Positions 1 through 64,000 of a DNA stretch of 64,000 nucleotides are shown piece by piece. Source of the stretch: Berberis thunbergii. Taxonomy: Eukaryota > Streptophyta > Magnoliopsida > Ranunculales > Berberidaceae. The position numbers were made by a program, and so were the translations under genes. Each line of letters begins with the position of its first letter. Position 1 is the stretch's first letter. The notes below the pieces were generated by a model, which worked only from the letters and a program-made list of their open reading frames with translations, was not told where the DNA came from and did no database searches. Location: the NCBI GenBank assembly GCA_003290165.1, contig QNQO01000225.1, positions 682,001 through 746,000 of the forward strand, written 5' to 3'.

Positions 1-549
1 CAAAAAGCGAAGAGAATACACGAAACTTACTAAGATTCCTGGAACTACGGAAGATCATCTGGCCATCATGGGTGAAGTACCTAGACTTCACAGAAGCATA
101 AAAAAATATAGCTGCCAGTCTTCTGTGTCATCCAACTTGCCATCCAGGAAAGAAGGCTTCTCCAGCCAACAAACACCGAGCTTGTTCATTTTGATGGAGG
201 TAAGAGAATGAACCAGTTTTGTCGACAGACAGAACCCCGCATCCTTCACCCTAATCAAAGTGACAATTAGCATACTCCACCCTCTCTGCGCTATCTGTGT
301 TGCGATAATACCCTGTTAAGATAGTAAATGCCAAATGGAGTCAGAAACAGGGAAGTGCAGGGCGGCCTCAAACATGGCCTTGTATAAGCAAATGAATCCC
401 TCCCTTAAAAAAGTTTGAGACTCGCCCTTCTCAAAAAGCAACAATTCCAGATCATCAGGAACTTCATACCATTGACGGAGGTTGGCTAGGTCCTTCTCTA
501 ACGTCAGCCCCCTAAAAAAGTCAAAGCAAACTGCATAGCGCTCACACAA
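1..549 (-). pseudogene. Extra-ORF fragment of a Tat-like Ty3/gypsy element (gypsy-type putative transposase domain)
   Basis: Two minus-strand open pieces (549-316 and 273-88) read in the order expected for one degraded protein. The upstream piece has VPDDLELLLFEKG followed by GFICLYKAMFEAALHFPV. The downstream piece continues with a LDDTEDWQLYFFML segment. This pattern resembles the plant domain catalogued as 'putative transposase, gypsy type' (PF04195), which occurs in extra ORFs of Tat-lineage retrotransposons rather than in a real transposase. A homologous piece is seen on the minus strand at the right edge of the window (62167-64000). The reading frame is broken between the two pieces and the element continues beyond the left edge. 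I infer a retroelement relic, not a host gene; its function is unknown. Confidence 0.55.
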
Positions 550-779
550 AAAATAAGGTCACGCAGACATGATTGCATGAAGGTTCAAGCTTGGTTAAAC
601 TGGAAAAGCTAAAAAAAATAACAGAAGAAAACTCTGGAAGGTAAAAATATGAAACTCTCCCAAAACAATTTATATAGGCTTGACGCATGGGATAAGTGAC
701 TACCTAATCGTTGCAAAAGCATTAACTATAGAACATTAGCCAAGAAGGCATCGAAATACACCATCATGGCATCACACAT

Positions 780-1405
780 TCCCCCATGCACAATCAGTTA
801 GTAGCCCTATACACAACCCCACTAACTAGGGGAGTAACCGACGAGTCATCAAACAGTCACCCAATCACAACCATACACGTGGTATAGTCCAACCCTAATA
901 TAGAAAGGCCTTAGCGCGGTATCGAGCAGGCCCAAGCATTGTCCAGCTCAGACTCATCCAAGTCACCGTTCAGTCCAGAAGTCAGGTGCCCAACGTGGCA
1001 CAAATCTTGGACTTTGAACTAGGACAATAAGGCCCAAACACAGATTTTTAGGTTATCACAAGCCCAAGATTTATTTTGCATAGCTCTTGATCTAATCAAA
1101 TATTGGGTCCCACACAGAGCCAAGTGTCAGATGTAATTCAGTCATGGATGGGTAAGATCCTCAGCAGGATTTCCTCCCTCCATCATAGCTCGACGTTAGA
1201 GTCAATGAAGGAGTGAAATACTCACTATATAAGGTGAACAAAAGATATGAGAAAAGTACGCACTTCCAATCCAATTTACAGTCTACATCCACCTTTACTC
1301 AGTCATCTGACTTTAGCATCCGAGTGCATTCGACCACCACAAGGGTGGTACTTGGCTCACTACTGTTGTTCATTTTGCATGTCAGGAATTGACAGGGACA
1401 TATTT
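780..1405 (+). repeat. Probable LTR remnant (Tat-like)
   Basis: The layout resembles the better-supported LTR at 48.9-49.6 kb. There is a TATA motif (TATATAAG, 1226-1233), then about 130 bp later a 'ccaccacaagggtggt' fold followed by 'ggctcac' and a caggaattgacaggg-like tail. The other LTR has 'ccaccccacggtgg ... ggctcac ... caggaacaggg' in the same order. It follows an antisense extra ORF, as a 3' LTR of a Tat-like element would. Boundaries are estimates; no target duplication was found. Confidence 0.35.
1226..1233 (+). promoter_or_regulatory. TATA box of the probable LTR
   Basis: TATATAAG in an otherwise mixed-composition stretch, placed where the U3 promoter of the LTR would be. Assignment rests on position and motif only. 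Confidence 0.35.
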
Positions 1406-3061
1406 GGACACATCAGTAACGCTTCCATGCACAATGGGAGATGCTCTAGTTTAAGCTGGTTATCTAGATAGTAGGGGGCTGTAAGGTCGCCTTAGCTTAA
1501 CTCGTACGAAACCTTACCTTTTTTCCATTAAAAAAGACCATTGCATGCAATCTGTTTATGTCGCTTTCCTGGGTCAAGTTCAAATTATCACGACTCCTAG
1601 CCAAAGTGATTCCCCACAAACGTCGAGGCTTGAAAGAAAGTCAAGATAGATCTCTTGGATCAGCATTTGATTGTCATCCTTGTGCTTTTTTCTGTTTGCG
1701 TTTCTTTAAACATCATCCGAAACAGTCGTGAGCCTATACTTCGAATTTTGAAAGCACATGGAAATCTTTTGAAAAAAAGCATCTCAAAACAAATTTTGTG
1801 TGATTTGAGGACCCATATATAAGAGAATCTGATTAAATTATTGGGCTTTCTGTTGCATCCAATACAAGTTTTCGAGTCCGGATATTCTGTCTAGAGATTC
1901 CGTAGTCCATATAGCCCTCAGTGTCCATGGCTCCAGACCCTATCTTCTTTAACAATTTAAACTTTTTTCCGATGCATCGAACCATTGATTTTCACGAGTT
2001 TGGTATGATTCTCGCCCATACAAAGCTGAGACCTTTTCTATTAAAGCACTAGGACTGGTGAGACTCCACCATTAACCATGGGTTCCCAAGGCTTGATGTA
2101 TTATAGATTTGCCTTTTTTCTTATTAGATGATAATTTAACATAAATTACATATAATCCATTCCTGGATTTTCCTTTCTAACACCAGAAAATAAACATAAC
2201 AGTAGCACTATGGGCAAAAAAGTTCCAATATTTTGGAGTTTTAGAGAATTTAGATCATAGACCCAGACAATTTAGTATGTGGACTGGAGAGCTGTAGCAA
2301 GGCAATCCATCATGAAACAAAGAAGAGCAGCAGTTGTGCTGCTGAAAAGGCAATCAAACTAGTCAGGATTTTCTTCCCCGATCCAACACAATCCACTCTT
2401 ATTGCAGATTTTGACAAAAAAAAAAAAAAAAAAACAGGCGGAGTGTTGAGATTTTCCTCGAGCTCTAAGCACAACTATTTGTAGTTCGCTTCTGATTTGG
2501 TTCTCAGGGATTAAAGAGAGATTAGCCATGAATGAATAAATTCTGTTGTTTGAATACAATCAAACAGTTTCTGCATGCATATGAAGATGAACATACGCCA
2601 CAAAGTATAGAGCAACAGCACTACTCCATACTAACTCCATCAGTTGGGATTTCAGTTCAGGTTGAACCTAACAATGTATTCTAGGCAACTCTAAATTTTC
2701 GGACATTAAAGATTAACTAATTAAAATCTGATATGGTTACAGACTGAATCTTGACGTCTGGAATATGCACTCTAAACTCATGACTGGAGATTATTATCGA
2801 TCTTTTGCATGAATGTCCATGTTTGAATCATGAAAGTATTATTTCTTTTTTCTTTAGTTTGGTTTTTCACTGCAATTAATGGAAGTTGTTAGACTCCTAA
2901 AATAACCCTCGTGTTCATGGCTCCATGTAGTTAATTCCATTCAGAAGAGTGAACAAAGCTTAAATTTAAGAAGCCTTTGATGCAAGAAGATAACGCTGTA
3001 GTACTATTACTAAATAGGTAGCTATGTTACAAGCACACTCAAATACATTCCTACAACTACA
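1406..3061. other. Non-coding stretch, no feature recognised
   Basis: No coherent coding region, terminal repeat or RNA gene is visible. It holds a homopolymer A run near 2417-2434 and short ORFs without recognisable domains. It forms the left flank of Pack-CACTA A; the flank base triplet at 3059-3061 is ACA. Confidence 0.5.
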
Positions 3062-3400
3062 CACTACTACAAATATTACCTTAGGTAACGCCACTTAGAT
3101 AACGCTTTTTTAAAGAGCTATCCAAGTGGGCACTAGGATAGCGCTTATTTGTCTTTAAAAAAAAAAATTTTAAAATAAAAAAAAACACTACAATAGCGCT
3201 TTTAATTTTTTTTTTCCAGTTAAGCGCTATCTTAGTTATGTCTTAGATAGCGCTTTAAAAAACGCTATGAGAAAAACCATTACCAAAGCTACCATAGCGC
3301 TTTTAAAGTGCTTGCATAGCGCTTCGAAAGCGCTATGCTAGTTACATTTAGAATAGCGCTTCGGAATATCACTACTATAGCGCTTACATCTTAGTCTACG
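3062..3400. repeat. Left subterminal repeat array of Pack-CACTA A
   Basis: Repeated short motifs in both orientations built on AGCGCTAT / ATAGCGCTT, spaced by A/T-rich runs. The same motif array occurs at the other end (about 9790-10077). In CACTA elements such arrays bind the element's DNA-binding protein and are needed for transposition. Here the function is inferred from position. Confidence 0.85.
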
Positions 3401-3556
3401 TTTCCCACATAAAATTTTTGCAAGCAAACCTAGCCATGGCTGCAATAACACTTCGAGAGGGAGGTCATCTTCCTCATTCTCTTCTAACTCAAAAGCTTCC
3501 CCTGTTTCGCTCTCACTTCCAAACCTCTTTGTAAGTCAATCGTTCGATGGTTTGAG

Positions 3557-4320
3557 ATGGCTGGAAAAGCAATTGGTTCAGTAGCCTCGAAAAAAACCAC
3601 ATCGAGGAGCAGCAAGGTCGGGTTCCAGTTCCCCGTTGGTAGAATCGCTAGATTACTCAAAGTAGGCAAGTATGCAAGCAAGTTTGCGCTGGCGCCCCTA
3701 TCTATCTCGCTGCCGTACTCGAATATTTGGCCATAGAGGTACATTTTTTTATCTGGGGGGCTTTGATTTTGTTGTTTTACGTCATTGTTTTTATCTTGTT
3801 TTGAGAGGAGTTCGATTTTTTGGCCCTAATTTGGTGATTTTTTTGGTTATTTTTTTTATCTTATTTAAATCTGGGTATTTTGTTTCAAGTTTATATCTTT
3901 AGAACCGGGTTGGTTAAGCATGCTTTGATTTTGAATGGGTTTTCATTAGTTTGGTTTTGATTTGCCTTTTGTGCCCTAATTTTTTGATTTTCTGAAACGA
4001 AATTGAATCATGTTTATGTTTACATGGGGTTTGATTGTTTTGGTTTATTTTTATGAAATTGACAATGGACTTTGATTATGGTGCTTAAATTTGTGATTTT
4101 TTGTGAAACAGACTTGAACAATTTTGACCTAATGAATTGGGAATCTAATTTACAATGGGTTTCTTCTTATCAGGTGTTGGAGTTAGCAGGAAAAGCAGCG
4201 AGAGACAACAAGCAATCCAGAATAGTGCTACGACACATACAATTGGCAGTGTGAAATGACGAGGAGTTGAGTAAGTTGTTGGGTGCAATCATTGCCAATC
4301 TTGCTTCATCGGGCTTTCTT
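3557..4320 (+). pseudogene. Captured histone H2A gene fragment, two exons
   Basis: Exon 1 starts at ATG 3557 and gives an H2A-type N-terminus with the motif [13 protein letters not shown], followed after a frame change near 3683-3690 by the H2A alpha-helix segment [16 protein letters not shown] donor site (gag|gtacat) lies at 3738/3739. Exon 2 starts after 'cttatcag' at 4174 and gives [13 protein letters not shown] and RHIQLAV. The next codon, arginine in H2A, is TGA (4252-4254), after which NDEELSKLLG still reads. H2A is about 130-140 residues; the docking domain and C-terminal tail are lost after about 4296. The intron position matches intron-containing plant H2A genes. A frameshift, a nonsense codon and the truncation exclude a functional histone. 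It is the first captured piece inside Pack-CACTA A. Confidence 0.85.
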
Positions 4321-4854
4321 CTTGTCGCTTTTCTTCACTTCACTCAATTTTGTTCACTTCAATCTTCCTCTCTTTCTAAGAATAGTTTTCATTCATATTT
4401 TGAAACAGTGAGTTGATTCGCTCAATAAATGATGACTTAGCCCAGGATTTTAACTCGAGATCTCATTCCGTCGTCCTCCTTGGTGGATTTCAAAGGTAAG
4501 TTTCAGAAATTATGGTTTTTCACTTTAATTTTTATCAGCTGTTGTTTGCTGATTCATTTTCTTTCACGTTCAAAGGTTACGACATTGTTCACTTTGTTTT
4601 GGGAGGATTTGAATAAGTAAACGAAATGTTTTCTTTTACTAACTTCATTCGTTTTGATTCAGAGTGTTTTGTCTTTGTTATTGTTGAATTGAATTCCTTA
4701 CAAATAATGAAAACAAAGAGACTAATTTCTCTACTTTATTTGTTTTTGTTTAGTCTGTTTTGATTTGTTTAGATGCAGAGACCGCTTTCTATTGTTTTAA
4801 TTTTTGAATTTTGGAGTTGAATTGATTCTTAAGTTGCCAAATTTCTTTTATATG

Positions 4855-5010
4855 GAAGCGGGATCGGTTCGAAAACTGATCTGCCAGAGAGATGGAAGGA
4901 AAAAGAAGAGGCGATATTACATGTTTATAACAGAGGAAGATTTGAAACACAGTCCTGAAATGGACACACGTACTTCCGGTAAGGATTTGATTGCCAAGGT
5001 GCTTTTTAAG
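4855..5010 (+). other. Exon-like coding piece, gene not recognised
   Basis: An open plus-strand stretch reads a basic run (GRKKKRRYYMFITEEDL) and a downstream GKDLIAKV, with codon composition more like an exon than the flanking T-rich intron-like DNA. It lies between the H2A and kinesin pieces of Pack-CACTA A and probably comes from another captured gene. I cannot place the parent gene. A second exon-like end with a good donor (CAAAG|gtaag) lies near 4495. Confidence 0.35.
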
Positions 5011-6120
5011 TATTATTTTTGTCGATTTTGATCTTAATTTCCAAATATTTGTTCTTTTCTCTATATTATTTTTGGATGATTATTGTCAAGCTTCTAGCCA
5101 ATTGGTAAACTACTCTAAATCCTTGATACAACCTTAACATTCATCCTAATGGCAAGTTTTGGAGTCAAGGAAGTCACATTCAAAATATAAATACATTGGT
5201 TCTCCCACTTACCCTCTCTAGCAAGAAATCTTGAGATCCTTTACCATATTTTTTGTTGATAATGATCTCACTCAAATAGAGAACTGAAAACACATTCATG
5301 CTCTTGAATATATATTTTGCCAAAAGGTGTGGTTTTTGGTGTGGCATATGGCCTTTTGTTAAGAAGCGACTAGTGTTATGAGGTGCAATGAAGTCGAGGC
5401 TTGGTACATGGAAGTCCAAGGGGGGTAGGCTTACATGGTATCAGTTCTTTTAACCTGTCCACTTACTATGTACCCCTGTCATTTCCTGCTGGAAAGTTGC
5501 AACAAGGATATAAGCTATAAGGAGACCTTAGAGTGGTTCCAAATAGGATGGAAGTTTTATTTTTCTTATGCACATCCCTCGAATATGTGTGGTCCAGTTC
5601 TTTGTCAGAGTATTTTAATATTGGAATATACTTCCTCAAATGGATTTAACATACGGTTAGATAAGAATATAAATATAAAGTGAGATTATGGATGCCATTA
5701 AACATTGTCTGCCTCAGAGTTTTGGGATTTTAGTTGATGGAAACTTTGCTTGAAAACTTCGTCTTAAAATTAGAATGGCTGTCAGAGATGAGGAAATTGA
5801 AGAAGTGTGTATTTAATTGAATACTACCAATACTCTTGGTCTAACAATAAAGAAGACATGGTTTTGGAAGTGGACAAAGGATGGTCTTTTTTTTGGTGCC
5901 ATCATTTAATCCACACATGATGAATAACCTACTTTTACCTATGTTGCTGTTCTAACCTCTAAAGCCACAAAAAGTTCTCATAACGAAACCTTGAGGTAGA
6001 GATCTTTCTATGTCTACTCTTCATTAAATCAGACTCATTTGGTCTGGGCTTTCCTACAAGGTATTTCTGTGGTTTCAGTGTTGTACTGTGGTTGAATCAA
6101 ATTTAACTTTCATAATGTAG

Positions 6121-6590
6121 GGGTTTTCAAATAGAAAGGTTGGGGCAACGAGTATTAACTCCAAGAGCTCTCGTTCTCATATCGTCTTCACTTGTGTAAT
6201 TGAATCCTGGTGCAAGGTATACCACTATAAGTTTATTTTCAGTTGTTACTCACAAGAACCGCTTATTCTGATTTCACTTATAGGGTAGCTTGGTTTATGA
6301 AGTGATTTCATATTTCACTGTGCCTGTGCTGGTTGTTTGGGGCCTGTAGTCCATATTGCTTCTTGTTGTTCCTAATTCAACTTTGTATTTCTATTGCTCC
6401 AAAATTTTTTACAGGGTACCTCGTCAAAAGGCTTTAGTAGGAAGGAACTGCACCCATGGGTGTAGACATAAGCTGTAGAATCAACTTTGTTGATCTTGCT
6501 GGATCAGAGCGAAATAAGCCAGATGATGATGTAGGAAGGCAGAGTGTAAAAGAGGGTAAAAACGTAAAGAAATCTCTAGCACAGCTTGGG
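6121..6590 (+). pseudogene. Captured kinesin motor-domain fragment (KIN-12-like)
   Basis: Exon 6121-6216 begins after an AG acceptor and ends at a GT donor. It encodes 32 residues including the kinesin switch I signature SSRSH in the context [19 protein letters not shown]. The second exon (6415 to about 6590) ends at a gtaag donor and encodes the switch II signature as FVDLAGSERNK, followed by GKNVKKSLAQLG. These are two adjacent core motifs of the microtubule-dependent ATPase motor. The P-loop, neck and stalk are absent. The second exon is interrupted near 6449-6470 by a 22-bp block copied from the neighbouring monooxygenase piece, which puts a stop in frame. Similarity to plant KIN-12 is my judgement from the residues around SSRSH. 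Confidence 0.85.
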
Positions 6591-6639
6591 TAAGATTTCA
6601 GACCACTGTTTGTCTGTTTTCGTGATCATCAAAGAGAAG

Positions 6640-7265
6640 ATGAAATTTAGAGGGATACTTGGGTTTGATAATGGGTTGATGTGTGCACCCATGGGTGTAG
6701 ACATATCTGGACCTGAACTTGTTGCTGCAGTTGCCAACTCCGGTGGTATCGGACTACTTGCCGGCCCCTCTGTATGTTTTTCTTTCATCTCTACTTGTTT
6801 CATTTTGATGACTGTATAGTTTTAAGAACATACGTTGTGTTTGAACAGTATAATTATGATGCAAGAGTGAATGTAGCTTATTTCGATATAGTGGAGTGTG
6901 CAATTGGTATTAGAGTTCTAGCTAAACCTTTGTTGTGTTTGGACCATTTTTGTAGGTGGGATCAGTGAAAGCTGCCGAGAGAGCGATTGCTGCAGGAGTT
7001 GATTGCATTGTGGCCCAAGGTCAAGAGGTTGGGGGTCACGTAGCTGGAAAGGTAAGTCTCCTTCCTTCCGTTGTCCACAGCTCACATTCAAACAAAGGGT
7101 GTGCTTAACATTTTGTGTAGGTTGCTTTGACAGGCCTAGTACCCAGAATAGTTGATTTGGTTGGAGATAGAAACATTCCAGTAGTTGCCGCCGGATCCAT
7201 CAGTGATGGTCGTGGCTATGTTGCTGCACTTTCCCTAGGTGCCAAGGGTATTGTGTGGGAACAAG
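6640..7265 (+). pseudogene. Captured nitronate monooxygenase (2-nitropropane dioxygenase-like) fragment
   Basis: Three exons with canonical splice borders are visible. Exon 1 (6640-6771) starts at ATG and reads FRGILGFDNGLMCAPMGVD then ISGPELVAAVANSGGIGLL, the N-terminal strand of this FMN-dependent TIM-barrel family. Exon 2 (6956-7051) reads AAGVDCIVAQGQEVGGHVAG, which contains the family's phosphate-binding GxExGGH motif. Exon 3 (7121-7265) reads LVPRIVDLVGDRNIPVVAAG and GRGYVAALSLGAKGI. The family oxidises alkyl nitronates to carbonyl compounds. The middle of the barrel between exons 1 and 2 and everything after exon 3 are missing, so this is a partial, non-functional copy. Introns are retained, which excludes a processed pseudogene. 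Confidence 0.85.
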
Positions 7266-7354
7266 GTATGTGATATACCAATGAACATACTGGTTACCAT
7301 TTCCTTGCAATTGATTCCAGCTTGTCGAACTAACTTTAGATCGGTTCATTTAGT

Positions 7355-7501
7355 TACAACAATGGGGTAAGATCCCCAAGTGTAGAGCAGATTCAGAGAA
7401 TCTCGGCGAGGTTACGACAGTATGGGAAGATTGAAGGCAAGAATGTTTTCTATTGGTTTCAGAATCATAAAGCCAGAGAAAGGCAGAAGATCTATAAATG
7501 A
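7355..7501 (+). pseudogene. Captured WUSCHEL-type homeobox fragment
   Basis: An uninterrupted 48-codon stretch encodes the second half of a WOX homeodomain. It reads [20 protein letters not shown], then [19 protein letters not shown], then ERQK, ending at TGA 7499-7501. The YNNGVRSP loop and [12 protein letters not shown] recognition helix are hallmarks of the WUS clade of plant homeodomain transcription factors, which control stem-cell identity in meristems. Helix 1, the WUS box and the EAR motif are missing. The piece is bounded by unrelated captured sequence and has no start codon of its own. It is too short to act alone but could be read as part of a chimeric transcript of Pack-CACTA A. 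Confidence 0.85.
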
Positions 7502-7753
7502 TTATTTTCTACTATTTCCAGTTAAGTGATTCATCTCAGGATCTAGTCAATGTCTGATCATCTAATTTTGTCTTTAAGAACTGTGCATATTACAGATTCA
7601 TCTATTGCTACTGACATATTACATAGATGAGCATTAGATCCATCCCAAAACTCAGAAACAATGCCCTTCTTTTTGTTGCAGATCTGGAAAATATGGGGGA
7701 AGTAGCACCATCAAAATAGACTCTGAATTACAAAGTCACAAATTCTCAATGTT

Positions 7754-7836
7754 GATGCTAATGGGGTTCCATCCAAGACACAAGATGCAGTGATGGAGTG
7801 ATGCTAATGGGATTCCATCCAAGACACAAGATGCAG
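7754..7836 (+). repeat. 37-bp segment duplicated in tandem (46-bp period)
   Basis: A segment reading gatgctaatgg(g/g)ttccatcc... occurs at 7754-7790 and again at 7800-7836 with one visible difference. It lies between the homeobox and demethylase pieces of Pack-CACTA A and looks like a small duplication made during repair. Confidence 0.75.
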
Positions 7837-8004
7837 CCAAGTGAGCACTCAGCATTCGTTATTGAAACATGCATGTGCTTAACAATTTAGTCACTGATCT
7901 TTTATTTTCTCGTCTTTCAGCTTTGCAAACAGGTTGACGCATATCAAAGAGAATCACAAATTTCAAAAAGATTGTAAAGAGGTTCATAGAGAAGAGGATT
8001 CAGC

Positions 8005-8387
8005 AAAGGGGTTCGCACATATTGTCTTGAACATGCTGTGGAAGTAGAAAAACAGCTCCGGCCTGTTGGTGGAGCAATTATGCTACTCCTTTGTCATCCG
8101 GGTGAGTTGTTGGTACAATGTGTTTGATTTGCTCTCCTCATTTAATCTTTCTTTTACTTGTTGTGTTTTCATAAATGTAACCTCTTAGCCAACTTCAAGT
8201 TCTCTTTCCTGATGTTCAATGTTACATGGTTTTCTTGTGTTGACATTTTCAGAGTATCCTAAAGTGGAAGCAGAAGCAAAACTGTTGGCAGAAGAGTTGG
8301 GAATTGATTATGATTGGAATGACATTTTATTTAAAGAAGCTAATAAAGAGGAACAAGAAATTATTAGAGCAGCTTTGGATGACGAGG
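8005..8387 (+). pseudogene. Captured REF6/ELF6-type JmjC histone demethylase fragment
   Basis: The first exon piece (about 8005-8101) reads VRTYCLEHAVEVEKQLRPVG then MLLLCHP, and ends at a gtgagt donor. The second (8253-8387, after ttttcag) reads EYPKVEAEAKLLAEELGIDY then WNDILFKEANKEEQE and AALDDE. Joining the two restores an in-frame HPEYPK across the splice. These match the region downstream of the JmjC domain in plant REF6/ELF6/JMJ705-type H3K27 or H3K4 demethylases, where a conserved CLEHAVE...LLLCHPEYPK block precedes the zinc fingers. The catalytic JmjC domain and zinc fingers are absent. Codons run directly into UDP-glucose dehydrogenase sequence at about 8386, but in a different frame, so the chimera stops at TGA 8402-8404. 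Confidence 0.8.
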
Positions 8388-9645
8388 CCTTGATGATGTT
8401 GTGAAGCAGTGCAGAGGGAAGAACCTCTTCTTCAGCACCCATGTTGAGAAACATGTTGCAGAGGCTGATATCATCTTTGTCTCAGTCAACACCCCAACCA
8501 AGACTCGAGGTCTTGGGGCAGGCAAAGCTGCTGATCTCACCTACTGGGAGAGTGCCACTCGCATGATTGCAGATGTCGCCAAATTTGACAAGATTGTGGT
8601 TGAGAAATCCACTGTCCCAGTGAAAACAGCTGAGGCCATCGAAAAGATCCTCATGCACAACAGCAAGGGAATCAACTTTCACATTCTTTCTAACCCAGAG
8701 TTCCTTGCAGAAGGAACTGCAATTGAAGATCTCTTCAAGCCCGACCGCGTGCTCATTGGTGGCCGGGAGACCCCTGAGGGCCAGAAAGCTATCAATGCCT
8801 TGAAAGATGTGTACGCCAATTGGGTGCCTGAGGATAGAATTATATGCACCAACCTCTGGTCTGCAGAGCTTTCGAAGCTTGCTGCGAATGCTTTCTTGGC
8901 CCAGAGAATCTCCTCTGTCAATGCCATGTCAGCTCTTTGTGAAGCAACGGGTGCAGATGTTGCTCAGGTTGCCCATGCAGTTGGCAAGGACACCAGAATC
9001 GGACCCAAGTTTTTGAATGCTAGTGTTGGTTTTGGAGGTTCATGCTTTCAGAAGGATATTCTCAATCTTGTCTACATCTGTGAATGCAATGGCCTCCCTG
9101 AAGTTGCCAACTACTAGAAACAAGTCATCAAGATCAATGACTATCAAAAGACTCGGTTTGTTAACCGTGTGGTATCCTCCATGTTCAACACTGTTTCAGG
9201 GAAGAAGATTGTTGTGCTCGGATTTGCATTCAAGAAGGACACCGGTGACACTAGGGAGACCCCCGCAATTGATGTCTGCAAGGGGTTGATTGGGGATGGC
9301 GCCCGCATCAGCATCTATGATCCACAGGTCAATGAGGACCAGATTCAGAGGGATCTGACACTGAAAAAGTTCGATTGGGACCACCCTCTTCACCTCCAGC
9401 CAATGAGCCCCAACTCTGTGAAGCAAGTGAACGTTGTTTGGGATGCTTACTCAGCCACAAAGGATGCCCATGGTATCTGCATTCTCACTGAATGGGATGA
9501 GTTCAAGACTCTTGATTACCAAAAGATCTATGATAACATGCAGAAGCCTGCTTTTGTGTTCGATGGGCGCAATGTCGTGAATGCAGAAAAGCTAAGGGAG
9601 ATTGGATTCATTGTGTACTATAAACATATTAACAATTTTGTATGA
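8386..9645 (+). pseudogene. Captured UDP-glucose 6-dehydrogenase, N-terminally truncated with one stop
   Basis: The largest captured piece covers roughly 415 of the about 480 residues of plant UDP-glucose dehydrogenase, the enzyme that makes UDP-glucuronate for cell-wall polysaccharides. Reading begins [16 protein letters not shown] and retains VSVNTPTKT, the catalytic-loop motif [11 protein letters not shown] with its cysteine, and GFAFKKDTGDTRETPAIDV of the C-terminal UDP-binding domain. The N-terminal NAD-binding GxGYVG segment is missing. A single nonsense codon (TAG, 9115-9117) replaces the tryptophan expected after VANY; otherwise the frame is open to about 9624. The ending diverges after GFIVY. 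Plant UGD coding regions usually lack introns, so capture from DNA or cDNA cannot be told apart. The high conservation suggests recent capture. It is not a functional gene, but transcripts could pair with those of the true UGD. Confidence 0.9.
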
Positions 9646-9789
9646 ATGCTTAAATTATATTTTGAATGAATGAGAAACAGTTAGTTATTATGTTGTGTCT
9701 TTATTGATTGATTGAACGTTGTCATTATTATATTAAATATTATATTTAGCCCAGAAAATCGGGTATCGAAAAAATAGAAAAAACAAATC

Positions 9790-10077
9790 AAATAACGCTC
9801 ATCAAAGCGCTATTGAACCTAATTAAAAAAAAATCAACAAAATTAAATAGCGCTCATCAAAGCGCTATTCAAGCTAATTTAAAAAAAAAATTAGCGCTTA
9901 CATAGCGCTTTCTAAGGCGCTATTGAAGTTAATTAAAAAAAAAATCAACGCTTAGATAGCGCTTAATAAAGCGCTATCTAACGAAGCGCTATTCAAGTAC
10001 GCGCCTTGCATAGCGCCTTTTTGAGCGCTATCTAAGCCTATTTTTAAGCGCTATGCAAGCCTATATTTGTAGTAGTG
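9790..10077. repeat. Right subterminal repeat array of Pack-CACTA A
   Basis: Dense AGCGCTAT/ATAGCGCT motifs separated by A-rich spacers, ending in the terminal inverted repeat ATATTTGTAGTAGTG. It mirrors the left array at 3062-3400. Confidence 0.85.
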
Positions 10078-10136
10078 ACAACTACTACTATTGTTCCTAA
10101 CAATGTTACACTGATCTGATATTACATACTTCACTC

Positions 10137-10415
10137 TTAAGTAACAACAATCTGCATGCCCAAACTAGTCTTGGCAAACTTAACAAGGCGTTCGATTTCA
10201 TCATCCTCGATATACCCGTTGCCATTCAAGTCTGCAGTCCATAGTCCATATAGGCTCTTCCAAGTGGTGAACGATGCACCACGACTACAGATAGTTGTTT
10301 GTAACTCTTCTCTACTTATTCGCCCATCGCCATCCTTATCAAACTGCTTCAGCCACTTCTTGAACTCCTCAACCTTCATCTCTCTCTTGGGTTTGCCAAG
10401 CTTCCTGATGGCCAT
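10137..10415 (-). CDS. Small two-EF-hand calcium-binding protein (calmodulin-like)
   Basis: A single-exon ORF of 92 codons on the minus strand. EF-hand 1 lies at about residues 26-37 (DKDGDGRISREE, all calcium ligands in canonical positions) and EF-hand 2 at about 62-73 (DLNGNGYIEDDE, also canonical). The N-terminus REMKVEEFKKWLKQF and the inter-hand tryptophan-containing linker match a known group of short plant EF-hand proteins of about 90 residues. It probably acts as a calcium sensor or buffer in the cytosol or nucleus; no signal peptide or membrane segment is seen. A TATA motif lies about 85 bp upstream. The gene starts only about 60 bp from the end of Pack-CACTA A, so that element inserted just downstream of its stop codon. 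This is the only clearly intact host gene in the window. Confidence 0.85.
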   Translation of the reverse strand: MAIRKLGKPKREMKVEEFKKWLKQFDKDGDGRISREELQTTICSRGASFTTWKSLYGLWTADLNGNGYIEDDEIERLVKFAKTSLGMQIVVT

Positions 10416-10496
10416 GCTAGCTGATTAATTAGACTCTCTTAGATAAGTCTTTACAGTTTTTCTTGCAGTTACAATGGAGTGTACTTGAAGTTGAAC

Positions 10497-10506
10497 TTTA
10501 TATATA
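10497..10506 (-). promoter_or_regulatory. TATA box of the EF-hand gene
   Basis: On the minus strand the motif reads TATATATAAA, about 85 bp upstream of the start codon at 10415, a normal distance for a plant core promoter with a short 5' leader. Confidence 0.6.
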
Positions 10507-11279
10507 CTACGGTTTGGGAAACAAGGTGTTCTTCTTTTTTCTTTGGTTCTTTGCTATCCATTATCAAGAATCTTTGGAGCCACCCAATGAGTTATAAAAT
10601 TATGGAAGGCTCATCTTGGAAAAGTATATTAAGTGATATTTTAGAGACACAACATGATTATAGGGGAATATTAGACTAGACGAGAATAATATACAGAAAT
10701 CATACTGAGTTTGGAGGAATCATAGACTACAATTTGCTATCTTGGGGGAAATTATTTAGTGAAGTGAATTGAATTAAGGCTATGTTAATTTATTTGGTAA
10801 TTACCACTGCACCATAAAAAGGGTTTTTTTAACGTTGCTAAAATTAGTTATAACATTTTTGTGTTCATACTAAATAAGTTGATCCTAATATTTGTATCAT
10901 CAACCAACCCATACCAATGACATAATTGCAACATGATGCAGTTCATATTGAATTTTATATAGTTACATACACTAACTAATATTGATTTCAAATGAAGCTG
11001 ATACTCAATTTATGATGTAGAAACTATAGCTAATTTAAACATTTAATAAAAATGGATAGTATACATCTAAAATCTTCATAGACTACTACATTCAAATCCC
11101 AAAGGTACGTACAGTAAAATATGCATTTTAAATTAATTTCAAGGTAACAAGTAGTTCACATATCACAGCACAATATGTATAATAGCATCCCAAAAAGAGA
11201 GCAAAGAAATGAGGATACAAGACAACAAAATCTCAACATTTCTGTTTGTGACTACCCCAACAGTTAAAAAAAAAAAAAG
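10507..11279. other. Upstream region of the EF-hand gene, otherwise featureless
   Basis: A/T-rich DNA without a supported gene. It presumably contains the distal promoter of the minus-strand EF-hand gene. No repeat ends were recognised. Confidence 0.45.
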
Positions 11280-11835
11280 GGTTAATTGCACTTTCCCTCC
11301 TAAAACATATAACCAATCCAGTTTTGCCCCCAATTAACATTCATATTACACCTTCCCCCTCAGACTAACAGTCAACGTGCCTTGACTGTCAAAGCATGTG
11401 CTAGATTCAAAATTGTCATATTTTATTGCCTAAAATACCTTTTAATGATCTGAAGGTTGAGATTCAAAGTTGACGTAATTAAGATCAAAGGTTGAGATTC
11501 AAACTTCCACTAAGACGTTGGGATAACCGCCAACTCCTCTTTACCACTACCGTCTCCACTTCACCACCACCGTCTCACTTCACCACCACCGTCTTCACTT
11601 CACCACCAATAACTCTCACCACTACTTCTACTACTACATCTACATCATTTCTGCTTCTCCTACTCACCTATGATTCTACTACTCTTCTCTGCTAAGTTTT
11701 GATTGCAAACTTGAGTTGCAACTCATCTTCATTATCTGTTAGGTCAGTTCTGTTGTAAGGGGCAAAGTTACATTCAAATTTATTTTAAGGGGTTAAGTTT
11801 CTGCCAGTAATTTATATTAAGGGGTTAATTAAGTT
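11280..11835. mobile_element. Non-autonomous DNA transposon, Mutator-like MITE (probable)
   Basis: The left end reads gggttaattgcactttccct and the right end aaggggttaattaag. In inverted orientation both carry the same order of 'ggggcaaa', 'ttaagggg' and 'gttaatt' blocks. This is the style of long-TIR plant MITEs of the Mutator superfamily. The plus-strand ORF inside is threonine/serine-rich and low-complexity, so it is not called. Boundaries are approximate and no target duplication was confirmed. Confidence 0.5.
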
Positions 11836-12366
11836 ACTGATAATTAACAACTCTTAATTAATTTTCTTGTAGATCCCATGGTGTCACAAGCACAATCAAA
11901 CAAGTGATTAGGAGGTTTGAAGTAGGCAAGTTTTTTAAGGAGTACATGTACATTGGATGTTAAAACATAATGTAGATTCATTTGATGTTCATTGGATGTT
12001 CTTGCAACAAAGTTCGATGTTTTTTTCAACAATGTAAATTCATTTGATATTCATTGGATGTTAATAGCACATTGTAATCAAATGCCTTAACATCATGGAA
12101 AAAACCTTATATAACACAATGCAATTCAAATGATACAAAATCATTGCAATTCAAAACCTGACATAACACTTTCAAGCATCAATAAGCAAGCTAAATTTAC
12201 AACATGACACAACATCCTTTGCTCTTTTTTTCTCCAATCCATGGTAAATGGCGTGCACTATCACTATGATTTTCATACTTGTAAAAGGAGAGTTTGGTTG
12301 AGAGTGAGATGACAACCTTCTTTGGCACCCATTACAACATGCTACAAACTACTCTTCAGTAGTAAA

Positions 12367-12503
12367 GAGGGAATTCTTAAGTGCACCGGTAAAGTGCACT
12401 GGTATCTTGCCTGATGGCTACCAGACACTTATCTCGATGCAATCCTACGGTGTCTGGTAGCACCAGGTAAGATACCAATGTACTATCATTCTTAAATTCC
12501 CTC
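12367..12503. mobile_element. 137-bp foldback MITE inserted in a kinase pseudogene
   Basis: The left end GAGGGAATTCTTAAG pairs with the right end CTTAAATTCCCTC. Inner arms with GGTATCTT.CCTG and CTACCAGACAC also pair, so nearly the whole element folds on itself. It abuts the coding frame of the kinase-like pseudogene at 12504. Confidence 0.7.
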
Positions 12504-12960
12504 ATCTCAAATTCGAATGCATTCCCTCTTTCGCAACCTCTAACCTTTTCAATTGCAACCTGTTTCCCATTGTAAACACCCCTGAAGGAATTGGGTCCAA
12601 TCTAGTCAGTGAATTCAATTTCATCAAAACCCAATACTCATTCCCTAATTTCATATCCCCCTGATCGGATCGTCTGCCATTCATCCACAAAAACTACATA
12701 TAACGAATCGGGCAATGGCAACTCTAATTGAACCCTAGAAATAGATTTCTCAAACCCATTTTAATAACTTTGTAACTCACTCTCATTATCCTCCCCTACT
12801 TCTCGACTCCTAGTGTTCTCTTCTTGGCACCCACAAAGCCCAAAAGGGAGCTTCATTGTGGTGGATTTCGGCTTCTTTAACACATATTTTAGCGCGTTTT
12901 CAATTCGGGTCTTGAAGGTTTTTTCTTGCCTAGATTGAACCAAACAAGAACAATCCCAAG
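12504..12960 (-). pseudogene. Protein kinase-like (TKL-type) pseudogene, N-terminal part
   Basis: Read from 12960 downwards, the minus strand gives KLPFGLCGCQEENTR, then after a TAA the stretch LPLPDSLYVVFVDEWQTIRS, then FDEIEF, a TAG, and IGPNSFRGVYNGKQVAIEKV followed by RGCERGNAFEFE. The last part matches a kinase glycine-rich loop (IGPNSFRGVY) and the strand with the ATP lysine position (VAIEK), in the form used by a plant TKL group with a degenerate loop. At least three in-frame stops are present, and a 137-bp MITE cuts the frame at 12503. No kinase catalytic loop or activation segment was found to the left of the MITE. I recognise the family by pattern and cannot name the orthologue. Confidence 0.65.
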
Positions 12961-13307
12961 GGTTGATCCTTTTCTTCTCAAAGATATGAATTTTTTTTTA
13001 CAACAGATGGACGCACTATGAAGGGCCCCAGACATAGTTGGCCATGAAATCGAAGAATTACAAGCAAATGTGAGCTTGAAACAGATCCCTCACGTGTCTC
13101 ATCATCTGAGACATTTTGAATCGAAATTGTTGGATGCTCTTTAATCCCAGCTTACTCAATCAATCTAATGTGTAGAAACACATCTTTCATATCAAAATTT
13201 GGTTTAAAGTGTTGGATGGATAAATGGAGATGAGAATTAACTATGTGTCCATGGAGACGAAGGGATACCCATCAATCAGGTTTTGAATGAGGTCAAACTC
13301 GGACTCT

Positions 13308-15634
13308 CACTACAAGAAATCTATCTTTTACCAACAAAATTATTGCTACGAAAATTGATTTCCTTGTTAATATTGTACATTGTCAACGAATAAAAAATTT
13401 CCTTGAAAAAACCATAAACTTGTTACTATTTTCCAACAAAATATATTTTGTAGGAAACATTCCTTGTTAAATAGGTGGCGGGAACCATTCCCTCCAAACC
13501 CAATTTCTCGCCAAATTGATTTAACAATGAAGTTATTTTTATGGCCACAAAATGTTTGTTCCTTGGTAATTATGGCATCATTTGAAATGAAATATTTTGT
13601 TGCTAAAGAAGACTAATTTTAACAACAAATCACTTTCCTTGTTAACGAATATTAAATATTATTCATCCCTCTTTAGTAAGGAAATATGTTTTCATAGACA
13701 ATAATCACATTATTAGTAATGATTCGGCTCGTTGATAATGATTGATAATTTTTTTCCATTAGGTTTTTTTTGTTAAAGCTCATTATTAATTTATAGCAAC
13801 AAAGTAATATTTCGTTGAGAATTGTCACACTATTGGCAACATTTTTTATTTTGTTGAAAACAATATCTTTTTTAATGAAATCTTTGTAGCTATAAAATAA
13901 GATTTTGTTGGTAATTATAACATTGTTCGTAACAAATTGTTTTCTAGGTAAAAACTGATAATTATTTTCATGAAAAATTTTTTCTCATTAAAGTTCACTA
14001 ACTATTTTATAGCGACAAATCATTATTTTGTTGAAAATTGGTATACTCACTACAAAAAATGTTTTATTTACTAACAAATTTTATTTTCCTTGTTAATATG
14101 TTACTGTTTCTAACAAAAATAAATTTCATTGAAAAAACTATAGAGTTGTCACTTTTGTAACAAAATCTATTTTGTTGGCAACTTTTCTTTGTAAAGAGGT
14201 GGCGAAAAATATTCATTCCAAAACCAATTCCACCAACATTATTTAGCAACAAAATATTTTTATTTCAACGAAATTTTAGTTTTTTAGTTATAATGACATC
14301 ATTTACAACAAATTATGACATTGCTAATAAATATTAATATTATTGACAAACATTTTCTTAGTAAATGCACTATAACATTTGTTTGTGTCTCTTCAACAAT
14401 GAAACTAAATTTTCTCTAGTTAATTATCACGTTATTGCAACGATTTATTTGGTTACTTATAATGAATTTTTTCATGAATTTTTTTCATATTTAAAGCTCT
14501 TAACTTCTTTATAGTGGAAACATATCAATTCGTTGAAAATTTTTATTAGTAGCATTGATATTATTTCATTTGAAAAATCAAATAAAATTTATTTAACAAT
14601 ACAACATTATTTTACTGTTAATTATAATATTAATGGTAACAATTTATTTCGTTGCTAAATATTAATAAAATTTCCATAAACTTCTTTCTAATTAAGGATC
14701 ATTTTATTATTTACAACAATTTAATTTTATTTCATTGGGGATATAACAAATTTCATTAACATATAACATTGAAATGTTATTACTATTTTGTTGCTAATTA
14801 TAATGGTGCTATTGTGAAAAAAATTTCATTGCTAAAAGTGGTAGATATTTAACATAAATCTTATAATCGTGAAAATAATTAGTTCTAATTTATAGTGACG
14901 AAATATTATATATCGGTATGTATTATATACGTAGCAATGAATTTTTTATTGCGAAAAATGAGTAATTTGATTTAATAAACTATAAAGTTGCTTCACAAAA
15001 CACAATTATTCAAATAGCTCAATTGGTAAATATTGCAACAGATTTTACTATAGGTCAGGAATTCGATTCCCGTTGAGCCTAAAAATAAATATATTATATA
15101 TGAAATTCCATAGTGGGGTCTTATCATCAAGAGTGGTGTCCTTAGAGTTTGGGACCTAGATTAGGTCGTCTCTTAGACAACTTTAATATATAATTTTTTT
15201 TATTGAAAATAATTTCCTTGGTAATTGGTAACGATACCGATGACAACTTTCGTTGATATTCATGCATTTTACCAACGAAAAAGTTCTATGATAAAGGTTG
15301 TTACCTTTGCCAACGACAATTTTAAGATTTTTTGAAGAAAACTTTTGTAGGTAAATAAAATAGTTCTTGCAATAAACAATTTGTTGGTAACGATATTTGA
15401 TTTTTACCAACGAATTTCCTTGGTAGTTGTCAATATTACCAACAAAATATTTTCTTGACTTAGCATTCCTTTTACCAACAAAATCTGTAATTCCTTGGCA
15501 AATACCTTTAGCTACGGGGATGCCTCCAGGAACCCAGTAACGAATTTTTTTTCCTTGTTAAAAGTAGTTTTCAACAAAATTTTAAGTTTTGTCAAGGACA
15601 TTTTTTCTTGAAAAATGCCTTAATTGTTGTAGTG
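13308..15634. mobile_element. CACTA element C, non-autonomous, coding-poor
   Basis: It starts CACTACAAGAAA and ends GTTGTAGTG (inverted CACTACAAC). The 3-bp duplication TCT flanks it (13305-13307 and 15635-15637). The interior is filled with variants of 'accaacaaaat' and 'ttccttgttaa' in both orientations, a CACTA-like subterminal style extended over the whole 2.3 kb. No transposase coding sequence is visible. A second copy of the 5' terminus (cactacaaaaaatg) begins at 14048, and the following several hundred bases repeat 13308-13900 imperfectly. The element therefore contains a duplicated head or a nested partial copy. A SINE-like piece lies at about 15010. Confidence 0.85.
15010..15180 (+). 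repeat. tRNA-derived SINE-like segment
   Basis: A box A-like TAGCTCAATTGG (15015-15026) is followed 32 bp later by a box B-like GGAATTCGATTCC (15058-15070), the internal RNA polymerase III promoter layout of tRNA-derived SINEs. A tRNA-unrelated body follows. The acceptor and anticodon stems do not form a proper tRNA. End points are estimates. Confidence 0.45.
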
Positions 15635-16577
15635 TCTAGGTTGTCCAACCACACGGCTCTAATGGTGCTTGGCTTGTGATTGATGCCAAAAATCAACATT
15701 AATGTTGTTGCATGATTTTTGACATCAATCAAAGAAATATCTATTGTTTTTATTTATTTATTTTCCTTCAACCTGCAATACACTTCAACAATGCATATTG
15801 AAAGTAAGGGTTATCGACTACTTCACGTAGATTAGAAGACAAATCTAATTTTCAATTTGAATAATAAAGTAGAGAGAAAAATAATGGATAGTGAAAATAA
15901 ACTAAAAGTTAAAGGGGAAAAAGAAACAATTGAAAAAGAGAAATAAAGATAAAACTTACTTCTTCAATGGAATTAAACTGTAGTACATGCATTTCTCTAC
16001 CAAGTAAAAATATAAAACCAAGAACTACAACTAAAAAAACTATCAAAGAAAAACTTTTTTTTATGAACTCTATGTTTAGGGTTTTTATAGGTAAAAAAGG
16101 TTTAAGTGAAATAAGGAAACATGATTTAGTGAAACAAGAAAACATGGTTTGAATTAAACAACATGGTTTGAATTAAACAATGAAACATGGTTGAATGAAA
16201 CAAGGAATGGTTGACTGAAACAAAGAATGGTGTTGGAGTTGAATATGGAAACATGTCTTGTAGATATTTTTTTATGATAAAGTTGGCCATGTGGACGTCC
16301 AAATCTTCATATTGATTTTCTCGAGATCCATAGTTGTTGTTACTTCATGGGTCTTGGGATTGAAATTCTTTAATCCTTATGAATTCATTTGAACTCCCAT
16401 TGAGCCTTCTAGTTGTTGAATTTAGCCTTATTGTGCTACTTTATGCATGATTTGAGATTTATATTTAAATTCCTATAAAATGCACAAAATACACGTAATA
16501 TATATTTTTTATTTGATAATTGGACTTAACAATTGTATATTTACAGGTGTAAAAATAGATGTTTTGGGTGCTTATCA
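15635..16577 (-). repeat. Part of the 3' LTR of an old Athila-like element
   Basis: At 16571-16577 the sequence ends in ...ttatca, immediately followed by a C/A-rich (minus strand G/T-rich) polypurine-like tract and internal DNA homologous to the region just inside the LTR of the intact element at 23667 onwards ('ccccaaac...ttttgctagtcctc'). The sequence to its left is therefore the LTR. Its far end was not found; CACTA C may have inserted within it. Confidence 0.5.
15677..15731. repeat. 19-bp inverted repeat (hairpin)
   Basis: TGATTGATGCCAAAAATCA (15677-15695) and its near-perfect complement (15713-15731, one mismatch) are separated by a 17-nt loop. They lie in the presumed LTR. Confidence 0.75.
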
Positions 16578-17880
16578 CACCACCCCAAACAACATTTTGC
16601 TAGTCCTCTAGCGAAGAACAACAAAAAGAAAGATAAGAACACAAAACAAAATATTTTATTCGTCCTAAACTTCTCAAAGAAATCAATGTCACTTTTGTTG
16701 GTATGACTCGATTGCATTTACAATATGCAACAATGCCTTGAACCCCTAGCATGACACTAAATGAAGAGTTTTAGCCTCCTGAGGGTTATCCAAGATGACA
16801 ACCACAAACATTTTTTTTATATGAAACAAAATTGATGTGTGTCATATTTTTCTCAGAGAATGTCCATGTTATTCAACCACATAGAAGACAAGAGATAAAT
16901 GTAATTTCTTACTAAAATGCACATTACAAGTGAGAAACTTTGGAACAAGGTGTGTGTGTGTGAATAACCAACAAATGCAACTTTTCGTGTCAAAGTAACG
17001 TACATCCTAATCCACATTTGAAATAGTTGTTTTGCCTTCAAAACTCACCAGTTAATCTCTCTGAAATGATCACTCCGAGTTTAGGTAAAATATTTTTTTT
17101 CTTGTATGTGAGGAAAAGAGAAAATGCGAAAATTCAAATTTCTCACATGCTGATAAGAATAAATGGACATGAAAGAGAATAATAGTCTCATGGAAGGAAT
17201 GTTGATCACTTGCAAGAATCTCAAGTTACCCACCATAGTGTCTTCTCATCTACTCTCCACTTCTTATCATACCTTACCATAAGGTTAATTAGGACTTCTC
17301 TAATAAAAATGAATCTGGATTTTTTTTATATGAGGAAAAGTGGGGTAGATGGTAAGTAAAGAAATGTTTTTGAAAATGTAGGGTCTTCAAATAGCTTAAT
17401 AGGGAACTCATCAATCGCTTCCTTTTTTCTCCTTTCTTCACAATTTTTTTTGAAGTACCTTGAACTTTGGATTTTCACTTTGCACTCCCATTTTTCTTCA
17501 TAAATCTTTCTAACATTTTTCAGAAACATAAAGGGAAAAATGAGTTTTTTTTTTATATATATATCTAATAAACCAAGACAAATGCTCACATTGATATTGG
17601 ATGAAATGTTTAGCAAGATGGTTTTGAGAAGGGTCAGATGGACAATAGATGCCTAATTTACCTTCTAAGGTTTGGTAATAGTTATAAGTCTCAAATAGAC
17701 TACAAGACTTATGTTTATCTTAACTCAAAAAAGATGTCATCCTCAATGACCAACCAAAAAGAAGAATAATAAGACTTCACAACAAGTTAATGTCCAAAAA
17801 ATTTTAAGTCATCATATGACTCGGAGTTGTGTAAAAACACTTTGAATAAAATGAAAGATTTGATAGTTCACATGATTAAA

Positions 17881-18060
17881 CACTACACCAAAAGGCCTAT
17901 TTAGCTACACGGCCAAAAACCGTGGATAGCGTTGCCAACGGCCTAAAACCGTGGCTATAAAAATAACTGGCCACGTCTCTAAACCGTGGGTGCATTAGCC
18001 ACGTCCAAAAACCGTGGCTATAATTAGCAACAACCAAAAATCGTTGCTAAACAAAACAGT
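17881..18060. repeat. Left subterminal repeat array of Pack-CACTA B
   Basis: Several AAAACCGTGG / GGCCAAAAACCGTGG units in direct and inverted order start at the terminus. The adjoining 18060-18220 carries a second repeat type (TTTCGCGCTTTG ... GCTATTTCGACCT) present twice. Confidence 0.85.
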
Positions 18061-18359
18061 TTTGCACGTGTCGCGCTCTGGAGAGTGGAATTTTTTCGCG
18101 CTCCAGCGAAAAAGGGTTTCGCGCTTTGACAAAAAAAATTGGTTTTGCTATTTCGACCTAAATCAGTTTCGCGCTTTGGCGAAACGGGTTTTGCTATTTC
18201 GACCTCAATCAGTTTGCATGGTCATTGCGAAAAAGAATTTTCACCTAGCTTGAGAGAGCTTCAAAGAGAGTTCGAGGAGGTTGAGAGAGCTTCAGAGGGA
18301 GTTAATGGAGCTTGAGAGAGATCGAGGAGCTTGAGAGAGCTTGAGAGGGCTTCAGAGAG

Positions 18360-18435
18360 AGTTAATGGAAGATAGCAAGTGATTTCAATCCAGTACTGTA
18401 GAGGAGAAGAGAAGATTAGCCACAATGGTTCTCAA
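18360..18435 (+). pseudogene. Possible captured first exon of a ribosomal protein L24 gene
   Basis: A purine-rich leader is followed by ATG GTT CTC AA and then a GT donor (18436, gtgagttc). Plant RPL24 genes begin MVLK and their first intron lies at exactly this point, followed by a T-rich intron as here. Only four codons are available, so the parent gene is a guess; any gene beginning MVLK would fit. Confidence 0.35.
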
Positions 18436-18439
18436 GTGA

Positions 18440-19822
18440 GTTCATTTTCGATTCTTGATATGGGTTTTTCCTTCTATCTCTCACTGTTCTCTTTTTGTTG
18501 TGTTAGTTTTCTGTTTTATAGTTGGTTTTAACATTTATCATCTAGTTTCTGATCTGATTTGATATGTAGAGTAGATGGTTTTTTGTGTTTAGAAGAAGTG
18601 GTTGGAAGTTTATTAGTTTACTTTCTCGAACCCCAATCTGCATCAGATCTCTTTGATGAAAACCTAGCTGATTTTATCTTTCAGTTTTGTTTTAGGTGAT
18701 TAGTTAAGTTTTTTAATGTGCGATTTGTGCGTTTTTTCATTGTATCTGGATCTGCAGTTCAATTGTTTAATTTGAATGTTGCTTAGTTATGAAATCGAAT
18801 TGAATGTGTAGTTCCATGCTTGTAGAATGTTGATTAATATAATTGGAATATATGAACAAATGAAGATTTGATGGTTTGCAATCAATTTCAGACAAATTGC
18901 TGCAAGATTATGTTTGTTCATGGATTTTTGCTCGTTGCCTGGAAACTAGAACAAAATGTTGGTGATACTGAGATTCCAATGAGAAAAAAAAGGCCACCTA
19001 AACTAGTTTCTGTGACCAATATAACTGGTGTTAGCATTCAATACTATGTACAATTTTGTTTTCTTGTACAGTAGTTGAAGTTCTTGTGTTAACATATTCA
19101 ATTCAGGACGTATATTCACTGCTTTTAGGATTTGATTTTTATGTTCGGGAAGCAAGGACCATACATGGTTTTCAGTTGTTGAGGTATTATAAACTCAATT
19201 GTGTTCTTGGCAGCTTTAATGTACACATGTACCCTCTGTCAAGCTTCAACTGGTGCACATGCCTAACATGTTTTGGGGCTTGATGCATTTTGTGAAAGCT
19301 CTAGCCTAACATGCCTTTTATGTGGGTTCCCAAGGACTTTACAGGCTTAGCTTTCTTCTGGTGTTATGATCACACTTTTTCTTTGCATACGGAATCAAGA
19401 CGAAAATGCAATGCTTCTAGGAGCTCAGTTTTGCTAAGATGCATTTTCTTCCATCTCAATTACCGCTGTTAATAATGGGGCTTCATATTCCTTTTATGCA
19501 AGGTAAGATAATTTCTTTTCATTCTTCACTATTTGACTCTCTACCATTCAAATAATTCAAAAGAAAAAAGCCTGCTAACATAATTGAAAGAGGTTTTGGT
19601 TTCAAAGCCTTAGTTTGGCAGTCATGTATCAAATTATTACCAGTATCATCTTCTATTCACATTTGACTTGTTAACATTCAAAATTCAGTTGCTTGATACT
19701 GCAGGCATAACTAAGATTATGATAAAATTCTACTTCTGGCATTTTGAAGGAATGTGTTATGTGTGACTGATCTGCTTTAACAAACTATTATTTTCTATGG
19801 TCTAACCTTTCCTTGTGTGCAG
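18440..19822. other. Intron-like and unassigned captured sequence in Pack-CACTA B
   Basis: T-rich, intron-like DNA with a few open stretches on the plus strand (for example a basic MRKKRPPKLVS segment near 18980). None matches a family I recognise. Confidence 0.4.
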
Positions 19823-20322
19823 GATCCAATCAATTGGGTCACTGGAAATTCAAGGAGAATTTGGTAGCTTGCAGAGGAAACAAATTGGCCTAGTTGATAG
19901 CGATGGTGTAAAGATCAATTTTCTTTTGTGGGTCGAGCAAATTCTCTGGCCAATCTATTCAGGTTAACTTCTTTTACTGGATTCTTTCAATTCAATATAA
20001 CTTACTACCTATTTCTGTTTGAAGATAAAATCTCCGCTCAATGTAGGAAGTATGCTTGCCTTGGATAAGCCCTTTATTTCAACTGCTGCAGAAAGCAATA
20101 TTCAAACCACAGAATTATATTTGGTTTCATTCATTCAACTAGGTGAGCAGGTATGTATCAAATTTCCATTTGTTTAATTGAAAAGTCCCCTTTTTGTGTA
20201 AGATAATGGAGCTTGTAATATGTTACTCAGATATGTCTTACATCGACACAAAACCGGCATCAAGGATTAAGGGCACTGAATGGATTGAATCCTGAAACAT
20301 CTTTTTTGCGTTTCTTTGTTAG
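19823..20322 (+). pseudogene. Captured fragment of an RPA1-related OB-fold (RADX-like) gene
   Basis: Three exons with matching phases are seen. Exon 1 (19823-19962) reads SIGSLEIQGEFGSLQRKQI and LVDSDGVKINFLLWVEQIL. Exon 2 (20047-20150) reads GSMLALDKPFIS, TAAESNIQTTE and LYLVSFIQLGEQ. Exon 3 (20231-20322) reads ICLTSTQNRHQG. Joining exons 1 and 2 restores an in-frame glycine codon. The pattern 'V(D)xxGVKIxFLLWxEQ' followed by 'GSMLALDxPxI' resembles an OB-fold in plant proteins annotated as RPA1-related single-stranded-DNA-binding. Only a small central part is present. The family assignment is from memory of the motif and moderate in confidence; the captured, intron-containing nature is clear from the splice borders. 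Confidence 0.5.
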
Positions 20323-20328
20323 GTAAAT

Positions 20329-20427
20329 ATGATCAACTTAGAAGAATATGTTTCATTCATTGTTGATGCAACTGTGAGAAGTGGGATATCAAGACAAGTT
20401 GAAGCTTTAAAATCAGGATTTAACCAG
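20329..20427 (+). pseudogene. Captured HECT E3 ubiquitin ligase (UPL3/UPL4-like) exon fragment
   Basis: An open 33-codon stretch reads NLEEYVSFIVDATV then SGISRQVEALKSGFNQ and ends at a gtttgc donor. In plant UPL3/UPL4-type HECT ligases the segment NLEDYVxLVVDAT...GISRQVEAFKSGFNQVFP lies in the N-lobe of the HECT domain. The catalytic cysteine lobe is absent. It is immediately downstream of the OB-fold piece, separated by only a few bases, so two captured genes were fused here. Confidence 0.7.
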
Positions 20428-20691
20428 GTTTGCTTTTACATACTGTCTCCTTGGCATGGACTGAAAATTTCCTTTTCTTGTTCCTTGGTATGTATACGAT
20501 AATCTATTGACATGTGTGGATTGCTAGAAATTATGCACTTAATTTCTTGACCTTTATGATTAAGAATATTTTTTAGTTAGTCCCTCCCCCCAAATAAAAA
20601 ATATTAACATGTACTTTTTTCAAGTGTAAGTACTCTTGACATTGACAGTTTTACATTTAATTAGTATTTTTATCTGCTTTTTCCCTAACCC

Positions 20692-20767
20692 CTCCAAGAC
20701 GTACCCTCAGCAGGCTGGAACCATTCGCAAGAACGGATACATCGTCATCAAGGGCAGACCCTGCAAG
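20692..20767 (+). pseudogene. Captured eIF5A exon
   Basis: The open stretch reads [20 protein letters not shown] followed by GRPCK, ending at a GT. This is the exon just before the hypusine loop of translation factor eIF5A (family sequence ...[28 protein letters not shown]). The hypusine site itself is on the next exon, which is not present. The match is nearly exact, suggesting recent capture. It lies in Pack-CACTA B, plus strand. Confidence 0.85.
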
Positions 20768-21375
20768 GTTGGTTCTTTTGCTCTGTTTTGATGTAAATAT
20801 TGAAAATTTTGATGTGTTTTTGTATGATTCAGATCAAGATATGTGTTTGGTGTCTCGTTATATTTGATTATCTTTGATGGGTTGTTGTTTAATTGAAGAG
20901 AATCAAGAAAATTCTTTGATGGGTAGCTAGGCCTGCTTTGGGTTACCCTTTTGTTCAAGATCTTTCATCATTCATTCATTTGTTAGTTGATTCAACTGTT
21001 GATTTGATAGTCTGGGTTTGTTTGATTTTTCATTTTGTCGGTGGGGTTTTGATATTATAATTTGTTTAGATTGTTTGATGAATTGATGTCTCTGTCTTGA
21101 TCATTTATTTTCTTCAGTCTTCCATGGACACCAGATAGTAGTAAGATTGTTGTATGATTTAATTTGGATGCGAGTGTTGGGTTCAGTAAATCCTAAAGAA
21201 TCAAGTTGGTAGACTGATATAATATCTATATGCACTATATATTCAATGTGGAAGATTGAAACTTGTATATCACGCGTACAAGCAAAACCGTAAGTCCCAA
21301 AATCTGCTATTGTTTACTTCTTCTTTTTTTGAGTCTGCATGGTCTAGTGTTCTTCGTTGAAATTGTTCTTCGTCT

Positions 21376-21600
21376 GATGGACTTTGTTCCACAGGTGTTC
21401 GATTGCCGTCTACATGGTTGTTCTCAAAGCCTAATTACTTCAATAAGCTGCAGTTGTTATTATGTTGTTTATCGACTTGAAGTGCTCTGATTCTTTATCA
21501 TGTAATCAAGTTCTTCTCTTACAGAGTGAAAAGCAATCAAGCTGGTGTGGACTTGAAGAGAACAAGGACCCGTGTAGTGAACAATGCTATCTCCGGGTAA
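21376..21600 (+). other. Exon-like pieces in Pack-CACTA B, gene not recognised
   Basis: An AG acceptor near 21396 is followed by an open stretch, and a second open stretch near 21525-21596 reads KSNQAGVDLKRTRTRVVNNA and ends near a gta donor-like site. The basic composition suggests a ribosomal or nucleic-acid-binding protein, but no family could be named. Confidence 0.3.
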
Positions 21601-21724
21601 CTTTTGTCATGTCTAAGTTTAAAATGCATACTTCCATGTTATCACTGTTGAAAATGAAGCTTAAGATCAACAAAATGGTTATGATATACTCTTCAGCATG
21701 TTTATAACACCTCCAATTCTAGAG

Positions 21725-21729
21725 GGTAC
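21725..21729. other. Target-site duplication, left copy (GGTAC)
   Basis: GGTAC here and at 30406-30410 flank the LTR element exactly at its TG...CA ends. Confidence 0.95.
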
Positions 21730-23666
21730 TGATGCAGATTTAACTAACCTAAATAAATAGGTTAATTTAACCTAATTTTAATAACTGCAAGTGCACAGTG
21801 TCTAACTGGTAGACAATGGCAAGTACAGGTCGATCCCACAAGGACTGTGGTTGCAATTAAATTTCAGGGTTTATTTAAACTAATTTAAGTGGGGTTACAG
21901 CAATTAAAATATCTGAACTAAAAAATCAAATAAAAAAAACAAAATATAAATTTTTAAAGAATATGAGAAAGGAAACCAAGGCATTGAATCCACCACAGGT
22001 TCTTTGAGATTTGTGTAATCAAAAATAATGTTTTCAAGATTTAACATGACTAACCTAAAGATTAATCTAAGTTCACAATTGATTTAAGCATAGGTATAAA
22101 TCCCTAGAATTGCGTGTCTTCTTACGGCACACACAATCACAGATTTATTTTAACTAATCCTAATCCCTAGCATTGCGTGTCTTCTTACGGCACACACAAT
22201 CACAGATTCAAATTAATTGATTAAATCAGACTTTTGAATTTCAACAAAGAGTATTTCTAACTACCGACTAGTCTAGATAATTAATCAGGATATAATCAGT
22301 GAAAGCAAATTATTGAAAATCATAAATCAAATGTGTTTAACGTTCAAGCATAAAGAAAATAATAAATTTAAATACACAAACTCTAGGAAATCCTGTGGTT
22401 TAATCGTAGCCTTGGCGAAGGGTTTAGCTATCCATGGTAGTGGTAGTCATCTCCTCGTGATGTGGTACGCCGCAACTCATCTCTGCACGAACGCGAATCC
22501 CGAGAAAAGGGTTGCTAAAGGCACTGTGGTGGCTCTTAGAGAACTCGGGGGTGTCAATAGCTGAACTGTTTGAAAAACAGTTTTCTCCCGCCAAAGTCGC
22601 GCGCTGCTGCGCCTTCGTCTCCAGCGAGACGAAGCCTGCTCCGCCTTTGTTCGTCGCTCCTCGCGAGCTTCTCTTCTCCCTAACTGGCTCCGGTACCTGC
22701 AAGAACAGAGAGAGAGTGAGGAAACAACGAGAATGGGAAGTGGGGGTGCTCTGTCGCGAGCAGGAACGGCGTCTGTGGCGAGGCCTGTTTCGCGTCGTGA
22801 TGGTGGTTATTGCGTGGTCTGGTGGCGAGGTTGGAGCAGAGAGAGAGAAGTGGAGGAGGGAGAGACGAAGAGAAATCGAGAGAAGAGGAGAAGGCTCTGT
22901 GGCGAGGCGGAACAGAGTCGCGGTGGTTGCGGCTCTGTTTCGCGGCGGTGGCGGCTGAGGTGGTGCGTTCTGTTCGCGACGGTGGCTGTGAGAGAGAGAG
23001 AAGTGGAGGAATAGAGAGGGAAACGGGAAGGAGTTCGAGACGAAGAGAAGAATCAGAGAAGAAGAGAAGGTTCTGTGGCGAGGCAGAACAGAGTCGCGGT
23101 GGTTGCGGCTCTGTTTCGTGGCGGCGAGGCTGAGGTGGTGCTCGGTGGATGGCGGCGGTGAGGATGATGGAACAGGGAGAGGGATGGTAGAAGGTGGCGG
23201 CTGTTGGTAGAGGACGAGGAGGAGGTGGTGATGGCGGGATTATCGCGCTGCCGGCTCTCCTATCGAGCGAGGATTGCCGGCAGGGTGGTGTGGTGGCTGG
23301 AAAAGAGATGAGGGGAGAGGGGCTGTGGAAGAGGAGAGAATAAGAGATCCCTTTTCTCTAAGATTAGGGGAGCTAAATAGGGTTCTATTATCTTGGGCTT
23401 GGGTTTTTAGGTTAGTATTTTTGGATTTGGGCTTAGGCTAATTTAGGTGGATCTAGGTTTACTAGGGTTAGGTTTAGATATGTGACTCTCTGCTTTGTAC
23501 CACCACTAGAATCGACCAATTGTCTGTCGCCTTAATACCATTTCATCGTTAACGCTCAAATTCCTGCCAAGACATGAAAACGAAATAATTATTATAAATT
23601 ATAATAATCGAAACACTAACATATATAAATTAAGGGATATATTATGTAATAATTATGTGAATATCA
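21730..23666 (-). repeat. 3' LTR of the intact element (1937 bp)
   Basis: In minus orientation it starts TGATATTC at 23666 and ends TGCATCA at 21730. It contains a G/A-rich, G+C-rich block (about 22430-23340) with gagagaga and ggtggcgg motifs, unusual next to the A/T-rich surroundings. The open frames within this block are compositional. Confidence 0.95.
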
Positions 23667-23681
23667 AATACCCCCAAACCT
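23667..23681 (-). promoter_or_regulatory. Polypurine tract next to the 3' LTR
   Basis: On the minus strand this reads GGTTTGGGGGTATT immediately before the LTR, the place where plus-strand synthesis is primed. The match is G-rich with some T, typical of related plant elements. Confidence 0.6.
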
Positions 23682-25886
23682 ATATTTTGCTAGTCCTCGA
23701 GCAAAACAATAAAATAAAATCTAACTCACTTTCGCAGGAATCATCGGTTGCACTTACCTTAAACGTGCAACAAGGCTTTAAACCCCTAGATTACCTCTAG
23801 TGGACGAGTTATAGTCTCGTGAGGGTTTCCAGAAATGTTACCCACAAACATTATGACTTAATAAATGTCCAAAACATGGTCACTCGATCTATTATCCTCA
23901 GAGTAAGAATTTAGCTGCCAAAAAATTCTGAAAATAGCTAACAGTCTCACAATAATATATCAAAGAGTCTCACAACCATTTAATAATACCCAAAGGTTAA
24001 ATAAATTTCATCAATTATTCCCAACTCGAAGTGTGTGTGTGCATGGCCTTATCAACATAACTTTTTATTTCAGAGTAAAACAATTACTAAATCTCCTTTA
24101 GAAAGTTTGTTTTGACTTCAAACCTCTCATGTCACTCATAATGAAACACTCAGAGATTTGATATTTCACTCAGTTTATATGTGAGGAAAAGAGTAAATAA
24201 TGGAAAACAATCATCTCACATATAGTAATATGAAGAACGGACTTTTCAAGAATGGAATGAATATGATCTCATGGACAGGAATATCAATTACTTTTGAGAA
24301 TGTTAAATCATGCACCATAGTTCTTATTTATTTAATCTCCACATCTACGAAACTAACCATCTCTTAAGATCAACTAGGACTTTAATAGGTTGTAATGGGG
24401 CTTAGGTAATGGCTAACAAAGAATGGAAAAAGGTATACGAAAAATATCTAAGAATGTATACACCCATTAAACTAACACAAGGGCTATCAATGTTCTAACC
24501 ATCAATTGCTTTCTTCATTTTTTTTTTTTTTTTAATCTTGCTTTTCTTTCTTTCTTTCTTCTTCTTCTTTTTTTTTTTTTTTTTTTTTTCAACTACATGT
24601 TTTTCCTCTTCTACTCAATAGAATGTTTCAACACTGATGACTCATGGTATATTTGACTCTGTTCTTTCTAACTGCCCATTTCCAACTAACATTCATCCAT
24701 ATACATTCTTAGATAAATTGGGTATTGATAAGGGGTTCACAAATAAAAGGCTATCAACGGCTCAAAGGGCTTCAAAAGGGAACTAATGAGTTGGTAAGTA
24801 AAAAGGCTAGAAAAGGTTTAAGAAAAACTTGCCTACATCATTTCTTAAGTTCAGGTTGGTATTATGACATCTCAACTAAATAAACTAAAAAGTTCTAGTG
24901 CAATAATTTAATTTTAATGTCATTCTCAAAGCAATTGATAAGAAAAATGAGAATAATGAGATCATCAACAACTTAATGCGAACTCAAGAAAAATTAGAGT
25001 AAATTTATCTAATACTCAGAAAGAAAAGAGTGGCTCAAAACTTTCACTGGTTAAGTCTCCACTATTATTCTAAGGTATTCTAGCTCATATCTCACTCATC
25101 AACTTCAAATCATGCTAATATGGCTTATAGTGCAAAAAGTAATCGAGTTAAAAAAAAATTCTCATGAAATATATTTAACTTAAAGATAATATCAAACCAT
25201 ATGCTTTCCTATTGATATATAAAAGTGACAAGTGAAAGCATGAATTCCTCAAATTTCAAGGCATACTTGAAAGCACATCCTCTTCATTGGAAAGAAACTT
25301 AGATTTGAATGCATTTTCAAATCGAAAATTTTCACATATTCATACTTAACTATGTATTCAATGGAGATTGAGTAAAATACAATAGTCAATTGTGAAATAC
25401 ATTTCATTTCAAAATTTTCAAAAAATGCAGAAAAAATCTTAAACGTCACCCCCAAACCTAAACCAAACATTGTCCTCAATGTATAAAATGATGATCATGA
25501 CAAATGCAGGAAAAAGAAAATAGGAGAGTTAGAGTGATATTACCATGGAAAAGATTTTACCAATTTCCAAGAAGTCGTCCATCAATAAGGCTCACAAACA
25601 TAAGAATCATGGAGTTTTCATTAGAAATCGATAAAATGCAGACTTGACATCAACAAAGAAAACTAAAAAAAAACAAGTTGTAAGTCAAAACTGTTATGGA
25701 GCTAACGAGTATAAATGAAACACAACTGAATAGGGTACTCGAAAATCAATCCAGACTAACAACAGAGACACACAACTAAAGCTAGGCTGCCTCCTAGGAG
25801 CGCTTGGTTTAACGTCGTTAGCCCGACATATATTCTCCCTCATGAGTGATATATCATGAAGTGACGAGGAAGAACATAGGGAACAT
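23682..25886 (-). other. 3' untranslated internal region of the intact element
   Basis: This 2.2-kb stretch has no supported ORF. It contains T/C-rich tracts (about 24515-24590). It is homologous to 16578-17880 plus 31991-32600 of the old element and to 51791-53800 of the truncated one, and this homology defines the family across the window. Confidence 0.7.
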
Positions 25887-27605
25887 TCACCTCAAAAGGG
25901 TGAAGGAATCATATACCAACAACCTGAAAAGTTGAGGATCAGTCCACTCAAAAATAGCAACCACATGCGACACAAGATATACTAGCACATCCCAAAAGTT
26001 GCAAGGACACCATCTAAAATCATATAGAAATGGTAAAAAAACTCGCATTCCTTGGAAGTCAATAGGGATCTTAAACATGAATAGGTCGCAAGTAGTGATA
26101 TGCAACAAAGGATCCTCCCTTACTCCTAAAATGGAACATCCTAAGTCTGGTTCCAAATCAGAAGATTGGATAATTTTCACATCAGGATGGTGAAAATTGA
26201 AATCATCTCTTACAAACAATGGATCCACATAGGTAGCATTAGTCAATATGAAAGGGATGGAAAGAGGTATGTCTATAAATATATCGGGTGGTACATGTTC
26301 ATCGTAACAAAATGGATTACACCCAGATGATGAGTTAGACGACGCAACAACACCCCCAAACCTAGAATTGGCAATACCTATGGCATGTAGTCTCTCATTA
26401 AATATATCTCCCGACTTCTTTGGGTCAACCTGTTTTGAATTCAATGTAGATGGAATAATAACAGGCAAAGTATCATCAGTACCTGAAAACGCATACCTGA
26501 GGGTGTCAGGTAATTGTTTAAGGTCAAGCTCAGGTGGCTCAACTGATGGGACTAGTTTTGACTCACTGAGTGGAAGAGGTTCCACTTTAGACTTCCATTT
26601 ATAACTAGGATCCACAATGGGGACAGAGTCAAGCAAATCATTGACTTCCCTAATGGAATCATCAACATCAAAGTCCAAACTAAAATGAGTCAAACAAGCC
26701 TCTAAATGGTCATGTGTATCATGAAAATAATCAAGGGGAGACTCTAAAGACTGTTCACAGTTTGATTCTATGCATGAGTCACTAGGAAGACATATGTCGA
26801 GTGAGTCTTCATGAAAATGTGGGGAAGAGAATGGGTCAGGAAGCAAAGTAGTTTCAATCACATTATCCTTAGAAACATCATCTGACTCGGATTCCCATGT
26901 GTTACCAATTATGATCTGACCCTCTGAATTTTGAACAGACTGACTAGGAACTCTTCCTAACTCACTTTCAGATAATGCCTCAGTAATATGATCCACAACT
27001 ATCTCAAGTCTTTGAGTCGTGGCTTTCAACTCAGATATGTCATTAGAATTCCGATCAATTGAACTTGCTGAGCGCTGCAAAAACTGATTAATCGTTTCCT
27101 CTAAGCTTGATATGTTGGATGGATGAGCTTTGTTAAATTGAGGCATAACATGATGAGGGTATTGAGGAGCCTGAGAGAAACTATGCCCCCCTTGGTGTGA
27201 GTTATGAGCCCAAGAGAGATTTTGATTATTGGCAAAACCAGGGCTGCAATAATTGAACTTTGAATTATAACCAGGTCGCCAATTAGCATTAAAAGAATGA
27301 ATTTGCTCAGCGAAATATTCAGGATAATCATATTGCAAATCACAATCAGCTGTAGAATGACTAGGACTCGAACATGCAACACAACCCTCAAATGAAACAT
27401 TAGTGGGAGGTAGGGGTTGAGTCAAATTCATAAGTGCATCTAACTTCTGAGTCATCGTCATAAGAGCTGTTTCAAGCTTCGAGGTAGAAGGGGAGAAGTA
27501 ATCCTTAAAGTCTTTATCCTCGTTAGAAGGGGAGAGGAAGTCAGGATAATATGCGGAACCTGAGTTGTAATAATCTGAATATGGAGCATAATCAGGTGGT
27601 CGCAT
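25887..27605 (-). CDS. 572-codon gag-derived ORF of the intact non-autonomous element
   Basis: A single uninterrupted ORF. Residues about 75-88 form a retroviral-type CCHC zinc knuckle (C75-x2-C78-x4-H83-x4-C88). A Y/N/P-rich region and a predicted coiled-coil-like stretch with SLEETINQFLQR and SELKATTQRL follow, as in the C-terminal half of Athila gag. Around residues 350-370 is PPELDLKQLPDTLRYAFSG, the segment that precedes reverse transcriptase in Athila-type polyproteins. The normal gag capsid domain, protease, RT, RNase H and integrase are absent. The remaining C-terminus (HVPPDIFIDIPLSIPF and onward) is shared with the element at 53.8 kb. The ORF therefore looks like gag and pre-RT parts fused by internal deletion yet kept open. 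Whether it is translated or packaged is unknown. Confidence 0.85.
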   Translation of the reverse strand: MRPPDYAPYSDYYNSGSAYYPDFLSPSNEDKDFKDYFSPSTSKLETALMTMTQKLDALMNLTQPLPPTNVSFEGCVACSSPSHSTADCDLQYDYPEYFAEQIHSFNANWRPGYNSKFNYCSPGFANNQNLSWAHNSHQGGHSFSQAPQYPHHVMPQFNKAHPSNISSLEETINQFLQRSASSIDRNSNDISELKATTQRLEIVVDHITEALSESELGRVPSQSVQNSEGQIIIGNTWESESDDVSKDNVIETTLLPDPFSSPHFHEDSLDICLPSDSCIESNCEQSLESPLDYFHDTHDHLEACLTHFSLDFDVDDSIREVNDLLDSVPIVDPSYKWKSKVEPLPLSESKLVPSVEPPELDLKQLPDTLRYAFSGTDDTLPVIIPSTLNSKQVDPKKSGDIFNERLHAIGIANSRFGGVVASSNSSSGCNPFCYDEHVPPDIFIDIPLSIPFILTNATYVDPLFVRDDFNFHHPDVKIIQSSDLEPDLGCSILGVREDPLLHITTCDLFMFKIPIDFQGMRVFLPFLYDFRWCPCNFWDVLVYLVSHVVAIFEWTDPQLFRLLVYDSFTLLR

Positions 27606-28130
27606 GGGATTAAATGCATTCCTGCGAGATGGATAATGATTAGATTTCTTTCTTTTTTTTTTTTTTAAAATTATGCAAGCCTAATTTATATACGAAGATA
27701 ACCTAACTCTAAAATAAAAATGGTAAACCTAATCAAGGCCTATATGATGCGCAAGCAAGATGAATGAAAAATGACCCTAGATAAGTACCTAGCAAATAAA
27801 ACACACAGTAATCCACTCAGAAACCGCGTGCGCAGATGCGGTGGAAAGAAGTTACCTCCGGCGTGAACCTCTCTTGGGTTACTTGCGACGCCGGGTAGAA
27901 GTCGAGTTGACGTCAATCAGAAGCACCGTCCACCTGACGGCTCGCCAACTTCTGAGAGTGTCCACGCGATAGCAACCTGTAAACAATTCAAACCATGTTC
28001 TTTTTGTTTTTTTTTTTGTTTTTTTTTTTTGTGATGAAACAAAATGAGAAATAGTAGAGTTTAAAAATTATTACACCACACACTCGTAAAACGAGGTGAA
28101 AATAAAATTAAAACTCTTCTCACAAAATAA

Positions 28131-28131
28131 A

Positions 28132-28172
<41 letters not shown>
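28131..28172. repeat. (AAT)n microsatellite
   Basis: About 14 AAT units in the 5' untranslated region of the intact LTR element. Confidence 0.95.
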
Positions 28173-28173
<1 letters not shown>

Positions 28174-28442
28174 TTTGCTTGACGTGTGCAGGATCGTTCA
28201 ATTTTCTCGAGAAACGTGTAATCTGTAATATATGCTTCCTACCTATTCCTGCAAAAATAAAAAAAACAAAAACAAGTATCAAAACTTCTAAGACTTAAAA
28301 GAAATAACTAAAAAATAAAATCAAGCCTATCCTAAAAGCAAAAGCAATAGTAATCTATATCTGACCTAATTTCATTTTTTTTTATTAACCTAAACTACAA
28401 ATTAGTGAAAATAAACTCTTGAATTCAATTACACCGTTACAG

Positions 28443-28460
28443 TCCCCGGCAACGGCGCCA
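28443..28460 (-). promoter_or_regulatory. Primer-binding site for tRNA-Asp
   Basis: On the minus strand the 18 bases TGGCGCCGTTGCCGGGGA lie 6 bases inside the 5' LTR. They are complementary to the 3' end of plant tRNA-Asp including CCA. Use of tRNA-Asp is typical of Athila-type Ty3/gypsy elements. Confidence 0.9.
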
Positions 28461-28466
28461 AAAACT

Positions 28467-30405
28467 TGATGCAGATTTAACTAACCTAAATAAATAGGTT
28501 AATTTAACCTAATTTTAATAACTGCAAGTGCACAGTGTCTAACTGGTAGACAATGGCAAGTACAGGTCGATCCCACAAGGACTGTGGTTGCAATTAAATT
28601 TCAGGGTTTATTTAAACTAATTTAAGTGGGGTTACAGCAATTAAAATATCTGAACTAAAAAATCAAATAAAAAAAACAAAATATAAATTTTTAAAGAATA
28701 TGAGAAAGGAAACCAAGGCATTGAATCCACCACAGGTTCTTTGAGATTTGTGTAATCAAAAATAATGTTTTCAAGATTTAACATGACTAACCTAAAGATT
28801 AATCTAAGTTCACAATTGATTTAAGCATAGGTATAAATCCCTAGAATTGCGTGTCTTCTTACGGCACACACAATCACAGATTTATTTTAACTAATCCTAA
28901 TCCCTAGCATTGCGTGTCTTCTTACGGCACACACAATCACAGATTCAAATTAATTGATTAAATCAGACTTTTGAATTTCAACAAAGAGTACTTCTAACTA
29001 CCGACTAGTCTAGATAATTAATCAGGATATAATCAGTGAAAGCAAATTATTGAAAATCATAAATCAAATGTGTTTAACGTTCAAGCATAAAGAAAATAAT
29101 AAATTTAAATACACAAACTCTAGGAAATCCTGTGGTTTCATCTTAGCCTTGGCGAAGGGTTTAGCTATCCATGGTAGTGGTAGTCATCTCCTCGTGATGT
29201 GGTACGCCGCAACTCATCTCTGCACGAACGCGAATCCCGAGAAAAGGGCTGCTAAAGGCACTGTGGTGGCTCTTAGAGAACTCGGGGGTGTCAATAGCTG
29301 AACTGTTTGAAAAACAGTTTTCTCCCGCAAAAGTCGCGCGCTGCTGCGCCTTCGTCTCTAGCGAGACGAAGCCTGCTCCGCCTTTGTTCGTCGCTCCTCG
29401 CGAGCTTCTCTTCTCCCTAACTGGCTCCGGTACCTGCAAGAACAGAGAGAGAGTGAGGAAACAACGAGAATGGGAAGTGGGGGTGCTCTGTCGCGAGTAG
29501 GAACGGCGTCTGTCGCGAGGCCTGTTTCGCGTCGTGATGGTGGTTATTGCGTGGTCTGGTGGCGAGGTTGGAGCAGAGAGAGAGAGAAGTGGAGGAGGGA
29601 GAGACGAAGAGAAATCGAGAGAAGAGGAGAAGGCTCTGTGGCGAGGCGGAACAGAGTCGCGGTGGTTGCGACTCTGTTTCGCGGCGGTGGCGGCTGAGGT
29701 GGTGTGTTCTGTTCGCGACGGTGGCTGTGAGAGAGAGAGAAGTGGAGGAATAGAGAGGGAAACGGGAAGGAGTTCGAGACGAAGAGAAGAATCAGATAAG
29801 AAGATAAGGTTCTGTGGCGAGGCGGAACAGAGTCGCGGTGGTTGCGGCTCTGTTTCATGGCGGCGAGGCTGAGGTGGTGCTCTGTGGATGGCGGCGGTGA
29901 GGATGATGGAACAGGGAGAGGGATGGTAGAAGGTGGCGGCTGTTGGTAGAGGACGAGGAGGAGGTGGTGATGGCGGGATTATCGCGCTGCCGGCTCTCCT
30001 ATCGAGCGAGGATTGCCGGCAGGGTGGTGTGGTGGCTGGAAAAGAGATGAGGGGAGAGGGGTTGTGGAAGAGGAGAGAATAAGAGATCCCTTTTCTCTAA
30101 GATTAGGGGAGCTAAATAGGGTTCTATTATCTTGGGCTTGGGTTTTTAGGTTAGTATTTTTGGATTTGGGCTTAGGCTAATTTAGGTGGATCTAGGTTTA
30201 CTAGGGTTAGGTTTAGATATGTGACTCTCTGCTTTGTACCACCACTAGAATCGACCAATTGTCTGTCGCCTTAATACCATTTCATCGTTAACGCTCAAAT
30301 TCCTGCCAAGACATGAAAACGAAATAATTATTATAAATTATAATAATCGAAACACTAACATATATAAATTAAGGGATATATTATGTAATAATTATGTGAA
30401 TATCA
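28467..30405 (-). repeat. 5' LTR of the intact element (1939 bp)
   Basis: Nearly identical to 21730-23666; the 2-bp length difference is one GA unit in a gagagaga run. Visible substitutions include several G/A and C/T changes. Confidence 0.95.
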
Positions 30406-30410
30406 GGTAC
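30406..30410. other. Target-site duplication, right copy (GGTAC)
   Basis: Matches 21725-21729. Sequence beyond it resumes Pack-CACTA B. Confidence 0.95.
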
Positions 30411-31040
30411 ATCAAGTAGATCTTCACTTGTTTCAACATCTTAATGTAGTAAATAAAACAAGGAAATTTTGTAATGCTATCAAGTAGATCTTCACTTCAT
30501 TTCATGCATGCTGGTCCTCATTGTGACAGATAAAAACTTTTTCTCATGATATAACCCAAGTACATAATATGCAATTTCATTTCACAATCAGATTACAAAT
30601 CTGACTAACCAAACTAATGTCTACACCAACATTGATTAGAATAACTTGGTTCTTGAATTTTTCTAATGTTACCAAACCAATATGAATTACTGATTTTACT
30701 GTAACTGATAACAATAATATCATTGAAATTTTTTACATTTTTACTCAATCTCTAAGTCTATATACATTTGAAAATTTTCATTTTCTTTTCCAATTTCTGA
30801 GTCTATGACGAAAAAATCATCTAGACATCTCATTCTCATATCTATGAGGATGTTTTGTAGGAGAAGACCTTAGTCAGGTTTCTGCCAGGCTACTAATATT
30901 GGTATCATACTGAACATACAACATGCAATTGGTTGAATAATTAGTCTTCAGAAATTTGGCATTTTTCGTCGTAATTATGCTACTGCTACCTTTTATTTCT
31001 GTTGTATGTCTCAATATCATGTTTCTTCTTTTTTTGGTAG

Positions 31041-31179
31041 TTTTACCGAGGTAGAAGCAGGTGTGAAGCTGAGTTCAGAGAAGCTACAAAAGTTGGGATG
31101 GCGATACAGGCCGTTGGATGAAACCCTTGTTGATTCTGTCAAAAGCTACCAAGAGTCCGGTCTCCTGGGTAAGGATTAG
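31041..31179 (+). pseudogene. Captured 3' exon of a cinnamoyl-CoA-reductase-like gene
   Basis: After a tttggtag acceptor the frame reads TEVEAGVKLSSEKLQKLGW, then YRPLDETLVDSVKSYQESG, then LLGKD and TAG (31177-31179). This is the C-terminus of the plant short-chain dehydrogenase group that includes cinnamoyl-CoA reductase and tetraketide pyrone reductases (family pattern SSEKLxKLGWxxRPLEETLxDSVxSYxxxGLL). The captured segment includes the natural stop and apparently 3' untranslated DNA with AATAAAA near 31470, so it could end a chimeric transcript. The NAD(P)-binding fold and catalytic YxxxK are not present. It lies in the right part of Pack-CACTA B. Confidence 0.75.
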
Positions 31180-31639
31180 ATCATTTTGATGTTAAGAGCT
31201 GAGGCGACTGCAGATGTTTAAATGCGGTTTTGTTTGTTGTTTTTACTATTCCCTTATACTGTCATGTTTATGTACTTCGAATTTGAAAGATGGCTCAAAA
31301 TGGTGTAATACATGTAAAGTTGTCAGTTTTATTTTTTGCATCTTCTATTTCCTCTCTTTACTTGTTTATATTTTGTCTTGTGATGTGTATTCTGGTTGCA
31401 ATAGTTGTTTATGATTGTCCACCATGTTAATCATATTTCGCCACAGAATGAGATTTTCACTGTCACATTAATAAAATGCGTACAATGATGTCGAAGACTG
31501 TAGTTCTTAGAACCAAAATTGCGCAGCTAAGCAAACAACCGCTGTGTTGTAAATGTTGTTTTTAAATTTAATCAAAAGTAATCATGTGCTGAATTATACT
31601 TACCTATAAGATGTAATCAAAAGTCATTTGATAGCAAAA

Positions 31640-31990
31640 AAAAAAAAAATTTGCAACGACTTAAAACCGTGGCTAAATATTGCAACGGCTCAGAACCGTG
31701 GCTAAAGCTTTTGCAACAGCTTAGAACCGTGGCTAGGAGTTGCAACAGTTTTAAGCCGTGGCTATTCCTGCCCACGGCTTAAAACCGTGGCTAACATGTT
31801 TGCAACGGTTTATAACCGTGGCTAAATCATCAACCGTCCTCGAGCATAAAACCGTTGCTAACATGTTTGCCACGGTTTTTAGCCGTTACCGGGGATTTAG
31901 CAACGCCTCTACAGCCCACTGCTCTAAGCCGTGACAATGGGTTACCCCCAAGGTTTAAAACCGTTGCTAATGGGCATTTTTGGTGTAGTG
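31640..31990. repeat. Right subterminal repeat array of Pack-CACTA B
   Basis: More than ten units of GCAACGGCTTAAAACCGTGG type in both orientations run up to the terminus TTTTGGTGTAGTG. Confidence 0.88.
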
Positions 31991-32443
31991 AAAGTCTCCA
32001 CTATTATTTCTCTAAATTCTCAGGAAGTTACTTATATATTCCAAACTACATTTGTGGTCATTGTGCAAAAATTTATTTATTCCTGAATGCTCAAATGCAA
32101 TATTTACTCTAGTAATAAACTTCTAACATCTATTTGCTTAAATGTAATGAATAAAGTAATTCAATCTCATCTTAGCTAGGATACCACACCATTTTTAATT
32201 TTAATTTTATTTTAAAATAAAATTTCAAAAGAGGTATAAATTTTGATACATCTCCCCACCCCCAAACAAATAGAAAATTGACACAGTGTTAAACAAATAA
32301 AATGAAAAGTGAGAAATAAAAATTAGAACTTATTACCTCAGGTGATTTGTTGAACATTTTGTACCATCTCTGCAATGAAAAAAAGTGAGTTGGTGGGGGT
32401 GATGAATTATTAAAAATACATTACCCCCAAACAGGAATTGACT

Positions 32444-32445
<2 letters not shown>

Positions 32446-32508
<63 letters not shown>

Positions 32509-32510
32509 TT
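32446..32510. repeat. (ATT)n microsatellite
   Basis: About 21 uninterrupted ATT units within the old Athila-like element, next to an (AATG)n tail. Confidence 0.95.
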
Positions 32511-32639
32511 ATGAATGAATGAATGCATAAACAGACTTTGGCTGCCTCCCAGTAGCGCTAAGTTTAGTGTCATTGTCGAACGTAATGGGGGTGGTGGATA
32601 CCACCCCTAAATAGGCTTAGTGGAGTAGGAATTTGTGGG

Positions 32640-34015
32640 CGTGACTAATCCTCATAGTTAGGATCAATCAACTGAATGGTTTCCAGTGACCTTGTGGGAA
32701 GTTCATGGAATGGCTTCAGTCGTTGTCCATTTACTTTAAAGAGACAACCATTTGTAGGGTTTACTATGGTGATGGCACCGTAGTCTTTAACATCACGTAC
32801 AATGAATGGATCAGACCAATGAGTTTTTAGCTTACCTGGAAAGAGGTGAAGACGAGAGTTGTAGAGTAGGACTTTCTGACCAAGATAGAACTTTTTCTCA
32901 AGATGCTTTTGTCATGTATCCACTTCATTTTATCTTTGTAGTTCTTGGATATGTCACAAGCATCATACCTCAATTCTTCTAGCTCATCGAGCTAAAGTTT
33001 CATTTTTTTACCAGCCATATCGAGGTCAAAGTTTAGACTCTTTGTAGTCCAATAAGCTCTATGTTGGAGTTCGACAGGAAGATGAAAAAGTTTACCAAAG
33101 ACCAATCTATAGGGAGACATCCCTAAAGGAGTTTTGAATGCAGTTCGGTATGCCCATAAGACATCCAAAAGACGTAATGACCAATCTTTCCAATTTGGAT
33201 TGATAGTCTTTTCGAGGATGTTCTTGATTTGACAATTTGAGACTTCAACTTGACTTCTTGTTTGAGGATGATAGGAAAGGCCAACGTTGTGAGTAACTTC
33301 ATACTTTTTAGCAAGATGCTCAAAGACGCTGTTACAGAAATGCTTACCCCCGTCACTAATGATACCCTTGGGGGTGCCAAATCTGCTAAATATAAACTCC
33401 CTTATGAATGAAATAATAATTTTGTGATCATTGGTCTTAGTGGCAGTGGCCTCTATCCATTTAGAAACGTAATCCACTACAAGAAGGATGTATTGATGCA
33501 CATGGGAAGATGGAAACGGTCCCATAAAATCGATGCCCCGAGCATTAAAAACTTCAACCACTAAAATAGGATTCAAAGGCATCATGTGTCGACGAGTTAT
33601 TCGCCCAAGTTGTTGACATCAGTGACATGCTTTACAATACTCATGGGTATCTCGAAAAAGGGTAGGTCAATAAAAGCCTGATTGGAGAACCTTTTCATGG
33701 TTTTCTTAGAGCTAAAATGCCCACCACAAGCTTGATCATGGCAAAATGAGTGAATGCTCAACTATTTAACTTCTGGAACACATCTTCTAATAAGTTGGTC
33801 AAGGCATTATTTGTAAAAATATGGCTCATCCCAAGAATAATAATTGACCCTAGACAAAACTTGTCACAATCTGGCTTAAACCAGTGTGAAAGGAGTTCCT
33901 CAATTACTAAAAATTTGGCAATGTCGACATACCAAAAAAGCACTTGCTCTACCAAGAGAAGTTGTTCATCTGAAAAATCCTCTTTGAGTTGAAGTTTCAG
34001 CCTTAGTGACGACAC
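32640..34015 (-). pseudogene. Athila-like pol fragment: integrase zinc finger, DDE core and C-terminus
   Basis: From right to left on the minus strand: a pre-integrase stretch (DFSDEQLLLVEQ...WYVDIAKFLV, 34021-33758); remains of the HHCC zinc finger (QACGGHF-like, CH..C near 33600-33740); then an open 197-codon piece (33585-32992) with [28 protein letters not shown] and [14 protein letters not shown]. The DD35E triad is complete: exactly 35 residues separate the second D from the E. A frameshift follows, and the C-terminal part continues as LLYNSRLHLFPGKLK and NGCLFKVNGQRLKPF to about 32640. The conserved [20 protein letters not shown] is present. It would insert element cDNA into chromatin. 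Frameshifts and the loss of RT and RNase H make it inactive. Confidence 0.85.
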
Positions 34016-34502
34016 GTACACTAGACTTCATATCCTTCTTTGAAGATCTCACAGGCAATTCATCAAACAACTTCTTTTCAAGATCCTGCAAATCCAATCC
34101 ATCACCATTCCCTTCTGAATCCTTAGTCAATGACCACGTTCCTTCTTCAGGAACATTAGTTAAAAAGTCATTAATGACCGTACCACTAAGTTTAGATAAC
34201 TCTACAAGATCTAAAATGCTTGTGCATCACACAATAACCTAAATTACTTAAAAATCAATCCATTTTAAGTCTAAAAACAATAATGTGTGCACAAAATCTG
34301 CACCTTCTTCAGTGAACAACACGTGGTTCCAAGCAAAACTCTTCCGCAAATTATAACCTCCATCTTTCTTCCTCCTCGTCACTTGATTCGAATCCTCCGT
34401 TGAACTTGTCACATTTGACTTATCTCCACTCAGATTCCCTTTATTGTTTCTATTCGCCAGAAATGAAAAACTACTCTCCATTCTCCTTTCGTTTCCATTC
34501 AA
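34016..34502 (-). pseudogene. Two-exon fragment of an unidentified plant gene fused to the retroelement
   Basis: Exon 1 starts at an ATG near 34502 (or the second ATG, MESSFSFL) and contains KKDGGYNLRKSFAWNHVLFT before a likely donor at about 34308. After a short intron a second open stretch (about 34225-34016) reads DLVELSKLSGTVINDFL and continues with acidic residues. The combined pattern 'GGYNLRKSLAWxxAFFTxEG...LxxxELSxxSG' is, as far as I recall, shared by uncharacterised plant proteins; I cannot give a function. The coding sequence runs directly into the Athila-like pol fragment at about 34015, so the gene lost its 3' part. Either the retroelement carried this piece or a deletion joined the two. 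Confidence 0.55.
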
Positions 34503-34909
34503 ACTTCTGCACTAAAAAACACGAATCTAAATCTTGAAAATTTAAAGTTTTCAAATCGTTTCTAACTACATCAAATACAATTAATTTATGGTTCTTGTTA
34601 CAAAACTGTCATATTGGTGGTGTGCTACGACACTGATTTATATCATTTACCACACAACCATTTCACTCCCATATTATCTTGTTCTTACATCTTTATCTCA
34701 TAAAACCTTATCTCTAAGTCTATACTAACAATGTCAAAGTTTTCCAACTAAAAACCATTGTATAAAAGCTAATTCGATACATCATTTTCAATGTATTTAT
34801 GCAATTACCCTCAAAATTTCAGCTTTACCCTAAAAGGAACTGATAATTTTAAAAGTTGAAAATTTTATTTCTCGGAGTCTAGAGAAATTTATCATTTTCT
34901 GCAACCTAT
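34503..34909. other. Upstream region of the broken gene fragment
   Basis: A/T-rich DNA that probably represents 5' untranslated region and promoter of the broken gene. No further feature was found. Positions 34902-34909 (CAACCTAT) form the left target duplication of the hAT element. Confidence 0.4.
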
Positions 34910-35696
34910 TAGGGTAGGCATCCCATCCCATCCCGCGATTCCAACCCCGTCTCGATTTTTTGGGTCCTTTTGGGATTGATTAAACTCACCTCGATCCCGT
35001 TCCATTCTAGAGTGAGATGGGACTGGGATGGAGATTTTCAATCTCGTCCATTCCGTCTCGTCCTAAACTTATTTATTTAATATTTATTATTATTAATTTT
35101 AATCAAACTAATTTTTTAAAAGAAATTTTTTAATGTGTTGAAATTAAATCAAAACATCTATTGAGAACTTGCTTGATTTAATACTCTTTGTTTAGATAGA
35201 AACTTTAGTTTAAATATTTTTGGTCAAATAACACTCATGAAAATTTATATTTTTTTCACATTTTAAATTGGTTATAGAGCAATTATTTTTGTTGAAAATA
35301 AAGGCAAATGATGGGTTGGATTCTATGAGTTATGTAGTGAGAAATTTGGTCAATGAACAATATTTTCAATTTTTGAACTTATATTATGACAACTTGAGAA
35401 CTTATGTTATTCATACAAGATACTATTAGGAGTAATATGAGACAAAATTTATATGACATTTTATATTGTTATGATGAAAATTATGTACATAAATTAAACA
35501 TGATTGATGTGTGAGTAAGGTAAGATGAATTTTTTTTGTTATTCTTCATTAGAAAACTATGTTGTACATGTTCATCCCATTCCGTTACAAACCCGTTTGG
35601 GATGGGACGAGGTGGAGAAGAGGTCTATCCTGTCTTAATATCGAACGAACGAGATAAGATAAGGATGAGGTCCATCTCGTCTCGTGTCCACCCCTA
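34910..35696. mobile_element. Non-autonomous hAT-type element (787 bp)
   Basis: The ends TAGGGTAGGCA... and ...TGTCCACCCCTA are imperfect inverted repeats of the hAT type (TAGGGxxGG). Flanking octamers CAACCTAT and CAAGCTAT (35697-35704) match at 7 of 8 positions, the hAT duplication size. Repeated 'catcccatccc' and 'gtctcgtc' motifs lie just inside both ends. There is no coding region. Confidence 0.8.
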
Positions 35697-36269
35697 CAAG
35701 CTATAGGCACAATTCCAAGGGCAGTCAATCTAGAGTGAAACATAAGCTTTCAAAACTATGATGTAGACTGAATGATGTTTTATGATGCAGTTAAAATTGT
35801 CACTGTAGTACTCAAGCTCCACTATGGGGCAGTCAAAGTGGTGCAATCGCAAAGGGCATTTGAACGTAGATGCCCCATTTTAGATGGTGTACCCGACTAT
35901 TTGGCTCGATTGCACCAACCTAAACATGTAACACCGATTTACATTTTTTAACAATAAAAACAATGTGGTGGTTAAATTTTCTCATTTGTAAGCATTAATT
36001 TGTTCTTGATGAAAAACAAAGTAAATATTATCGATAAAACTAAACTTCAGTCACGAATTCTTCACTTTCAAATTTGCGTACAAACATCAAAGATACACTA
36101 ACCATCCTCTCTACAATAAATAACAAACACTTTGGTAGATTGTGTAAAAAAAAAAATCTAAAGTGCAGAAGCGTACAATGTGTTCATTAAACACAGAAGG
36201 GTTGATAAAAATACGTATTAAAAATAAATAAATAAATATATAAGTGAGTGCATCAATTTAAAAAAGGTA

Positions 36270-36669
36270 GTTGCTATGTGTACTCGATTGTTTAGCTCAA
36301 TGCCATCAACTTTATTATCTAGATTTAGGTTTTAAAAATTGTTTAGTATACTCAATCACTTTTTGTTAATCCTAAAATAAGACTACTTGTTGATTTAGGA
36401 GTTTGTACGGATAATTCTTATTGTAAATTTTTTGAAATAGAATTCTTGGGGTTGAATGCATTTTTTGTAGTTGCTATCATTTCTTATTATTTAGTTATTA
36501 ACGCTCCTATGAGAAAATTCCATTAGCAAATGGTTTCCATTTAATAAAAGAAAAAGGTAAATTGGTATTACGTCTTTTAGATTGGTGCAACAAAGTCAAA
36601 ACATCTCAAAATGCGGGTGCAATAAAGAATTAGTTTAACTGGGCCAAATAGTCAAGTACACGTAACAAC
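36270..36669. mobile_element. MITE with about 30-bp terminal inverted repeats
   Basis: GTTGCTATGTGTACTCGATT...TTAGCTCA on the left pairs with the inverse of GGGCCAAATAGTCAAGTACACGTAACAAC on the right. A third related block occurs at about 35890 in the flank. No coding region is present and the superfamily is unassigned. Confidence 0.6.
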
Positions 36670-36689
36670 TCCAAATTATTCTATTGCTA

Positions 36690-37036
36690 TTAGGATTATT
36701 ATTTTTTGTAAACATGTTTGATATTTTATGATATAATTAAAATACAAAATAAACAAGAATCAAAAGAAAATGCGATAATTGAAAGAAAATAAATCAACAA
36801 TAAAATAAATAAACCAAATAAATATTCTTATTCAATCAACCAATTGATAGTGAACAACAACCTACGCCCCTTTTTATAATTGAGCTTATCTTTAAAACAA
36901 GAAACAAACCCTAAACCCAATTGAAAATCAAAGTCTTAATTATTCTAGAAAGTTGCTAAATTGACTCAATTACAATAATACTAGAACTAATACTGCTAAA
37001 ATACATAAAATTGCTAAAAGAACCCGTTTACATCAA
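36690..37036 (-). repeat. LTR remnant of a degraded chromovirus-like element
   Basis: On the minus strand a polypurine-like tract (ctggaaaggt) just after '...cttgaggacaagtttcttcac' is followed by TGATGTAAACGGG, a plausible LTR start at 37036. The interior includes a 'gaataagaatatttattt' segment typical of R/U5 regions in such elements. The far end is unknown. Confidence 0.45.
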
Positions 37037-37094
37037 CCTTTCCAGGGTGAAGAAACTTGTCCTCAAGCTTCAAGGGTACACAAGGTGTCTTCTG

Positions 37095-37900
37095 CCACTA
37101 AAGAGACGAGTTCGCTTTGACCATCAACCAGAGGGACTTGGTCCATAGATGCTTGTTCATCAACTTCATTAGTCAGCAACACGGACTTACCTTTCAGATA
37201 ATTACTTTGGAGATGGCCAGGCTGATCACGCCCAAAGCACTTAAGAGGGCACTCAGGAGTGGGTCGCGGTGCATATGAAGTGAAGTGCGTGGAAGGGGTG
37301 CCAAAGTCTTCTTCTAAGAGTGGTCCTAGAAATTTAATTTCGTTTATTCTCGTTTTACCATGTTTTTAGCCACCTAAAGTGTATCAAATTTCTCCAATGA
37401 TAAAAGCGAAAGGCTATTTGTCGTTCTAGTTCATCACGTTTAGCAACGGATACACAAAGTACGAAATTCAGTAGCATAATCAGTAACTGTACGCCCTTAG
37501 AAACTCACATCAACCGTCCAAACAACTTGCACTCATAATCCATTGGAACAAAAAAATTATGCATCAACTCACGCATATCATCCAAAGTGTTAACATGAGG
37601 TAGCCTTAATTCGACGAGCACATTCCTCTTGCTAGCAAGGACTTGCAATACTCTTCAACTTGGTAGCCACTAATTGCACTACCTTCAGATCTCGGATGTT
37701 CATAAAATCAAGTATAAGGTCAATCTCCAAAGACTAATATATTAAAGCATCACCTATAGCAACTCCATCATTAGAAGGGAAGTCGAGTTTTAAACCTGTA
37801 TCATCTCGACAATCAAGGACAGTTATGAGCTGAGTCAACTTGTCATGATCAAAATAAACACCTCTACCAAATTTCTGATCACCTAAGTTAGATGATCGAA
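37095..37900 (-). pseudogene. Degenerate chromovirus-type gag adjoining the 3' LTR
   Basis: In shifting minus-strand frames there are gag capsid fragments: VVQLVATKLKSIAS (about 37660-37700), TLDDMRELMHNFFVPMDYE (about 37530-37590) and TVTDYATEF (about 37440-37480). At 37090-37245 a zinc-knuckle remnant reads KCFGRDQPGHLQSNYLKGKS; the second cysteine has become arginine. The order matches gag of Reina/Tekay-like chromoviruses. The gag stop is followed within about 40 bp by the polypurine tract and LTR, with no protease, RT or integrase in between. That is the layout of internally deleted gag-only elements. Many frameshifts; non-functional. Confidence 0.5.
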
Positions 37901-38710
37901 AATGAAGATTACCACCTTTGCCGAATCCTTTACCTCAACCTAAAGGAGGTCAAAATTGTCATCTATCCTAAGCATGCAGCGAAGGCAGATTAGGATCTCT
38001 CAGTGGATTTGCCACCCATTGTCTGGCATGTCCACGCGATAAGCTAGTCATATATGCAACATAGAGTTCAGAGGAGTTGTCAAGCCGCGTATGCACTTCA
38101 ATAAAGATTAAACCAAAAAGGGATGCGACTTTTGTGATGGAAAGTTAGAGTAGGCATGAAGTTGGTAATATGAAAAAAAAAAATTAACCTGCTACCCGAA
38201 TTTGGCTATATACGGCTTAGTGGGAAGTATGAAGGTGTTGTGTGGCATAAGGGCTAAAAAAAAGCCCATCTGGGCGATGGCAATTGAAAATAGCGAGATA
38301 TAGTTGCAGTGGAGGATGGAGGGGACGCAAATAACCTGCTAAGATTTAGGGTTTACAACTAGAAGGTGGGTGGTGAAAATAACCTGTGGGTGGAAATAGG
38401 TTGATATATAGGGGTTGGTTAGGTATGGGGTGGGAGAATCAAAGATGTGGTGGCACATAGCCAGTTGGTGGAACAAACAGATGAAGATCGTTGGCTAGAA
38501 GAGACATGTGAAAATGCTAGCGATTGATGAGCACGGGGGATTGTGTTTGTCAATCGGCTGCAAGTTGGTTGTGGCTCAGTCGATCAACTGTTGGTAGCGA
38601 TGAGGATGATGGATTTGGTCGATCGACTGTAGAATGTAGAGGGGTGTGGATTGATCGAGGGCTGTTGAGGATAGCGATTGAATTGGGGAGGTGGCGGAGG
38701 GTGTTGGGAA
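37901..38710. other. Degraded sequence, nothing assigned
   Basis: Probably the 5' part of the same degraded element. Overlapping open frames on both strands at 38524-38754 lack recognisable domains and are not called. Confidence 0.35.
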
Positions 38711-39283
38711 CAAGGATTGTAATTTTGCTTTTCAAGTTAATTTCGATCACCTAATTTTAAGAAATATTTCGGTGTGTAAAGAAAAAACGTATACGAAATT
38801 TCACGAAACTACAAAAGAAAATTTTTATTTTTTTCAGAGTTTTTTTCACAAATTTCGTTTTTTGTAAAAATACAAAATCAGCTACTAAAATTACATTTTT
38901 CGAGGATTTTTTTCAAAAAAAATTTGGGGTTTTTTGTAAATTTCATGTTTTTTCCTTCTAATTATCATATTTTTTATTATTTATTTATTTTTTAAAACCA
39001 CCCCCTAGTTTCCCAATGTCACTTCTTCTGCTTATATATTTATTTTTGAAAGCACTCATGATTTTTTAATTATAGGTATTTTGGTTTCATTTAATGTGTT
39101 TAATATATTTATTTACTTGCACATTATTTTTTCACATATTTAATATACCCTCGAAATTTATTATATATATTTAATGTATCCTCTAAATTTTTATGTTTTT
39201 CTACACACCGAAATATTTCTCAAAATATTTCTTAAAATCAAAAGACCGAAATTAACTCGAAAACCGAAATCACAATCCTTGAG
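38711..39283. mobile_element. MITE with about 75-bp terminal inverted repeats
   Basis: The left arm begins CAAGGATTGT and contains TTAAGAAATATTTCGGTGTG; the right arm is its inverse and ends ACAATCCTTG. The spacer is A/T-rich. No target duplication was confirmed and the superfamily is not assigned. Confidence 0.7.
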
Positions 39284-39412
39284 AGCATTCATATATACTA
39301 GGGTATCGATCTGCTCTACGTGCGCAAAAATTCAATATTTTTTGTTTATTACAACAATTTAATAATAAGAAAAAATAATTATATGTATTTATTATAGAAT
39401 TTCTAAACAAAA

Positions 39413-39415
<3 letters not shown>

Positions 39416-39449
<34 letters not shown>
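39416..39449. repeat. (AT)n microsatellite
   Basis: About 17 AT units followed by a T run. Confidence 0.95.
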
Positions 39450-39457
<8 letters not shown>

Positions 39458-40490
39458 TAATGGCCTATGTATAGTTTATGAATAAATAAGGTACTTCAAA
39501 TAAATTATGTTAGGGACGTAGTTATAATTAATCAATGTTTGAGAGGGGTTGATTTTGACTGTAAAAGTATGAAATGTGGAAGAAAATTTGAAAAATTCAA
39601 ACGTTTGATGTAAGATTTATAAATAATTTGAGAGCTTAAAATAAATTAAATTAGGAGCTTAGGTATAATTATTGAATGTTTATATGGGTTGATTTTGATT
39701 GCAAATAATTTAATTATGGGAGAGTAAAATAGTAAAAATATTTAATAGTATTTTTTTGAATGAGATAAATAGTCTTTTTACTTTTACCCACTTTTGATTT
39801 TTCTTGTAAATATCATAGAGTTGGAATGGCAAATGTGGAAAATAAAATCAAGTTGAGTACACTTTCGAGGCTTGAGTGTGGGGTTTTAACTTAAAAGACC
39901 TTTTTGTTATTAATGAGTGGATTATCTCCTTATAAATCTCAGTAAGAACTCAACTTTAGTTGATATAAGACTATTCAAGCCAACACTATCCCAACAAAAT
40001 TTACTTTTAACATATAAAACCTTTTGATCAACAAAAGAAATATCATTTTTTCAAGACTGCATCGTTCTTTATAATGTTTTATAACGGTCATTCATTTCTT
40101 CTGTAAAATCGAAGATTTGTATTCATGGTGTTACTGAAAATGATACAAACAGTAGAGGAATACCTCCATGTATTTTAGAATTAATTGCCCACAGAGATAT
40201 ATAGATGATAAATTATAAAAACTAGGTGTGGTGTTAATCAACAATTAATCAGTAGCTGCTGTTATTGCTCTTGCTTGGTGAATTCTCATCATTGCGAAGC
40301 ACACATCTCGTAACTTCATAGTTGTTCAATCTGACTCGGGAAATTAATTCTTTAAGTAGATTCTGATAGGGAACCTGAGACTCGTTTCTGTACCACAACC
40401 AATGGCAACCTAATGAATTCAGTTCAGTTACAAATGGATTTCAAAATCCTCTAATGAATAGAATACAATGCCATTTTTTATTTAAAAAAA
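39450..40490. other. A/T-rich non-coding stretch
   Basis: Two related segments ('ttaggga/c...ataatt..tcaatgttt.....ggttgattttga', about 39505-39560 and 39645-39700) form an old direct repeat. No gene or element ends were recognised. Confidence 0.4.
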
Positions 40491-40684
40491 TCTAATTGTC
40501 CAGGAAAATGGCGAGGAAAACAGCCAAGGACTCCACAGGGGAGAGGGGGAGCCGTACATTTCTTTGGGATGCGTGTTTTCAACTCTCGGGATGTGTGCAT
40601 TGAAAAGTTAAATGTGCATCCTTGAGAGATGGACGGCTCCTCCTCTCCCTGTGAGGTCTCTCACTGCTTTCCTCGACAATTAGA
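40491..40684. mobile_element. Foldback MITE (194 bp)
   Basis: The left arm TCTAATTGTCCAGGAAAA...GGGGAGCCGTACAT pairs with the right arm ATGGACGGCTCC...CCTCGACAATTAGA. The arms are about 65-70 bp with a short unpaired centre carrying 'gggatgcgtg...gggatgtgtgc'. Confidence 0.75.
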
Positions 40685-41510
40685 TGGGTTCTTTTTATAA
40701 TGATTTGCAGCATATACGTAGACATTGCTAATAAACAAAACTACCACAACCAATGTGATATACACCAATCACTCGCAACAACTGGAACCATAAAACTCCC
40801 TGTAAAATGAGCAATACTATTTGAAATATTATGACAATTTCATCAACTCATATTCATCTTGAGATTGAATATGTCGGGTTATTGGTGTTGACTTGAATAA
40901 TCTGACATCATAGAAGGAGTTGAATTGTCATGACGGAATAAAAGAGAGTGATCGACTCCCTAACAGCAACAAAATCTTTCGAAAAAAAATTTAAACCATC
41001 AAGAATCCGGACGGGTGGACCAAGGGTTTTGTCTCAGATATTTGAGAAAGATATGTACTTCAAAATATTGCGAACCAAATAAATTGATTGTAAGATATGT
41101 GAAGATATGTGATAATTCTCTTTCATTAAAATAACTATATATTTCTCTCAATAATCCATGCGTAATGTACAACCATATATACAAAATCTTATGAATACAA
41201 GGAGATGGTGCCACCTTATATTCTATCACACATGCCATGTGATGTGTACATGACACGTCTAAAAGGAAGAAATACAGCGTGATGCCACCTATCATCTTCG
41301 AGAAGGTGAGGATCCACATATGTATGATTAAAATAAATTCAACAAACTCATTTTCCTATCAAATATGGAGTAGTCTTTTTAGCCATTGTTATGCAAGGCT
41401 TTAAAACAAAATAAACTCATAATGAATAACATGATATAATAGAACAATTTCTCTGAAATAAAACTCTAGGAGATTGGGAATTTCAAATGTGGATCTATGA
41501 AATATGTTGT
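40685..41510. other. Non-coding stretch, no feature recognised
   Basis: A 106-codon open frame on the minus strand (41319-40999) has no domain I recognise and atypical composition, so it is not called. Confidence 0.4.
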
Positions 41511-41579
41511 TAGTGGCGATTCTGAGTCTACGGGGCCTTAGGCGAACTCTAAAAATTAGTCTCTTTTTAGAAAAAAAAA

Positions 41580-42710
41580 TTTAATATCTTATTTTTACTT
41601 TATTTAGTCTTTTTTAGCACTTCAATAGGTTTTTTTACTTCTTCGGGTAAGATGTTACACAAAATTTTTAATTCTAAAACTAAATTTCTTGCATCAATAT
41701 CATAAAGATTGCTATGCTTCAAAAAGCTCTCAAGCTTAGTGCAATATGAGGTCAGAGTTTCATTATCAACGAATTGAAACTTCTTCTAGTCAAACAACCA
41801 AAAGTCTCTCTATATAATTGAAGTTATTCAAACCTACTTTTAAAAAGAAGATATAGATTTATTCACTATTGATAAAATAGTCAACTCTAAAAGATTCCTC
41901 AGCTGAAAGTATTAACCTTTTATTGTTAGTCTCATCAAATCGTCATTTTCTTCTAATGATTCTTTTTTTTTAAAAAATAGGTTCATTATCTATTGCACTA
42001 GCTATTTCTTTAGCTTCAATCATGCCATCCACAAATTCAGGTTCTCTATATTGTTCAAAAAATGAGATGAGTCCATTTAGTTTAGGGCTGAAAACCAAAC
42101 CAACGGTTCGGTTTTTCACCTAAATCGTGAACTGAACCGACTTAGGTCGATTTAAAATTTTCAAACCGAAACCGAACCGATTCTAATTTATGCAAATCAT
42201 AACCGACCCGAACCGACTAAAATCGAACCAAAACCGAAATAAAACCAAACCAGCCGACTATTTTAAACATATTATATTATTTATTATATATATTCGGTCG
42301 GTTCGGTTTGGTCGATTAAAATCACATAGAAATCGAAAGCTAAACTGACCACTTCGGTTTTGAATTTTTTAAAACCGAAACCGATCCGGACAGAATTTAA
42401 ACCGAACCAATCGGTTCGGCCGGTTTAATTGGTTTGATCGATTTTTTGTTCAGCCCTATTTAGTTTCTCTATGACTATCTTAATATCCATATCTTCAACT
42501 TGAAGTGTTTTTATTAACGGTATTGACATTAAATAATATATTGTGCCATATTATCAAGCTAACCAAAAACTCAAAACTTTCGATTTCATTGGTTGCTAAG
42601 GATTGAGCTTCCCTTTTTATCTTTGAATCTTCACTAGTATTAACCAAGTTAAGTAAAACATCTCTAATTTGTGAAATTTGGTAGTGCTTTAATAGAACAA
42701 ATGACAGCAA
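41580..42710 (-). pseudogene. hAT transposase relic (TTF/ZMYM1-like, DUF4371 family)
   Basis: The open piece 42710-42495 reads IRDVLLNLVNTSEDSKIKRE, LATNEIESFEFLVSLIIWHN and ILFNVN. This continues as DMDIKIVIEKL and, across the nested MITE, GLISFFEQYREPEFVDGMIE and AKEIASAIDNEP. Further left come fragments with SYCTKLESFLKHS.LYDIDA and VLELKILCNILP. This is the middle to late part of plant hAT transposases annotated as TTF-type or zinc-finger MYM-type 1-like proteins. The N-terminal zinc finger and the catalytic aspartate region were not identified. Stops and frameshifts are frequent. Confidence 0.75.
42084..42458. mobile_element. hAT-type MITE nested in the transposase relic
   Basis: The element AGGGCTGAAAACC...GTTCAGCCCTA has a perfect 8-bp duplication TTTAGTTT (42076-42083 and 42459-42466). 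It is filled with CCGAACCGA / TCGGTTCGGT motifs on both strands. Removing it restores the transposase reading across the site (IEKL...GLISFF). Confidence 0.9.
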
Positions 42711-43350
42711 GAAAGAAACACAAATTACAACAAAAAAGAGTTTATGGATTATAGCAAAATCACCTGATAAGATACCCTAATTCCACAGATCAATTTTGGA
42801 CTCACTATAATGGATTCCACAAGTTTTGTTCTTTGTAAACATCCAAACAAAATAATACATATATACGTAATTAAAATCTATTAAAAAACCACTAGTACTA
42901 TCTAATCTCTGTTAAAAAAACTATTAAAATTTTACTATATAATCTCTGTAACTTACCATTTTTCTTTCTTTAGTCGATGACCTTTTATTTCTTCTCACAT
43001 CAACTCTATTCAAATTCATAAAAACAAATGACTTTCTTTATGAAACACAAAATAGAAGATGAAATTGGATTTATCAAAACTAAGCAAGGTTTAATCGTTT
43101 AGAATTAGAGAGAATAAAAAAGAATTGATTATATAGGGAACATGAGAAGCGGATGGCATGGAAAAGAAGAAGAGGAGTTGCAGTCATTGATGCGTGTGTT
43201 TTCTATGGCATTTAATTGTTTACATAAAGTAGCGTGAATTTTATCGGTTTGTATTCTAAATAAATGGATTTTTAGGTTATAATTTTATTTTGAGATTGTG
43301 TGTGTGTGGGCCTTAGGCGGCCCCCTAAATCACCTCCAAGGACGCCCCTG

Positions 43351-44005
43351 TCTGTCGTGGATATTACCTAGCCCAGCTGTTTTTCTTTAGGTGTTAGTGG
43401 GGTAACTGATGTTATAAAATGGTTATCTATCAGAAGCATTGAGATTTGTTCACTAGTAATCCTTCCCGATCATAAGAAGTTATTTGTGATCCTGTCTGAA
43501 GGTTACATACAAAAAAGAAACGATGATAAGAATTATTTTTTTTCATTAGGATTAATGCACAACTTTGATCATGCAAAACTCAGATTTTCAAACTCGAAAC
43601 ACGATTCATAAATTTATGTGCGCTAAGAGCATGTCCAGCTATCTTCCCTAAAATCTATCCTGAATCCTTACTTCCTCCTTTTCAGACCCTATCTTTTTTT
43701 CTTGGGGCAGCTTGTGGGGTGAGGATCCAGGCCTCCAGCATTGGAGGGCTTCCCATGAAACCAATTGAAGCCTATTTTTCTAAGGTTTTTTTTTTTTTGG
43801 AAAGCAAGCTAGGTTTTAAGGACCCCAAAACCTTTATACAAATGAAACAAAAGCCAAAAAAAAAAAAAAAAAACCTCTTACAAGAAAGAGAATTCTAGTG
43901 AGAGTGAAGATGGTTACTAGGCCTATAGAAATCTTCAACTAGCATCGGCCAAAGAAGAAACCTCTTATTTTTTATCCCTGTCTCTTTTGTTAAGAAGGAA
44001 ATTAT
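43351..44005. other. Non-coding stretch
   Basis: Contains homopolymer T and A runs (about 43788 and 43857-43874) and a 'gagcatgtccagc ... ccagcattggag' pair that may be remains of a MITE. No gene is supported. Confidence 0.35.
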
Positions 44006-44281
44006 TCAACCTTTGTACTTTTTGTTTGTTTTCTTAGCCCTAGAGGATCTTCGAGGGCAGACACTAAAATCTTTAGTGCAAGATTTTAAAAACAAATCGC
44101 TTGCAACCTCTTCACTAGAAGAATCTTGCTCATGTTCCTCGTTAGTATTCTGCTCATTTGTTGTGGTGTTCTCTTTGTCCGGAGTCAGTGTGTGTTCATT
44201 TGCCTCCACATTAGCACTACGCTCAAGCATTGGGTTGACAAGAATCAATGGTTGTGTTTTTCTGAGGTTTATGTCTCCCAT
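44006..44281 (-). CDS. Hypothetical 91-codon ORF
   Basis: The ORF starts with MGDINLRKTQPLILVNPM, has an acidic, Asn/Glu/Thr-rich centre (EHEQDSSSEEV) and a basic end (RRSSRAKKTNKKYKG) that could serve as a nuclear localisation signal. No known domain is seen. The long plus-strand ORF across the same bases has a less protein-like composition. It could be the last exon of a gene or the product of a degraded one. There is no TATA motif immediately upstream. Confidence 0.3.
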   Translation of the reverse strand: MGDINLRKTQPLILVNPMLERSANVEANEHTLTPDKENTTTNEQNTNEEHEQDSSSEEVASDLFLKSCTKDFSVCPRRSSRAKKTNKKYKG

Positions 44282-44855
44282 TGGAAATACTCAAGATTAT
44301 TCAGGTTATCTTCAGTATATGTTTTGGAGTTTGAACAGTAAAAGAAAGTGCAAGTAAAAGGCGATAAGAAAAGCTTTTATCATAAATTATAATAGATAGA
44401 TATGTAAACATATGAAAAGAAGCTTACAAAACAATCTCCTCTGTACTCTGAAAATTTTGCTTAAATAATAAATTCATAGAATAAGACACAGAAAATGTCG
44501 ACTAAAACATCCAAATTATAGGTTATGCAGTGCACTAAGCCACTCACGACTTCAGAATTCAGATAAGTATCGTCTACAGCTAAAGTGAAGAACAAATTAA
44601 ACAAATACAATTCATTTCGCAACGAGTTACGAATAATTGTAGAGTTTGCTACTAAGCAGAACTATCACAACCAATGTGATATAGGCTATTGATTCACTTG
44701 CAACGAATGAAACCATGGTAAAAAAAAATGAAACAATACAACAAACTTATTTCCAAATGAATAAAAAAAAAAGTGATTTGGCAGTAGAATTATTGCCTAT
44801 TGTACCCCACAGATCAACTGGACATATAACCCACATAATAAATGCTCTCTTACAA

Positions 44856-45173
44856 TCATTCAGGCATGGTGATTGCTGTGACAGCATTTGACATCTCACT
44901 ATCCATATGATTGTCAATAAGTTCAATCTCGACTCCCAACTCCCTCTCCAAGAAGTCCACCAATTTCTGATCTGCTATCTGGTATTCATTGTGGGGGAAC
45001 CAATCTCCAAGGGAAGGAAGGAAGTCTCCTAGGTCAGATAGTCTCATTTTATACTTGCCAGAACTATTGGATTTGTACAACCTTAAAACCTTCGTAAACT
45101 GCTCTTTCGTAAGCGTTGGCTTGCTTCTTCCCACTATTCCATGTCGTTGGTTCAAATACATGATGTTTTGCAC
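44856..45173 (-). CDS. EF-hand-like small protein with degenerate loops
   Basis: A single-exon ORF of 105 codons. LTKEQFTKVLRLYKSNSSGK and YKMRLSDLGDFLPSLGDWFP follow the spacing of an EF-hand (helix, 12-residue loop, helix, tryptophan linker) seen in short plant EF-hand proteins, but the loop KSNSSGKYKMRL lacks most acidic calcium ligands. The second hand is worse preserved (ADQKLVDFLERELGVEIE). It is therefore either a diverged calcium-independent protein or a decaying paralogue of the intact gene at 10137-10415. A TATA motif is placed about 45 bp upstream of the start codon, and the frame is open. No signal peptide is seen. Confidence 0.5.
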   Translation of the reverse strand: MQNIMYLNQRHGIVGRSKPTLTKEQFTKVLRLYKSNSSGKYKMRLSDLGDFLPSLGDWFPHNEYQIADQKLVDFLERELGVEIELIDNHMDSEMSNAVTAITMPE

Positions 45174-45215
45174 TCACGATTCAGATATCAATAGAAACTC
45201 TGGGATTGCTCTCAG

Positions 45216-45223
45216 TTTATAAG
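45216..45223 (-). promoter_or_regulatory. TATA-like box upstream of the EF-hand-like ORF
   Basis: On the minus strand it reads CTTATAAA, about 45 bp upstream of the ATG at 45173. Confidence 0.4.
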
Positions 45224-45799
45224 ATTAGCAGTTGAAGCTTTCCTCTTTTATTGCTATTGATTCACAACTATGGATGTTGAAGGCCTTACCTTCTTATAGC
45301 TTCTGAACTGGGAAAAACCAACTTGGCAGGCACCCTTCATTTCTTTGCATTTGCCTTAGTCAGCAGGCTGGCAAAGCCTATCTCTTGTTAGAATCATCTT
45401 TAAAGAAAGTTCATTTCTTTCATTGTATGGAAGGAATAAATTTTTTGCCAGTTATCACCACTGTTGCCTTTCTTTTTCCTTGATAGCAACGTGATAAGTG
45501 ACTAACATAAGATTTATCTCATTTACTTTGTTGTTTACTTTGTAGAACCGCAAATTAATAAACTAAAACCAACCATTATTTAAGCTAACTCAAACAGTTT
45601 TTTTTTTACCCTCCCCACCTTACCTTTTTTTTTTCATTCCTTCTTATCAAGTGGAATAATCTTTTAGGCAGTTGTGGCCAGTTCACTCTTTTTCCGAAGG
45701 AATCATCTTTTCAGGCTCTGCCACCGACTTCTACCTTTTTCTAGATAAAAATCTTAAGGGTCAAGTTGGGAGGGCCGAGTTGCTATTATCTTTTTCTTT

Positions 45800-45930
45800 T
45801 TCTTTTTCAGAAGGGCCAACAAGGTTTCTATGGATTGTTTTAACCATTGTCGTGGCAGGATTGGAACCTAATACTTGTGATCCCATCCATTACAAATCTT
45901 ACCAATTAAGTGATTAACTAGTTGGAATTG
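45800..45930 (-). repeat. tRNA-derived SINE-like segment (minus)
   Basis: On the minus strand a box A-like TAATCACTTAATTGG (complement of 45902-45916) is followed by a box B GGTTCCAATCC (45858-45868, one change from GGTTCGAATCC). The body then reads ...CCTTGTTGGCCC and ends in an A-rich tail (AAAAAGAAAAAGAAAAAG, about 45790-45812). Confidence 0.5.
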
Positions 45931-46092
45931 GCACTTCAAACTATTAACAACATATATTATCTGAAAATTTCCCATATGATACATACTTATACTCAAACGA
46001 AAATCCCTAATTATTAAACACAAAACACATCCATATAAAGGCTATTTTTCCACTAAAGATGAAAGTAAGGGGTGATTCAATGATTTTAGGAT

Positions 46093-46318
46093 ACGTTTGG
46101 TTTGCAGAGACTTCAATTTTCAGGATTCTAGGGCATATCAAATAATCTCATATGTGAGTTGAATTCTCAGGGTTCTCATGTAGGAACTCAATGATAAGGA
46201 AAGGGGCCAAAAAAATTCTATACCTGCAGAAATTGGAATTGGATGACCATATTCAACCAATCAACCTCCATTCTCTCCCCTTCTCTCCCTTTCCCTGTTT
46301 CTCAACCAAACATGCGTT
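46093..46318. mobile_element. MITE-like element (tentative)
   Basis: TACGTTTGGTTTGCAGA on the left and the inverse of ...CTCAACCAAACATGCGT on the right form weak terminal inverted repeats with the GTTTGGTT core common in plant MITEs. No target duplication was found. Confidence 0.35.
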
Positions 46319-47517
46319 TAATTCAACTGACAAACCTTCAACATTCTTCAACTCAGAAAATTAGAACAGACCTTAGGATGAAAATCAGGAAGAACACTTA
46401 TGGGAACAATTAGGCCAGTCTTGCTTGTCTAAGGTGACAGGAACACCAAATGCTTGCACCTGTATTCCTACTCAGTCGGAGAAAATTCTTATTTATACTT
46501 ACAAACGAGATACATGATGACTAACAATTGAAAAAAAGATGGACAAGATTTAAGCATGTCAGCATATGCCCGAATTCCAATTTTCACCTTCTCTCACAAC
46601 CAAATCTCGACTCTATCAACAATCTTGTTCAAAATTTATTGAAAACTTAACATCAGTATCCCTATCAGAATCAATCCTTAACAAAAATAAGGAACCATTC
46701 AGCATTTCACCAAGAAAAAATAACTTTACAAAATTTCTAGATGGGATAGCATCTGATGTTACACTCATTATACATATTCACCAAGACACCAACTTTAGAC
46801 CTACATATTTTGTAATGCCATTATTTAAGAAAGAGACTTGTGCCAAGACGTCCATACAAGTGTTCTGATAAGATCACATTTCCTCAGTTTGTCATTTCTC
46901 AAATTTGTAAATATATTATTTATTTGTTTCTGCATAGTTACGCTCTTGCAATAAAGTAATCGCAAGGCGTTTTTGAAATCTAGATTGTTTCTTTGAAAGG
47001 AATGTCAAAAAATCTGAACAGACGTGCAAAGATGATAATTTGTGTTATTGATTGGGGTGTAAATCTGGCCACTATGGGCCAAAACACTAACAGTAGAACA
47101 GGGAAATGAACCAAATAGGGGCTTTTAGCCAAAAATGCTAAGATGTGAATGACCATAACTCCAGCCCAGACCAGAATAAACAATTAGTGTTTGGATGGGC
47201 AATCCAGCATCAGGTCCAAACACAATTCACGGACCTGTTGTCATAGAGATTGTTGGGCAGGTTGAGTCAGCCAAAGATATCTTGTTTGGGCTTCAAGCTA
47301 GCGGCTCAGAAAGCCACATCAGATGAACAAAGATAAACTCCTCAATGCCAATCCAAGAAGCAGAAAGCTTAGGTGTGTTTATTTCCATAAAATCCCATTC
47401 CATAATGGAGGGAAATGAAGGAGAGTACATAGAAGATAGAGATGTGACATTGAGGATGACATTCCCTTCTCATTTATTTGCGAAACATACTCCAGGTGCA
47501 GGTTACTCCAAAAATAT
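46319..47517. other. Non-coding stretch with a 25-bp direct repeat
   Basis: No gene is supported. A 25-bp block containing TTTGCGAAACATACTCC occurs at 47472-47496 and again at 47549-47573, just inside the retroelement-derived ORF that follows. Confidence 0.4.
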
Positions 47518-47904
47518 TTGATTCCCCAATATTGTGACAAGCTTGAGAATTTATTTGCGAAACATACTCCAGGTCCAAAAAAGTTGGAGCTGTTGGAGAG
47601 TGAACTTGCTAACGCGAAGGCGCGCGAGGAAGAGCTTATTCAGGAACAAGGCAAATGCGAATTTCGCTGGGTTGTACATGGTATATTGGAGCTGTTGGCG
47701 CTGATAAAAGAGGAGCATCTGGTGTGGGACCCTGATCGCTATAAGATGTCTTATGTAGACTTGTCAGTGGCTTTTGTATCATTAGATGAAGAGGGCGGTT
47801 TGGATACTAATGCTCAAGCTACGGCGCTTACGGATGCAACTCCTGCTCCCTCCTCCGTTAATCTTAACTCTTACGGATGCAACTCTTGCAACCACTCGAC
47901 TTGA
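47518..47904 (+). pseudogene. C-terminal piece of a retrotransposon extra ORF (coiled coil)
   Basis: The open stretch encodes a short heptad-like region (LELLESELANAKAREEELIQ) followed by VVHGILELLALIKEEHLVWD and MSYVDLSVAFVSLDEEGG. This layout (coiled coil, then a hydrophobic helix pair) resembles the C-terminal end of the extra ORF proteins of Tat-like elements whose N-terminal domain occurs at both window edges. No start of the protein is present upstream. It precedes a tandem repeat array and a probable LTR on the same strand. Assignment is inferred from layout and context. Confidence 0.35.
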
Positions 47905-48434
47905 GTACGTAAGGTATCCATTTTGTGCTTGTTATCCCTATTATGTGTTTTCTGTTTGCCTTGTCATTTTATTGTGGCATAGGCTGGTTGGATCAATAGG
48001 CAGTTGAGTGGTCTGTTTGCTATTGAGAGTTTGACCGTTTGCATTGCGAGTGACTCAGAGTCACTGTTGCATAGTCATGTCCAATAGTGAACATTCCGCG
48101 AATGGTTTAGAAGTAAGCTATGCTGCCCAGCTTTGGGCCATTCTTAAGGTAAGTCGCTGGGGGCTCGTTTTGTCAATCTAACTGTCGGTCGCAGTTGTTG
48201 GCTTGAGTGAGCTGTAATAGTCAAGCACATGCAATGTCTCTGACCTAGATCGCTTATCCTGGGTCGGGTTTCGTAAGATTGAGCTAGCATTCCCTGTAGT
48301 ACTTGTTCGCGTGTTGGCAGGACAATTTATGGGTCGGCGTGAGCGACCGTTGCGGGTAATAGAATGTCAGCTCGTGTGAGCGTGGAGACGCTGCTTGAAC
48401 TGCGATGTATCTTTGCGGCTGTTTTTTCGAAGGA

Positions 48435-48925
48435 GAGTGGCGGTCGCATGGCGAGCCATCTAGGGTTCCCACCTTCCAAACCATTTATGCCTGAGCAAAG
48501 TGGACTATAGGTTTGGGATGCAAGGATTTGGCTATCATGGTCTATTTGAAGAGAAATGATCCTGTGGCAAGGCATCGACATCAGTTCGGGACTAACTAGT
48601 ATCCCACCTTTCAAACCATCTACACCACGTAGCAGGCTACAAGTTTGAGACAAGGGGGTTTAGCGACCGTGCTAAATAGCAGTGGTTCCGTGGCGAGGCA
48701 TCGATATCAATTTGGGACTTACTAGTCTCCCACCTTTCAAACCATCTACCCCGCACGTAGCAGGCTACAAGTTTGAGACGAGGGGGTTCGGCGACCACGC
48801 TGAAGAGCAATGGTCTCATGGCAAGCCGTCGGAATCAATTCAGGACTGACTAGGCTCCCACCTTCGAAATCATCTACACCCATGCGCATCGAGCTACAAA
48901 CTTGAGAGTTTTCGGCGACTGATGA
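48435..48925 (+). repeat. Tandem repeat, about four copies of 126-135 bp
   Basis: The anchor CCCACCTTTCAAACCATCTA recurs at 48468, 48603, 48729 and 48857 with increasing divergence in the outer copies. Each unit also has 'gcgaccgtgctaaatagcagtggttccgtggcgaggcatcga'-type sequence in the same order. The array ends where the probable LTR begins. Tandem repeats next to an LTR are a known property of Tat-lineage elements. Confidence 0.85.
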
Positions 48926-49609
48926 TAAATAAAAATGGTTACACTCCTAAGCCGAACACGTGCCATGATGATCTCGAGGAACTACGAGCACAAGCATCGA
49001 GCATCGAGCATCGGCCCAACATAGATCCAGCCCAAGCGGATCTAAGCCCACTCAACTCAGTCCACCAAGCGGACCCGGAGTCTCACAGCATGCTAGGCCC
49101 ACATGCCTCACAGCTATCCACGATACCCATAAGCCATCTTCAGGCAAGTATCTCGAGGATCCCCTTCGAACGGGCAACTATAGCTGTTATCTGCTTCCAA
49201 CTATGAAGCAAACTTCAGAGTATCTTCCACACAGGGAAACTCCCTTCTACGGATTGCTCTTGGATTGGGAACTATCTCCCGCGTATCTAGGAGTGCAGAG
49301 ATAATATGGAACTTCCCTCTTACAGCATGACTCTTAATTAGATAGAGATCTCCACGAAGATCTCCTCCCTAAACTACGCTTACGATGGCCTGGTTGAACC
49401 ATGACTCCTTGCACTATAAATATGACATGAGGTTGGTAAGCTAAGGTATGCTACAAGTTCTCTGTTACAGCATTACACCTTCCTCAAATCCCCGTCTAAT
49501 TTTAGAATCAGAATGTCATCAGCCACCCCACGGTGGTCTGTGGCTCACATGCATTACTTGTGTAGGTTAGCAGGAACAGGGTCAAAGTAGGGAGCAAAAA
49601 TCGACTGCA
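48920..49609 (+). repeat. Probable LTR of a Tat-like element
   Basis: It begins TGATGATAAATA right after the tandem repeat and ends ...CGACTGCA just before a primer-site-like sequence, about 690 bp. It contains a TATA box at 49415-49422. The downstream order (primer site, gag, protease) fits a 5' LTR. The exact ends are inferred, since no second copy is in the window. Confidence 0.45.
49415..49422 (+). promoter_or_regulatory. TATA box of the Tat-like LTR
   Basis: TATAAATA, about 190 bp before the LTR end, in the order U3-TATA-R-U5 expected for an LTR promoter. Confidence 0.5.
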
Positions 49610-49615
49610 TTAGTT

Positions 49616-49633
49616 TGGCGTCATCCGTGGGGA
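49616..49633 (+). promoter_or_regulatory. Primer-binding-site-like sequence
   Basis: TGGCGTCATCCGTGGGGA starts 7 bases after the LTR end. Plant Tat-like elements commonly have TTGGCGCCGTCTGTGGGGA at this place, so this is probably a mutated version. The tRNA partner is not named. Confidence 0.5.
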
Positions 49634-49689
49634 CGACATAGTTCTTAATTTTACACTAAGTGTCATCTCCTACCAAATCCCAGAGAGAT

Positions 49690-51790
49690 GGTGACCACCA
49701 GGTCATGCAACAACGAACTAGAGGACACATCCAATGCTCTGGTTGTCCCTATACCAGTCATTGCCATGCACATGTAGCCTACTCACTCCCCTGCACCAAC
49801 GGCAGTAACGACAGACCCCAGAATTGAGGTGCTGACGCCTCAAATACAGTAGGTCATCAAGGCGGTGGAGACGCTCACACGACGGAATCCACCCGCTGCT
49901 GATGGAGACCAAGAACAACACGGACCTCCACCTCCAGTAGTTGATAGGGAGCAAACGCAGGAGAGTCAGGCCCCAACTAATTCCCATTGGACTAAGGGAG
50001 GATGCGCAGCTAACGCCGATCCAATCGCTAGGACAGAAATGGCGAAGCCCAATAGGCCCGTGGATCCCAAGAGGGGTTGGGTGAGCTACCAAGGAGAGAT
50101 TATAGTCTCACATCACCTAGGTGAGGGAAGGGGATGTGCTATATATGTACGAGTTTGGATCTATAAAGTACTACGTGTTTTAAAGTCATACGAGCCTTGG
50201 GCCCCAAGCGAACAATATAGTACTCTGTGGATCGGGTCGTTATAGGCTCGGTCCCGAGAACCCTCTCTGCAGAGGAGTGCATGACCCAACATACTATATC
50301 GCCTCTCCATCCCACCCTTTGTGAACCAGATCATGAGTGAAGCACTTCCGAGAAAGTTCATTCCCCCAAAGCTCGATTCCTATTATGGGACCACTGATCC
50401 TTTTGATCATCTGCTCTACTACCAGCACGTAATGGCGCTCAAGGAAGGATCTGAATCCTTCATGTGCAGAACCTTTCCCGCCAGTCTTACAAGCCCTGCT
50501 TTGACATGGTTCCACAGCCTTCCACTGAAGTTAATCGATTCCTTCAAAACATTGGCAAATGAATTCTTGACAAGTTACGTCGGGTGCCAGCGTTTGGGGA
50601 AAAGCTCGCACTACATACTCTCTATAAGGCAAAAGTCTGGCAAGGTGGTCCGAGAGTATGTCACACGCTTCAACAACGAGTTGACCCTCATCAACGGGTG
50701 CAGCGATGATATAGCTGTGACGACATTCACTGTGGGCTTCAAAGAGGGAAAGTTCTTCAAGGACTTCACCTTGGAGCCCACTCCAAACATGGCAGAGCTC
50801 TTCAAGAGCGTCCAAATACACATCACCCCGGAGGAGTCACGGACCACCACAAGAAAGATAGAAGGCAACAGGAAGCCCTCAGCTTATAGGGATAAAAAGG
50901 AGGGAAATAGACACGAAGATGAAAAGTAGAGCAAGGGGAAGCGCACTTACAACAGATTGGATCTTGATCGCCCCAGGCCAAAGAAATCATCCAACTACGT
51001 TGTATCCAGAGCCGTGACATCCCTAAATGCTAGTTTGTTCGATGTACTCAACTCCATGAAAAATTGGATTAAAGTGACCCCTGAAGACACGCGGAGACCA
51101 TGCCAAAAGGGACAACGACAAGTATTGTGCGTACCACACGGAGGGTGGACACAACACCAACGACTGCAAAAGTTTGAGTTATGAAGTAAAGCACTGGATC
51201 CGCAAGGGCGAATTGAAAGACTTCTTGAAGTCTAAGAAGGAGTCAGAACAGACTAGGGACGGGGGGGTCAATCAAAAAGATAGAAAATGAGACTCCTGGG
51301 ATAATATATGTCCTTCTTGGAGTCAGACTGAATGAAAACCAGTCCCGCAAGCGGACTCTCCTAGATATGCGGACACAACTAGCGGATGAAGACAAACGCA
51401 TTTGCTATTTGAAAATTTAGAACCCATTCCCACTTCGACTTTCACGGACAAGGACCTCTGTAGAGTCCGAGTGCCGCACAACGACACTTTGGTCATCTCC
51501 ATTTCCATCGCAAAGTTGGAAGTGAAGAGAGCTCTCGTTGACACGGGAAGCTCGCTCAACGTTATGTTCTACAATGCTTTCTGCAGCATGGACCTCAAGG
51601 AGGAAAACCTAGCGCCATCAGAGCACCTATTGCTTGGATTCAGCAGGGAAAAATGTTTTCCCATCGGAAATATAAGGTTAGCCACGGTAGTTGGACAATC
51701 GCGGCTGAAGAAGGTCTTGTTTTTGGAGTTCATGGTGGTAGACGCACCATCATTCTATAACCTCATCCTGGGAAGACTGTGGTTGCATCA
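49690..51790 (+). pseudogene. Tat-like gag and protease, frameshifted and 3'-truncated
   Basis: A leader region is followed by a 202-codon open piece (50321-50929) that carries a retrotransposon capsid domain: LPRKFIPPKLDSYYGTTDPF, SPALTWFHSLPLKLIDSFKT and VREYVTRFNNELTLINGC. In a different frame near 51117-51240 is a zinc-knuckle-like YCAYHTEGGHNTNDC. A 139-codon piece (51402-51821) then carries the aspartic protease with the active-site motif LVDTGSSLNVMFY and the closing ILGRLWLH. Gag forms the particle; the protease processes it. Frameshifts and stops separate the pieces. At about 51790 the sequence changes abruptly to an unrelated element. RT, RNase H and integrase are absent. Confidence 0.85.
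50085..50245 (+). repeat. Inserted fragment of a small LTR (TRIM-like) element
   Basis: The stretch reading 'tctcacatcacctaggtgag ... gctatatatgtacgagtttg ... ttgggccccaagcgaacaatat ... gtggatcgggtcgtta' interrupts gag between its N-terminal leader and the capsid domain. The same order of phrases (cccacatcg/cc, tatatgtac, gggcccaaagcggacaatat) occurs in LTRs of plant TRIM/Cassandra-like elements. It lacks the 5S-like part. Ends are uncertain. Confidence 0.4.
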
Positions 51791-53809
51791 TGAAAAACGG
51801 ACTTTTAAAATAATGAAATGAATATGATCTCATAGACAGGAATATCAATTACTTAGTAATGTTGAATCAGACACCATAGTTCTTGTCTATTTAATCTCCA
51901 CATCTATGAACCAGACCTTTACTTAAGATCAATTAGGTTTTTATTAGGTTGTAATGAAGTTAAGATTTTAGCTAACAAGAATGGGAAAGGATACGAAAAA
52001 ATTCTCTGAGAATGGATACACCCTTTAATAAACATTTGAGGCTCTGAAGAATAAACCAATGTTGTACACCATTAATTTTTCTTCCTTCAAAATTCCTCTT
52101 CATATATATACATATATTTTTATTTTTATTTTTTTTTTCTTCAAAGCATCAATCTTTTTTATATATAAAATCAACGATATGTTTTCCCCTTCTGCACAAT
52201 GAAACATTTCAGTCTCGAGGATTCATGGAATATTTAGTTTCGACTCTTTTTATTTGCCCATTCCAAAAATATATCAACCATACACATTCTCAGATAAACT
52301 AGGTAAGGATAAAAATAGTATGAGATATTACTCCCTAACTTGAGTAGGTAATGGAAATGGGGTTAGCAAAGAAAAAGTCTAATTAAAGGCTCAAAGGGCT
52401 GCAAACGGATATTTATTATTAGGTAGGCTAAAAGGCTAAAGAACGGTTCAAAGAAGAAGAAAAAAATGCCTATATCACTTCTTAAGCTCTAATCGGTATT
52501 ATGACATCTCAACTAAATAAACCAAGAAGTTCTAGTGTAATAATTCAATTGTAACGTCATTATCAAAGCAATCAATAAAAGAAACAATAATAACAAGATC
52601 ATCAACGAGAAAATGCGGATTCAAGAAAAGTCACAGTTTATTTAATAACCCTCGTGAAAAATAGAATGTCTCAAAACTCACAAGGGTTAAGTCTCCACTA
52701 TTATTCTAAGGTTTTATAATTAATATCTTACTGATTAACTTCAAATTATGCTAAGTCGGCTTATAGTGCAAGAGTAGTCGAGTCCAAAAATATCATGAAA
52801 TATATTTAACTTAAAGATAATATCAAACCATATGTTTCCCTATTGATATATAAAAATGACAAGTGTAAGCATGCATTCCTCAAATTTCCAGGCAAACTTG
52901 AAAGCACATCATCTTCATTGGAAAAGAACTTAGATTTTGAATGCATTTTCAATTCGAAAAATTTTAACACAATCATAATTAACTCTGTATTCAATGGAGA
53001 TTGAGTAGAATACAATAGTCAATTATGAAATACATTTCAGCTCAAAATTTTTGAAGAATGTAGAGATACTCATAAACCTCAGCCCCAAACCTAAACCAAA
53101 CATTGTCCTCAATGTATGAAATGATGCTCATGACAAATAAATGTAAAAAGAAAATATGACAGTTAGAGTGATATTACCATGGGAAATTTTTTACCAATTT
53201 CGACGAAATCACCCATCAATGAACGCTAAAAAACATTAGAACTGTGGACTCATCATGATAAATTGATAAAAACAATACAAGACTAAAAAAATGTACAAAT
53301 GAAGCAGGGATTGAAAAAAAATTACATGTATCAGTTGTAAATCAAAATTGTTATGGAGCTAACGAGTATGAGTGAAATGCAACTAGAAAGAACTCGAAAA
53401 TCAATCCAGACTAACTATAATGACACAACTGAAGCTAGGTTGCCTCCTAGGAGCGGTTCGTTTAACGTTGTCAGCTCGACATATATTCTTCCTCATAAAT
53501 GATGTAACATGAAATGACGAGAAAGAACATATCGAACACTCCCCCAAACCTAAACGCTTACTCTACGATGTTGACTATGTCATATAGCAACAACCGAAAA
53601 AGTTGAGGATTCGTCCAACATATAGTAGCACCCACATGCAGCACAACAGAAACTAACACATCCCTAAAACGACGAAGACGCCATGCAAAATCATAGAAAA
53701 AATGCAAACGAACCCGCGGTCATAAAAAAGTGATAGGGATCTGGAGCAGAAAATTGTCACCAACATGGATATCCAGCAAATGACTCTTTCTTACTCCTAA
53801 AAAGGTACA
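51791..53809 (-). other. 3' untranslated internal region of the truncated Athila-like element
   Basis: No ORF is supported. It follows 24235-25886 of the intact element almost phrase by phrase (for example 'gatctcatagacaggaatat' and 'aactaaataaaccaagaagttctagtg'). Confidence 0.75.
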
Positions 53810-54283
53810 TCATATGTCTAGTATCAAATTAGAAGATTGAATGTGTTTCACACTAGGATGGTCAAAACTAAAATCATCCCTTAAAAACAAGGGATCCACA
53901 TAGGTAGCGTTAGTCACTATTAAAGGGATGGAAAGAGGTATGTCTATAGATATATCAGGTGATACAGGCTCATCGTAACAAAATGAATTGCACAAAGATG
54001 ATGAGCTAGACAATTCAACAACACCCCCAAACATGGAATCAACACTATTTATGGGATGTATTCTCTCCAAAGAATATTGAGAATCAGACTTCATGTAGGA
54101 GTCACTAGGAGAACATGTGTCAAATGGGTCATCATGAAAAGGCGAGAAAGGGAATGGGTCAGAAAGCCCAATAGTATCAGCAGAAGGGTTTAGTTTTGAC
54201 TCACTGAGTGGAAGGAGCTCCACTTTAGCCTTCCATGTGTAACATGAATCCATAATAGGGGTTGAATCAAGCAAAACATTCAC
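53810..54283 (-). pseudogene. C-terminal ORF shared by the non-autonomous Athila-like family
   Basis: The 157-codon piece begins with DSTPIMDSCYTWKAKVELLP and ends with PDISIDIPLSIPLIVTNATY and VDPLFLRDDFSFDHPSVKHI. Both parts are found in the 572-codon ORF of the intact element in the same order, but here the middle (the LKQLPDTLRYAFSG segment) is deleted. The function is unknown. Conservation of this region in two elements of the family, both without RT, suggests it is a standard component of the non-autonomous lineage. Confidence 0.6.
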
Positions 54284-54433
54284 TTCCCTAATGGAATTAT
54301 CAATATCAAAGTTTTAACCGAAGTGAGTCAAACATGCTGCTAAGGGATCATCTGATGCAGACTGCAACGAGGAATTCTTCACCGAACTCTCAATCATGTT
54401 AACTTCACAAACATCCTCGGACTCAAGAGGTTG

Positions 54434-54912
54434 TTAGCTTACATTAAAAACATTGAGTTCGAGGGTCATGTTGCCAAATGATAGTTTCATGATTCCATTC
54501 CTACGGTTAATAATAGCATTAGATGTGGGAAAAAATGGACGACCCAAAATAATTGGAATGTGACTGGAGGGGTTGTGAACAAGTTGTGTATCAAGAACTA
54601 TGAAGTCCACTAAAAAATAGAATTTTTCAACCTTAATGATCACATCCTCTATAACATCGCGGGGAATTTTATTGACCTATCAGCCAATTGTAGTGTTACT
54701 TTAGTTGGTTTTATTCCGCCGAGACCTAATTGCTCATAAACAGAGTATGTCAACAAATTAACACTTGCCCTCAAATCCAACAATGCCTTATCAATCATAT
54801 GATCACCGATAACACAAGAAATAGTCGGGCACCCAGGATCTCTATACTTAGGCAGGGCTCTGTGTTGGATAATTGAGCTCACTTGCTCGGTGAGGAAGGC
54901 TCTCTTTTCCAC
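54434..54912 (-). pseudogene. Athila-like retroviral-type aspartic protease, mutated active site
   Basis: The upstream piece (54912-54649) reads RDPGCPTISCVIGDHMIDKA, LLDLRASVNLLTYSVYEQLG and LGGIKPTKVTLQLADRS. The downstream piece (54643-54434) reads VEKFYFLVDFIVLD and IPIILGRPFFPTSNAIINRR. This is the protease of Athila-type polyproteins, whose active site is normally D-L-G-A-S. Here the glycine is arginine (DLRAS), which should destroy activity. A frameshift separates the two pieces at 54644-54648. The intact element at 25.9 kb lacks this domain entirely. Confidence 0.85.
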
Positions 54913-55382
54913 ATGGAGCTTTTCACTTCTGTGTGCAAAGATCCTTCAAGATTTTGGCATAGCTAGGAACTTGCTTGATAGCATTGAGTAATGGGATATT
55001 TATGTGAACTTGTTTAAAAAATTTCATTACGTCGTTTACATTTGTTCCTTTCTTTGCCAGAGCTAATCGTGACGGAAATGGGGCTCTAGGCAAATAAGAG
55101 GCATGAGTGGGGTTAGAGTACTCAACAGGAGCATCTGTAGAAGTGAGGCTTTATCAGCCTCCTTGTCAATTGGAGATGCAACCTGCTTTGACTTAGACGG
55201 GATGCAATGACACTCAAATCGGGTACTTGTACCCGATTGTCAACCTATTTTCCACTCCTAAGGGTAGTAATAGATTTGACATCTTTATTGTAGGATTCAT
55301 ATGTACTACCAACTGTGAATTGACCCTTTGGGTTTGGAACACGTTGACTAGGAAATCTCCCTAGCTCTCTCTCAGAAGAAGA

Positions 55383-56540
55383 CTAAGTAATCTTACTCAC
55401 AACTATCTCATGTTTATTGATGGCTTGAGATTGGTGTTGAGTTGTGGCTTTCAACTCAGATATGTCCTTAGAATTGTGCTCAATTATACTTTTTGTGCGC
55501 TGTAAAAACCGATTAACCGTTTCCCCTAAACTTGATGTATTGGATGGAGGAACTTGATTATGGTGGGGCCTAACAAGGCTAGGGGCTTGAGGAGCCTGGG
55601 AGACAACAACAGGTCCCCCTTGGTGTGGGCCATGGCCCAAGAGAGACTTGGATGTTTGGCGAACCCTGAATTGTAATAGTTAGGTTGCGGATTATTGCTA
55701 GGTCACCGCATCGCATTAAAAGAGTTGACTTACTTAGCATAGTATGCAGGATAATCGTTTTGCAAGTCACAATTAGCTATTGAATGGCCAGGACTAGAAC
55801 ATGCAGCACAGACTTCAGATGAAGCGTTTGCGGGGAGTGCAAGTTGAGTCAAATTCAAAAGTGCATCTATATTTTGAGTCATGATCATAACATCCGTTTC
55901 TAACTTTGAAGCTAAAGGGGGGGTGAACAGATGTATCTCTAACTTCATATATACCGCCCTTACGCCTATCAGACTCCTTTATCGAATAATCCCATTGTTG
56001 AGAATTTTTGGAAAGAGTTTCAAAGAATTCTCATATCTCATTGACACTCATCTTCATTAATGACCCACCACTAGTAGCGTCAATCATACGACAATTTTGA
56101 GGGGTTAAACCATCTTAGAAGTATTGAACAAGTAGCCACTTCTCGAATTCGTGATGGGGACACCTAACAATGAGCTCATTGAACCTTTCCCAACATTCAT
56201 AGAAATATTCGCCCTTTTTTTTTGAAAATTAGATAAATCTCGTCAGAGGGCATTCGTTTTATGAATGGGGAAGTACTATGACAAGAACTTTCTTAACAAC
56301 GCATCCCATGATGTGATGGATCATGTCTCTAATACATTTAACCAAGATTTCTCCTTATCTTTCAATGAAAAGGGAAACAACCTAAGATGGACCGAATCAT
56401 CAGAAAAGTTCTGGTACTTCAGAGCGGCGCAGATGTCAATAAACTCTTTGACATAAAGATAAGGGTTTTCTTTCTCAAAACCATAAAAAGAAGGCAGCAG
56501 ATGAATAATAGATGGTTTGAGTTCGAAACTATTTGCACAC
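55383..56540 (-). pseudogene. Degenerate Athila-like gag
   Basis: Right to left: capsid-domain fragments in several frames (FNEL.VRCPHHEFEKW-like and CSILLRWFN near 56120-56200), then the piece 55948-55730 with a CCHC zinc knuckle (CAACSSPGHSIANC) and finally 55640-55383 with NTSSLGETVNRFLQRTKSII and DISELKATTQ. The last two pieces align with the N-terminal half of the 572-codon ORF of the intact element. Unlike that element, this one keeps the capsid domain upstream of the knuckle. Stops and frameshifts are present in all parts. Confidence 0.75.
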
Positions 56541-56895
56541 TATTCAAATTTGCATGCAATACTACCTAGAACAAGCAAAACACAAATGATCATATAGAAA
56601 TCGCGTGCAGATGCAGTGGGTAGAAGTTACCTCTAGGGTGAACCTCTTTCGGGTTACTTACGACGCCGGGTAGAAGTCGATTTCTGAGAGTTTTCTCGCG
56701 AATCGCAATATTTCACTTCGTTCCCACTTGAGCTCCTATGTGTGTGACTACCTGCAAAATAAATGCAAAAATAATTCAAACTCAAGCAAATAAAACAAAT
56801 AAAAAAGTGACTCGTAACAATGTTTCTATGAAGAAAATTAAACCTAATTTATAAACTAGCAAAAACAACCCTAGATTTCGATTGTATCGTTACAA

Positions 56896-56913
56896 TCCCC
56901 GGCAACAGTGCCA
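56896..56913 (-). promoter_or_regulatory. Mutated tRNA-Asp primer-binding site
   Basis: The minus strand reads TGGCACTGTTGCCGGGGA, two changes from the perfect tRNA-Asp complement at 28443-28460. It lies 6 bases inside the LTR edge. Confidence 0.8.
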
Positions 56914-58477
56914 AAAACTTGATGAAAATTTTATTAACCTAAATTAATAAGCTAATAAAACCTACTTGTAATACTGGAAGTGTACGGCTGGAATTCGGGT
57001 TGATCCCACGAGGATTGACGAGACAGTTGAATTCTAAGGCTTATTTAAACTAATTTAGAGTTGGAGGTTACAGCAGATGTAAATTACTAAATTAAGATAA
57101 TGAAATTGAACAATTAAAGATTAAACTGATAAGATGATATGAGAGTGGACCGAGACATCGAATCCACCACAGGTTCTTCAAGATTTGTGTAATCCAAATT
57201 ATTGTTTTCAAGAATTAACACAACTAACCTAAAGATTAATCTAAGTTCGCAATTGATTTCAGCAAAGGCCTAAACCCCTAGCATTGCATGTCTTTCTACG
57301 GCACACACAATCAAAGGTTTATTTTAACTAATTCTGAATCCCTAGCATTGCATGTCTTCTTACGGCACACACAATCACAGATTCAGATTAATTGATTAAA
57401 GCAGGACTTTGAATATCAATAAAGGGAACTTCTAACTATCGATTAGTCTAGATAATTATTCTGGACATAATCGGTGAAAACAAATTATTGAAATTCAGAA
57501 ATCAACTTTACTTAACATTCAAGCATATAGAAAACAATAAATTTATATACGACAAACTCTAGGAAACCATGTGGTTTCATCTTCGCCTTAGCGAATGGTC
57601 TAGAAGATCATGGTGGATGACATCACAGCACTGGGGTAGGTGGAATCCATCTCAGCATGAACACAAATCTCGAGAAATAGCTGCAAATGCACTGTGGTGG
57701 TACAGAGAAGAAATCAGGGTGCAAACATCCTGATTTGGAAGAGTGATGTGGTACTGAGCAAAGTCTGAAAGTGTAAATAACAAAACTGATTAGAAAATCG
57801 ATTTTCTCCCGCCGTTTTCTCCTGCGCTTTTTTTCTTACTGAGCTCATCGCGAGCTTTTCCTCCCCTGTTTTTTCTTCCTTCTTCCGGTATATGATATTC
57901 ACATAATTATTACATAATATATCCATTAATTTATATATGTTAGTGTTTCGATTATTATATTTTATAGTAATTATTTCATTTTCATGTCTTTGTAGGAATT
58001 TGAGCGTGAACGATGAAATCGTATTAAGGCAACAATTTAGAAATGACAATTGGTCGATTCTAGCGGTGGTACAAAGCAGATGATCATAAACCTAAACCCA
58101 AAACCTACCCATAAACCCAAATCCAATCCTACCCCTAGAGAATATTCTCTCATTTATACCTTGATGAATCTCCCCTTTATTTCATCCCTATTCACTTCGC
58201 TTCGATCATTCTCTATAAAATACAAGAGAATAGGGAAGAAAAAGGGGAGGAAGAGAAGGGAAAATAAGAATTGCATAAAATTAAACCCTCTTCTCTCAAA
58301 GTGATTCTCATCACCATCACCACTCATCCATCTCTCACTCACTCAGCAATCACCTCCACCTACCATCAGCCACCCGAGTACCACCACCACCTCCGGACAG
58401 TCACCTCGCCACCACCACGAAACAAGGGCATGACAACCCTGTTTAGCGTCAACCCTTCACTCCGCCACCGTCCCTGC

Positions 58478-58957
58478 TGTCAGGACTAGTACTGTTGGTC
58501 AGGTAAAACCAAGGTCAGAGGCCTTTCAACACTTTCCTAATGGTCTCAAAACTCAATGTTCCCTTTTGAAAAGTGCCCAAATGCTTAGCATCTATATTAT
58601 AGGGGGAAGGTTTGAGCTATTGACTGTGAGGACGTGTTGCCTCCATTGCATAGTCGGGCCAGACTGTGCCGCTAGCATTTTTATTGTTTTCTTTGCATTG
58701 CTTTTCAACTTCAAACTTGTATTTCCATCGATCGATAGCATCGAACTAGTCTTGAGCAACGTCCTTCTGAACGTTCCTCCCCATTGTAATCTATTGAATG
58801 TGAATGAGAGCTTTTATTGACTATTGTGCATTATTATATTGTCTACAGATTGATATTGTGCATTCTCAAGTTAATATTTGTGCTCGTCAAAGTAACTACT
58901 CATAGGCTTACTAGTGAATTGGATAGCTAGTGCCGCACGGATTACTAGTCCGTGACA
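58478..58957 (+). repeat. 5' LTR of the miniature element
   Basis: 480 bp, TG...CA ends, near-identical to 59372-59851. Confidence 0.93.
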
Positions 58958-58959
58958 GT

Positions 58960-58971
58960 TGGTATCAGAGC
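58960..58971 (+). promoter_or_regulatory. Primer-binding site for initiator tRNA-Met
   Basis: TGGTATCAGAGC starts 2 bases after the LTR. It is the standard complement to plant initiator methionine tRNA used by chromoviruses and many copia elements. Confidence 0.9.
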
Positions 58972-58996
58972 TAGAGCTTGTTGAATGCAAACCAGG

Positions 58997-59360
58997 ATGC
59001 AGGAACTAAATGAGCGCCTTAGTCTCCTATCGCGTCAAGTTACCACATTGGCTCCGCTTCACCCATCCTGTCTTCCATGCAAGTAACTTGAAGTCCTACC
59101 ATGCAGATGCCACTGATCCCACAAGAAATGTATCTACACGAGCATTGCCTAAGCATCCTACTAAGCCAGATCGAGAAGTGGAAGAAATCTTAGCTGGCCG
59201 CCTCATCAACAACACAGGCCCGGATAGAGAGTATTTGGTCAAGTGGTAGGATGAACCTCCTTCAGAGATCAGTTGGGAGCCAGTCAAGCATCTGCTGCCA
59301 TACCTCTCAAAGCTGGAAGAGTACTTGGAAAAGTTTGCTGCGAGGGCGTCAGCGAATTGA
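58997..59360 (+). pseudogene. Gag start joined to chromovirus integrase C-terminus and chromodomain
   Basis: From ATG 58997 a gag-like start reads MQELNERLSLLSRQV. In another frame from 59010 the sequence reads SYRVKLPHWLRFTHPVFHAS then NLKSYHADATDP, the C-terminal integrase segment (family pattern AYRLxLPxxxxxHPVFHVSxLKxY). The chromodomain follows: DREVEEILAGRLINNTG and REYLVKW, a TAG stop (59247-59249, where lysine is usual), then DEPPSEISWEPVKHL and a leucine-rich tail ending at 59360. Gag and pol ends are therefore joined by a deletion near 59030, removing about 4 kb of a full element. The chromodomain normally directs integration to marked chromatin. Here the stop and the frame difference argue against a working protein. 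Confidence 0.8.
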
Positions 59361-59371
59361 GTGTGAGAAAG

Positions 59372-59851
59372 TGTCAGGACTAGTACTGTTGGTCAGGTAA
59401 AACCAAGGTCAGAGGCCTTTCAAGACTTTCCTAATGGTCTCAAAACTCAATGTTCCCTTTTGAAAAGTGCCCAAATGCTTAGCATCTATATTATAAGGGG
59501 AAGGTTTGAGCTCTTGACTGTGAGGACGTGTTGCCTCCATTGCATAGTCGGGCCAGACTATACCGCTAGCATTTTTATTGTTTTCTTTGCATTGTTTTTC
59601 AACTTCAAACTTGTATTTCCATCGATCGATAGCATCGAACTAGTCTTGAGCACCGTCCTTCCGAATGTTCCTCCCCATTGTAATCTATTGAATGTGAATG
59701 AGAGCTTTTACTGACTATTGTGCATTATTATATTGTCTACAAATTAATATTGTGCATTCTCAAGTTAATATTTGTGCTCGTCAAAGTAACTACTCATAGT
59801 CTTACTAGTGAATTGGATAGCTAGTGTCGCACGGATTACTAGTCCGTGACA
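59372..59851 (+). repeat. 3' LTR of the miniature element
   Basis: 480 bp, TG...CA ends, pairs with 58478-58957. Confidence 0.93.
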
Positions 59852-62166
59852 CCTGCCCCTCTCCCTGTCCATCATCTTGTCCATCATCCATCAACCACCA
59901 TCATCCGACAACCACCACCTCCTCCGAACATCGTGAGCCACCACAACCACCGCGAAGCAGAGCCACCTCCTTCACCGCCGACTCTGTTCCGCCTCGCGAC
60001 AGAGCCAGCACCTCGCGAGCCGCCTTCACTGCACTCTCTTAGCATCAAACTCCTTCCTGTCTCCATACCTCACGGCCACCATCACAGAGCGGCTCATCCA
60101 CGACGCACAACCACCGCGACAGCGGAAACAGGGGAGTCCCCTCCCGATTTCACTCTGTTTTTTTCGCATCTCTCTCTCGATTGTTTCCTCACCTTCTCTC
60201 TTTTTGCAGGTTTCAGAATTATTTAGAGGACGAGGAGCACGGAGGAAGGCAGAGCAGCCACGCTACTCGCTGGAAACGAAGGCGAAGCAGAGGCGCGCGA
60301 CTATGCGTCTGGCGGGAGACTGAGTCAAATTTCCTTTCGGCTATTGGCACCCTGATTTCTATTCTGCACCACCATAGAGCGTTTTGGGAACATTTTTCCT
60401 CGGGATTCGTGTTCAGACTACCTGCTGATCTGCTGAGTACCACCACATCAAGTTTGTGTCAAACCAAAGGGATTGCATAATTCATTTTGATTTATTTTAC
60501 TGAATCGTGTGCTTAATTGTTAATTACAATTTATTTCTGAATTTTTGATAAATTTCTTTCACCTTTCATGTTCGAGAAATTAAACTTGATATGTTTGGTA
60601 GTTAGAATTACCCTTTATCAATATTCAAAGCATGTGCTAAAAATATTAAGCTTAAACTTTGATTAAGTGTGCCCTAAAAAGACACTTAGTACTTGGTAAG
60701 AGCGTATTTGCTTGAAATAATTTGTTAATGTTTGATAGAAATATGATATAAGTTGAATTGGATTGCAACGATCACATATTCGGTGTAAGCAAGAGATTCT
60801 CATCCCTAAAGCTTCTCGTTTAAATTTTCAGCATTTTAGATTTAAATATTTTTGCTAACTCATTGGTGAGTTCAAGCCCACAAAATCCATCTCATCTATC
60901 TTTTATTTTATTTTATTTTTCTTATTTTTAGTTTAGTTTCAAAACATTGTAACCCCATTTTTCTTAATTAGTTTAGATAAATTCTAAAATTCAATTGCAC
61001 TCACTTTCCTCGTGGGATCGACCCGTACTTGCCGTTGTCTACCAGTTAGGCACCGTGCACTTGCGGTTATTACAAGTGGGTTAAATTATCCTATTAATTT
61101 AGGTTAGTTAAACTCGCATCAGTATACCTGTAGGAAAATAGAGGGAAACAAAGAGATTGAGATGCGAGATGGGAGAGAGGGACGAGAAAAGAAGGAAACA
61201 TGAAGAGTGCACGGAGACGAGCAAGGAGATGATATGTTCTATTGTTGCTCTTGTTATTCTGTTTCAGTGCGAGAGAAATGGAGGTAATGCGTGGTCTGGT
61301 TATGATGAAGGAGCAGAAAGAGAGAAGTGGAGGAGGAAGAGGCCATGGAAGAGAGAGGAACAAGGGACGGTGTGGGCAGTGGTGTTATGGTGGTTTGCGA
61401 CAGGGATGGCGATGAGCGAAAGGTGTTGTGACGGTGTTGTTTGGTTGAAATGAAGGAACAAAAAAGAGGGAGATGAGATAAACATTGACTGGGAGTCCTC
61501 TCTGGTGCGTCCTTTGTCTGTGACGGGAACGGGAGAGAGATCAAGTTATTGGTGGTGGCTGTTTGTGATGGTAGTTGCGACAGGGACGTGGAGTGAGATG
61601 ACAGCGATGGTGGTTGGTTAGTGGCGAAAGACAAAAGTTTCTATGTCTCTTCCAAGGAGGAGAGGAGAGGCGTGGTGGCTGGAAAAAGAGAGAAGGGGAA
61701 AAGAAACGTGGAAGAGCCTTTCTTCCAAAAGGGGGAAAGGATCAGAAAAAGAGGAGAGAGGAAACCTAAATAGGGTTCTCCCCTTGTCCTGTTAAGTTGG
61801 GCTTGAGTTTCTAGGTTAGCTTTTTGGGCTTGGGCTTAGGTTAAATTAGGTGGACCTAGGTTTGTTTGGGTTAGGTTTAGATATGTTATCCGCTACTTTG
61901 TACCACCACTAGAATCAACCAATTAATCCTTTCTCAAATTGTCGTCTTAATGCGATTTCATCATTCATGCTCAAATTCATACGAAGACATGAAAACGAAA
62001 TAATTAGAATAAAATATAATAATCAATTCACTAACATATATAAATTAAGGGCTATATTATGTATTAATTACGTGAATATCAACATACAAAGCATAAGATA
62101 CTTCAAACCCTTTTCCACACGCTCTTCCAGCATATCCTCCTCGAATTTTGGAGCGTGGTCCATCAG

Positions 62167-64000
62167 CTAGCTTTGACGCCTGCTTATTTGCTTCCTCGAA
62201 GCATACTCAACATCCACCTCTTGGTGCCAGATATGTATGCTCATCTTCACCAAGTTCGGTGAGAACAAACTTATCTGTGCATTAGGATGAAGCTTTCTCT
62301 GATCAGGAACTATTCCAGCGCCGCCCTTCACGGTCACCACCGTTCTAAGACTCTCCTCCGTGGCTTTTCCCTTGTCAACAACGGCCAACCCTTTATTGAA
62401 AAATTGCCCAACAGGATTCGGAGGCAAAGGAGGGACCGAATTATCCAAAAGACTTTCCAATAGTTCCAGTTGTGGCTTAGAACAAGACGGTTAGCAATGC
62501 GCACTACAAGAGACACAGCCGGTATCACGGCCACTTTCAGGCTAGTCAATGGTGGGGTGATCAGATTCCACCAGGCCAATCTTCAACAGAGCTTTCTACA
62601 AGACGGCCCCCATGCGAATCAGCGCCAGTGGAAACCGCCATTGCAACCGCACAAGACGATCATTCAGAGCCTCAACCTGTGCGTCACCAAGGTTAGATCT
62701 GTTAGTAACTCCCACCAACCACAGATAATCTTTCTCCAAGCCAAGAACATTAGTCTCTGCCTCAACAAACCTAGCGAATTCGCGTTCCTCTCTCACCAGA
62801 GCGAGCCGTGCCAAAGACGACCCAGTCCTACCACGAGGTTTCTTCCTCACAAAGGAAGCAAACGTCTCAGATGGATCTTTCGCATCAGACAAGACGGGAG
62901 TCCTAGCCCTAGCAGCCTTTCTCTCCCTGGAAGGGGGCCCCATCTTCTAGTTTATGCGCGACTCTCAATGTAGAGTAGGGGCAATGTTCCAATTATCCCA
63001 CAACCCACTACAAACAAAATTGGAAACTCTTATGATATCAATCGCTTCTCTTTTTTCCATGACGCAGAATACTTCTATGGTGGTTTGCTCCTCTAAGGTA
63101 AGAGAAGCGGTGGGAAACCTTCCTTCAAAAGAACATAGTCAATGATCACTCAGACCACTATCAAGCACATCAAAGTCACAGGAAAAATATTGAACTTACG
63201 AAGCAGCCTGAACTGTCTCTCAAGCGAACGACCCTTTCACCGAAAATATTTCGAATCAGTAGAGGCTAGAAAACAATACTTCTACCAGAACTTGAAATCA
63301 TCCGGCAGGTTAATGAAGCATTTAGGCAACTTCATTTTGCAAACAACATTGTTCTACAGTCGTGGAGCGGTCAGCAACTGAATTACCTGCGGGGACACAC
63401 TAACGCCGGCCTCCTTAGCACTGAGCAGAATCATGATAATGATCTAGTACCCGTTGGGTCCCAACTAAACCGGGGCAATCCCCAAGAAATCTAAGAACTC
63501 CCAAATCACGTCTAGAACGGGGAAACACACTCCAGTTTGAAGCCTCCCTCGATGTAAATAGATGAAACCGGTCGGAGGCGACATTGGATTGGCATTTGGT
63601 CGCCCGTCAAACATACAACGACAAGTCTTCAGGAACTCTAAACTTTGTATGAATTTCAGTGAGACCACGCTCGGACAACAGTTTGTCTTCAAATAACTCT
63701 AGGCCCTTAGCCAGAACAACATCATCAAGAAGGTTTTCTCGAGCCATGAAGAAGACGGACGAACCTTTCAAAACAATATCTTCAAAAACAAGTAAAACAG
63801 AAGAGTTGGTCTCAACATGGTGGATGACCTATATAGAGGATAAGTTTCCGCCTCTTTTTCCGCCGAACCAACGCACGACCAATTAATGCAGTGTGCGGCT
63901 CAAGCAACGATTCTGACTCAATCATCATGAACGTCGCATCCCTTCAAGAGATGACTTAGCAAACCGATGTGACAACCCACTAACTCGAGGGGAGTAGTTC
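62167..64000 (-). pseudogene. Antisense extra ORF of a Tat-like element (gypsy-type putative transposase domain)
   Basis: Right to left on the minus strand in broken frames: VFFMARENLLDDVVLAKGLE and RGLTEIHTKFRVPEDLSLYV (about 63780-63640), then GFIYLHRGRLQTGVCFPVLD and VIWEFLDFLGIAPV (63560-63465), then VSPQVIQLLTAPRL and MKLPKCFINLPDDFKFW (about 63400-63300). A basic and coiled-coil-like C-terminal half (62943-62596, 62460-62167) follows. The GFxxLxxxxxxxGxxFPV...FGIAP pattern is that of the PF04195-type domain also seen at 1-549. Several stops and frameshifts. The truncated Athila-like LTR is inserted just beyond its C-terminal end at 62081. The ORF lies antisense to the gag-protease at 49.7-51.8 kb, so both could belong to one Tat-like element that extends past the right edge. 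Confidence 0.6.

Follow-up and report, generated by a model that had tools for sequence, protein, structure and literature searches.

Gene capture by CACTA elements and other transposons

The closest described counterpart of the element presented here is Tgm-Express1 of soybean, a non-autonomous CACTA element of 5.7 kb that carries five unrelated host gene fragments with their introns, and all five serve as exons of a single spliced F3H transcript (PMC1947982). That splicing implies one shared orientation of the fragments; the word orientation does not occur in the text of that report. Our element, from Berberis thunbergii, resembles Tgm-Express1 in being a non-autonomous CACTA element with several gene fragments and introns, for which the soybean element is a co-oriented precedent. 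It differs in its donors and subterminal repeats, in being one of many layouts with a common 5' end, in having a hybrid layout among its relatives and in donors of about 99% identity, and it is known here from sequence alone.

Pack-TYPE elements, Pack-CACTA included, offer a second comparison, with conserved termini, newer internal cargo, fused AB and BB elements and co-oriented local insertions (PMC8903248, PMC13317346), and a neighbour-fusion model has been published for them (PMC8903248). In the consulted portions of both reports we found no account of cargo orientation relative to the element, whereas the cargo described below is sense in ten of ten cases. Similarly, the Tpn1 family of Ipomoea comprises CACTA-type, mostly non-autonomous elements with internal host genic regions and chimeric transcripts (PMC5105172); the part of that report consulted holds no statement of a family-wide cargo orientation. 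Maize Helitrons also capture several host gene fragments stepwise (PMC3288121). They belong to another transposon class without terminal inverted repeats (TIRs) or target-site duplication, whereas the Berberis element possesses both, its TIRs being of the CACTA type and its duplication 3 bp long, and a Helitron assignment was rejected on these grounds. Pack-CACTA capture and neighbour fusion are already published; what is new here is a sense-only pattern across a family.

A Pack-CACTA element in Berberis thunbergii

In the 64,000-nucleotide stretch of B. thunbergii DNA analysed here (the window), positions 3062-10077 form a non-autonomous CACTA element. Its TIRs, CACTACTACAAATAT at 3062-3076 on the plus strand and the exact reverse complement at 10063-10077 on the minus strand, begin with CACTA and are inverted-identical at 15 of 15 bases. 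They are bordered by the unstranded target-site duplication ACA (3059-3061 and 10078-10080) and enclose, on the plus strand, subterminal repeats of the AGCGCT type at the 5' end (3077-3400) and 55-bp units at the 3' end (9750-10062); 19 of the 23 AGCGCT motifs in the window fall within these two regions. Besides the sequence itself, the duplication is supported by an empty site with a single ACA on another contig, which represents the same locus on the other haplotype (L020) and matches the window flanks at 98.8% over 407 bp and 97.5% over 202 bp.

The original prediction of complete CACTA diagnostics in an element devoid of transposase is thus borne out by the exact ends, the motif count, the empty site and the Pfam scans. 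These scans took in the full length of the minus frames, and selected segments plus unassigned stretches of the plus frames. No Pfam match, of a transposase or any other domain, exceeded its cut-off in the minus frames of 3400-9750 or in the plus frames outside the assigned pieces (about 4270-6220); DUF6055, at 0.014 in the element's frames, lies below its own cut-off. With host gene fragments and no transposase, a multicopy family and donor genes elsewhere in the genome, this is a real Pack-CACTA carrying several unrelated donors.

Captured gene pieces

Five donors are named by search tools, all on the plus strand. The histone H2A piece (3557-4330; intron 3739-4173) is frameshifted and matches plant H2A at 6.9e-44, Pfam alone giving 0.0024, below cut-off. 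The kinesin motor-domain piece (6121-6590; intron 6217-6414; Pfam 1.5e-19) has KIF15 as its closest solved motor. It is followed by a nitronate monooxygenase (NMO) piece (6640-7270; introns 6772-6955 and 7052-7120; Pfam 2.7e-20) and a WUS/WOX-type homeodomain (7355-7498; Pfam 1.2e-9), which matches the WUSCHEL homeodomain at 6.6e-23. The UDP-glucose 6-dehydrogenase (UGD) piece (8386-9619) contains one stop, shows three UGD domains in Pfam and has a PDB match of 5.9e-153. Beyond its 3' junction lies an A/T-rich tail (9620-9790, plus strand) with 96-97% identity to relatives of layouts B and C (see below). A sixth donor had been proposed at 7921-8385 (plus strand), a putative REF6/ELF6-like piece; this part of the prediction found no database match, neither in Pfam or PDB nor in a large protein collection, where none of 65 candidates reached E 0.001.

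Frameshifts or stops are present in the captured pieces. Their introns are kept, as predicted, with 13 of 13 chosen splice dinucleotides intact in all 11 copies at distinct sites. A reading of this intactness as selection was rejected: because only 1.4 changes are expected by chance, it is uninformative on that point. Counts of poly(A) signals in one copy gave nothing useful.

A recently amplified family

Form A, the layout of the window element, is a recently amplified family with at least 18 copies in the 2.24-Gb assembly. Of 20 loci read, three have other layouts: B in L026 and L027, and D in L028. Pairwise divergence among 11 distinct sites is 0.69-1.41%, same-site copies such as L025 (which shares its site with L010) being left out, and no clear substructure is visible. 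Both ends enclose the same contents in 15 of the 17 other copies, and two are without a 5' end; both TIRs are perfect in 14 and carry at most one mismatch each in 15. Nine of the 11 distinct sites show a perfect 3-bp duplication; L021 has a mismatch, and at L019/L024 the 5' end is gone.

The window copy itself is atypical of form A. About 530 bp are missing at 6624-6625 (unstranded), with GTG microhomology; judged from copy coordinates, 15 of the 17 other copies retain 528-531 bp here and two retain 453 and 302 bp. Additionally, a 22-bp filler in the kinesin exon (6449-6470, plus strand), copied from the NMO piece at 6684-6705, is absent from every other copy. Both scars are thus confined to this copy. 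A reading of the 22-bp repeat as a family-wide capture scar was rejected for that reason.

Donor genes

Parent loci were located for UGD and, probably, for NMO; none emerged for H2A, kinesin, WUS or the REF6-like piece, where scored lists were filled by family copies. The UGD donor is an intact 480-aa gene on C203 (also located on C6693), with 98.9% identity over 1234 bp and no gaps. NMO candidates lie on other contigs, C6997 being the likely donor at 98.8-98.9% identity. The NMO capture begins about 320 bp upstream of the presumed start codon, and both UGD junctions fall inside an exon, with no poly(A) or transcript-end pattern. At three donor loci, the surrounding 1.7 kb contains no further piece of the element.

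Across 11 copies, the captured UGD has accumulated 10 synonymous, 40 non-synonymous and 4 stop changes, counted at sites not shared by nine or more copies. It decays like a pseudogene, with no sign of a working protein; a coding function was rejected, as the changes look neutral.

Relatives, layouts and a hybrid

Form A belongs to a larger group with a common 5' end and H2A, for which a first look gave 655 candidates, 40 of them scored. All relatives read share the 5' end (TIR, subterminal repeats, H2A and the following sequence), there are two kinds of 3' end, and the cargo in between varies. Six layouts, A to F, were read. On coordinates of the full L009 element, layout B shares a prefix with form A up to 5720, C up to 2917, D up to about 2170 and F (L035) up to 1777, each then continuing into other cargo. 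In layout B, a GH1 match at 0.0043 is below cut-off and absent from the whole-strand scan, and two stretches that we presume to be SNF7-like and CACTA-ORF-like have no database match.

Layout E joins layout C up to position 3422 of L029 to layout D from 2681. It combines the 5' part of one element with the 3' part of another, the arrangement expected of neighbour fusion. The same breakpoint occurs at two loci whose flanks are unrelated. One is L030, which lacks a matching duplication, and the other is L040/L042, read without 5' ends.

Neighbouring ends were observed at two places, neither around a donor gene. Only 107 bp separate the insertion points of the window copy and the L020 copy, which have the same orientation but sit on two haplotypes; these orientation-matched neighbours are independent insertions and not a fused pair. 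At L036, the group is represented by two ends in opposite orientation, about 400 bp from each other. Among the insertion sites examined, one has a readable open frame, an EF-hand gene at L020 and also beside the window copy. In this sole clear genic insertion the element is antisense to the gene, so that insertion shows no general preference for sense.

A sense-only pattern of cargo

The window element and four relatives together yield ten distinct tool-named cargo genes, each counted once; all ten are sense and none antisense. The predicted co-orientation of pieces therefore stands, and its extension beyond a single element is supported. If captures are independent, the two-sided value is 2 x 0.5^10 = 0.002; with just the window element and its five tool-named pieces it would be 0.06. 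The sample consists of relatives sharing the H2A piece in one genome. No named cargo emerged from the antisense strand with the same profile library, which covered 3400-9750 of the window element and, in segments of at least 24 residues except one 26-residue segment of L029 on the minus strand, the variable stretches of L029, L031, L033 and L035. The ten exclude the GH1, SNF7-like and CACTA-ORF-like stretches. BSK1-TPR is above cut-off as a chosen segment, but when the whole strand is scanned it narrowly misses it (39.3 vs 42.2 bits).

Probable stepwise capture and its alternatives

Taken as a whole, the element is a Pack-CACTA of a larger group. It probably gained its cargo stepwise at the DNA level and may, with less certainty, have kept sense pieces only through filtering. 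Capture at the DNA level fits the retention of introns, an NMO capture that reaches upstream of the presumed start codon, exonic UGD junctions and relatives that look like element fusions. Copies landing close together may be joined through aberrant excision or gap repair, so that a new element would begin with the 5' portion of one copy, run through the intervening host DNA and finish with the 3' end of another. Copies would be continually remodelled by break repair with template jumps, the transposase presumably being supplied from elsewhere. As to the less certain filter, the element may be read from its 5' side. In that case antisense pieces could give rise to double-stranded RNA targeting the donor gene; both would be silenced, and the antisense pieces weeded out. 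Antisense capture is on record among published CACTA elements, in a PPR piece of grapevine Cactavine-5 (PMC2528002).

We further propose, tentatively and at somewhat less than even confidence, that the group obeys a sense-only capture rule. The 5' end driving transcription and the 3' end closing it would form a cassette that keeps sense pieces, either via silencing by antisense pieces against essential donors (H2A, UGD) or via direction-biased fusion or insertion. Such a group, hundreds of members strong in one genome, would shuffle exons directionally.

Sense cargo could also arise without selection, if insertion or excision had a preferred direction relative to transcription and neighbours lying the same way were fused. 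Local Pack-TYPE pairs of the same family are mostly co-oriented (12 of 15 hAT and 12 of 13 PIF pairs; PMC8903248), as are the window and L020 copies. The published pairs, however, relate element to element and not element to gene, and both the antisense EF-hand insertion and the inverted second end at L036 speak against such a bias, which we consider unlikely. Independent captures that happen to be sense by luck are a lesser prospect still. The sample is small, with six layouts and ten tool-named genes from one genome, all found via the shared 5' end and H2A, but the fair-coin value and the antisense scan with the same library make chance improbable.

The transcribed or replicating intermediate of the original prediction fares worse. 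Nascent pre-mRNAs copied in during break repair, or by a retrotransposon reverse transcriptase, would account for orientation and introns together. Against this, NMO homology starts before the presumed start codon, the UGD junctions lack any transcript-end pattern, and the hybrid and prefix-sharing layouts require DNA fusion regardless, leaving RNA templating very improbable. Finally, an ordinary gene cluster between two unrelated CACTA ends is refuted, with virtually no probability left, by the empty site and by dispersed copies that hold the same contents between both ends with distinct duplications at distinct sites, while the UGD and NMO donors lie on separate contigs, and the 1.7 kb about three donor loci is free of other pieces.

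Implications

The original prediction called six or more co-oriented donors with introns in 7 kb unusual, a judgement tempered by the five fragments in one Tgm-Express1 transcript (PMC1947982). What determines the arrangement of captured pieces within transposons is an unsettled question. It becomes testable here because the group is young, shares one 5' end, shows in which order captures occurred, has donors at about 99% identity and offers several hundred unread relatives. Should the sense-only rule fail, the group would be a well-resolved but ordinary Pack-CACTA family. If it is true, either a filter or the capture process itself sets the orientation, and the group would be a source of spliceable chimeric exons in one direction.

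The element and its cargo

The Pack-CACTA element at window 3062–10077 ends in a perfect 15-bp inverted repeat flanked on both sides by ACA, with AGCGCT-type repeat arrays at its 5′ and 3′ ends. At the same locus on contig C2950 (L020), the sequence is uninterrupted and holds a single ACA, so the window insertion is clean; the CACTA diagnostics of the original prediction (15-bp TIR, ACA duplication, subterminal repeat arrays) are borne out, with L020 as the empty site. An EF-hand (calmodulin-like) gene adjoins the window copy (window 10118–10400), and on the L020 haplotype a second copy, in the same orientation, lies inside the coding end of this gene, 107 bp from the window site. As the two copies differ by 1.02%, equal to the divergence between unrelated copies, they are two independent insertions close together.

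Database tools named five cargo pieces, from H2A, kinesin motor, nitronate monooxygenase (NMO), WUS-type homeodomain and UDP-glucose 6-dehydrogenase (UGD; window 8386–9619) genes, all on the plus strand, in line with the predicted single orientation. At least six donors had been claimed; a sixth piece (window 7921–8385), presumably REF6/ELF6-like, had no match in domain, structure-database or large protein collection searches. All minus frames of 3400–9750, and the plus frames of ~4270–6220 lacking assignment, gave nothing above the cut-off. As claimed, the H2A, kinesin, NMO and REF6-like pieces retain introns. Upstream of the last, window 7753–7836 is a tandem duplication (~46-bp period) whose copy structure varies among family members.

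Two further tandem repeats lie in the window. The first (31646–31827) has a 29-bp unit with a consensus containing GCAACGGCTTAAAACCGTGGCT; at 85%, this repeat is also matched in a flank of the family copy L012, and flanks of relatives L028 and L034 are similar in translation. The second (48547–48877) has a 128-bp unit, repeated 2.6 times.

Copies of the window form

The 2.24-Gb assembly holds at least 18 copies with the content of the window element, a lower bound with 21 of 4492 first-look candidates scored. The 17 copies fetched by this query, together with the window copy, represent 11 distinct sites, nine with a perfect 3-bp duplication; the duplication is mismatched in L021 (ATA/TAG), and L019/L024 has lost the 5′ end. 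Some of these sites turn up on more than one contig (TGC in five copies, ATT and ATG in two each, and L019/L024), so the assembly keeps haplotypes or segmental copies. Among the five copies sharing the TGC site (contigs C11714, C3900 with two copies, C2071 and C11056), one insertion has been multiplied, through segmental duplication or because haplotypes were retained; two are 18 kb apart on a single contig, and one, L025, is unusually diverged (1.3–2.3%).

Distinct sites differ pairwise by 0.69–1.41%, and each copy differs from the consensus by 0.37–0.82%. With a plant substitution rate of ~6.5e-9 per site per year, the family would be roughly 0.5–1 million years old.

Donor genes and capture

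The search for parent loci found that of UGD and, probably, that of NMO. UGD matches C203 and C6693 at 99%, and a paralogue on C214/C6763 at 95%. The C203 donor locus (L037) has an intact 480-aa frame, and bases 202–1435 of its fetched stretch correspond gap-free to window 8386–9619 (98.9%). Ten changes from this donor (7 synonymous, 3 non-synonymous) are common to at least nine of 11 copies; the remaining variable sites comprise 40 non-synonymous and 4 stop changes against 10 synonymous, so captured UGD appears to drift freely. For NMO, the likely donor, a candidate rather than a proven gene, is L039 on C6997 (98.8–98.9%), which has an extra 290-bp stretch also kept by family copy L023; matches on C253, C44 and C5277 resemble C6997, and C1919 (L038) matches at ~96%. 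The H2A matches scored (40 of 655 candidates) were taken up by relatives of the element.

A transcribed or replicating intermediate had been suggested; DNA-level capture is favoured instead, because introns are kept, the NMO stretch begins ~320 bp upstream of the presumed start codon and the UGD junctions are exon-internal. The window copy also bears its own break-repair scars: 530 bp are deleted at a GTG microhomology, and six bases of the kinesin exon have been replaced by a 22-bp filler whose sequence comes from the NMO piece.

Relatives and cargo layouts

The scored H2A matches have 94–99% identity. Eleven relatives fetched by this query, plus L026–L028, show six cargo layouts (coordinates of the L009 element), A being the window form. 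B (L026, L027, L033, L034) is A-like to 5720 without 2657–3123, followed by a CAAD/CURT1-type piece among others and an A-type tail. C (L029, L041) is A-like to 2917, then BSK1-TPR; in L029 a DEAD-box helicase C-terminal piece and the A-type tail follow. D (L028, L031, L032, L036) resembles A as far as ~2170, continues with a K+ transporter piece and has a different 3′ end. F (L035) resembles A as far as 1777 and continues with a RanBP zinc-finger piece; its 3′ end is like that of D. E (L030, L040, L042), present at two loci whose flanks are unrelated, has a single breakpoint where a C prefix meets a D suffix.

The 3-bp duplications match in L028, L029, L032, L033, L034 and L035, read CGA/TGA in L031 and lack a match in L030. 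The A-type tail is kept at different lengths in B, A and C, as expected of separate events. Upstream of the common tail, layout B has a sense open stretch (L033 7200–7524, ending FISWPKKLV) without a Pfam match, which we take to resemble a domain on plant CACTA proteins. In L036, a D-layout element (98–4214) is followed after ~400 bp by an A-type 3′ end in opposite orientation (4623–4895); these are neighbouring insertions of two layouts.

Prefix sharing, the hybrid layout and close insertions agree with the neighbour-fusion model already in print (PMC8903248, section 9).

Cargo orientation

Counting each tool-named cargo gene once, all ten are sense and none antisense: H2A, kinesin, NMO, homeodomain and UGD in the window, and BSK1-TPR, helicase, K+ transporter, CAAD and RanBP zinc finger in relatives, extending the predicted sense orientation beyond the window element. 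In the variable stretches of relatives, the plus-strand scan gave five families at E < 2e-5, and the minus-strand scan only a defensin match at 0.022, below threshold. Ten alike has a probability of 0.002 if captures are independent and unbiased (0.06 for the window's five alone), in a small sample from one genome selected through the shared H2A piece.

CACTA gene capture is in print, as are a multi-donor element with sense-spliced fragments (Tgm-Express1, PMC1947982) and an antisense CACTA capture (Cactavine-5, PMC2528002); searches of an open-access library gave no account of how cargo is oriented across the members of a Pack-CACTA family.

The explanation that we prefer for the sense-only cargo, by inference, is a filter: were transcription to enter the element from the 5′ side, pieces of essential genes captured the wrong way round would yield antisense RNA. 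The main rival is a built-in direction bias of capture. One genic insertion was readable, and its orientation, antisense to the EF-hand gene, does not favour such a bias.
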